Source: Bolinopsis microptera
Taxonomy: Eukaryota > Ctenophora > Tentaculata > Lobata > Bolinopsidae
Assembly: GCF_026151205.1 (NCBI RefSeq)
Contig: NC_087072.1
Coordinates: 8,232,084-8,296,083 of the forward strand
Length of the DNA: 64,000 bases
Direction: 5' to 3'
Shown: in pieces, positions 1 through 64,000 of the stretch
Position numbering within the stretch: position 1 is the first letter of the stretch
How the letters are laid out: each line of letters opens with the position of its first letter
Made by a program: the position numbers and the translations under genes
The notes under the pieces: model-generated
The model's input: only the letters and a program-made list of their open reading frames with translations
Database searches by the model: none
Told to the model about the DNA's origin: nothing

Positions 1-526
1 ACCTGTAATTACATGTTAAACTGGATCTTTAAACGGCTGTAACTTTTTTGACCTTTAAATTCCTTAAACCGGCCACTCCCTGATCTTGAGGGAAACGAGT
101 CAAATAAAAAAAATCGCTGCATCTAATGTCTAGATAGTTGTCCAAGGAACCACTGTACCAAATCTCAATATCAGGGGGTGGTTGGTTTTCTCAGGAACGC
201 AAGGTCAGATTTTGATCCGAGTGCCATTTACCCCCCCCCCCCCTCTGTATAGTCATACAGCGATATAAGGTCCCCAGCCACTAATGTCAGAGCGTTTATT
301 CGTAATTGTCTAATGTCTATAGTCCAGAATGTGATTTTAAACAGTTCGTTATATATATTATTAGGTATGGACTTAAATTATTATTATTTTAAGTGTTAGA
401 TCGGTTTAACACATGTAGTTCAGATAACATGGTTCATAATAATTGTATAGATACAGATTAATTTTTGTAAGACTTGATGCATTTACATGTCACTAATTTA
501 CTCTTATCATTACTCTTCATCTTCAG
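1..526 (+). other. Intronic DNA upstream of the CHEK1 last exon
   Basis: I see no coding exon here. The stretch should be part of the last CHEK1 intron, because the next exon opens with an acceptor at 525-526 and continues an already open reading frame. It contains a C13 homopolymer at 231-243, one of several long G/C homopolymers in the window. Confidence 0.5.
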
Positions 527-727
527 GTAACATCGACCCAGTACACCGTCAGTACACGTGATGGGCGAGGTAAGATCCTGTCAGTCAAGATCCAACTCTT
601 GGAAATGTTGGAGGATAACATTCTCTTGGATTTCAGACTGAGCAAAGGTGACGGTATCGAGTTTAAGAAATCGTTCATGAACATCAGGAAGAATTTTGGA
701 GATTGTATCGTGAAGGCTCCTCACTGA
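527..727 (+). CDS. CHEK1: Checkpoint kinase CHK1, C-terminal KA1 domain (last exon, partial gene)
   Basis: This is the last 66 codons plus stop of a checkpoint kinase 1 orthologue. The exon begins after the acceptor ag at 525-526 in codon phase 0 and stops with TGA at 725-727. The peptide carries the hallmark block LLEM followed by LLDFRLSKGDGIEFKKSF, which closely matches the C-terminal kinase-associated (KA1) domain of animal CHK1 (LVDFRLSKGDGLEFKRHF in the human protein). In that family KA1 folds back on the kinase domain and autoinhibits it; CHK1 acts in the nucleus downstream of ATR in the DNA-damage and replication checkpoint. The kinase domain lies upstream, outside the window. Identification is by remembered family similarity; the exon boundary is seen directly. 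Confidence 0.9.
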   Translation, partial: VTSTQYTVSTRDGRGKILSVKIQLLEMLEDNILLDFRLSKGDGIEFKKSFMNIRKNFGDCIVKAPH

Positions 728-835
728 ATTTATGTATGATTATGGAAGCTAAGGGACCTGGGACATATTGTTTGAACAAACCATATCATTGATATAGACG
801 GTTGTTTAATGAACTTATTTTTATAATTGGAAACG

Positions 836-841
836 ATTAAA
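836..841 (+). promoter_or_regulatory. CHEK1: Probable polyadenylation signal of CHEK1
   Basis: ATTAAA lies 109 bases after the CHEK1 stop codon and is followed by a T-rich stretch (889-898). This is the commonest variant polyadenylation hexamer and is well placed for a short 3' UTR. Confidence 0.5.
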
Positions 842-1975
842 TATTGGAAATGTTGCTCAATTGAGTTGTAATTATTTGATTTGGTATCTTTTTTTTCTTG
901 CTCTATATTATATGTTTGATATCGTAAGTTAATATCTTTTTCCCTGACTGAGCAAGAATATTTTAAAACTTTAATTATATTTCATCTCTTTTATCTACTA
1001 TCAAATGACCAATGTAAAACTTGAATTTTTATTATTTGACAATTTCCACAAAAACGTGTCCATCCGTTGGTATCGTTACTATGATCACGCTGAAGTCTAT
1101 TTCTGCTCCATAACATCGTGGTGGGAGAGGTATGAATGTTGCTATAGAAAAGTTCCCGCGGTAAAGTTAATCTTGGAGAAACCATGTGTTCTAAGTGTAC
1201 GGACGCCAACTCCAAACGCATCGGGAGTGTTAAAACTGCAATTTTGCGCACGCACCGGCAGATCCGTCGCCGCGCGCTTGAGTACTCTTAGTTTTAAATC
1301 CGGAAACGGAACCACTTGGGGCTATCCGCTGGAAAATTGATGGCACAGACAAAGATAGAACGCTTGTTCTGCTGTTGTACGGCCCCACATGACATCGTTC
1401 TAAACTACGCAGGGTAGCTGCCAGGAGTAGGGGATCCAACTTCCTCGGATAAAACCGCGTGAATTTGTGTGCTTTCCGATGCTGACATTTTTGGGTTGAC
1501 ATAGCAAAGTTGTGATAGCGTGCGCGCGTGACCAAAATTCCCTTCCAAATCCCATTGTTTCAGCGGGTGTGCTTGGTTTTTCGAATTCAGAGTTGGGACT
1601 TACGGAGAAAGTAAGCAATAAGACAACAAATTGACAAAGCATAATTTAATGATGAAATATCATTAGATACATAGTACATTCGTTCTTAATTAGAAAAGCA
1701 ACTCGTCCTAATGAAACGCTGTTTAGATTGGGTTGGTACTGTGATTGTGTTCTACGACACCTGATCCAGATGTTAGATATCAGAGTAATGGTAAAGTACT
1801 TACTTTAAAGTAATGGTGAAGAACTAAAAACTTTTAACAAATTAAACAAAGACGGCACACAAGTTGCAGCTTACCCTATCTGCCTCTGTTGGAAAATAAC
1901 AATTTTGATTGGTTAAAAAACAATAAAATATTATCAAATATAATTTGTTAAAAGAGTCGAGTGTTCGAAGGATGT
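842..1975. other. Intergenic region between CHEK1 and SUMO (convergent 3' ends)
   Basis: There are short open frames on both strands (991-1251, 1005-1340, 1230-1535, 1400-1642), but they overlap antisense to one another and resemble no family I know. The stretch 1140-1560 is noticeably more GC-rich than its surroundings and is probably an old repeat. ATTAAA on the minus strand at 1645-1650 could be the SUMO polyadenylation signal. Confidence 0.4.
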
Positions 1976-3755
1976 TTACTGTTTAGTTGCCGCCAGTTTG
2001 TTCTGGTAAACCTCTATGGTGTCATTATCTTCCATCTCTAAATCTTTGGGAGCTTGTTCGTCATTGATTCTTTGTCCTTCGAAGAGGAAACGGACACTGT
2101 TGATAGGGATACCCTGGGTAGATATATGGTATCAAAACAATACACAAGATATAGATATGGACATGTTTGAACTAACCATACAGTGCTATAGGAATGGGAA
2201 ATGTGATCTCATTTATTCTAGAATTACAATGTCCGTTTTTAGATTCTGAAAATTATGTCCCCCAGTACTGCTACATTACAAAACAATCGTATTCACTGTA
2301 ACTGGCGTTTTCTCCCCAAATAATCATCGGGTCAATGATGATATTTTCCATTTATCGTTTGCTTAAAGCTAGATGGTATGTGATGCGTCAAATAGTCAAT
2401 TATGTAACACAGTACTTTACAGACGGTACTTTGGGAGTGCGTGATACGGTCCTCACTATATAAACAGTTAGTGAACGAAGTCATCGCTTGTGTTGCTGTT
2501 TGATGTATATAATGCCTAATTACACCTCAGCCCTACTGTGGTAAGGATCAAGCTAGGACGATTACCAGAGGTTATCTTCAAGCTCAACAGAAACAGCAAC
2601 TTCTCGTGTCAATTACAGGTTTCCTATCCTATCAATTACACATTTCCAGCACCAAAATGAAGTTACACAGTACACGCAAGCTATAAAACTAAATTGAGTT
2701 AGACAGATATTGAAGATTATTTAAGACAATTTCAGGGTCGTGTACTGTCAGCTCAATTAAGACTGAGTGTACAGACACATAATAGGTACATTCTCATGCA
2801 ATAGTCTCTACTATTCAGTTTCTACATGATGAGAAGACTTCTTTATGGAACATTGGCTGGTGAACATTTTAAATAAATTAGTTGTACCACACAGAGCGCT
2901 CTGCAAGTTATGTATTATAAAGCTAATTTCCGACCCAATGGGTATAACAAGGAAAAATAACAAAATTATGGTCTCATAGCTCTTCTGGCCTTCTGCATGA
3001 ATTCTAGTTAGCACTGAGCTGAGGTCTAGCGTTGGCTGAAGCACTTCCTATCTATGATTGTTCGAGCGAGTCTTCGTGATTGGCCAGAAACCGGCAGTCA
3101 AAAATAATCTGTTGAAACTGACAGATAACATTTTGACATGTCCGTTAATTTCTTTGTTCTTTTTGGACTATATGAGTTAAAAGCACCTGAGCTAATAATA
3201 TTTTTTAAATGAGCTGTTTTTTAAATTACCTGTCTCTCACAGAAAGCAGCTTTAAGCTTTTTCATCTGGGTGGTCTTCTTGATTCTGAAATGAACTTCGC
3301 TGTTGTTCTGTCCGATTACTCTCAAGTTGATGTGATCGTTGTCAGCTCCGGCTGGTTTAGTTTCCTGAAACGAAAACATTGGTGAAGATTAAATAACGTT
3401 GGTGAAGATTAAATAACGTTGGTGAAGATTAAATAACGTTGGTGAAGATTAAATAAAGGCCGACGAGATTAAATAATATGCATGCTTGCAAAACTAATCG
3501 CGATTTCAACAATTATCGCAACCCAATGTAAAAAAAAAGCTGGGTATTTTATTTTCATTCAAATCATCAAGCTATTGTTTTTGTGGTACTTTAGTGATCT
3601 CCTGACGGACACTTAAGAAACGGCCGACGCCCGGCTGACACACATTAGTGCACTGAGCAACTTCTTAACGTGTACCACCCGTGTGTTGACCGTGTGGCAA
3701 GTGTTCGTCGACAGATTACCAAGTTTTCATCATTGTTTACCTCCTCTGCGGACAT
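1976..3755 (-). CDS. SUMO1: SUMO (ubiquitin-like modifier), 3 exons, frameshifted at the C terminus
   Basis: Exons on the minus strand are 3755-3741 (MSAEE), 3364-3230 (45 codons) and 2113 to the stop. All junctions are GT..AG and phase 0. The protein has the full beta-grasp fold of SUMO, including [28 protein letters not shown] and RFLFEGQRI, and is closer to SUMO1 than to SUMO2/3. SUMO is conjugated by UBC9 to lysines of nuclear proteins and needs a C-terminal diglycine exposed by a SENP protease. As written, the last exon reads [11 protein letters not shown] and stops at 1976-1978, without diglycine. In the -1 frame the same DNA reads EQTGGN and stops at 1983-1985, which is exactly the normal SUMO ending. 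One base therefore appears to be missing beside 2002/2003. Either the assembly is wrong here or this copy is broken. Confidence 0.9.
3381..3456. repeat. Tandem 20-bp minisatellite in SUMO intron 1
   Basis: About 3.8 near-perfect copies of a 20-bp unit (ggtgaagattaaataacgtt) lie 17 bp from the exon 2 acceptor on the SUMO template. The copies are almost identical, so the expansion is recent. Nothing suggests a regulatory role. Confidence 0.9.
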
Positions 3756-4478
3756 AGTAGAATCGTAGCCTTTCTAACCTATAGGTAAGAGTATTAATAA
3801 AGTAAGTACAAACGGAAATATTTTGAATTTTTGTGTCAGAGTATTCAGTTTAAATTTTCGTTATTAAAATAGAATGAAGCATTTCAGATGATTAAGTTGA
3901 AACGATGAAATTATCGAATTTAATTTCGAATATAGTAACATAGATTGAACAAAAAATACATGGAGAAAATTATGGTATTTATAACTTAGATTGTATATAT
4001 TTAATAAAACAAATATTAATAAAACAAATATTTTAATAAAACATCTTCACTCTTGCACGAAACCGGAAACGTAAATAATACATTAGTGTACAGAACACAC
4101 CAAACGTCAAATGTGTCATCAAATATAACGAAATTTAAAAATCGCTTTGTTAAAGGCGTATAGATATTTAATCAATGTTATAGTTCAACGAGAAAAATGT
4201 TCAATAATTTTTCAGTCAGCAGAACCAAATATGCTGTGACAAAAATGTTGAATTTAAAGAATGTATAAACTGGGGAGTGGGGAGTTATCATCTACTGTAC
4301 TGGGACAAATTGAAAATGAGCACATAAAAAGCAAAGATTGCGATCATTCCGTTCAAAATTGAGACAGCAGCTGGTTTGAATGTTAGAAAATATACAAAAA
4401 ATTCAGAATAATAGGCTAGCTCTTGATCTCTCACTGATAAAGTAAATTCTTGAAAGTTAAAGTTTCAACCATTCGCAG
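3756..4478. other. Intergenic region: SUMO promoter side and ADD-gene 3' flank
   Basis: The SUMO start codon (3755) and the ADD-gene stop (4479) are 723 bp apart on the same strand. The interval is AT-rich, with a duplicated AATAAAACAAATATT motif near 4010-4035. I see no coding potential here, and in particular no helicase exons that would extend the ADD protein into a full ATRX. Confidence 0.5.
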
Positions 4479-5750
4479 CTAATCTGAATCGTCTGAATTT
4501 TCATCCGAGGACACAATATACTTTGGTTTTCTGGATTTGTTTCTCGAGCTTCTTGATTTGTTGCTGGAGCCAGAGCTGCTTTTTTTGTCCTTTCTTAATG
4601 AAAGTTTGGCTCTTGGCTCTTTTTTCTTTTTCTCAAGAAGTTCAGAATCTGAACCTGAAATATCGGAGGTTTTCGGATCAGCCGGTTTCAGTTTCGCATT
4701 TTTTGATTGTCTGTTATGTTTCTTGGAGGGTTTTTCCAAATCAAGGGTCTCATTGGATGCTACTGAATCCGAATCTGATGTATTTTTTTCCTTAGCAGAA
4801 CCTTTTTCTGACACATCAACTGAAGGCACTGACTCTTCATCTGAATCAGCTGTTATTTTGGGCGGTTTAGAATCATCATCTGAATTCTTCAATTTATCGA
4901 CAGCTTTTGCCAAAGAATCGTCATCTGAATCTTTGACCTTCTTGGGTGATTCTGGAGATGACTCGTATTCTGAATTGGAACCAGACTTCTTTCTTTTCTT
5001 AATTGAGTCTTTATCAGAATCACTGACATCAGAAGCAGATTTCTTTCTTTTGTTAACTATTTCTTTGATAACTTTATCATCTTCTTTATCATCTTCTTCA
5101 TTGGAATCTTCATCTAAATCACTAGACCCTTCTTCAGAGGATTCTTTCTCTTTTTTCTCTTTTTTCTTTCTATTTAGAGTGTCATTGAGATTATTTCTGC
5201 GCAATCGCAACCTCTCCTTAATGATCTCTTCTCTATCTGAATCATTTACATCTGCATCGCCGTTAAAAATGGCCGAACATTTCTCCAATAACAGATCAGT
5301 GGGGTCGTTGTAGTTTTGATGATCAAGAGCAGCTTTGGTTAATTCTCGTAAGCTCTCAATAGCAGTGGGTTCACATATAAAACATTTCCACTCCTCCACA
5401 TCCATCAGGGAATCATAATACTCTGGTCCAATGCTTCTACTGATACACTCTTCACAGAAAGGAGTTTTACACTCGTCACAGCAAACCAGGTTCCCGAGTT
5501 CACTGCACCACCGACAATAAATTTCATAACCCTCTTCGTCGATGGGAATGATATCAGCATGAGCAAATATTAGGCATTCTCTACAAACACCCACTTGTAG
5601 TTGAGGGTGGCACAAAATGTTCCGTTTCCCCTGGACCAAGAGTTGAGGTTGTGCGCACGACGTACAATTGAAAACAAGGGAGGATTCTTTCTCTTTTTTC
5701 ACTTTTGACTTTCGCTTTGTCGGTGCTTTAGTATTTGTCTTCCTGACCAT
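4479..5750 (-). CDS. ATRX-type ADD-domain protein without helicase, intronless
   Basis: This is a 423-residue protein in one uninterrupted frame. Residues 29-59 form the GATA-like finger (C29-x2-C32, C56-x2-C59). Residues 79-126 form the PHD-like finger (C79-x2-C82, C90, C91-x2-C94, C99-x2-C102, C123-x2-C126). Together they make an ADD domain, and the core CRWCSELGNLVCCDEC is much closer to ATRX than to DNMT3. Known ADD domains of ATRX read histone H3 carrying K9me3 with unmodified K4. After about residue 190 the protein is low-complexity, Ser/Asp/Glu/Lys-rich with many SDSD acidic patches (CK2-like sites), and ends in a basic tail. There is no SNF2 helicase, and none is found downstream. The arrangement resembles insects, where the ADD module and the ATRX helicase are separate genes. 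A nuclear, heterochromatin-associated role is inferred. Confidence 0.85.
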   Translation of the reverse strand: MVRKTNTKAPTKRKSKVKKEKESSLVFNCTSCAQPQLLVQGKRNILCHPQLQVGVCRECLIFAHADIIPIDEEGYEIYCRWCSELGNLVCCDECKTPFCEECISRSIGPEYYDSLMDVEEWKCFICEPTAIESLRELTKAALDHQNYNDPTDLLLEKCSAIFNGDADVNDSDREEIIKERLRLRRNNLNDTLNRKKKEKKEKESSEEGSSDLDEDSNEEDDKEDDKVIKEIVNKRKKSASDVSDSDKDSIKKRKKSGSNSEYESSPESPKKVKDSDDDSLAKAVDKLKNSDDDSKPPKITADSDEESVPSVDVSEKGSAKEKNTSDSDSVASNETLDLEKPSKKHNRQSKNAKLKPADPKTSDISGSDSELLEKKKKEPRAKLSLRKDKKSSSGSSNKSRSSRNKSRKPKYIVSSDENSDDSD

Positions 5751-6247
5751 CTAAGATAAAATAGTGGGTTCCTGATTTAGAAACCAAACTGAAACTTGGA
5801 TGTTAATTACCATGTTAAGATTATCAAATATGTCATGAATGTTAATTATTTATATTCAACAAGAGGAAGACAAGTTATAATTTTTCTTGTTAATTTCATC
5901 AATACACAGTTTTTGTGAAAAATTAGTAAATTATATAACAAGTCATATCATCGTTATCATGCCTAACTTAAATGATAAGAGAAATTGTCTCTTTGCTAAC
6001 TCTTTTACTCTTGACCCTTCTTTTGTGAGAAAAAGAAGTAGGAGCAGATAGGCAAAACAAATAAAACAAAGCATGATGCTAGAAGAAGGAAATAAAATGT
6101 TAAGCTTAGGACGCCAAAACATTCAGCTTGTGTAAAAGGGCTGCTTAAGTAATAAAAGCATATAACATTTATAATTTAAAAATACATATTTTACTACTGT
6201 TATTTTGAATAGTACCATCAAGATTCTTGTACAAAACTTTCTGGGAT
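5751..6247. other. Intergenic region between ADD gene and SNRPD2
   Basis: A 497-bp AT-rich spacer separates two minus-strand genes. It should hold the ADD-gene promoter and the SNRPD2 3' UTR. No clear TATA box, and no standard minus-strand polyadenylation hexamer just after the SNRPD2 stop. Confidence 0.5.
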
Positions 6248-6607
6248 TTATCTGCCAGCTAACCTGGGATTCCTGAGAACTAGAATAACACTATCTCCTC
6301 TCAAGAATAATTTTGGGATATATCTGTCTCTGTTGACTGGCTTTGCCTTTTTCTTTCCTTTCCCGGTTTTGGGGGTCTCTGTCCACAATTCTTTTACATT
6401 TTCTAGCAGCATATTACAATGCCTGTCGAAGGCTTTGACTCTACAAAGGAGTTTTCTGTTGTTCCTGCAGTTGATAAGAACTTGTGTGTTGTTTTTAACA
6501 CTTTGGGTAAGAACAGACAAGGGTCCTGTATTGAACTCCTCCTCTTCACGTTTAGCTAACTCTTCTTCAGTCAGCTCCGACTTGGGTTTGTTCATCAATG
6601 CAGCCAT
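6248..6607 (-). CDS. SNRPD2: Small nuclear ribonucleoprotein Sm D2, intronless
   Basis: This is a complete 119-residue Sm D2, almost the same length as the human protein (118). It shows the family-specific N terminus [20 protein letters not shown], the Sm1 motif with [21 protein letters not shown], the basic linker [15 protein letters not shown] between the two Sm motifs, and the Sm2 motif [14 protein letters not shown]. SmD2 pairs with SmD1 in the seven-member ring on U1, U2, U4 and U5 snRNAs and so is essential for splicing. The start ATG at 6607 fits the family N terminus. One substitution stands out: Cys replaces the usual Gly in KLLGRV, at the start of beta-strand 3. Identification is essentially certain. 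Confidence 0.97.
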
Positions 6608-6712
6608 GACTTGCTGGCTGAGAAGATGTTCAGTTAATGTCGATAGATTAATTTTGTTTGTTGACTGTTCATTAAGCTAAAAAATAGACACAACAAATTT
6701 CACAGTATAATA

Positions 6713-7479
6713 CAGGGTGGGCCAAAAGTCAGTGTGCAAACGTTGGCCTTAATAGCTCAGTCACTGAGTGCCCAATTGAAATACTTCCTTCTGGTATGAC
6801 TTAGTACCACCACTGGTTCGAGGAATTTGTCAACTCGAAAAATATTCGCGTTCATTTTTTTCAAATGGAGGTTCATTTTCACATTTATTTGATAGTTTGG
6901 ATAGTCGGATCAAGCTAAATGTTATTGAATTGTGTTTGGCCATTCGAATTACGTTTGTCCTGAAAGAATTAGAACTGTAGCTTCTCAGATGACCGAGATA
7001 TGAAGCATAACGAGTTTATTCATTACGTGTGATCAGGTGATTGGTTTACCTAATCACGTGATAAGGTGACCCCGTTAACTACCCCGTTAAACATTATGGG
7101 AATTGTTAAGGGTGCCCAATTAAGGTGTCGTGTCACGGTGTCACATAATCACCCAGTCAATTTTGTTAACGAGATACACAAAATGCTTGATAACTTCGTC
7201 ATTTCTAATCCGTTTTGCCTCATGTTTTCAGATCATATGCAACATTTGATAATCTACAGTCTCTGAAAAAATTAGGCGTTCAGCATGTTCAGAGAAAACA
7301 ATATAGGTGTTTTAATATTGAATGGGCGTGGTCTAAAATATTCGAATTTTCAAATTTTGACGACGGAATCCTCGAACCAGTAAGTACAGTATGCCATCTG
7401 CAAAGCAACAGCTCTCAAATATAAAACACGGCGGAGGTATAAGACCCAACGTTTGCACACTGATTTTTGGCCCACCCTG
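6713..7479. mobile_element. Mariner-like MITE with TA duplication
   Basis: A 767-bp element is bounded by 34-bp terminal inverted repeats with a single mismatch. The left end begins CAGGGTGGGCCAAAA at 6713, and the right end is its inverse, finishing at 7479. The dinucleotide TA flanks both sides (6711-6712 and 7480-7481), as expected for Tc1/mariner insertion. CAGGGTGGGCC ends followed by AAAAGT are typical of mariner elements. No transposase can be read in either strand, so this is a non-autonomous derivative. Confidence 0.85.
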
Positions 7480-7481
7480 TA

Positions 7482-8070
7482 TTTCGCCAGTGCATGTACG
7501 AAAGAATTTGCAGGAGAGAAAAAATTTGGTTAATCTAAAGTTCAGCCCAATTAACTGAAAAGCCAAATTTACACAACGTGAAGAAACAAAACTCTGAGAG
7601 ATCAATAGCAAGTTCAGTATTACAGATTTCAAAAGACTAGTCAAGAAAGACCTAGTTTTCAGTACAACAGGAGTAATAGCACCAGTGAAGACTGAAGGAC
7701 CTAGCAGAAAAGATCAGCCATTATAGACCATGCATGATTGCAATCAAGGGAAACAAAGGGGAAAAACAAAGGGAATGTTTGTTGAGTAAGCCGCGCCCAT
7801 AAAGGTCTGAATTGCTTGTTGCAGTGGGCACCTACACTGAATAGTTTCATCGGAAAGGTGTTTGTCAGGATCTTCACTCAACTTTTCCCAACTTTTCCGG
7901 CTTTGAGCTATTAATCCAAGTTGGGGCAATCAGCCGACACGCAGCTTTTATGGTTATCTATGATATGTTTAATCTGTAATAAAGATCAAATTCAAACTTG
8001 TATTCCTTAAATTAGTGTTCCTTAGATTGCTCAGGCCAACATATCAAATATCTTAACCGACACAGTACAG
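7482..8070. other. No gene seen
   Basis: This holds only short antisense-overlapping frames and unremarkable AT-rich sequence between two DNA transposon remnants. Confidence 0.5.
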
Positions 8071-8073
8071 TAA

Positions 8074-8527
8074 GGGGCCATCTCCTTAGGACGTCTGGCA
8101 AATAGGGAGGTGTGGTTTTGGAATTCCGGACAGATCCGGACAGGGGGAGGGGTGGTTTCTGAAAATTCGGACGTCCGAAAATTTGGCAGAATTAACGAAA
8201 AAAGTTCCATTTATTTCAACTCTATGACACTACTTACTCTGTAAGTTTAGATCCCTGTATTTTGAACGAGTACTTAAATGTACTTAAATGTACTTAAATG
8301 TAACTATGCTAAACTTGTTCGACACTAAATGTATTATTGTCTATTTTAAGTAACTACACATTTTATTAACTATGAATTTGGGTTGGTTTTATTTTGTACT
8401 CTTTAGAGTAGCTCGAAATCGTCCAGGGGAGGGGCCAGGGGTGGTTTTGAAAATTCGGACACACCCGGACAGGGGGAGGGGGTCTGAATATCTGCAATTT
8501 TGGCGGACGTCCTAAGTAGATGGCCCC
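8074..8527. mobile_element. PIF/Harbinger-like MITE, copy 1 (TAA duplication)
   Basis: A 454-bp element has terminal inverted repeats beginning GGGGCCATCTnCTTAGGAC and a 3-bp duplication TAA at 8071-8073 and 8528-8530. A TWA target and GGGGCC-type ends are characteristic of PIF/Harbinger. The subterminal regions are rich in GGACAGGGGGAGGGG-like runs, also inverted between the two ends. A second copy lies at 32836-33381 in the opposite orientation. There is no transposase frame. Confidence 0.85.
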
Positions 8528-8530
8528 TAA

Positions 8531-9640
8531 ACTCTAGACTAGGTGAAAATTAAGATACCAGAGAGTAATAATGGAGGGCATCATGTAACTTGATAGCACA
8601 TGATTAGTCAATGAGAAGGATGTAGATAAGGGGGAGGAAGCCACATAGGAGGCGGCAACATTTTCACTGGCCACCATGATTACAGATCCTCCCCCAATAA
8701 TCCTGGACAATACTTCAAGTTGAATCTGAAGTAAACTACTGTTAAGGTGAATTTTGAGCATGTGCCATGCAGAAACCGATCCGATGAAGAAACAAGTTCA
8801 GAGAAAGACTTTCGTCTTTTGGTTGTTCAACTTGACTGCCATGCTCAAACTGCTCCTGACATCTTGCGAGAATAGCCATGTTTGAGAAGAAATGACAGGT
8901 TAAACAAAACAAGCAACACATTATCAATTTAACAGATCAGTTCACATATGCATATCCGGGTAGATCAAGCCTGAATTTCCCGCCCAAGGAAATAAAAATA
9001 GGATTAAATTTAACGAGAAAAGTTTGCTTTCGGTCGGGGTGTTCTCAGCCATGAAGATTTCTTCTAGTAGATCACCACTATTACTAAGGGACAAATGCAA
9101 ACTCCAATTAAGTCTGAACTGTAAATGATGCGAGGAGTTGAGAGTAGAATACGTTTTGCAGTGAAAATCCGATAAGAGAGGTCGTTATGTAAATTAGTTA
9201 CGATAATGCTGTAAACGCCGACTACTATCCATTTGAAAAGAAATCTTGTCATTTCGAGTTGATAAAAAACATTAAATGTTCAATAGAGCGAGAGTAACGA
9301 CACCAGTCAACCTGACAAAACGGTAATGGAAGTAGTGATAAAAAACAAGAACCAAAACTTCTGTATTTCAAAAAGGTTTTGGTTTTCCTCTCCCGCGCTC
9401 GATTTCACGTCAGTACAAATGTAGGAGCTGTGAAGTGCGCGCCACTCATTTTTACTTTCAGGCAAATTACTTCTTTGACTAATCAATTGTATCCTAATTA
9501 AGTATTATTAAGCTTATTTTGATATGTTAGGTTTGTGTTGTAAGAATTACGAATAAACAAAGGCATTTCATGTTATTAGATTTTAAAACCCTTTCGTACT
9601 CGAATTAATTTTACCACTTTATAACGGTTGGTATGTAACA
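8531..9640. other. No gene seen
   Basis: Short minus-strand frames at 8534-8761, 8742-8927 and 9064-9252 have no recognisable domain and no supporting splice structure. I regard the stretch as intergenic. Confidence 0.4.
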
Positions 9641-9646
9641 TTTCAA

Positions 9647-9985
9647 AACGCGCACCGAGTTGGACCAAATATTTTACGAGTATCACCCGTTAATGTTTGA
9701 TGTAACATTCAATGATTAATGCTTGATTATCAATATCAATAATTATGTAGACCGTTTAACTTTTGACTTCAGCAGCGTCAACAAACGAACTGCTAAATAA
9801 ACATGCATAATATAATTTATACACAAAGTTACCATTCCCGTTAAGTGATGTTGTAGATTTATAAGCAACAAAGCGTGCACCGAGTTTAACTAGTCAAAGG
9901 TCTTGATTTCTTAATATTTAAAGAAAACATCTTTTAATATTCGGAGCAAACATTGAAAATTCTACAAGTATCACCCGTTAAATTA
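9647..9985 (+). repeat. Diverged direct repeat pair
   Basis: Two copies share the blocks GCGyrCACCGAGTT and, further on, AGTATCACCCGTTAA, at 9649-9693 and 9872-9980. The copies differ at many positions, so the duplication is old. A weaker relative may lie near 29112-29225. Confidence 0.4.
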
Positions 9986-11030
9986 ACATGAATTTAAATA
10001 ATACGCGCGCACTACTACTACATATTAATCGATATATCTGATATCATACATTTTTCTCGGCGTTCAGACTTTGAATCGAGCGCTCACGACAACGAAGTTG
10101 AGTCGAGCGCTAATGAAGATTAGACTGTGTGTATATTTTGATCTCGTGTTGACCTGACGCCAAGACCACCGATGACGTCCGGGTAACCTATTTGTAGTTA
10201 ACTTAGGCACTAAACAATTGCCAGTACGTCGTGAACGTACTTCCAATGTACCTCTGTACTATGAGTTGTGGTTTTATCTCTCACTGAAAGGATCTTAATA
10301 TAATCTAAACATCGATTCCGCCATTTATTTTCATTACTCCAGACTCTTTCCGTTCTATGTTATTTTCTAAAAATTGGACGCAAGTTATCTAACCATGGTT
10401 CTTAGGGTGACATAGAACATTGGAGCAGAGGGGTGATTTGCTTGCGTGCATTTTCAATACCATCACTCTTCACTTCTGCAACATGAAATGCGGTATTCGC
10501 CTCAGACCGAGAGGTAACTTACAGAGGACCTGCAAGTTACCTTTTTTGAACATTTTTTTGGTGAGACATTACGTTTATCTAAAAATAGGGTATCAGGTAA
10601 CTATTATAATAAAGGTTCTGATAATTAATGTTTAGTGTTGTTACTAACCAGGCTTGTTTCACCATTTTATTTCTCTTGTATGGATATTGAATTTCATCGT
10701 TTACGTTTTTACACATACCTAATTAGTAGATGGTGTGATAAAATCGAATCAGTTTATTAACGCCCTTCAACCGCTAGATTTCTTTACTTAAAACTCCGAT
10801 AAAGTTAATTACACATTATTATCATTGATCTGGGTCTCGTACACTTAAATCCAAGGATATCTACAGCTTCTTCTGTATATTATTTGACTCAATATTCTGA
10901 AACCTATCAAGTTTACACGTACATCAATTGTTGCACCTCGGTGACATAATTACTGGCACGTAGACAATTTTGCGTAAGTTTTTGGCCTACCCAAGCTTTC
11001 AAAAACGACCATCACTTCACTTCTGAGGAT
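9986..11030. other. No gene seen
   Basis: AT-rich sequence with only isolated short frames (10064-10246 minus, 10420-10635 plus). No domain, splice pattern or repeat was recognised. Confidence 0.4.
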
Positions 11031-11726
11031 CAGTTTCCCATTTAGTCTGGTTCATTCGAAAGGTAGTCCTTTATACTTCAGTTCAGTCTATAAACGAAGT
11101 CCGAAAGAAGGTAAATTTCGTCGATAATCGCCGTCAGAATCGTACGTGACGTTGGGTGGGTGGGTCATATTTTCTTCCAAAACGTAGTTAGTACTTTTTT
11201 ACTAAGTGGTGGGTCTGCTGCTCATTTCTCAGAAAAACACTTACTACATGGTACTAAGGGGCTCATTTTTTGGGTGTCCAACCCCAAAAAAACCCATTTT
11301 ACCTCTAATTTCAATTTTGGGAATGGGTTTTGAGGTTTTTTCGAGTTTTTTTCTGTAATAAAAAAATTTGTCTTGTAACTTTTTATCTAATTCGACTACA
11401 TTGAAACCAAAACCCCTACTAAATAGTGGGTATAATTTGCCCATTTCCCAATGTTTAACGAGTTGTTTAGAGCAATTTATGGGTGGGTATCTTACTTTAT
11501 ATACCAAGACGCAGTTAGTACCGTGATTTCTCAACAGTTACTACCCCAAAAGCCGGCAAAAGGGGGTGGGTGTCCTAAATATTATCCGAAAAAGCAGTAC
11601 TGTGAAGGGGGTGGGTGGGCCCTTTTTGTAAAGTCCAAAACTGCACTTAATCGACGTCACGTACGGCACTTATTTTACTTGATGTCTTCAGCTGCTTCCA
11701 CTGAATTCCGGGATGAGTCCGCTTAA
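11030..11726. repeat. Dispersed repeat with inverted GTACGTGACGT arms; related fragment at 34.5 kb
   Basis: Near the ends, CGTACGTGACGTTG (about 11141) and its inverse CGACGTCACGTACGG (about 11652) face each other, each with GGGTGGGTGGG towards the inside. Sequence at both edges reappears, joined and without the interior, at about 34490-34640 (shared AGTTCAGTCTA, GAAAGAAGGTAAAT, CAGCTGCTT and GATGAGTC). This suggests a mobile element family with an internally deleted copy. Confidence 0.5.
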
Positions 11727-11989
11727 TTGTTAGGGGAGAAAGAGAGCTTTTCTGAAAGCTGTAGTTCTCCATATGTTTTGCTATAGTCTGAAGAGCTGTA
11801 TATAAATAACTTTTCCCATCACTAAATATACAGGATCTATATATATATATATATACTAGTAGCAGTAATAGTAGAGTTTTCTGTGCCTCCGGCAGACCAA
11901 AGAGAACCTTTCCGTCGTTAACTTACGGCACAATAAAGTTCTCAAAGTTGTCATATTCAATATTCTGGACAAAAAGTTCGAAATGGAAA

Positions 11990-12130
11990 AATTTTTGAAA
12001 AAGTTTCAACGGACTTTAACTTGGACGGACATTAATTGAACGGACTTTATTTGAACGGACATTAAGATGAACGCTAGGGCCTCCAGCGTTCAAGTAATGT
12101 CCGTCCAAATAAGGTCCGATAAGGTACTCT
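11990..12130. repeat. Hairpin repeat of the GTCCGT family, copy 1
   Basis: A palindromic stretch is built from repeated ACGGACATTA / TAATGTCCGT units around a central GAACGCT..AGCGTTC stem. The right part (AAGTAATGTCCGT, then AATAAGGT, then GATAAGGTA) recurs in the hairpin at 36370-36500. It looks like a small foldback element. Confidence 0.55.
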
Positions 12131-12199
12131 ATCTTAGCTTTATCCGATGGGAGATGGATTAATTATAAATTATTTCCTGTCCCTTGCTTTATTGTTTAA

Positions 12200-14265
12200 A
12201 GGACCAGTTAACTGAAAAATTTGTAGTCTCCAATTTGGCTAAGATTTAAATCAGCTGTGACAAACTGGTGAAAAATTGTATCGCCGAAAGAACCAACTCT
12301 CTAGCTTACGTGTAACGCGTGTTATTGCAATAATAAGCTGTGGCCGCGTGACGTCATAAAGTCCCTCAGTGCGCGCTGGCATAGCGTAATACAATGCACA
12401 AATGTTTATCATCGTCAATAAAACACGTGTAACTCACTCAAATTTTAGAGTTATGACTATTTCCTTAGTTCTCCAAAATCCTTATAGTTTTGGCTATCAC
12501 CCTAACTAAATGAATAGCTGATTGGATGTACAGTGCTCACGTCAGGATTTTAAACAGTGACATAAGTTCTTGAACAGTGGCGGGTGAATGTACGGTTAGA
12601 AAGTTTCTACTATTACAAGTTATGTCATATAATATGTGATAATTTTGGATTGTTTTCATTGCTTCATTACAAACGAAGGGAGACCGTACCGATTATTTTT
12701 CCCCAGTCCATGAAACTAATACACAAAATAATGTGCTATATATTAAACATAGCTGATCAGAGTGTAACTCTGTAATATAATATTACAGTTGTTCGGAAGA
12801 ATGCGAGCAGTCAAATAGTTCGCTATCCTAAAAGACATAGTTCCGAGAGCAATTATATTTTTAGCATAGCGAAATTTCTTGCTTTAATCCACACGTGCCA
12901 GACAGTACAGGAGACAAGAAGTCTGGCTATTTTACGGCCGTTCCTATGGGACCATTAGTAGAAGTAGCTCCTATCAGAACGGTGCCGTGGGAACTGAAAA
13001 ATACCCGGTCTACTAAATACTGATTGGAGTGTACAGTGTGCGGAGTGTTTTGAATTTGACTTACCTAGTTATCGTCCTACTTGTATGATTATCGGTACTT
13101 ACCATAAATAAACTACTGGTAAAATTAAATACCATGTGCAAACGTGTTCAGTCAATCGACCCACTGAACAAGTACTATAGAATTTCCAAGACCCTATTAT
13201 TCTTTGGCCATATATATTGCGGCACGATCGATTCTTAGATGGCTAAACGACAAACGTTAATCTATAAAATTCTTAAACTATGAGATAGCACTTTAATCTA
13301 AAAATACACTTTTTATATTACTCCTGATTTTTACATTTCAATTTTCACGTAAAACATTGTAGCCATAGGTTGATCATGGACACTGACAGCTTAATTTTAG
13401 ATAATAATGATTTATGAGTTTCTCTAAAGTTAACCCTAAACTTGTGTAGTCCAGTCATTTATGGACATTTATGGAATTGAACCTGCAAATTTACTCACGA
13501 AATTTTGCAAAGACCTTCCCAAAAGTATGAATAAACGATTTTCGGTTGGAGACATATTGACCACGCCGATATTGACCCAATAACGTAACCGACCCTTTGC
13601 TTCTGAAGGTCGTAGAGACTTCTAAATAGGCCTAAACGAAGCGGCATATGCATGTTTGTATAGGAGTTACTAAGCAACACATGGCCTAAAATCCTTACTC
13701 TTCGAGAAATTTGCCAAAAACCATTTTGGGCGTGGTACTGAGCCCATTTTCGATAGGATCGTGATAGAGTCTTTAGACAGGGTGCAAAAGAACCGCAATT
13801 AGCATATTTATATATGACTTACGAAGAAACAGATGCCTTAAAGTGCTTACTTTTTCAGTTATTGGCGAAAAACTGATTTCCGGTTCCAGAAATCATGCAA
13901 AAATATGGGTATCTTGTAAATTGGGCTATGAAGGCCCTACAGATTTTTGAATGAGTGCAAATTGTGCAGAATGGCCATGTTTATATACAACTTATGAAGC
14001 AACATGTACCCTAAAACACTTACTTTTCGAGTTATTTGGGGGAGAAACATTGTATTATGTCCATTTTTACCTGTAAAATACAGTCTCACGAGCTCTTCTG
14101 TGCGCGCAAGGGACTTTATGACGTCATCGCCAAAATAATACAAACGCTAATTACACGCGTTAGAGAGCAGTTAGAGATTTAGGAATTTCGACTCGTTGCT
14201 CAGTTTGCTATTTGTCACAATCTGTCAAAATATGAGGATAACTTTTTTTTCAGTTAACTGGTCCT
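12200..14265. mobile_element. Non-autonomous DNA transposon with TTAA target duplication
   Basis: A 2,066-bp element has ends AGGACCAGTTAACTGAAAAA (left) and the inverse (right), flanked on both sides by TTAA (12196-12199 and 14266-14269). Inverted similarity continues inward for roughly 180 bp, including ACGCGTGT and GACGTCATAAAGTCCCT blocks in both arms. TTAA-specific insertion is the signature of piggyBac-type transposases. I find no transposase frame, so this should be a deleted or MITE-like derivative. Each terminus carries an internal palindrome, CAGTTAACTG. Confidence 0.75.
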
Positions 14266-14461
14266 TTAAGCATAAATCCTACATATAGTTTATACTTTTG
14301 TAGGGTGGGATTATATTTTATATTGTGATTAGATAGGGTAGATACAAGGGAGTTGAGTTGAGAGCGATTTAGTACAGTTTTAAACAAGAAAAGGGAAGAA
14401 AACACTTAATGTATGATTAGGTTGAAAGGCTCAGGTATATGTAGAGATATCGTGTCACAAT

Positions 14462-14494
<33 letters not shown>

Positions 14495-15707
14495 AATGGC
14501 ATAAATGGAGAAAATGGAGAATTTCTCATAGGTTTTTCCATTTTCTCCGTAGAAATACTCTCCATTTTATGCCATTGAAAAATTTAGAATTTAGAGAAAA
14601 ATTACTGTTGACAAATTTTTAGTCTCAATTTCAAAGAACAGAGGTTTTTACCCACTATGCGGGGTAGCTTACCCATGTGACTCCATATTGGACTCTAGAC
14701 AATCACGTGACTCAGCTCTAGACTCCAGACGGTGATTAGCTCTGTACTAGACAGTGGCTGCTTGCGAACAACCCTGTTAAGCTCCGCGGTTTGTAAGTCA
14801 CAAATAGAGCGTTTCTATTGGCTTTCAAATGATCACGTGATATCGATCCTGCACTCTGATTCGCTGCATCTCAGCACGCATTGCCTATAAATAGCCAGGC
14901 TAAGATACCATCGGGTTCCATTCGTTCTCTTCTAAGTCTGTTTGGCACTCTTAGCCACTAGCCAGTGCCCCTCTTCGTCTTCTCACTCATGTAGAGATAA
15001 GAGAGCCGTATCGTAGGGCATGTTTTTGTTGAGCGACGAACTCCCGTTTGTTCTTTGAATCACAGACTTTATTCCTGCTTGCTTTGAAACTTCCTCGATA
15101 TAGATCGGTTCACAACTCACAAGTGTGATCACTTGTTTCGACTTTCGAGGATGTTAGTCTCACTTCTCAGTGCCTATTACTATACCATTAAATCGATTTA
15201 ACACCGCAATTCCAGTCGCAAGCCTGGGACCACTACTAGCATAGTCACAACATCTACAAAGCTGCCATATAGCCTGACTGACAATTTTCTCGACTGACTG
15301 ACAATGTTTCTTCTTTTCCCCATTTAGAATACAAAGATTAGTACATTTTAGCTTATGATTAATATTATATTTTTACCTATAGTTTACCTAGATTCTGCTG
15401 TAGTCTGTAGAAATAACTTTACACTAGGCTTGAGTAATGGGTTTGCCTGAAGTGTGCCTCTACTAACCTAGTATAAGCATTTAGTAGCCTACTATGAGCT
15501 TTCATAAGCTTGTTACGCCCCTAGTAAGCGTAAATAAACATGTTAGGATGTCTAATTTAGGTGTTAAATGGTGTTAAAGATGAAATTTCGAAGACAAAAT
15601 TCATGGCATAAAATGGAGAATTACTCATGGGTTTTTCCATTTTCTCCATAGAAAAAGTCTCCATTTTATGCCATTTTATGCCATTTCATGCCATTGGCCT
15701 CCCCCCC
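14462..15707. mobile_element. Mobile element ending in poly-G / poly-C, 8-bp duplication GTCACAAT
   Basis: The element begins with 31 consecutive G followed by GCCAATGGCAT-like sequence, and ends with ATGCCATTGGCCT followed by seven C. A perfect 8-bp direct duplication GTCACAAT flanks it (14454-14461 and 15708-15715). Just inside each end is a ~75-bp block with TTTTTCCATTTTCTCC and TCTCCATTTTATGCCATT in direct orientation, itself hairpin-forming. The interior holds an LTR-like stretch (14676-15249). No transposase is visible. Eight-base duplications suggest a hAT-type transposase, but homopolymer ends are not typical of hAT. Confidence 0.75.
14676..15249 (+). mobile_element. Possible solo LTR inside the poly-G-ended element
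   Basis: A 574-bp segment starts TGTGACT and ends AGTCACA, the short TG..CA inverted termini typical of LTRs. A TATA box CTATAAATAG lies at about 14886, followed by a pyrimidine-rich initiator-like stretch. I find no matching 4-6-bp duplication at the edges and no internal gag/pol nearby, so it may instead be a captured promoter. Confidence 0.3.
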
Positions 15708-16109
15708 GTCACAATGTTACAAATTCCCATGGTAACTCGATCTAAATAGGGCGCAACTGGGCAGCTATTAAACCATAAAATCTTGATTCTGCCTCAATTA
15801 GACAACACAATATAATATTCGTTGACAAATATAATACTCTGGAGTGAAGTTCAGCTCACATGGCAAAGTGAGCTGTGAGTTAGGAACCTTAATTGGTTTA
15901 AGTTACTTTTTAATTAGATATCTGTCATTACATTGGGAATGGTGGGAATAGTCTGCCAAATTGATTTGATGCTAAGGTGATGAAATGTTTGGTGAAACTG
16001 AAAGTTAGCCGGTACTAGAGCTTTAATTAGTGTTAAAAAGGGTTCAGGTCCCCACATTTTTGGGTACTTGTAAGATTAAACTTTTTTCTTAACATGTTTG
16101 TTTGAGTAC

Positions 16110-17225
16110 GGGTAAACCCCCCCCCCCCCCCTAAAATGTCACCCACCCCTAAAACGCCACTCTTGATTGATTGGATCCCATCTTCTTAGAAAGTATCTTA
16201 CCTAATCATTTGTAACTCCTAAACATAAAAAATATCATTCAGACCCTGCCACATCCTGAAATTGAATCTAAATGATGCTATAAGGGCATTTTTTTTCACT
16301 TTGTACGAATTTGTACCGTAGTTTTTGACATTCAATTTTGCTAAAAGCAGTCAAATCTAGTCTATAGAGAAGGTCAGATCGATTACTGGGTTGGCTTAGT
16401 TAACTACAGGTCACTAAAATTGCCAAGATGCAGGATGATGTAAAAAATCCCAAAAAATGCAATTAAAACATGCAATTTGCACAAGGTTAAAATCACATTG
16501 AATCCATTTCTTTTGTGCCAATTGTTAGTTTATAACCTTAGTTGGTCAATACGTATTCGCACCCGGTACGGGTACGCGCGTACCGAGTTCTGGCCCCGAT
16601 AGCGGTACGTGCGTACCCGCACCCGCACCCGAAAACTCAAAAGTGAATTTGAATTTTACAGACTTTATAATTACTTTTGATGACACTGTTTGATGAACTG
16701 TGTTATCTTTGCGGATGTGTAATTGTTGAATTCCATTTTTAATATTTACTATTGTCTTTTATTTTGTCTCTGAGATAAGTGAATTCGTTTGCTTTTTAAT
16801 TTTGGCGTACCCGTATCTGCACTGGGTACGGGTGCGCGTATTTTGCCGTATTTGCGCGTACCGACTGAAATTGTGGTGGTACGCGTACCCAAGTCAGCTT
16901 TTTTGACGTATTGACCCACTAAGTTTATAACTAGATAATCTAACTACAGGTGTAAATTTTGTTGACTGAGTTACTGTTTGCTGTAAGTTCTGGGTATTCA
17001 AAAAAAAGTCCCCAAAATGTCACAAAAAGTAAATTGACTAAATTCCACCAATTTTTTTCAACAGAGAGAGAAATTCTGGTCGACACAGCACCTCTCAGAA
17101 ATAGGTTATATTAGTCCCAGAAGTGGTTAAAATTAATAATTGAGCAACATTCTGAGTGCTACACAACCTGTTTTAGCTGACGTTTTAGGGGTGGTGCACG
17201 TGAAATTTTAGGGGGTGATTACGGT
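16110..17225. mobile_element. Element with CCCCCTAAAATGTCAC-type inverted ends
   Basis: The left end carries C15 then TAAAATGTCACCCACCCCTAAAACG. The right end carries the inverse of a close relative (CACCCCTAAAACG, then CCCCCTAAAATTTCAC when read on the minus strand). An imperfect duplication, TTTGAGTAC versus TTTGAGGTAC, flanks it. A separate element (16537-16923) is inserted in its middle. The exact ends are uncertain. Confidence 0.55.
16537..16923. mobile_element. hAT-like MITE with 8-bp duplication TTTATAAC, nested
   Basis: A 387-bp element has inverted ends CTTAGTTGGTCAATACG / CTTAGTGGGTCAATACG and a perfect 8-bp duplication TTTATAAC at 16529-16536 and 16924-16931. Its subterminal regions are GC-rich and full of GGTACGGGTACGCGCGTACC-like palindromes, possible transposase binding sites. 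It sits inside the older element at 16110-17225. Confidence 0.8.
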
Positions 17226-20200
17226 TTTGAGGTACTTCCTTTAGTGAGTGAATGTTTTCAAGTAGCTTTATGTTTTAATAAGACAAAACAAATAGTACTA
17301 GTGACAAAAGATAAATCAGGCCTCCTGTACATTTTGAATTATCACACATATATAAATGACATTTTAGTGGTGGTGTTTTAAACGAACTCCATTTCAACGT
17401 CAAAAAATTGAACCTGATTTTATTTTCAAATTTCTGAAATATTCTGATTCTTAAATGGGTTTACACGTTATTAGTTATACCTGTCCCAGCCCCCAGGTCC
17501 CTGTGTATGAACTGTACTGTACATTATTAGATTCAAACGTTCGTGTATGACCATTAGTTCTAAACGCCAAGTTTCATAAAATATACAGAATATGTAATCG
17601 GTTGTAGAGCTGAGAAGACAATTTGCACAATGTTTTGTTTGAGCATCAATAGTTGCTCTCTCTCTCTCTCTCTCCAGTGATGGAGGCGAAAAGAGCGGGA
17701 AAACTCTTTTGGTATGTGCTACTTGGTATATCCAATAATAGTAACATGCAATAATAATTACACACTGGTTATGTTATTGAATTAGGTTGTTTGTTTTGTG
17801 TCCTAAACAGAGTGTGTAGACTGTAGAATCTTCGCTTGCGTTGTGTGTAACCCGAGACGCGAGTGTAAGTTGCATGAAATTGGCATGTCCGATCCCTGGC
17901 AAACTGCTTTTCTCCTGACTGTTTACATGCATGCTAAGATGCGATGCATGCTACATTTCCATAACATTTCGACAGCTGAGTTCTATTTACTACATCAGTT
18001 TACTAAAATATTTAACGGTCATTACATAGAACTGGTCCGGATTTGTTGCAGAAACTTGAATCTGACCGCAAATTGCAGAAACTTCAATATCATTAAAGTT
18101 CCTACAGCTACTTGTCGGATGTAGAGCTAGGATGTAAATTGTAAACTGTGCGAATTACAAATTGAAATCCTTTCATCACTTTCACATGTCTTGTCCTGTC
18201 TTCAAGATGTTACTCTTAACTCTTAACGGTGTAAATCAAGAAATTTGCTAGAAAATTACCTCAATCAAACAGCTCACAGATGTCTAACTAGGGCATCTAG
18301 GAGAATTCCAATCTGAAATCCGAGCCCAGCCCACATATTATCAATAATCGTGTTAATATAACCTCATTGCATGCCAATCGTGATCACCCCGTGACCTCAA
18401 TTGCTTGTCATCATCTGTTTTACTATTTCAAGACGGGCTCATTAATTCAGAACATAATTATCAATAATATCTCATGTTACCTTTTCAAAATATCCAATTA
18501 TAGTACAGACATCTTATTATATAATTAGTATGTTTGATCCGGTCTGATCGAAGTAATTATACCCCTATTAATGGATGATTGGCTAATTAGCCCACCCTAA
18601 TTATTACTCCGCTCCTTTTTATGTCCTAATTTCAAACTAATAGATATAATGCTTCATTACTTGAGTGTAGGGTTTATGTAATCTTTATCGGTACTGACAT
18701 GTCACAGGTCACTGTACACAAGATAGTTTTAGCCTTTAATTTTTAGAGTTATTTCCCAGTGATTTGCAACTATTTCGTTACTTTCTCTAATAATATAATT
18801 TCCTCCATACAAAATCACTGCTGACATCCTATTAAATGATTTTTAGGTCCTTTCTCTGCTGCTTTGCGAACCGAAGGGCTTTTCAAATGAGGCTCAAATG
18901 TGCACTGTACTTGAAGCCCTTACTATTTGAAAAGTGATGCTTAACACTGCATCTTGTGTAATATACAGTGTATATATTGAGTATATTCTCACAATTAACT
19001 GGTATCTTGAACCTCAGCCACTCAGTCTTCAGCCAGTCTTCAAATTTGGATAGCGTCCAAATTTATGTTTGTGCTCTTTGTTCACCAATGTACCAGATAT
19101 TAGACAATAACGCCACATCTACAAAGAGGCCACCTTGTACCTTCATTGTTGTTGTGCCACGTATGTTTCTATTTTGGGGTGACGCGATTTCAAGAAGCAC
19201 CCTACAAGAGCATGTATTTTTCTGATATTTGGGCCAAGTTGTTACTCAAATCAAGGCTAAGATTTGCGTCATTCAGCTCTTATAAAATCACATAAATTAA
19301 CAAATTACCTTAACAACACAAGGTTTTTCCTCATTAATAGGAATTTATGAATACCTAGTATTCATAAATACTACTTGCCCTTCAGCTGTTCAACATAGAA
19401 GTTAATTTGCAGCTCGATGCTGTATATTTGGTTTCGGTTCCAGGAGACTTACTGATTATCACGTACGGCCAGAGCACATGTGGCACTCAACATTTCGGGA
19501 TCATTGGCTCTGTGATAGGGTCTTCTTTTGGCCGCAGTTAACAGTGCAAACCCAACTGACCCCTGACAGTTTTGTGCGCGGCTTATATATCAGAATTTCT
19601 AACCGAATAGCGAGCATTTCTTACATGTTTCCGTTGGTTTGGCTGTCAGAGTTGCTGTCCAAATATTTGGATTATTTGTATTCTATTTCAAGTCCTTTAT
19701 TTGTATTTTATTTCAAGTCCTCTACTCATTCCCAATCGGATCTCACATTTTATTCGTCGTCTTATTTTCTATTATTTCTCGGACAGCACTCCTCAGGAGC
19801 ACCCTGATAGCGGTCAGGGGTGAGAGAGGGAGACGGCAATCGTATACATTGCCAGTCAGTGTAACTTCGTCTAACTCGATACCTGCCACCATGGACTATG
19901 AATGTTTCTAGACACTATCCTTTTGATATTGAGATATTGGTATTTCAGATCACGTGTACATCGTTCCTTTTTTTACGACACAGTAATTTATTGACACTCA
20001 CAGCTATAATTTTAATCATTGAATCAGTATTTTTATCTGTGCTCTGCGAATGCATCACATGAATCAGTTTTTTAATCTATTAACTTATTACACATTTGTG
20101 CTCTGCTTTAGCATCACTTGACTATTTAAAAAAAAATTGTTTGTTCAGGCCATGACCTTATAGTTAGCCAATTGGCCATTGCTATATTATGTGTATATTG

Positions 20201-21220
20201 TTTGAATATTCTTTTCAGTTATTTCTCGGACATACACGCCGTATTTTAACGATTGGTCTTGATAAGTAGTTCTTTATTAGTTAATGAAATGAACACCCCT
20301 CAATTTTGGTTCTTATTAATTAAATGTACCTTCACATTTATATGGTGTGCATTCAGCTTTACGAATGTCAAAAGTTGGTACTCATACTTCTTCATTCCTG
20401 CGACATAGTTGTATAGTATCTTGTGGGGAAAATTACTGGCATGTCTGCTTTTAACACTTGAATATATGAATAACTACAAGATACACACCCCTAATATGGA
20501 TATTCTGTAAAAATACATATTAAGTGTTTCGGTGTCCCTAATTTTGTTTACACTCGGTCACTTGTTAAGGCATGAAAGGTCATTCGGCGAAATTTTCTTT
20601 GAAATAAAATGATGTATTTGTGTAACAATTTTGATAGTTTATCCTCTCAACAATGAAAACTTGCGGCTAATTTCCTGCGATTAGTTGAGCCACGTGATTA
20701 GTTGAGCCACGTGATCAGGAACTGATTAGGATGTGGTAGACACTAGACATGCAATTAAAATGTAGTATTAAGTACCTTCAAATGTCTCCCAGTGTTTCCT
20801 GTAAAATGTACAACGTAATAAATATCATATAATATGCCTTCAGATCTTTGGTATACAGGACAAAGGGCTCCTCCCTGGAAACACAAGAGTCTGGTGTTGA
20901 GTAGACCACGTGGCCACTGTTTCTAACAGTCACTGTTTGTGGCAGTGTTATTTTCCCCCGGCGATCCCGGACTCTGGCAGTGGTCCGTTCAACCAGTGAA
21001 AGTTGCTGGGTCCGCCCTTCTCGTGACTCAGTGGCTCGTCCTCTTTAGTCTTGTTTCCCTGGCATTAGCAACACTCATTCCCTTATCTTCGAGCACTGAT
21101 TGCGTTCGTTAATCTCGCGTAATGCCATTATCTTGGTAATATAGAGCGGGGAGGTATTTATTGGCAAATATTTAGATATTTCTCATGCACAAAATTAAAC
21201 ATGTTGTTCATGTTCGATTT
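17226..21220. other. Long region without a recognised gene
   Basis: It contains a (CT)n microsatellite near 17656-17674 that ends in a perfect acceptor-like CTCCAG, a direct GTTGAGCCACGTGAT duplication at about 20685-20715, and an LTR-like TATA-containing stretch around 19479-19891. The frames at 17843-18124, 18968-19225, 19478-19807 and 19639-19911 show no known domain. The last kilobase should hold the piwi promoter. Confidence 0.4.
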
Positions 21221-21221
21221 T

Positions 21222-21341
21222 GTTGAACACCTGCTCAACAATGGAGGGAAATATTTAGACTCGACTGTACAAGTTTACTGAGTTGAACACCTGTTCAACA
21301 ATGGAGGGAAATATTTAGACTCGACTGTACAAGTTTACTGA
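21222..21341. repeat. 60-bp tandem duplication upstream of piwi
   Basis: Two adjacent copies of a 60-bp unit (starting GTTGAACACCTG and containing ATGGAGGGAAATATTTAGAC) differ at a single position. They lie about 340-460 bp upstream of the piwi start codon, and so within its probable promoter region or 5' UTR intron. Confidence 0.9.
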
Positions 21342-21681
21342 GTAAAACATTCAGCTAACATTTATTAACTGCAAGTTAGTGCCCTCCTCAGGGGCAGGTG
21401 TTTGTAAAGGTGACTGAGTTTCATTTTGGCAGGTGTGCACTTACTTTCAGTTACTAAGTATCTTTGATGTAACACCTACATAACACGTTACACACAGGTC
21501 TATGTGGTCCGATATATTGCCAGTACTACCGTAATTTTGTTGTTGCTATTATGTCCGATGTTTAACACCTTGTCCTCTTGATCTGTAAATCAATGCTACT
21601 ATATATTACTTTGACTTGAAGGAATACCTGCATCCATAATGTAACTAACCGTTCCAACGATTGTAGCATATCTCAGGTAAT

Positions 21682-27548
<5,867 letters not shown>

Positions 27549-28368
27549 ATCCCACATCCATCACCCCCACTACCCTCAGAGACAAATTGATTGAACGCGA
27601 GTTTTTAATGTTTTTTAAAAGCTCGATCAAACTGACTTTTATTATGTAATATGTTAATTTCAAATTGTTAAAAAACGTTGCATTTTGCCACACCAACTGT
27701 CACTGGTTGTAATTTCGGACTTGAAAGATGTAAATTTAACTTTTTAACCTAGAAATAGTGGTTACTTAAGTTATTTTTGATTTTTGTATTATCTCCTCTG
27801 TACCTGGTGTACTATTTAAGACAATTTTTATTTTTATTCCTCAGTTCCCCTTATTTTGCGTTACCGTTTCGGGCTACATCTTCAAGTTCGAAATATGTTA
27901 TATACTGCAAGTGAGGTAATTAACTGTTAACTGATACTGATAACTAATTTGTTTCGGCAATGGTGACCTAGTAATTTAAGTGTTCAGAAGCTCAAAGCTA
28001 AGACATTTGAGTTATATGTTTAGTTACGCCATTTATATAGGTTTAACTTCGATGATCAGAAAATGTAATACATCTTAACTTCTCCGAGTCTAAGTTTTTG
28101 TTGCTTAAACGTAATTATGAACAAGATTTAAGCTCCCTAGGTAACAGCCAGAAAGGGTTTCACTCTGGTATAATTGATATTATAATGAATTTATACATAA
28201 CGCTCATTTTTGGAAGTTACTTGTTTTCAATATACAAAGGATTATTTTATTAATTTAATTTAAAACTTGAATGAAGAGTCTACTTGGGTCTTCATAAATT
28301 TCCCTATGGGATAAGACGTGGAAGTGCCAGTCTTAAAAATGGAAATTTAGAAAAAGACACATTGTTCG
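27549..28368 (+). other. piwi 3' flank, probable 3' UTR
   Basis: AT-rich sequence after the piwi stop with no open frame. I see no canonical AATAAA in the first few hundred bases, so the transcript end cannot be placed. Confidence 0.4.
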
Positions 28369-28419
28369 AAGTAGACTTACAACCTTAATGATTTAATCAT
28401 TAAGGTTGTAAGTCTACTT
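28369..28419. repeat. Perfect 51-nt palindrome
   Basis: Two perfectly complementary 25-nt arms (starting AAGTAGACTTACAACC) are separated by one T. The transcript would form an uninterrupted hairpin with almost no loop, and the DNA could extrude a cruciform. The loop is too short for a normal miRNA precursor. Confidence 0.9.
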
Positions 28420-28436
28420 TAACAATATCAGTGAAG

Positions 28437-29065
28437 TTAATCCCGACGGGATTCCCGAATCCCGGGATTTCAGTCAGAAATTCCCGACCGGGAAATTTTG
28501 TCAACGGAATTTTAAATATTTGTGTAACTCTGCGCGCGTCTTGTATTGGTAGGTTTTACCTGGAGACCTCTGGCCACCATGTTAATAAACATAATGATCA
28601 GGCGGAATGACATGCTGAGCGCCGCCCAGTTAAGTGACTTGAAGTTGATGAGGCAGCTCAAGTTGGGTCATGAGGTGGGTAAACGGGTGATAGTCGTAAA
28701 ATATCTGTTCCATATATTAGGACCGTCGACGAGTCCAACTCGACGCACGTCCTGGTAGGTTGTAAAACTACAAGAGTTTGGTCATGGCACGGATCGTGAT
28801 TGATTGACGATGTTAATTCATCGGCATTTGTATAGCGCTATGCGTTACTAGGCCGCACACTCAATTATGCTTCTCGCTAGATCGTAAGATCGGCGGGATG
28901 CACTACTGGGCCTCGTCGAACTGCGAACAATTGAAATCGTCAATTAAGGCGGCATTTGCTTTCAGGAATCCCAAGTCCCCCCCCCCCCCGATTTTTGGGA
29001 ATCCCGGGATTACTTTTGGTTGGGATTCCAAAATCCCGGGATTGAATATTTTGATCGGGATTGAC
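28437..29065. mobile_element. hAT-like remnant with AATCCCGGGATT palindromes
   Basis: The left edge has AATCCCGACGGGATT and AATCCCGGGATT. The right edge has the same palindrome and ATCGGGATT in inverse order, so the ends form imperfect inverted repeats. A C-run (28978-28990) lies near the right end. The interior frame 28546-28758 is not recognisable. The ends are not sharply defined because no duplication was found. Confidence 0.45.
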
Positions 29066-29251
29066 TTTATATATATTACTAAATAATATGTATCCTTTTC
29101 TAAAAATACTAAGACGCGCGTCGAGTTTAGTTTGTTAGTTGCAGTTGCACTGATCTTCGAAAGTCAATATTCAATATTTGGTTCAAATATTTCAAGAGTC
29201 ATCACTCAGTTATCCTGCATCCGTTAACCTTGGCGCGTCGCTCTTTTCAAG

Positions 29252-29897
29252 CTTCCTGAACAAGAAGAGATACGTGAGACTGTGAGAGAATCCAGCAACA
29301 GGATAGTAAGCTACAATTCATTGAGAGAAGTGTTAGCAGAGCTTTTAGAAACTGCTGGCTGTAAACATGTCACCACGAATGACAGTGCTGCGGCACATGA
29401 ACTGCTTCTTCTGTCAACGGGAGAGGACCTTCTGCAGGGGCCAATAAAACAAATGGATTTAGGTTAGATGCTAGTGCTAGGAGTGTATGGAACCCTATAC
29501 ATTGGAAAGGGCATTTGAGTTATGAGTATTGTATGCTCAAGAGTCAAAATCCTTCCAATAAGGCTTTTGGATCTCCAATGAGTATGTACACTATAACTAG
29601 CGAGTGACAGAAGAAAAACATGTACAACAAAAGGATCGTTTAATTGACGATGTCAATTCATGGCAGCTTGGCGCGACACAGTAGCGCATCTCGCCGATCG
29701 CTGTGAGAAGCCTCATTGAGTGCGCGGCGCGGCACAGTAACGCATCGCGCTACAAAAGGATCGTTAAAGTGGAACATGGTACATTTACACCAATAGGCAT
29801 ATCAACAACAGGTGGAATGGGAAGAGAAGCAAATACTTTCTTCCAAAAGTTATCTAATAAAATGTCTGAAAATCAGGTCAAAGATATTTTGAGGTGA
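29252..29897 (+). pseudogene. Decayed retroelement-like coding fragments
   Basis: Two open stretches are seen: about 29252-29467 (ends GPIKQMDLG) and 29703-29897 (ends KDILR). The second contains VEHGTFTPIGISTTGGMGRE, which I recall as a conserved C-terminal block of widespread invertebrate retroelement-like proteins (usually EHGTFTPLVFS.GGMG). The two stretches lie in one fragmentary, stop-containing region, so this is a fossil. About 29690-29755 is also an inverted diverged copy of about 28830-28885, tying both to one repeat family. Confidence 0.4.
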
Positions 29898-30339
29898 TGA
29901 CTTTTATCAGGGAAAGAGGAAGATTTGACCTATTGAAAATAAAATCAAATAAAAAATCAAATCAAAATATAATGACACAAACATCATCACACATCATCAA
30001 AAATATATCTACTAAAGTTTTAAAAATATCTTAAATCTATTGGCCTAAACAACCAAGATAAAATGAATCTAATTTACATACTTTCCACTACTATGTAAGT
30101 TAATAAAGCGTTTCTTAGCAACATGAGTTGCTCTAACCAGAGCCCTCTCGCTTGCAGTAGCGCGCGACCGCCGGAGGCGGCAAAGAGGGCTCTATCCATG
30201 GCCACAAACTGGCACCACAAATCGTGGTGCCAGATTTTCTCCCATATTTCTGATGCCGCGCGGGACGTGCCAGTCATTTTAGTCATGTGTCAGTCATTTT
30301 AGTCATGTCCGTGGATTGTGATTGTAATATCGGAAAACA

Positions 30340-32185
30340 ATATTTTCTCATTGGATTTGATTTTTGTAGAGAGCTAATATACCTTCTTTGATCATGCACT
30401 CCATTTAACAAATTTTGCTTGTTCCTTTGTTTGTTGCAATCATTCAGTTGATCATTCGGCGGATGATTCAAAGGGCCGGGACATATTTTAATGTTAAATT
30501 CTCAATAACCAGCAGACTTGTTACCTGCAGTTACCTTGCTACACTTTTGTCTTTTGCAATTGGACTTTAGATTTATTTTCTCATTGGATTAGATTTTTGT
30601 AGGGAGCTAATATACCTTCTTTGATCATGCACTCCATTTAACAAATTTTGCTTGTTTCTTTGTCTGTTGCAATCATTCGGTTGATCATTCGGCGGATGCT
30701 CCAAAGGGCCGGGACATATTTTAATGTTAAATTCTCAATAACCAGCAGACTTGTTACCTGCATGGTTACCTTGCTACACTTTTGTCATTTGCAATTGGAC
30801 TTTAGATTTATTTTCTCATTGGATTAGATTTTTGTAGGGAGCTAATATACCTTCTTTGATCATGCACTCCATTTAACAAATTTTGCTTGTTCCTTTGTTT
30901 GTTGCAATCATTCAGTTGATCATTCGGCGGATGATTCAAAGGGCCGGGACATATTTTAATGTTAAATTCTCAATAACCAGCAGACTTGTTACCCATGCAG
31001 TTACCTTGCTACACTTTTGTCTTTTGCAATTGGACTTTAGATTTATTTTCTCATTGGATTAGATTTTTGTAGGGAGCTAATATACCTTCTTTGATCATGC
31101 ACTCCATTTAACAAATTTTGCTTGTTCCTTTGTTTGTTGCAATCATTCAGTTGATCATTCGGCGGATGATTCAAAGGGCCGGGACATATTTTAATGTTAA
31201 ATTCTCAATAACCAGCAGACTTGTTACCTGCAGTTACCTTGCTACACTTTTGTCTTTTGCAATTGGACTTTAGATTTATTTTCTCATTGGATTAGATTTT
31301 TGTAGGGAGCTAATATACCTTCTTTGATCATGCACTCCATTTAACAAATTTTGCTTGTTTCTTTGTCTGTTGCAATCATTCGGTTGATCATTCGGCGGAT
31401 GATTCAAAGGGCCGGGACATATTTTAATGTTAAATTCTCAATAACCAGCAGACTTGTTACCAGTTACCTTACTACACTTTTGTCATTTGCAATTGGACTT
31501 TGGATTTATTTTCTCATTGGATTAGATTTTTGTAGGGAGCTAATTATATACCTTCTTTGATCATGCACTCCATTTAACAAATGTTGCTTGTTCCTTTGTT
31601 TGTTGCAATCATTCAGTTGATCATTCGGCGGATGATTCAAAGGGCCGGGACATATTTTAATGTTAAATTCTCAATAACCAGCAGACTTGTTACCTGCAGT
31701 TACCTTGCTACACTTTTGTCTTTTGCAATTGGACTTTAGATTTATTTTCTCATTGGATTAGATTTTTGTAGGGAGCTAATATACCTTCTTTGATCATGCA
31801 CTCCATTTAACAAATTTTGCTTGTTTCCTTGTCTGTTGCAATCATTCGGTTGATCATTCGGCGGATGATTCAAAGGGCCGGGACATATTTTAATGTTAAA
31901 TTCTCAATAACCAGCAGACTTGTTACCAGTTACCTTACTACACTTTTGTCATTTGCAATTGGACTTTGGATTTATTTTTTCATTGGATTAGATTTTTGTA
32001 GGGAGCTAATATACCTTCTTTGATCATGCACTCCATTTAACAAATTTTGCTTGTTCCTTTGTTTGTTTCAATCATTCAGTTGATCATTCGGCGGATGATT
32101 CAAAGGGCCGGGACATATTTTAATGTTAAATTTTGAATAACCAGCAGACTTGTTACCAGTTACCTTATTACACTTTTGTCATTTG
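30340..32185. repeat. Satellite array, about eight copies of a ~233-bp unit
   Basis: The landmark ATCATTCGGCGGATG recurs eight times (about 30453, 30686, 30925, 31157, 31387, 31624, 31856, 32087), giving periods of 230-239 bp. Two subtypes are distinguishable by GTTTGTTGCAATCATTCAG (A) or GTCTGTTGCAATCATTCGG (B), in the order A B A A B A B A. Differences are small, so homogenisation or recent expansion is likely. Frames such as 31351-31560 and 31817-32023 are merely the repeat read in one frame. Confidence 0.9.
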
Positions 32186-32214
32186 CAATAGTACATTTGT
32201 TAAATGTACTATTG
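32186..32214. repeat. 29-nt hairpin at the end of the satellite array
   Basis: Thirteen-base perfect arms (CAATAGTACATTT and inverse) enclose a 3-nt loop, exactly where the satellite similarity stops. Confidence 0.8.
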
Positions 32215-32218
32215 TATA

Positions 32219-32487
32219 CTGTTCGATCTGTTGTTTTATACATTTGAGTTCACATTGCACTTTATCAGATCATAATTTCAGTCGACTAATATTTTCTTGT
32301 CTTAAAACAGCTTATTGTTTAACATTTTACCAATTACTCTGTCTTATTGTGTTTCATTTTAAACTGTTCGATCCGAATTGTGAGTTTGTTTTATACATTT
32401 GAGTTCACAGCTGCACTTTATCAGATTATAATTTCAGTCCACTAATATTTGCTTCTCTTAAATCATCTCATTGTTTAACATTTGACC
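32219..32487. repeat. Direct duplication, ~115-125-bp copies
   Basis: Copy 1 (32219-32332) and copy 2 (32364-32487) share CTGTTCGATC, TTTTATACATTTGAGTTCAC, GCACTTTATCAGAT and ATTGTTTAACATTT in the same order, with small indels. Confidence 0.8.
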
Positions 32488-32835
32488 ATATTTATTTTTA
32501 TATATTTATTAGCATAATTTACAGCCATCTATATCTCTGAGAAACACTATCAGTGAACCTACCCCAGTATTGCTGTATTGGTTAGCAAAGTGAGTGATAA
32601 CTAAATATGTGAATGACCCCTTACAAAGGATCCTGTACGTGCAGAAATAGTATACATCGAAGTACACACTCATCTGCACACTAAAGTTACACTCGCTACA
32701 GTTCATCTCTCGGATTATTCCAGAATTGCGCGCAAACACACGTGTTGTCTCAAACAGTGAAACAGTCTGTTTCATTGACATGTAGGTCGACACTCTCTCG
32801 TTGTGTACGTTTTGAGAACTTTTGTTTAGACTTTA

Positions 32836-33381
32836 GGGGCCATCTACTTGGGACGTCCGTCAAAATTGCAGATTTTCAGACCACCCCCGGGGAGCACCCC
32901 CTCCCCCTGTCCGGGTGTGTCCGAATTTTCAAACCCCCTCCCCCGGACGTCCGGATTTCCAGCTACTTTAAAGAGTACAAATAAAACCAACTCAAATTCA
33001 TTGTTAATAAAATGTGTAGTCACTTAGAATAGACAATAATACATTTAGTGTCGAACAAGTTTAGCACAGTTACATTAAGGTACTTAAGTAGGTAGCCATC
33101 CAATGGAATAAGTTTTAAGGCAGTAGCAGAATATGCGAGTTGTGTCTCGGCTCTCATGAGCTGCTCTGGGAAACGACTTCTCGTTCAAAATACAGGGATC
33201 TAAACTTACTGAGTAATTAGTGTCAAAGAGTTGAAATAAATGCGACTTTTTCGTTAATTCTGCCAAAATTTCCGGACGTCCGGATTTTCAGAAACCACTC
33301 CCTATCACTGTCCGGATTTGTCCGAAATTCCAAAACCACCTCCCCCTCCCTTTTTGCTGGACGTCCTAAGTAGATGGCCCC
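32836..33381. mobile_element. PIF/Harbinger-like MITE, copy 2 (TTA duplication)
   Basis: A 546-bp relative of the element at 8074-8527, in inverse orientation. Ends are GGGGCCATCTACTT and inverse, with TTA duplicated at 32833-32835 and 33382-33384. The interior shares TAAGTTTAGATCCCTG and its surroundings with copy 1 on the opposite strand. It is longer than copy 1 by about 90 bp. Confidence 0.85.
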
Positions 33382-33432
33382 TTAATATTTTATTTGATGC
33401 AGAATAGCTGACAGCAGCTACAATTGTACATT

Positions 33433-33705
33433 TGACTCAGTCTTTCTGTGCTTTCATATCTTAAGTCTGATATTTACTTTGCTCCTAAACCTTCTTTTAG
33501 TTCTGACAAAGCAAGATTTGCCATGATACAGCGACTTTTTATGTCGTCATCGCTGCATAATTTAGACTTTAGAGCCAAGGTACTAAGGCAGATAGCTGAT
33601 ATTCAGGGCTCTTTCCCCCTAGACGATTTTGGAGCCCGCTGTTTGACAATATTTACACTGACAAAAATTGGTCGACTCTTTTATCTTATTCTCTCACATT
33701 AAACA
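33433..33705 (+). CDS. Unrecognised open frame
   Basis: About 85 codons are open and have protein-like composition (for example RFAMIQRLFMSSSLHNLDF and QIADIQGSFPLDDFGARC). I recognise no family. The frame could be one or two exons of an unknown gene or a transposon gene fragment: a donor-like GTAC follows the codons for FRAK. No partner exon is certain. Confidence 0.25.
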
Positions 33706-33839
33706 ACATTAACCAGGTTTTTTTTTTTCTCTAGAAATGACTATAATGTGACTATTGCATTGGATAGAGTTTTCCAATGGCATTGTTTTCTACCTATCTG
33801 ACCTATGTTGAGTTTCGCCAAGACTTGACGGGACCATCA

Positions 33840-34740
33840 CATCTTTTGACCACCCCAAAGTCTCACTCGTTGCGCCAACACAGCAGAGAGTTCGTGAGGA
33901 GGGGCCTATATCCCTGATCAGCGGCTTATCCTTTCGTCCACCACAACACTAACTCATACAGTAACTGATGACAATCCTTTCCAACTAATGCTCACTGAAT
34001 TTATCCTCAGCGCTTCTGTTGACACAGCATGGCACCAGGTACTCTCCCTTATTTTTCCCTATTTATTTTGTTATATTACACAAGCTGAACTGGCTCGAGG
34101 GATACCCTTGATTTTTACACGTACCTCATTATTACATCATATCAAGTTTAAGTATGTTAAATTCGATTCTAATCGAAATAAAATGGTTAACATTTGCAAG
34201 ATAGTAACATTTGTTTCACTTCAGGGACGGATCCAGTGATCCACTAACTTTTCCTATCAGAGATCTAGACGGACCTGAAAATAGCACCTCCTGTAGTTCC
34301 CGCCTAAACAGTATCGAAAGATTGATCTAGAAGCTTTGACAGAGTTTTAGCTCTTTATGTCTGCCACATTGACTTTCTGATGAATAAAGGAAAAAATCGT
34401 AAGCCTTTTACAATATCTAGCGCCAGCCGGCCGCGCGTTATTGACATTGTGTAGACCCTTTGAAATTTTTTAAAGCTTTTAAAAACGGCCATTTCTTAGG
34501 ATCGATGTCCTTAAAGTTAGTTGTTCAGATCATTCAGAGGTTATCGTTTAAAGTTTAGTTCAGTCTAAAAAAGAAATCTGAAAGAAGGTAAATATCTTAA
34601 ACCTCAGCTGCTTTTCCTAATATGCGAGATGAGTCTGTCCGACCAAATTTTATTTGGTTAGCCGTCAGGGCAGAAACTCAGAATCTCAACGAATCTTTAT
34701 TTAGTTGCTTATCTTAAAATCTGTTTCAGGTAGGTGATAA
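33840..34740 (+). other. Possible scattered exons of an unidentified gene
   Basis: Two stretches look exon-like. The first, ending at about 34038, reads LTEFILSASVDTAWHQ and is followed by a GTACTC donor. The second follows the acceptor CACTTCAG at 34225, reads GSSDPLTFPIRDLDGPENS and stops about 100 bp later. Their connection is not proven. A repeat fragment related to 11030-11726 lies at about 34490-34640. Confidence 0.2.
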
Positions 34741-35841
34741 GGTGACGTTTGCAGAGCGGCGTCTATTAAATATCATACCTTTATGTTTGAAGCTGAGACC
34801 GGCGATATTCCCAAGTAATACGGCAGATGAAGACACAAGTTTTAGTAAGGGAGGGCTCCTGCAGAGATCAATTCACGGACGCTAATGTTGCCTTGAATTA
34901 TAATATGATAACCGACAGAGTAAGTTTGTATTATATGATTAGTGTTTGTGAAGTTAAGTTGTAAATCAAGTCGGAGGTTTTGTGATGTATAAGTATAATG
35001 TCTTGATAAATGATAAATGATTCAAATTTCTGATTGTCTCTAAATAGACTTGGTGAAGACAGATTCTAATAGAAATAAATAGTTGAATAACGTATCGACA
35101 TAACTACGTCATACTCATATCCTCAATAAATGTAATGGATTTGTAGTGTTGTAATTAGTTTAAAACTAAGAATAAGTGTGCAGATGATAATATAGCAATA
35201 TAATATTGTGCCCAGACCCTCCCAGATCTGCCTTCAGCTCCCTGTCGTAGTCAGGGATTATAAGGAGCTCTATCTACTTATCCCTTTTCAGGTGACGTTT
35301 GCAGAGCGGCGTCTATTGAATATCATACCTTTATGTTTGAAGCTGAGACCGGCGATATTCCCAAGTAATACGGCAGATGAAGACACAAGTTTTAGTAAGG
35401 GAGGGCTCCTGCAGAGATCAATTCACGGACGCTAATGTTGCCTTGAATTATAGTATGATAACCGACAGAGTAAGTTTGTATTATATGATTAGTGTTTGTG
35501 AAGTTAAGTTGTAAATCAAGTCGGAGGTTTTGTGATGTATAAGTATAATGTCTTGATAAATGATTCAAATTTCTGATTGTCTCTAAATAGACTTAGTGAA
35601 GACAGATTCTAATAGAAATAAATAGTTGAATAACGTATCGACATAAATACGTCATACTCATATCCTCAATAAATGTAATGGATTTGTAGTGTTGTAATTA
35701 GTTTAAGCTAAGTTAAAGTATAAGTGTGCAGATGATAATATAATAGCAATATAATATTGTGCCCAGACCCTCCCAGATCTGCCTTCAGCTCCCTGTCGTA
35801 GTCAGGGATTATAAGGAGCTCTATCTACTTATCCCTTTTCA
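34741..35841 (+). repeat. 550-bp tandem duplication carrying an exon-like frame
   Basis: Copies at 34741-35290 and 35291-35841 are nearly identical apart from small indels. Each starts with GGTGACGTTTGCAGAGCGGC and contains one short frame (FAERRLLNIIPLCLKLRPAI, then a stop after QRSIHGR). In copy 1 the frame is preceded by a strong acceptor, CTGTTTCAG. This looks like a terminal exon and its 3' flank, duplicated recently. Confidence 0.85.
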
Positions 35842-36369
35842 TTCCTGACCCTGATTGTTGTACGTAGCTGTGACTTGTAATCTTCTCGATTCTCCCAGTT
35901 CAATTTCATTTGAACAGCTTCAGGTAGCATTTAAACAACAATTGTTACATGTTTAAATCTGGAAATATTCTTCGATCGTACACTTCTCTACACTGTTTTA
36001 CACCATACATAAAAAATCAAGAAAACAACAAATTTTGTTGTGCAGCTGGATTGAACGGGTCGGCTCGCTCCGCTCGCCAAGGGCCCCCAAAGAAAAATCC
36101 TGGCTACGTGCCTGTAGTGGATACTAAATAAAAAGGCTTCCATGAAAAAAATTGCACATATAATATCTCGGTTCGGGATACTAGCCAAAATGACTTCTTT
36201 AAAATAGAAATAACTCCAGTTTTTAATATTCAGTTTTTTACTCTTTTTCTGAACTCTAGAATGTGACTGAGGAGTGATTATATTTGTCCTAGTATACTAA
36301 TTAGCTAATATAGTAATCGGCTACAGACATATCTACGCCTATGTGGGACGCACACTAAAATTAATGGAA

Positions 36370-36500
36370 ATAATTATAGGACTTTATTATTCACGGACCT
36401 TAATACCACAGACATTATTTTCACGGACATAATTATTCACGCTGAGGTCTTCAGTGTGAAAGTAATGTCCGTGATAATTATGACCAATAAGGTAGATAAC
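36370..36500. repeat. Hairpin repeat of the GTCCGT family, copy 2
   Basis: ACGGACCTTAAT, ACGGACATAAT and the inverse AGTAATGTCCGTG flank a central stem. The right arm shares AAGTAATGTCCGT and AATAAGGTA with the hairpin at 11990-12130. It interrupts the Penelope-like coding remnant directly after the codons for VIYLI. Confidence 0.55.
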
Positions 36501-36504
36501 ATGC

Positions 36505-37750
36505 TTGTCCTTGCATTTTAGAGTTCCGTCTAGCACCAGTTCTATGTTGTTGACCATGATCGGGGGGGGGGGGGGGGGGGGGGGCTTACGTCAACGATTT
36601 TACCCCGAGTCCCCATGATTTTTAGTCCCCAAAAGTCTCCATTAGTCCCCATTTAGATGATTTTTAGTCCCCAAAAGTCTCCATTAGTCCCCATTTAGAT
36701 TTATCCTACTCTTATCTTGGACAAAACATCTCGATCGTATCGTTATTAAACTAACTTGAAAACCATAAATAACTGTCAAAAATTCTGGGGACTTATGGGG
36801 ACAAATGGTGAATTACGTCAACGAGTTGACCTCTAGTCCCCATGATTTTTAGTCCCCATTAGTCCCCAAAAGTCTCCATTGGTAGTCATTGGCCCCCCCC
36901 CCCCCCCCCCCCCCCCCATGATCTTTTGAGTCCTTGTCAAAGAGGACGGGGCAAATTTTGCAGCTAGGTCCATTACACCTCTGTAATTGTCCTACATCAA
37001 GGGTTTCCAGTTGTCCCAGTAGTCGATTCTTTTCTAGTGTATTACCGATTGAAGGGTGTTTCCTAGTGGCAGATACTATCCGTACATCCCCACATAACAT
37101 TAACCTAGTAGCTTAATGACCAGATTAAGTTCTTAACCAACTTTGTAAGACTAATGTTATCAAGAGTGTTGTACGGAAAATACGAGGCTCTGTTGTGTCT
37201 TATCCTCAGTGTCTCTGGTTGGATTTCCTGGGTTCTCAATAGACCTCTGTATTGCTTTCGGCTCGATTTCTTCTAGTTTGTCACCGTTGTTGTTGTGTCC
37301 GCATCTGGCAAGATCCTCCTTTAGTTCGCCCAGGTCCTCTACACATGGTGGGGTTGGAAACTACATATGTATCTGATCTCAAGTAGTTCCTAGCATCTGT
37401 TTCCTTTCTAAATAGCTTGTACCAGATCTGATTTTCTGAGTCCAAGCTCAAGGTAAGGTCTAAAAAGTTAACCTTGATTCTATATGGTTCTGCCAGTTTG
37501 ATTTAGCCAGTTTGTTCAACAATTCGACAAACATTGTAAATTGTCCCGCTGTCCCCATCCACACTCCAAATATGTCGTCGATGAATCTCTCCCAAAAGTT
37601 TATCAGGGTCGCACTCTTTATCTTTTTGCTAACCTTTTTGAAGAGCAACCAATGCATAGTAACGTCTGACACTTGTCTGGAGATACAGTTTCCAGTAGTA
37701 GGCATGAGGCAGGGAAAATTAGTGTGTGACTGATTTAAGCAGTTGGTCAC
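36505..37750 (-). pseudogene. Penelope-like retroelement fragment, interrupted and frameshifted
   Basis: Read on the minus strand from 37750, the remnant shows a reverse-transcriptase block with FWERFIDDIFGVWMGT (the catalytic DD pair), then VNFLDLTLSLD and a YKLFRKETDARNYL block. Towards its end come HPSIGNTL and RCNGPSCKICPVL, and on the far side of an inserted element GTLKCKDKHVIYLI. That order of RT followed by a C-rich connector leading into a GIY-YIG-type endonuclease is typical of Penelope-like elements. Frameshifts and two insertions (36370-36500 and 36562-36915) show it is dead. Confidence 0.65.
36562..36915. mobile_element. Mobile element ending in G23 / C23, 8-bp duplication CCATGATC
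   Basis: A 354-bp element starts with exactly 23 G and ends with exactly 23 C, so the terminal inverted repeat is a homopolymer. CCATGATC flanks it on both sides (36554-36561 and 36916-36923). The interior is built of repeated AGTCCCCATGATTTTTAGTC and AAAAGTCTCCATTAGTCCCC blocks, in direct orientation near both ends. The right end CATTGGCC followed by C-run matches the right end of the 14462-15707 element. It is inserted in a Penelope-like coding remnant, so the empty site can be inferred. Confidence 0.85.
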
Positions 37751-38016
37751 CAGAGTTCAGTTCGAGTACTAATTTTAAGGAAATTAGTGACGTTTTATTG
37801 CTAATAAAATTGATTTGAATTCACGTATTTTTGTTGACGTTAACAAGGCTCATACCTCCCCCTCCTGTCAGCAACCGTCAGCATTTCCAAATACCCTTTT
37901 CCCTCGGCTGCTGACGTCATACATGAACGCTCGCTTATGTTAGCTATACATTTTGTAACAGCAACATTTACATTGTATTATGTATTATATTGTATTATGT
38001 AATTACATTAAATGAC

Positions 38017-38591
38017 GGGTGGGCGACAATTTACCCCCCGACAATTAACCCCCCGACAATATAATTTAATACAATTAACCCTGACCCTGACCCTGACCCT
38101 GACCCTGACCCTGACCCTGACCCTGACCCTGACCCTGATCCAGGACCCTGACCCTGACCCTGACCCTGACCCTGACCCTGACCCTGACCCTGACCCTGAC
38201 CCTGACCCTGACCCTAACCCTAACCCTAACCCTAACCCTAACCCTAGGCCTGACCCTGACCCTGACCCTGACCCTGACCCTGACCCTGACCCTGACCCTG
38301 ACCCTGATCCAGGACCCTGACCCTGACCACTGACTCTGACCCTGACCCTGACCCTAACCCGATCAATTGACCCAGTGTAATTACATGGGGGTCAATTGTC
38401 GTACTAAGTCCTAGATTTCGCGACAATTGACCCTAGTTTAATTACATAGGTAGGGGGTCAATTGTCGGTGGGTCAATTTTCGGGGGGCCAATTGTCGTAC
38501 TAAACCGGGCTAGATTTCGCGACAATTGACCCCAGTGTAATTACATAGGGGGTCAATTGTCGGGGGGTCAATTCACAATTGTCGCGGTACC
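38017..38591. mobile_element. Mobile element carrying telomere-like repeats, 8-bp duplication TAAATGAC
   Basis: A 575-bp element is flanked by perfect TAAATGAC duplications (38009-38016 and 38592-38599). The outer parts hold inverted copies of CCCCCCGACAATT-type blocks with GCGACAATT near each end. The core (about 38078-38360) is (CCCTGA)n with a block of CCCTAA units at about 38212-38246 and an internal symmetry around GATCCAGGACCC. CCCTAA is the animal telomere repeat. The long D/P- and Q/G-type frames here are translation of the repeat and not genes. Confidence 0.8.
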
Positions 38592-39239
38592 TAAATGACA
38601 TGTACTTTTTCAGGATCAAGTCAAAGTCAGGCCTGCAGCGACGAGCCCCTTTCTTTCGGATTGTGAAGTGTAATGTTAATGTTTAATGTAGCTGTTTAAC
38701 GTCGAAAATTGTTAGTTTGTAATTGTTTTTGAGAAGCAAAATAATTAATCTGAGAAGTGTTTCCAGTTTTATAAAGCTCAGGCATGGGCACCGTATTGTT
38801 TATTTAGTTATATTTTATACAATATCTTTGACCTTTGTCGCATTAAGTTGTAGTACTACTACTAGTAGTAGTAGCGGGGTAGTACTAGTAAATACTGAAT
38901 ACTGTGTTTCGTTTATTCTATAAGTATATAAATATTGCATTGTGTATCTTTGTCGCATAGTACATAGTATAAGTTGATAAGTAGCGAGGTAGTTGATACT
39001 GTTTCGTGATGTATTTTGATCGTACAATCTTAATTATTCGTATTATTATACCGCAATTCCTGTATTTTATCGTCTAAAAGTGAACAATACCAAATTAAAA
39101 TAAACAAGAGGCATTTATAGCCTTCGATAAGTATAAATAATCGCACACGATGTACGTGCACCCGGGGTAAAATACGACACAATTGTCAGCACTGCGCGCG
39201 CGCACACGTACCATCTTATGTGTGCTGATCTGTATGTGC

Positions 39240-42200
39240 CTATCCTACTTGTGAAACAAGCGCGTCACGCAGTACGCGTAGGCACATGGCTATGTGAACA
39301 ACATGAGGATGACACACAAGATATTCATTGTGCGTCTCTTTATTAGTAGCATAATTTAATCCCTCAATCTTTCCTAATACCTCGTCCGAAACATACCAAA
39401 AATGAATATCATTTACGGATCCGTTTAAAATAGTCTCTTTTTTGAAAGCCTCTAATCTTATTTTAAAACTTAACACAGTCCCACAATTCTTGACATCCGA
39501 GGGGAGTTTGTTCCAATATGGTCTCACCCTCTCCGGAAGAAAAGAACTGTGGACTTTCTTCATTTTACTGCTACTTTTACTGCATCTACTGTTTGATACC
39601 AAATTAAGACCAGATCTGCTCATACTGAACAAACCAGCTCCGTAATTGGCCAAACCACTTATCATTTTAAAAGATTCAATGAGGTCCCCACGTATTCGCC
39701 GCTCTGCCAGCGTTGTCAAATTGAGGATTTCCAGTCGACGACTGTATGGAAGAGTACCCACCTCGTCAATCAGACGGGTAAACCGCCTCTGGACGCTCTC
39801 CAGCTCCAAGATGATCCCCCAACTTCCATGAGCCGCAACTGGACTCCACAATTGAACACAATACTCTAAATGGGGTCTTATTAAAGCTTTGTAAATAGAT
39901 ATCATCACAGATTTTTCCCTGATAATCAGATTTCTAACAATCCAACATATCATTCTGTTGGCTTTAGATATTGAAGCCTTAATCTGTTCATTCCAAAGCA
40001 GAGAGTTATGGGTTATAACTCCCAAGTCTTTTTCCTGTACAGATTCTGCCAAATGCTGCTACATACATTTTAAACCTGCCTCTGAATATGATGACACCTG
40101 TGCACGGACCAGACCATTTGCTATCCTGCTAGATGAATCTAGATCAATATTCATCAATGGTAAGGTTATTACTAAAGTCAAGGATACCAAATTCTTAGGT
40201 GTTGTTATAGATAGTAAGCTAAACTGGATTGCCCACATGCACTACATCCGTAAAAAACTGCGATCTATGACTGGTGCAATCTGCAGAATTCGGCACTCGA
40301 TACCTTCTGAACTATATTTGAAAATATATAATGCTCTTTTTGAATCACATCTCAGTTATGGTATAAGTGTTTGGGGTGTTGTCCTCAAAGAACGGTCCAA
40401 TGATAGTCTTTTCATCACACAGAAGCACTGTATAAGGATCCTTTTTGGCGACCTTGACTCATATTTAGATAAACAATCAACATGTGCACGTACTAGACCA
40501 TACGGTATGCAAAAACTAGACCATAAACACTTTGAAAAGGAGCATACAAAACCCATTTTTAATAGATTAAAAATTCTTACAGCTCAAAACTTGTACAAAT
40601 ATCACTGTATTTTAGAATTCTCTAAGATTATCAAGTACCACTGCCCATACTCCCTTTATGAGGCTATCAACATTTCAAACCGTGCAACGAGTCTAATGGT
40701 TATTCTCCTAAATAAATCAAATACCTTTTTGTTTAATGCAGCCAAGCTTTGGAACGCTGTTCATAAAAAAATTTTAACTTCAAGCAATTGCTTAGAAACG
40801 TCCATTAGCTTGATAAAACTGAGAACCAAAGCACTATTAATACAAGCACAGGCAGCTGACTTAAAAGATACTTGGACTCCAAACAATTTTAAATTGCAGT
40901 AATCAAATCTAATTGCAGCGGCACACACTTACTATTACTATCATGATTGTACTATAGACAGAAAATCTTTCAAATCGATTTTGGGCGCTTTTTAAACATT
41001 TGTTGTAATGTTTTTAGATAAGTTAAATATCTAAATTTATAAAATTTTTTATCGGAATGAATTAATTGATATTTAATAATTTATTCGGTAGGTTTATCTG
41101 GTATTGATATTGATTATATTGATATTGTTATTATTGAACGAAGCTAACTCTAGACATAGTTAATACTACTTCTTTTAAGAAAGGGACTTGGAGTATAAAC
41201 GACCAAGTTTGCATAAATTTCTACCCAACCAAGAACTCAGGAGGCAAAGGTGGGTGCGTAAACTTTTGGTCTGCACTCTCCGATCCTGTATCACCCTGGA
41301 TTCTTCTCGACGTATCTTTGTAAAAGTTATATATCTTTTAGTCAATCTCTTGCTACTCCATGTCCCCTAAGATATCTGATCTAAAGTTCGTGCTAGTTAT
41401 ATATATGAAATATATTTTTGTCTGCTTTAATTGATACTAAATAAAATTGTTGTTTTCTTGAAATTGTTGTTTTCTTGCCAATGTAACTCCATTAAGAGAA
41501 TGACTTGATCTTGGATTATCGTTAACATCTAAATGCATTACTGAACACTTAGTAGGATTAAACTTTAAAAGCCATTTACTCTCCCACATCTCTAGTTCGT
41601 TCAGATCATTAGCTATAGTTTCATGCTCGGAGGCATTAGCTATAAGCTTAAGATCGTCAGCAAATATTTTAACTTTACTTTTAATGTTATCTGGTAAATC
41701 ATTAATAAATAACACAAATAGTAATGGTCCAAGGACTGATCCCTGTGGAACTCCTGACCATACAATCTTCCACTCTGAAGTTTCACCTTCTACACACACT
41801 CTCATATTTCTAGATAAAATCTGTATTACATCTAAAACTTAACAGTTATCCTAGGACTCTCTAGCTTGTTAATCAGGCGATAATGGGGAACAGAATCGAA
41901 TAGCTTTACTAAAATCAAATAAATAGGTCCACAGGACACCTTCATCTATTAAATTTAAGTCTAGTGTCGAAAGTCTCAAAAGATTGACAAACAAGATTTT
42001 TCTTTAACCAAAACCCATGTTGGTCCTTTGAAATACGGTCTTCTAAACTTCTAAACACATGGGATCTAACAATAACTGTTCAGAGCACTTTACAAATGAA
42101 TACAAGTTAGACGAAACAGGTCTTAGTTAAGAGGGTCAGACGTAGAGCCTTTTTAAAAAGTTGCAACTAAGATGCCGATCTTTCCATACCTCCGGACGAT

Positions 42201-44375
42201 CTTCCACGTATCACTACAGGCACTAAATATTTAGGAAAGAACTGTTACAAAAACTAGCATCTCCAGCTAGGGACTTCAAGCAGCTTTAGGGATGTGCCAT
42301 CTGGGCAGTGCTTTTAAAAATTTTAAGCTTTAATAGTTCCTTTTAACTCCATTATCAAAGGTAATAACAATATCCGATATACTATTAGTATTCTTACATA
42401 TAACCTTCTAGGTTTAATGGGCCGAGTGGCTCATTAACAATCACAGACTTGAGGCACTTGCAAGTAACCTTGAGACTCCCCTGCACTAGTTGTCCTTGTT
42501 CCGTCTTCCTTATCTCAACTCTGGTACCGACGCTTTCTTTACCGTTCCTCTTAATTTATCAAAAATAAGAATAAATGATTTACAATTGGTCTTTAATTAG
42601 AGTTTCTTCTTTTCTCATATCTTATCATTGCTTACACTTCCTCATTCTCATAGGATGAGCTGTTTACTACTTGCATGACTAAGAATAACACTAGAAGGTT
42701 CAAATATCAAATGCCAGTCCATGCTTAATCTTTGTTCTTCCTCCTGCGCTTCAATGAGGATGTGTCCCTATGGCAGCTTCACAGGTTCTGTTGTTCTTTA
42801 TAGACCGAAAATTAGGCGGTTCCTATCCCAGCAAACAGTGTAAGTTTGCATGTAAACTCATCCCACATATGCTGACATCATTAGAGCAACTAAAATCCAG
42901 TTAAGATTTTAATACTAAATTTAAAATTCATCATTAGTTATTTTACCCCATGATGGTTTCAGAATCTTCTCTTTAATTTAATTGAATCTACAGAAACACT
43001 TAGATCGACTACCACCCTGACATGATCACTTTTGCCAATCGGGGACAGCACTGTGCATTTATAATAAGTGCTCATTGGTGGAAAAGTACTTGATCCAGCA
43101 GGATTCCGCTTGGAGTCTATCCTTTACAACCGCAGCTAGTTATTCAGTAGTTAAATACAGGACAACCCTGCTCGTTAAAACATACAATATAGATTTCTTG
43201 ATTCAAGGAATGACTTATTAGTGCTGACCAAACCTTCCATTTTACACAACCAGTTCTCCAAGAGGAATCTGTAAATTAAAGTCTCCTACCAGGGTGTTTC
43301 AAATCATTATTAACATTACAAATATTTTTAAGAAAAGAAATTAATTCTAAATTTTGGTCGAATTTAAAGATGGTGAATCTATAAATAATCCAATACAAAG
43401 TGTACCACTTGCAGTATCTATTAACCACAGCTAAAGAATCAAGTGCCTTACAACTTTCTTTTTACTAATGATGAATTATATAATTTTAACATAAAATGAT
43501 GGATCCTCCTCAGAACTATATCCTTTTTAGAAGATTCAATTTTAAAGTACGGTCTTTTCTCAAATTGTGTAACGTCAATATGAACTTCAGCATCTCAAAA
43601 ATTTATATTATCAAAAAATGGGTCTCTGTGACACATATAATATCAATGTTCTTGTTTAGCGCAATATACATTTACTTCATCTATTTTGTTAAAGAATCCA
43701 CTAGCATTAGTATACAATATGTTATTCCTTCTGCAACTGTAGCTTCCTTCTCTTCGATCTTCTTGACTCTTCTCTGTGTTATTCTGCCTTTTTTCCTCTT
43801 CTCTGCTTCCTCCCGTGCTTGAAAAAATTTGCCTTACGGTCAGCTCTGGCACAAATTTCGTTATCAATGACCACTCTTTGACCGGATTCCTCTCCCTCCA
43901 TTCGTGTAGTCTTTACGTCTTCTATGTCATAGAGTTTTGACATAAGGGGGCCTGCAGTACTTCTGGTATGGTCTTTATGACTCTGCCAGCTCTAAAGCAG
44001 GCACAATGTCTCCCTTTTCATCTCAATGTGCGTGATGCAAGTCGATGTCTTCTTTTTCACGATCTTTGACACTTGTTTTTGGTGCTTTCCGGTACCTTCA
44101 GGATGGACAGACATTTTCTGCTTTCTTTCTCTCTCCACCGATCTGCATCAATGTTTCGTGTACCTGCTGGGCAATTCTTTGGTTCAGTTCTGAACTTCTG
44201 AGATTTTCAGAACAGTTTGTTGAGACTTAGGCTGTAATATCTGAATAGAGCTAACAGCTCTTTTTTCACACTTTTGTCCGTGCTGTTGTTAGAACTGTTT
44301 TTAGAGTTCGCCAAGCTGGTGAGAACTTCCGGGTCGATTTCATTTGAGCTTTCAGGAGAATAACAGCAAACAGAC
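39240..44375 (-). mobile_element. Decayed CR1/jockey-like non-LTR retrotransposon
   Basis: On the minus strand, 44375-44214 gives a short N-terminal frame. 43867-43560 gives the start of an apurinic-type endonuclease (ILYTNASGFFNKIDE, then DIICVTETHF). 41805-41482 carries the reverse-transcriptase core (SGVPQGSVLGPLLFVLFIND, FADDLKL). 40052-39240 carries the RT C-terminal thumb region (RPHLEYCVQLWSP, ERVRPYWNKLPSDV). The order EN-RT fits CR1/jockey-type elements. Between 41.8 and 43.5 kb the frame is broken throughout, so it is inactive. A second retrotransposon is inserted between the core and thumb. The 3' boundary is not defined. Confidence 0.8.
40053..41475 (+). mobile_element. 5'-truncated non-LTR retrotransposon nested in the one above
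   Basis: This insertion is 1,423 bp. It opens directly in the C-terminal part of a reverse-transcriptase ORF (to the TAA at 40900-40902; KDTKFLGVVIDSKLNW, RKKLRSMTGAICRIRH, FNAAKLWNAVHKKI) and continues with about 570 bp of AT-rich 3' UTR that ends in two copies of an ATTGTTGTTTTCTTG unit. The hexamer TGCCAA is present on both sides (40047-40052 and 41476-41481), and host-element coding joins across it (GVTLA / ESVQEKD). 5' truncation and a short duplication are typical of target-primed insertion. Confidence 0.85.
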
Positions 44376-45640
44376 ATTGATCTTAGTAGAGGAGAAAAAG
44401 GGTTGAAAAGTAGTAGTGCAGTAAAAATAACACTTAGATATAAATTTAGAGCCAGAACATTGAATTGGCTACTTTTACTACTTGGGGTTTTTATGAATTT
44501 ACTCAGATGTTTATTGAATTTGTATATAGGGTCATTGTGATATTATGTGTATACAAATACTGATTTGTGATGACTATGTATGATAGCTTAATTCGGTTAT
44601 TGTTCCTAGTAAAAATGTCTTTGTTTGCAATTTATAATCAGTCATTGTTTGTATTATATTGTATCATGTATTATTATATTAATCATAATTTGCATCATTT
44701 GGCTTTGCATGGATTATTCATGCATTACCATACAGACAGAAGACATGCAGAATACTTAAGCAGAATTAAGATTAAAGACCAGTTCAAAGCAAATATTTAC
44801 ATATCTTTATTACATAAGCATAATGATTATCTTTATTTCCACCCTTTTGTGGGCAAAAGCGATTTTCGATTTGTAAATCTTTTATTCCACTGGGAAGTAT
44901 GAATAGGGGTTATTCTTTTGGGGATGCTTTTTGAATTTATTTGCAATATGTCTCTTAATAAAGTTGTAGTTAATAAATTTATTAAGAGTCGCTATGTTAA
45001 GAACCACATTATAGCTTTCGAGGGTACAGAGGAGAAAAAAAATGGACAAGCAAATATGAGACACCACATCAGAAGTCTCTTTATAAACCTCATCCCTGCC
45101 CCTATGATGGAAGTACGATGGTGTAATATATCTTGATTGTGGATATTTAATATTATATAATATGGTAAGCAGTGGACAATTTCCGTTACCTCTGTATTGT
45201 GCTCTGCCAATTGCAACAACTTGAATTACTTTTATGTGTATATATACTGTTTGACACTTTTAAGCAAAAAAAAAATAATTTATTAATTTTGGTTGTAAGA
45301 TATTTATATTTTTCCATATAGTGATTTGATACTTTGTAGACAGTGTGCTGATGTTATGTCATATTTTTAACTTTACTTTTTTTAAAATCTTTCGCCTAGT
45401 CAGTAATTTTAGCTTTTATACACAAAATTTCGTGCCCTTAAATGTTTAACTGTTGCTATTTTGATCTTTGAAATGCTTATTTTGTATCCTCTGTAATCAA
45501 ACAAATTTTCAAGTTTTTGAACACTGAACAGGCAAGGTATGAAAGACTAGAAATTAATAAAAAAACAAAAAAAAAACAAACAAGAAACTTACATACAAAG
45601 TATAGCATAACGTAAGCATAGTATAGTGATGGGCCCCTCC
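44376..45640. other. No gene seen
   Basis: Strongly AT-rich sequence with small low-complexity frames on both strands (44567-44902, 44918-45136, 44992-45219). It may be part of further decayed retrotransposon sequence, but nothing is recognisable. Confidence 0.4.
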
Positions 45641-45850
45641 TTATTTAACCCTCGATCACTGTTCCAATCATTCTATTCAGCTGAGTCAACCAAGGAGACA
45701 TTACACAGATGTGTAATTTCACATGGCTCTAATGGATTTTTAGCTACTCCCTAGACTATTTAGTATGACCCTGAGGCTCGAACCCTGAACCTACTGTGCA
45801 AAAGGTGAAAGGTCTAACAACTAGTCCACCTAGTCTCTGTGACACGAATT
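45641..45850 (-). mobile_element. tRNA-derived SINE
   Basis: On the minus strand, AGGTGGACTAGTTGTTAGAC resembles a tRNA A box with D-loop. About 30 bases later GGGTTCGAGCC is a near-perfect pol III B box. The tRNA-like head is followed by an unrelated body containing CTCCTTGGTTGACTCAGCTG. A true tRNA is unlikely because no acceptor stem closes around it. Confidence 0.55.
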
Positions 45851-46822
45851 TGACATGAAATAGTGGAAAAATCGTCCAAGTTCTCAACAGGCACCCTGCA
45901 TCAACTAGTAGGTGTTAAGATTCTAGTGTGGAACTGTGGGTATACAGCTGCACCCACCTGCTATTCAAGTTAAATTAGCTTAGGAGCCAAATTTCCTGTG
46001 TTTCTGACCCTTCCTCAATCTTCTATCAGGAAATGAATGAACCAACTCAGTTGTGAGTGTAAATATGGGTTGTCCAATGTCCCTGCAAGGCTATTCCAAA
46101 CGAAATAAATACTGCTAAGGTATCTATAACTCTAACTTTCACAGCAGAGGTAGTGGATGGAAATCTAGTGTCCGCCTAATGGCAAGAACATGGTCGCAAT
46201 TCTTGTTGTTGGAATGTTAACAACCTTACGAGACATATTTAAAAGGTATGAAATTCTGGTGACCTAAATGATTTGGGACCAAAAATATGGTATTTTTTGT
46301 CGAAAACCAACTCATTTTGCCCCCCAGTGGGTTCCAGGCTAGGGGGGAGCCCCTTTGCGGGAGGCTAGGGGGCGCAGCCCCCCGGAAATTTTGAGAAATA
46401 GGGTGTTTTAGACGACATTTGGCATTAAAGAAATTTGTATCGACGCTATATAAACTGGGACTGAAAAGAATCAAGTAGGTTACTCACGTAAATTTGGTAA
46501 CTTCCCACAGCAAATCTGCATTCTCCAAATCAGGAATTTACGACTTGATCAGGCCTCAAGATTTTGACATTTCCTACGGTCTAGGGGAAAAGGATGATTT
46601 AAGAAATACAAATTTAATTTTTCGCTGGAAATTAAAAGCTCTAAGCAAATGCCATATGTCTTTACAGTCCTCTCATTCAACTCAGTATTTGCCACATTGA
46701 ATGGATAAGTATATGTATAGTGGGATTTGGGAATAATTTACGAAATGCTGAAGTCAATTGCCTGCCGTTTTAAACAGGTAGGACTACTGTCAGTAGTACC
46801 AGAATGCAGTCATAAAACACAA

Positions 46823-46854
<32 letters not shown>

Positions 46855-47022
46855 CTGCAAATGTTAATACCACAGCTGCTACAGGTATCATTTTTGGTTT
46901 GGCTGCAATTGTAGACTTTATTGCTGGTCATCTCAAGATTACTAAAAATGTGTAACGATTTTTAATGTTTCATTGTTGACAACAGTACTGAATTGTTATT
47001 TATCAATTTAATATTTTAGCAG
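45851..47022. other. Intergenic repeats: GC-rich hairpin stretch and G24 tract
   Basis: About 46318-46388 is GC-rich and hairpin-prone (GGGGGGAGCCCC and GGGGGCGCAGCCCCCC), a foreign-looking block in AT-rich DNA. 46831-46854 is a run of 24 G. Unlike the G/C-ended elements at 14.5 and 36.6 kb, no partner C-run or 8-bp duplication is evident, so this could be a lone end or simple homopolymer. Confidence 0.5.
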
Positions 47023-49719
47023 ATGAATATTCAAGATTTTCTCACAAACATTGACTCCAAGCTTCTGGTCGCCGTTGGAGCAGGTTAGTAAGGGAAGTAA
47101 CTCACAAGATTTACAGTACCGTAGAGGTACCTGGTATATTTTCTCAAACATTATTTGAGAGGAAAACCAAAACAAAGACCGATTAAGGGTAAAATGAAAC
47201 AATAGTAAGTAGACAGATCCGTCTGAAAATATCTTTCATAGATATGTGGCAGTAAGTAATATTCCGTTAATTTTGACGACTGTAATATAATGAAAAAGGA
47301 AAAAAGAAGAGCAGGTAATTTACCAATATGAATATTTCTTATTTCATTGATATTGCTTGCAGAAGTGCAGAGCAATGTTGCAAGATATCCACATTCTGAC
47401 GAAGGAGTATCAAGAGATCACATACGAACTTTTGTATTATGGAATGTTATGGAATATTCGTATGTGATACTCTCAATCTCACTATCTCAGATAGATTTCC
47501 GTTTTAAAAATCCAACCGTAAACAAAATTCATGCTGCACTTATCAAATTAGTATGATAAATTGAAAAAATTACTCACAAATAATATGGGGGATCACGTCG
47601 TTGAAGCAGCTTTAGAATTAAAGTTTAAGAAATGAATATTTAAACTATCTATTATAGACCCGATCTGGAGGGAAAGAAACTGAACTTTTGCACAGTCCAT
47701 CATATAGGGCTCAGAGATAAACAAGCGACTAATTAGCGTTCTCTAATTAATTACACTGAACACAATGGTAATTCAATAATTAGTGTTTCATTGGTATTGC
47801 ATGTAGTCGGTCAGGTTTCAAGATATAATTGTGCAGGATTAGCACTCTGCTGTAGGAGTATTAAGAGGCTTAGATCACATAAAAACTTTTTATTAAATTC
47901 CATAATCAAAAGTTTGTATGTGATACTCTTAATCACATAGTGTTCTCTGTTCAGAATACGGGTATTTGTTCTATGCAGGCAATGTTAATGAAATAACAAT
48001 AGGCTCTTCCTTACCTCTCTAATCTGAACTGATAGAAGTCCATAATCTTGATATTTCAACCACTCTAAGTGATTAGTCTCGCTTGCATGATTTATATATG
48101 TTAATCTTTAGTTGGGTATATTTTAATGTCGAATCGTGTAATAAATGTTAGAATTTATTTAGTATTATTTATTATTACAGGTCGTCGAAATTAACAGAAT
48201 ATATTAACTGCTGCATATTTACCCATCATAGTGTCCACATTCCACAATAAATCAAATGTTATCAAACAACAATAATGATTCTGCCAAACTTCCTGCCAAA
48301 AGTTTGTCTAAAAACTACTGTTGCTCGTTTTGTCGGTAAATTGATTTTTTTCAGACGGATCTATCTACATACTACAACTTCGCCTCCATCATTAATTATT
48401 AAATCTATTTTGCAGGTGCTGTACTGGGTGCATCTGGTCTCTTGGCGATATCATCACTAAAGAAAGGTGATGTTATAGATTTCGCAACTCGGAGCGAACA
48501 TCCCAAATGGTCAAGCGGTGATGCCAGAAAGCAGTATTGCGTCAGTCACTCCAACATAGCAGAGTCCAGTGAGTTGCAAGAGTTGCGTGAGTTGACGGCG
48601 CAACACGAGAGAGGTGTTATGGAATCCACTCCAGATGTTGGTCAGTTTCTGACGTTCATAACCAGGATGGTGAAAGCAAAGAACATCATCGAAGTTGGAT
48701 CTTTTACAGGTACAGTAATTACTTTTTAGGAACCTTTTCTTAATTATTATGCAATGGTCACTGTGTGTGAGCACATTGGATAATTTAAGACGAAGTTTTG
48801 CCATATATTCCAGAAATTTTCAAAAGCAGAGTGAAGGCGATAGGAGTCATGGAAGTACAATTGCAGGAGTAGCACTGCTGAGAATGGTCCAAGAACTTCC
48901 TGCTGACGGGAAAGCATTTGCTCTTGATGTTCAGGATGATTATGTTAAAGTTGGAAAACCAATTATGGAGAAGGCAGGAGTACTATCAAAGGTTTGCTAA
49001 TAATTTGCTGTATCAATGAATAAGTGCACAGTTATTAAAGAGCATTAATATTTTAATAAGAGTATCATACATCCGTCAAAACAATTTTTCAACGTAAGTT
49101 TTACTTTCTCAGTCTCACTGTTCCTATTCTCAGATTGATTACAGGATAGCACCAGCTCTAGACTCTCTCGTACAGCTCAAGGAAGAAGGCTACACTGGAA
49201 AAATAGATCTTTGTTTTATTGATGCTGACAAGGTAAACAAGAGCAGTTACATCACAGTTTAAAGTTCAACTTGATCCAAAAAAATGCTGTAAATGCTACA
49301 AAATCAAAATACATGATAAAAACCATTTAACCTGTTAAATAATCTACAATTATGTTCAGGGCAATTACCCGAACTATTACAAGTTGTGTCTAGAACTTCT
49401 GCGACCTGGCGGCATTATAGTGTTCGACAACTCTTTGTACGGCAACAAAGTCCTTACTGATCTAACATCGGTTTGAGTTTGAATTGTTTGAAAATTCTTA
49501 ACGTTTTTATGAATCAGTACCAAATTTCATAGAATGGTGATCAAGAATTTGGTGACCTTTGCACTCTGCAACATCTCACTGAATTCTTGACAAATGTCCC
49601 AGGTGCCGAACTGTTACATACACGAAACAAATGAGAAAGGAGCTGTCGACAACCGTGTAACAAGCTTACTTCTGCCCATTGGAGACGGGTGCCTCGTTCT
49701 GAGAAAGAATGATGAGTGA
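47023..49719 (+). CDS. COMTD1: Class I SAM-dependent O-methyltransferase, COMTD1-like, 6 exons, 268 aa
   Basis: Exons: 47023-47083, 48416-48709, 48867-48991, 49134-49232, 49360-49470, 49603-49719. All are GT..AG and total 807 nt in frame. Residues 12-38 form a hydrophobic N-terminal signal anchor, as in COMTD1. The methyltransferase fold shows the SAM motif IEVGSFTG (113-119), the acidic FALDVQ strand, the metal-binding region FIDADKGNYPNYY (about 188-200), [10 protein letters not shown] with D216/N217, and C-terminal [13 protein letters not shown]. The family transfers methyl groups from S-adenosylmethionine to catechol-like hydroxyls, using a divalent metal. After SFTG the sequence is about two residues shorter than usual (the common YT/YS before AL is missing), where exon 3 starts at a weak acceptor; a different acceptor or microexon is possible. 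Substrate is unknown. Confidence 0.88.
47357..47940. repeat. Two diverged hairpin repeats in COMTD1 intron 1
   Basis: Around 47404-47472 and 47854-47936 two related stem-loops share GGAGTAT.AAGAG, GATCACATA and TGTATGTGATACTC-type arms. They are about 450 bp apart and in the same orientation. They are probably copies of a foldback MITE. Confidence 0.55.
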
Positions 49720-50025
49720 GGACATACGTGAAGAAATGTTGTGACCGATGTTGGGAGACCTTTTGATATCATGATGTTAATATTATGATTATACCTTATT
49801 GACCTGTGACAAATTTATATTGCTTTTTATGTGTTTGAAACTGTTGACTCATAGAAATGATTTTTAGTTTTTGATTAAGATTAATTGTTTTCGTTTTAGA
49901 TCTGATGAAAAATATCTATATGCTTTACCTTTATTGATAATTACTTGCTGCGACTCAGACTTATGTATGTTTTTTACAAAAAATTGATTTATATATATAT
50001 ATATATAAAGTATATATATACTTAT

Positions 50026-50031
50026 AATAAA
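50026..50031 (+). promoter_or_regulatory. COMTD1: Probable polyadenylation signal of COMTD1
   Basis: AATAAA lies 307 bases after the stop codon, just past a (TA)n microsatellite (about 49990-50020). It is the first canonical hexamer downstream of the gene. Confidence 0.45.
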
Positions 50032-50358
50032 TTATTCATTGCTTAATAGTAGAAATCAAATAATAATTTATAAATATGAAACATATTTGGTTCTGTAGCT
50101 CTCAGTGTAACTCAAAACAGAAAATGAATGCTCAAAATAACGCTTCAATTGTATTTCAAGTCTATACTTTGTCAACATGTCATACTAATTCTAGGTGCGT
50201 CATCGCCACTCTCCATTTCTTCCAAAAATTTCAGTTTTCTAACAAGATGGCTGAAAAAATATTAAACTGACAACTTGAAAAAGCTGAGAAGTTTAAATTT
50301 GTAGACAAATTCACACAGTTAAACTCCATGGTAATCTAACTTCACATTCTCGGTCAGA

Positions 50359-51240
50359 ATGTACGAGACCTCCTCTGAGAACTACCTGAGCTCCGAGTCA
50401 GACTACTCCAACGATGGAGAAGAGGGTGAGAGACAAACTGTTCCACAGTGTGTTTCAAGTTATACCTCCATGATTCAGGGTATGCCTCCCGCTATCAGCC
50501 GGGAGTTGTCTAAGATTATGGAGATTGACGTCAAAATGCGCAAGACTTTCTCAGGAGATTGATCATATTAAGAGTATAATGAAGAGTTCCCTACATTCAA
50601 AACCAGAGTTGAGGGAAGATTTACAGCAGGCTAAGAGAAAGTTGCATCGGATTCTTGTGTTGGAGGAAATGAAAAGTCAGAATATTCAGCACATCGCCTC
50701 AATATTGGATAAATCTGTCAGCACGATGGAAGAGGAACACAGTCGGTCAATGGCGCTAAAAACTCTAGTAGACATGGACGCACCTTCTCCTATCTGCTCT
50801 CATGAGGATCTCCCAGATGATTCTAATCACGAAGATGCAGAGCTTGATGAAGAGTACGACAGCACTAGCAACAAAAAACCGGGCAAGCGATCCAGCACTG
50901 CATCCAGAGGTCGAGGGAGGAAATCCATGCCACGTGATAACAAGGACGATGAATTGGATGTCATAATGAACAATAGCAGAGGAAGCTTTGGAGCAAAGAG
51001 GAAAACTAGGAAAAGGAGAGACAGGAAAAGTTCTCCGAGTTTACTGGACATAGACCCTCCGGATCCTGATGAGCCGAGATACTGTTCTTGTAACGAGATA
51101 TCATACGGGGAGATGATTGGGTGTGATAACAATGATTGTCAATTGAGTGGTTCCATTTTAGGTGTGTCAACTTGACTGCAAAACCCAAAGGCAAGTGGTT
51201 TTGTCCGAAATGTGCTCAGGATAAAAAGAAGAACCCATGA
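50359..51240 (+). CDS. ING: ING-family PHD-finger protein, intronless, two single-base frameshifts
   Basis: The locus is open in three successive frames. Frame 1 (50359 to about 50544) has an acidic N terminus then [20 protein letters not shown], matching the ING leucine-zipper/dimerisation region. Frame 2 (about 50546-51142) continues with [12 protein letters not shown] and a long helical segment, a basic KR-rich nuclear-localisation stretch (residues with [11 protein letters not shown]) and the start of the PHD finger, [17 protein letters not shown]. Frame 3 (51143-51240) supplies [11 protein letters not shown] and [17 protein letters not shown]. Removing one A near 50545 and adding one A at 51141-51142 gives one continuous ING protein. 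ING PHD fingers read H3K4me3 and recruit HAT or HDAC complexes. It may be a miscalled true gene or a young retrocopy. Confidence 0.8.
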
Positions 51241-51521
51241 TGAACATTGAAAATAACATAAATGAGTTATTGCTTCTTAAATTGTGTTGATACCAGAGTT
51301 ACCCTCAAGTTTTCCTCAAGTTCAGAATTCAGAAGGATAGCGAAGCTACTCATTGATGGGGATTGTCGTTTTGAGTTTGGAGTTTTCACAGTCCAGCAAA
51401 CTGCGTGATATGATGTACATTCTAACTGTTGCAGCAGATGTACTTTAGGAGCTGAGTAAACTCTGATGGTGGTTTTTTGGGAGAAGTAGGGTTGACCGAG
51501 AGATTTGGGATTTTTGTGAAA
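51241..51521. other. ING 3' flank
   Basis: No gene or canonical polyadenylation hexamer was recognised between the ING stop and the next foldback element. Confidence 0.4.
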
Positions 51522-51523
51522 TA

Positions 51524-52430
51524 CGGGGTAGCCCAAAAGTAACTGCACACACTCAATCCTTTAAATAACTCACGTAATTCGTGTCAGAATTGCACAGAAA
51601 TTCCAGAGAATATAGATAATATATATGGGTCAAACTTAAATTTCCTGAAAGTTTCGTAAAATTTCATTGATCAAAGAGGGTGTGTGCGCCACTCTTCAAT
51701 TTTCACTATTGTCACCATAAAAGTGCGAACGCTTTCAGCTAGGAACTCCAAAGTTTCTAGACAAATGTGGTTTGATAATTTAAGTGCTTTCCCGAAATTT
51801 CAAGTTGATTGTTTACAACTAAGCCAAGTTATGACCCTTTTAAGATATTTCAGATACATGTCTCGGCACTTTAATCAGTGATTTCGTCACCCAATCAGTT
51901 TAATCTCTTCTGGAGCTATTCGCTAGCGTATGCAATAATGGGCCTCATTAGGCGGTACCGAGCATGTTGGGGGATGAACGATCTGATCATTGAGGGAATA
52001 CTGATAGTGACTATCTTAAAATCAAACCCCAATCAAGAAATTCGGTAACAGTGCGTCGGTTTGCTGTCCTATAAGCAGTCTCCAACCAATCAGGCCATTT
52101 ATTGAGTGAATATATCACTGATTATATGCGCGATAACGTATCTGCAAGATCTTAAAATGGTCGTAACTTGGCTTAGTTGTAAGCAATCAACTTGAAATTT
52201 CGGGAAAGCACTTCATTATCAAACCAAATCTGTCTAGAAACTTTTGGAGTTACTAGCTGAAGCGTTTCACTTTATGGTGGACATAGTGAAAATGAGGGAG
52301 TGGCGTGCCACACCCTCTTTAATCAATGAAATTTTACGAAACTTTCAGGAAATTTAAGTTTGATCCATATGTATATTCTCTGAAATTTTGGTGTGCGTGT
52401 GGGCAATTAATTTTGGGCCACCCACTTTTG
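51524..52430. mobile_element. Foldback mariner-like element with ~300-bp inverted arms
   Basis: The ends are CGGGGTAGCCCAAAAGTAAC (left) and an inverse relative GTTGGCCCAAAA-type on the right, with TA beside each. Inverted similarity continues for about 300 bp (for example AAATTTCCTGAAAGTTTCGT, CTTTCCCGAAATTTCAAGTT and their inverses), leaving a ~285-bp loop. The ends share GGCCCAAAA logic with the MITE at 6713-7479, but the right terminus is less exact. No transposase. Confidence 0.75.
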
Positions 52431-52445
52431 TACGTGTGCAGAAAA

Positions 52446-52495
52446 CAGTAGTTAATCACGTACAGTAGTTAATCACGTAGAGTAGTTAATCACGG
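52446..52495. repeat. Short tandem repeat AGTAGTTAATCACGTA x3
   Basis: Three consecutive copies of a ~17-bp unit lie immediately outside the foldback element. Confidence 0.85.
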
Positions 52496-52499
52496 TAAA

Positions 52500-53945
52500 C
52501 ACATACATAATAACTTTATATTTTCCTTGGCTTGAGTTGTTCAAAAATTACTGTGACCTATCCAAGAACATATTTTGTATATATAATATGCATATTGACA
52601 TATCGGCAACTTGCTTCACTTCACACTTAGTCTGTCTTCAAGTGACACAGTTTCCCTACCCTTAGTTCCTCCCTTGTATTTGCCATAACTACATTATCTG
52701 ATTCTTGGTTCCACTTTTCAGTGCTATTGACATTATCTTATGTTGTGCCCCAGCTCTACTTTTTCTTCTTCTGCATTCGTTCATATTACTGTATTAGCCC
52801 TGATCCCTGGTTTAAATAACGTACCACCAACCTTGATGAGGACCGAATGGTTCCTCATCCAACTTATTATTATTTGATCCAGAATTAGATAACTTTTTTG
52901 CGACGGAGCCAAGAAGTTCTTATTGAACAGATTAGGTGTGAGACAATTTTAAATAATCTTTAAACAATCCTACTATTTTGGGCTCATATTACTCACAAGG
53001 TGTGTCGATTTAAAACATGTTTTTAAGATCACTGATCACGTCTCTGTCCATGGAGGGGTTAGAAGTGCTCAATTTTTACTCGGATATTGTATGTTGAATA
53101 GAGCTGCAAGGTTAGGTAGTTTGGTGAGATGGTGCACATTATACATTATACACTCTACACTGTACATTTAGTACATATTATCATACTTCCGCTGTGATGT
53201 AGTATAAAGATATGGGGTGGCCTAGTTTGCTGAGCAGTTATCTTAATTGAGCTCTAGTCGACTAATTATTGCCCCCAATTATACAACTCCTTGCCAATAT
53301 ATCACGCACATATTCGAGACATTGTCTTCGCAGGTCTTTGTTAAATTTATTTTACCTTTTTACCCGTCTTCTACCATATGTTTCTGGAAATGTGTCGGGC
53401 ATGTTTGTGGCATCTTTTGGCTCCCAAGTCGCGAGGTGTGAAATCTCTGTGCTTGTCAAACTTTGCATTTACTTTCTATTGCCTCCGGATCCGTTTTTGA
53501 TCTCTGGAAAAACGTCTGTCTGTCATGCACAAACATGAATTTGGAAATTTATGGGCTAATTTGTTGTGGAAGTATTTACTTAGCGATGAAATATTGCGAC
53601 GATTCCTGTTTTTAATTTTAGCAGTCGCTAGATTGTTTAGATTATCAGATCCAGTAGGTTATTTGCGAGATATTGTATTTCATTGTATTCTATTGTCTGT
53701 ACTCATTATGTTATTTTATTGTGACATAAATATAATGCATTTCTCTTATTTTATTAGTAAAACAATTACTGTACAAGTTAGTCACGCGTACCATCATCAA
53801 GTCTTTTATGGGATCACTGGTTGTCAAAATCCTAACATTACTCAAAGCTGCTTCTTTGTATCTTTATCTTGGTAGTTTATAGCTATTTCTAAAAACCTAT
53901 GTAGATTTATATGGCTTGACCTAACCTTTCTAGTTTAAACTAAAA
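52500..53945. other. NADK2 upstream region, no recognised gene
   Basis: A TATA-like GTATAAAGATATGG at about 53202 precedes a pyrimidine-rich tract. Downstream frames (53247-53441, 53269-53538, 53525-53875) overlap in different phases and show no known domain. A first NADK2 exon with a mitochondrial leader could hide here, but I cannot define one. Confidence 0.35.
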
Positions 53946-55026
53946 ATGTCTCCCCAGAAAGATGTGAACATGGTAACACATGGTATCAAGCTAGCACAGA
54001 AGCTCAAATTCTCTCCACGCAAAGTTCTAGTCGTACAAAAGCGAACCCGACTAGTACGAGAAACATTGCGACACCCTTGCTATGTAGAGAACCTTGAAAC
54101 TGCTGGTCGACATGATGATTTGATTGCGATAAAGCGGCGCCACGATGTTCACGAATCCAACTTGTCCATAATCCTGACAGAGTTAAGGAGACATTTTGAC
54201 GAGGTAGCCCTGGTTGACACGATAAACCGGGAGCATGTTGAATGGGCGGATGTGTTTATATCAGCTGGTGGGGATGGTACTTTTCTAAATGTAGCGAGTC
54301 AGCTGGAGGGAGGGAAATGGGCTGATCGGTCTTAAAACTGACCCTGAAAGGTCAGTCGGACATTTGTGTGCGAGAAGCAGGTCTAAAAAGACAAACTTGA
54401 AGTATATTATTCAGCAGATTGCTGAAGGTGAATGTGTGTTTATTAAGAGAAGCCGCATCAGAGTTAAAATGTCATATGCTTGTACTGTTGGCGATGTTCA
54501 AATACCTAAATACGCACTAAACGATGTGTATGTCGGGGAAACCAGTCCCACGCGACTAAGCTATTTGGAACTTCAGATCGACAAACTACCTGCTGAGAAA
54601 CAAAAATCGTCTGGTTTTCTGATCTCTACCGGGTCGGGGTCCACCGCATGGAGCTACCATGCTAATGCTCTCGATACCTACAGAACGGAACAGTTTCTGA
54701 AGATACTACGAGACTCAGGGCTGACCAATAAAAAGCTAAATAGCACAGAGATTACAGACGTTACCAACAGGTTCAACGACTCGTTTATATATCCTGCGGA
54801 GGACAGGAGAATGAAATACATTACAAGGGAGCCGCTGCAGAACAGCGTGTTTAGGGCTGCTAACGTGCAGGGGTATGCTGAGTCTATTACCATACGGTCT
54901 CTCTGTTGGAATGGCAAGATTGTAATGGACGGTGTTCAGAGGAAGTTTAATTTTGATGATGGAGTGTTAGCTAACTTTACTACATCCGATTGTGACAGTC
55001 TCAATTCCATTCAATATGTGGACTAA
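53946..55026 (+). CDS. NADK2: NAD kinase 2 (mitochondrial type), intronless, one single-base frameshift
   Basis: Frame 1 (53946 to about 54320) carries the N-terminal lobe ending in SAGGDGTFLNVASQ, the GGDGT motif of NAD kinases. Frame 2 (about 54322-55026) resumes with LIGLKTDPERSVGHLC, then ALNDVYVGE, KQKSSGFLISTGSGSTAW and CWNGKIVMDGVQRKFNFDDG. This motif series is specific for NADK2 (TDPERSEGHLC, SSG..TGTGS.AW) rather than cytosolic NADK. The enzyme phosphorylates NAD to NADP, in mitochondria in animals. One extra G in the GGG run at 54319-54321 accounts for the break. No clear mitochondrial targeting peptide is seen after the chosen ATG, so an upstream exon may be missing. It could be a sequencing error in a true gene or a recent retrocopy. 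Confidence 0.82.
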
Positions 55027-56711
55027 CCTGGCAGAGGTGCTTCTTATAGGTCTAATTCTTATAGGACAGTTATATGCCTTGTTGTATCTCAACCAAATCT
55101 TTTGTTCATAGGATTTGCTAGGAAATTCATCTTCGTTTGATATATTTTTTCTATTACCTGAAATTCAGATAAACTATTTTTGAGAGTTACAGTTTTGTAT
55201 GAGTCAACTTCCATATGTGGAATCGAAATTTTATTGTATTTGCGAAGCTATTACCAGTCATATTAAATCGAAGTTCCGATGTATTTCTGCTTATCAGCTA
55301 AATTTTTTTAAGTTTTTTAATCGCATCGTACGTATGCTAGTAGCATGGTAATAATGTTAAAATATCACTCGTTCAAATAGAAATCATGTGTTGCTGGCAC
55401 GCTAAAATACTTATGGACTCCTCTGCTCCCAGACTAGACAAGGAGTTTGCAAAAACATTTAAAATTCCTTCCAGAATATTGGCAAGTTGCCATGTTCTAA
55501 GAACCACATACAGGCATACAGTACCTCCGCCGCAGAAACCGAACAACATTTCTCTGTATCTGCGAGATAGATATCTATCCACTTGCATGTACGCCGCGCA
55601 CGCGTGTTTATATTTTCATGCGTGTAGAATGATTTAATAAACCAAGATGCACACTGCACAGCCTATTGTGCTGTATAGTATTCAAATGTAGACCGCACTC
55701 CGCAGACGCTACTTCATGTTCATTGTTAATAAATTGTTATATCAGAAACCCCATCGTAAGCTATGTATCTTCGTCATTTGACTTTTCGACGTATGTAATA
55801 CCCTAGAAACTGTTCCGAAGTACGGTGTCCCTATAGTTATTCCCTATTATGTTATGAAAGGAAGCTTGATATAATGATATTATGAGTCTAGCGATGGTGG
55901 ACAGCTTTTAAAATTGTTTCGATCATGTCATTTTTAGTGGCTTAGATATTAGAATAGTACAAGGCCTTGACATAAACGATATACAAATCTGCCTCAATCT
56001 ACTTTCCTTGTCATGTTTTATCACGCTCTATTATTTGAATAGTTCATCTTATCTGTAGATATCAATGAAACAAAGAAAAACTCTAAAGTTTACTGACATT
56101 TTATCAAACAATAGAACCGTATATGAGGATTTTTTACCGAAATTACTAAAATGTCGAAAGATGATCGGTAGTTATTACTAGTGCGCATTCTCATTTTAAT
56201 ACGAAAACTGTCCGCCATCTATACAATTCAAAACCGTCTGCTCTAAATAGGGGGCAGGTGACGTCCTTCTCGTATAGTCAACTGCCCTTGAACAACTACT
56301 CTGACTATTTTGATATGAATCATCCGAAACCAAAAGAATGTAAGGGGTCTCATGGCACTAAAGGAGGTAGAAATAGCATCCCAGTCCTTATGTAAAATCC
56401 CGCAGTATCAACTAATTTACTGTAGAAAAGAACATTGTAATACACTCCTCTCTGAAAGCAGACTGGTCACTGGTGTTTTTATGTCTGCAGAACACACTGC
56501 TATTAATCAGTCTGACTGCAGCTATACACCACGTGACCCCCCTCCAATTTTCTTTGAATTGTGCAGATCTGTTGCTATATCCTTTTTCTTCATATTTCAT
56601 GATTATTCTCAATTTGTTCTCACGGTGGTCTTGCTGAATTTGTTATGGCGGAGGAGTCAAATATCGCTTTTATCGAGGTGGAGATTGAAGTCTCTTAGTC
56701 TGAACTAAGTC
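55027..56711. other. Convergent intergenic region between NADK2 and the GPCR gene
   Basis: AT-rich sequence should hold both 3' UTRs. Short frames (55373-55588, 55386-55637, 56352-56708) lack recognisable features; 56352-56708 lies largely antisense to the region just after the GPCR stop. Confidence 0.4.
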
Positions 56712-58855
56712 TCATATATCGCTGGTTGCTTCAGTAGGCGCTATTAATTCTCTGTCCTTCGTGTTCTTCTTGTAGAAAATGTGTTCAAATCTCTTCAACC
56801 ATGCCATCCACGTGAATTGAGTCACCTGAAAAGTTGTCCGTTTTAAGAAACTGGAAAACAGCTTGTTTCACTTTCACAACATTTAATTGAAACAATGATC
56901 AAAGTTTTAGTCTGCCTCCAGTTTAAGATTTTTTACCAGTTTCACTTCCAGTTAATCCAAACAAACCTGGCCAAAGTACGTTGGACACGTGACGAGGTAG
57001 CCAAAGGGAATGAGAATGCTACCAAAACTGGACCATACAACTATCACATCTGCTATTCTGTAATCTGTCTCTATCTCTGGGTTTATCAAATGTTAATCGA
57101 GATGTATTTAGGGTCCAGCTCTACTAAGTTCAGCAATTAATCTAAGTTTACTTAAAAAACAAATTTAACTTTAAGCTAAACTAACCAGCTATGGTAATGA
57201 AGATGTAGATCCATCTAGGGAACTGTGAGATAGCGTAGAGTATGATCATGATGAAAGAAGTTCTGTAGTTCATCCAGAACGACCGGTTCTTTTCAGTCTT
57301 CCCGACATCGTCCGACTGAATTTTGCTAATTATTGCATGTGAAAAACTCAAAAGTTAGTCGATTTTCCTACGGATTGCCGCAAGGAAACTTTTAGTTGGT
57401 AAGCTTGACGTCGGCTGTGGCTGGAAAATATTTATTAAGTTGAAACTGAACTTTTCCATACTGTTAAACACTTACATGTCGTTTGTTGGACTGTTTAAGT
57501 AGAATGATATACTGTATCACACTGAACGCCATTGGTAATGCTATGAAGATTCCAAGATACTCCAAAAATTTCTGAAATATTCAATATAGAACGTTTAACT
57601 TTTTAATACAAAACACATTGCAGGAGATTTACGTACTTATTCGAATATAAAAAAATATGACTTTGAAATGCCGCCCAAATATACAAAAGTCAATAGGCAA
57701 ATATTTCCTCACCGCCCAAGTTGGGTAGACGTAGGTAGCGTAGCACAAAGGCCTGCTAGGGTTACTATCGTCGAAACCAAATATAGAGTCACTCCGGCCT
57801 TTACTAAAGTACTCGTATATCTGAGGAAATGCGGCCACCACCCAGAGAGACAATGCTACTCTCTTGCTTAGCGCTACAAACACTTTATCCTGAGTAGTGC
57901 AGTGTTTAGTGTGGATCTGTGGAATGTGTAGTCTATTTTTTACTGGGTGACCAAAATCTTCTTCCAATGTTTTATGAGCAGGAAATAGTTCCAACCACAA
58001 ACTTGTTATGAGAGGATCAGTAATTCTGTACCTTAAGTTTGGTGAAACGTCCGATAATAATATCAGCCCCCAGCATCATGATGTGTAACACGTACATTAT
58101 CTCGAAGTAGCTACTCAGTAAAGCAGTTTGCCAGCACCTGAATGTTTACTGTGAGCATGCGTTGACCAAGTCACAAGTGGTGAAGTTAATTTTAACTGCA
58201 GTACGAGAAAGCACAATGCACCATGATATTGTCAATTTTACCAGCTTGTGACATATTTAAATGTTTAAGCTTTTAAGTAAAAGCTTTTCAAGTTCTGCTA
58301 GTTAAAAGTAAGAAAAAACGGAAAAATTCAAACCAGCTTTTCCCAAGATTCCAATGACTTTCTTGTATGATACTGTAAGCTCCCATGGGATAAACGAACA
58401 AGGCAAACAAGAAGTGGCAGAAAGCCTGGGACACAGCCATTACGAACGTAAACTGGTCAATCTCCTTCCACCTGAAATCATTATCATATGTTATTGTCGA
58501 ATGAGATTTTAATCATTTTACCGACTTTAATTTAATTTGTAGTACGAAGAATATTGGATTTTATCGCTATACCATTACCACAGTATCTTACCACTGCGAC
58601 TAGAATATTAATTTTGCTGTTTTAAATGATAAATAACGGTGTGGAGCTGTACCTTTCGAAAATAGATGCCAAGATAACAGACCCGTTACTGATAAGACCC
58701 ACTACAACGATGAGCAGGTACATCAGAGTCATGATAAGTGTATCAATGGTAGATCTGTCACACATGTTCGTTAAGTTAAGTCCCTCAAAAGTTGAACCAG
58801 AGTTACAGTCGATGGCTGTCGTGTTGGTACTGGTAATTCCGTTTGTCCCAGGCAT
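56712..58855 (-). CDS. Divergent class A-type G protein-coupled receptor, 8 exons, 357 aa
   Basis: Minus-strand exons: 58855-58653, 58471-58334, 58137-58032, 57889-57713, 57571-57476, 57315-57186, 57076-56967, 56825-56712. All are GT..AG and sum to 1,074 nt in frame. The N terminus (1-36) has NTT and NLT glycosylation sequons. Seven hydrophobic segments follow, at about 38-65, 73-97, 115-141, 157-174, 210-233, 258-282 and 289-314, then a basic amphipathic helix 8 (WLKRFEHIFYKK). Class A anchors are present: N57 (1.50), C115 (3.25) with C198 in loop 2, W165 (4.50), P273 (6.50), P307 (7.50). Unusual: Q83 at 2.50, DII instead of DRY at 139-141, IPFGY instead of NPxxY at 306-310. Ligand unknown. 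An acceptor 20 bases upstream of the ATG suggests a 5' non-coding exon. Confidence 0.85.
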
Positions 58856-58879
58856 CGTGGTAACTTTTGTCTTAATTTC

Positions 58880-63440
<4,561 letters not shown>

Positions 63441-63448
63441 TTTCCAGC

Positions 63449-63720
63449 TCATCTAATGTTTAAGCAATAGTGCTGGTAGTGGTTATTATTATCAATTGTG
63501 AGCCAGAATGTTTTTACGAAATCAATTACACTAATAGTAATATTCTTCATTACCTCCAGCCAAACACTTCTAACATATTCCAACTTTTTCGGAATTAAAG
63601 TATTTATAAAGGTTAAATAATTGTCAAAATAATCAAAAAAGCACGATAATTGAAAAGCTGTTCGTGGATCACGAGAAGCAGCTCTCACTCCAACAACAGC
63701 TAATGAATATAAAGAGCTTT
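63449..63720 (-). CDS. Unrecognised open frame, possible exon
   Basis: About 90 codons are open on the minus strand with protein-like composition (SLAVVGVRAASRDPRTAFQL, then CFFDYFDNYLTFINTLIPKK). A plausible donor (CTGGAG followed by GTAATG) lies near 63556. It may be one exon of a gene that continues outside the window. I recognise no family. Confidence 0.3.
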
Positions 63721-64000
63721 TAATCTATAATTTCCAAAGGGAGAAAGGGCTCTGCAGCTGCAAACTCCAGGTGCAATTATCCTTCATTAGGAGGACAAGT
63801 TGCCATGCAATTGCACATATTATATGATATTTATGATTACCTAGTTAACAGTCAGCTCTAATGTCAAAGAAAGGGAAACAGGTCCTTTTCGATTTGAAAG
63901 AAGGCTAAAAATGCATGAGTTAAACCAAATTTAACCCTGGGGCTAGAGCTTTCAAGGCAAATATATTAATAGACCAGAGAAACGCCAATCCTGGACGTGA
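63721..64000. other. Right edge, nothing recognised
   Basis: No open frame or repeat was recognised in this short remaining stretch. Confidence 0.4.

Follow-up and report, generated by a model that had tools for sequence, protein, structure and literature searches.

A recurrent poly-G end type on non-autonomous DNA transposons of Bolinopsis microptera

The window, a 64,000-nucleotide stretch of Bolinopsis microptera DNA, contains two elements with G-tract ends, designated F1 and F2 (Table 1), the second of which repeats the anatomy of the first around a different interior. A first-pass annotation had reported a G/C homopolymer-ended element with an 8-bp duplication at the F1 position, and re-analysis confirmed its presence: the element spans positions 36562–36917 (G23...C25) and is bounded on both sides by CCATGATC. 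Because this duplication itself opens with CC, the last two C of the run, the right tract may be read either as C25 or, if the CC is assigned to the duplication, as C23. No recognisable coding frame was present in the F1 interior. The insertion site lies within a dispersed repeat, although its proposed Penelope-like identity was not confirmed, all three pieces being without a Pfam match. Overlapping matches to G12 numbered 67 in the window, as against none in 100 dinucleotide shuffles.

Table 1. Coordinates of the two G-tract elements and their flanking duplications in the window.
Feature	Positions	Strand
F1 left target-site duplication CCATGATC	36554..36561	.
G tract, 23 G, forming the F1 left end; inner core missing in this copy	36562..36584	+	
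F1 interior with subterminal AGTCCCC-type repeats, closed by right core GTAGTCATTGG	36585..36892	+	
C tract, 25 C, the final two overlapping the duplication	36893..36917	+	
F1 right target-site duplication CCATGATC	36916..36923	.
F2 left target-site duplication GTCACAAT	14454..14461	.	
F2 element, G31 CCAATGGCATAAATGGAG ... CATTGGCCTCCCCCCC	14462..15708	+	
F2 right target-site duplication GTCACAAT	15709..15716	.	

Four lone runs were also noted in the window (G24 at 46831–46854, C13 at 231–243, C15 at 16117–16131 and C13 at 28977–28989), and looking up their flanking 8-mers yielded no convincing partner for any of them. Other repeats in the window include a tandem array of a 233-bp unit at 30341–32189 (7.9 copies, 95% matches), a short-unit satellite at 38012–38391 that is read as GQGQ or PDPD and has related repeats in the hAT locus L054, and a long CT/AG dinucleotide array at 60988–61659 that constitutes a false Ser-Leu frame. 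Both GC and AT skew jump at 60–62 kb.

Comparison of the 310-bp F1 interior with the 264.65-Mb genome returned at least 42 matched stretches (40 of 221 candidates were scored), from which it follows that F1 is a dispersed family, as befits the transposable element that had been proposed. The 30 loci fetched comprised ten copies of one insertion (L009–L018), copied along with the longer dispersed repeat surrounding it, and 20 separate insertions. The nine copies of the former besides the window's own had 1.8–3.4 kb in common with the window, at 95.5–98.2% identity over the longest alignment; the duplication was recognised by script in eight of the ten and by eye in L014, while the left side of L013 was truncated. 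Exact 8-bp duplications were found by script in 15 of the 20 separate insertions, rising to 18 with by-eye calls for L021, L022 and L030, in which the tract is interrupted by a few other bases; the duplication of L029 had one mismatch, and L024 showed no clean duplication.

For long F1 copies, GGGGGGCCAATGACTAC was located at 123 genomic places (control 0); the first 100 of these included 11 convergent pairs separated by 1–10 kb, all of which were read, their ends being 1.5–9.4 kb apart. Ten of these 11 had an 8-bp duplication, although in L058 and L078 two bases of the tract must be included to reach that length, and the duplication of L077 measured 7 bp.

Directly inside the G tract, the F1 core is (C)CAATGACTAC, or TAATGACTAC in a subfamily, the two ends of a copy usually being of the same type, and it reads CAATG or TAATG. 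The intact terminal repeat is G(n)CCAATGACTAC, and not the pure G or C of the original description. In the sister copies of the window's insertion, CCAATGACTACTTTTGGGGACTTGGGGAA separates the G run from TTACGTC, a stretch reduced to one C in the window copy; the left repeat thus appeared to be pure G because of a deletion in that copy. A 27-bp left core used as a query without any required G located 50 exact genomic places (backward control 0), 42 of which fell within the first 100 places of the GGGGGGCCAATGACTAC search. Among these 42 F1 ends, found by the inner anchor alone, at least six G lay directly outside the inner core in 39, the three exceptions being the truncated L013, L018 (in which G19 is separated from the core by CCCGGG) and one unread place. 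The homopolymer ends belong to the element, as had been supposed, and the end type, which recurs in many copies, is not the accident of one of them.

An equivalent search with F2 returned at least 104 matched stretches (40 of 992 first-look candidates were scored), those beyond the window's own falling chiefly in the 300 bp at the right, at the left end and in portions of the middle. Matching 8-mers were present at the tract edges in all ten copies read at both ends, L090 being G-rich and ambiguous, and the expectation that other copies would carry 8-bp duplications therefore held for both families. No transposase coding frame was found in either F1 or F2. A separate observation concerns the F2 interior at window positions 14662–15181 (~520 bp, with a TATA-like word), which recurred at 86–93% identity in no more than five of the 40 candidates that were scored, and resembles captured cargo.

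Four further G-tract families, F3–F6, were encountered as single or nested elements only. F3, in L004, measures 68 bp with a 7-bp match; F5, in L081, extends over 8.6 kb with CAAAAGAT as its target; and F6 lies in L072, the C9 runs of L064 and L072 being those of F6. F4 was found in L055, L056, L059 and L080 with identical flanks in all four, and a clean 8-bp duplication was not found for it at these loci. The F4 nested in these F1 copies holds kilobases of TCCTCC-type minisatellite, and the F1 plus F4 composites (4–8 kb) occupy four sites that each have a different duplication, which indicates that the composite moved as a unit. In the poly-G families that were paired, both ends have their G on the 5' side.

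Two empty sites established the provenance of the tract. The F5 target CAAAAGAT, which is filled by F5 in L081, was present in L057 with neither F5 nor a G run, and an F2 copy (L084/L085) lies within a tandem array whose intact units represent the target ACTCAGGC with no tract; the tract consequently comes with the element. An alternative in which elements inserted into microsatellites of G or C that were already in place has a precedent in pineapple MITEs that target microsatellites (PMC8449440), but here the duplication is not G and stands beyond the tract, one side carries G and the other C, and both of the empty sites examined exclude it, so that we regard its probability as negligible.

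Long G runs abound in the genome as a whole, in which overlapping G20 words on both strands numbered 76,833 versus 44,438 for A20. Convergent G and C runs, put forward initially as a mark of further elements, were in little excess when overlapping G12/C12 pairs were counted at one spacing, which misses F1 (615 convergent versus 571 divergent); most G runs at the tested spacing are therefore not ends of such elements. Poly-G element ends account for a part of the genome's long G runs.

The tract proved to have no fixed length: in place of the exact 23 first reported, values ranged from 7 to 48. Within the one copied F1 insertion, tracts measured 14–48 at the A end (n = 8) and 13–25 at the B end (n = 10), while among independent insertions the two ends gave 7–39 (n = 29) and 7–34 (n = 31), lengths which may in each case include read error in the assembly. 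The variance of the copied insertion (18 ends) was equivalent to that of the independent insertions (60 ends; Levene p 0.61), with a trend towards slightly longer tracts in the former (Mann-Whitney p 0.07). Equal variance implies that change after insertion suffices for the whole range, and that neither a variable cut nor base addition at insertion is necessary. Of the two origins first suggested for the homopolymers, slippage was thereby supported and terminal addition was not needed. Counting against slippage is a negative correlation between left and right tract lengths in F1 (rho −0.50, n = 31, permutation p 0.005), since simple independent slippage does not predict it; replication direction is a conceivable cause. 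The equivalent value for F2 was rho 0.02 (n = 11).

These data are best accounted for, in our judgement probably correctly, by regarding F1 and F2 as non-autonomous cut-and-paste DNA transposons, likely of the hAT superfamily, with G-tract ends that drift by slippage after insertion. The ends would consist of a G tract with (C)CAATGRC directly inside it, and a short tract would travel as part of the terminal repeat, a minimal G seed presumably being part of the end recognised by a transposase supplied in trans. Insertion would duplicate 8 bp of target immediately next to the tract, and the tract would thereafter act as a mononucleotide microsatellite and change in length through replication slippage.

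A different interpretation holds that the tract is itself a selected, non-drifting recognition and cutting signal, the homopolymer or a quadruplex being bound and the DNA cut at the outer edge of a tract of any length. F1, F2 and their like would then represent a DNA-transposon lineage in which a homopolymer G end, perhaps as a quadruplex, served as a length-tolerant cutting signal common to families with unrelated interiors, the transposase finding the outer edge of the tract and not a fixed distance from a motif. Retention of the tract in 39 of 42 F1 ends, with a minimum of 7 in measured ends, its recurrence across families with different interiors, and duplications flush with tracts of widely differing length are all in keeping with such a signal; drift within one copied insertion, however, already yields the full range of lengths, and readable hAT ends of the same genome lack a tract, which leaves this interpretation rather unlikely. 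Markedly less probable still is that each insertion involves new G residues, untemplated or supplied by a repair polymerase, placed where the cut end joins the target. The position of the tract exactly between core and duplication, and the tract-free empty sites, would suit such a process, but tract length varies to the same extent in the copied insertion and in independent ones, which makes it unnecessary, and the presence of G on the same 5' side at both ends of paired families is not an outcome that untemplated addition would have to produce.

The terminal repeat consensus of hAT elements begins YARNG. The CAATG or TAATG of F1 and the CAATG of F2 and F6 fit this consensus only once the G tract is disregarded, in many cases together with one C, and the cores of F3, F4 and F5 do not fit it, a result which counts against hAT. 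The assignment of the poly-G elements to hAT is consequently provisional, and was made because of the 8-bp duplication, the CAATG/TAATG core as compared with this consensus, and the repeats inside the ends. The target pattern nTnnnnAn, a feature of the Hermes-type subgroup of hAT (PMC10368747), was not seen in 80 targets (T2/A7 in 27 of 80, p 0.63), again counting against hAT; the targets instead exhibited a weak palindromic preference (Y3/R6 in 63 of 80, p 2e-7).

At least 150 hAT-domain transposase matches were detected in the genome (365 candidates), and none of the ten loci read (L039–L046, L053 and L054) had poly-G ends. Script-recognised hAT ends were obtained at five of these ten, belonged to at most three kinds (CAGGGGTCGACC, CAGTGGCGTAAC), and were accompanied by 8-bp duplications with no G tract, a further argument against the hAT assignment; G runs of at least 12 were present in L043, L045 and L054, but outside the hAT ends. 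One hAT family, represented by L053 and six more places, had seven matches in open frames of 513–530 aa, with CAGTGGCGTAAC ends in the single one read, and was perhaps recently active. Searches for P-type (PF21787) and KDZ (Zisupton and kin; PF18758) transposases gave no genome matches, as was also the case with the control genomes.

Nor was an autonomous copy carrying a transposase between poly-G ends, as the first-pass annotation had envisaged, found among the 11 long F1 copies. Their extra length was attributable to a Mutator-like element (MULE) in L057, to F4 in L055, L056, L059 and L080, to F5 with a reverse-transcriptase frame in L081, and to a reverse-transcriptase frame in L078, and no transposase was found in the extra sequence of L058, L060, L077 and L079. 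The L057 MULE, which has FLYWCH and MULE domains, was considered as a partner and rejected when comparison with L074–L076 identified it as a separate nested element. The FLYWCH plus MULE family (L057:467–3331 and L073–L076) has inverted ends of ~600 bp and a 9-bp duplication, and in L073 a single 501-aa open frame contains both domains.

The presence of those domains inside an F1 copy, together with the 8–11 bp duplications of MULEs (PMC6446971), might suggest that the poly-G elements are themselves MULEs of the animal FLYWCH type. This is highly improbable: the L057 element is nested, with long inverted ends of its own and a 9-bp duplication, its copies elsewhere (L074–L076) lack poly-G ends, and no MULE with G(n)CCAATG ends occurred among the loci read, G-tract ends being sought in 12 loci plus L073–L076 and seen in none. 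A Merlin affiliation is to be doubted just as strongly. The genome contains 58 Merlin-type transposase matches, and L049 and L051 have 8-bp duplications with ends GGCAGTCTACAA, Merlin starting with GG as the poly-G elements do; but ends were recognised in only two of the six loci read (L047–L052), and these had no G tract and different cores.

Transposon ends are normally fixed sequences. The repeated end type described here is real and occurs on otherwise ordinary non-autonomous DNA transposons, the likely mechanism being a G-initial terminal repeat that drifts in length by slippage. Ends made of a hypervariable G microsatellite pose the question of how a transposase would locate the cut site, and a direct role for the homopolymer in recognition, which is conceivable, would if true be an exciting case. 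Repeat finders and homopolymer masking can also readily truncate ends of this kind. A full-text literature search, judged by titles and abstract starts and with Repbase and subscription papers outside its scope, yielded no description that was recognised as concerning poly-G transposon ends.

Among the closest systems are the BuT2-related hAT non-autonomous elements (MITEs) of Drosophila (PMC3942097), which, like F1 and F2, are short and non-coding with 8-bp duplications, inverted ends and repeats inside the ends; F1 and F2 differ in the variable G tract between core and duplication, in that a partner transposase was not found, and in the absence of the Hermes target pattern. The microsatellite-associated MITEs of pineapple (PMC8449440) similarly place a MITE beside a simple repeat, but they enter (TA)n, whereas F1 and F2 bring their own G tract. 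FLYWCH-type animal MULEs of the Phantom group (PMC6446971) have duplications of similar length, and one is nested in an F1 copy, but unlike F1 the FLYWCH-type MULE found here has its own ends, a 9-bp duplication and no G tract. Caenorhabditis genomes likewise contain many long poly-G/poly-C tracts (PMC2211496); the main text of that paper includes neither 'transpos' nor 'inverted repeat', whereas in the present genome some of the tracts are the ends of elements.
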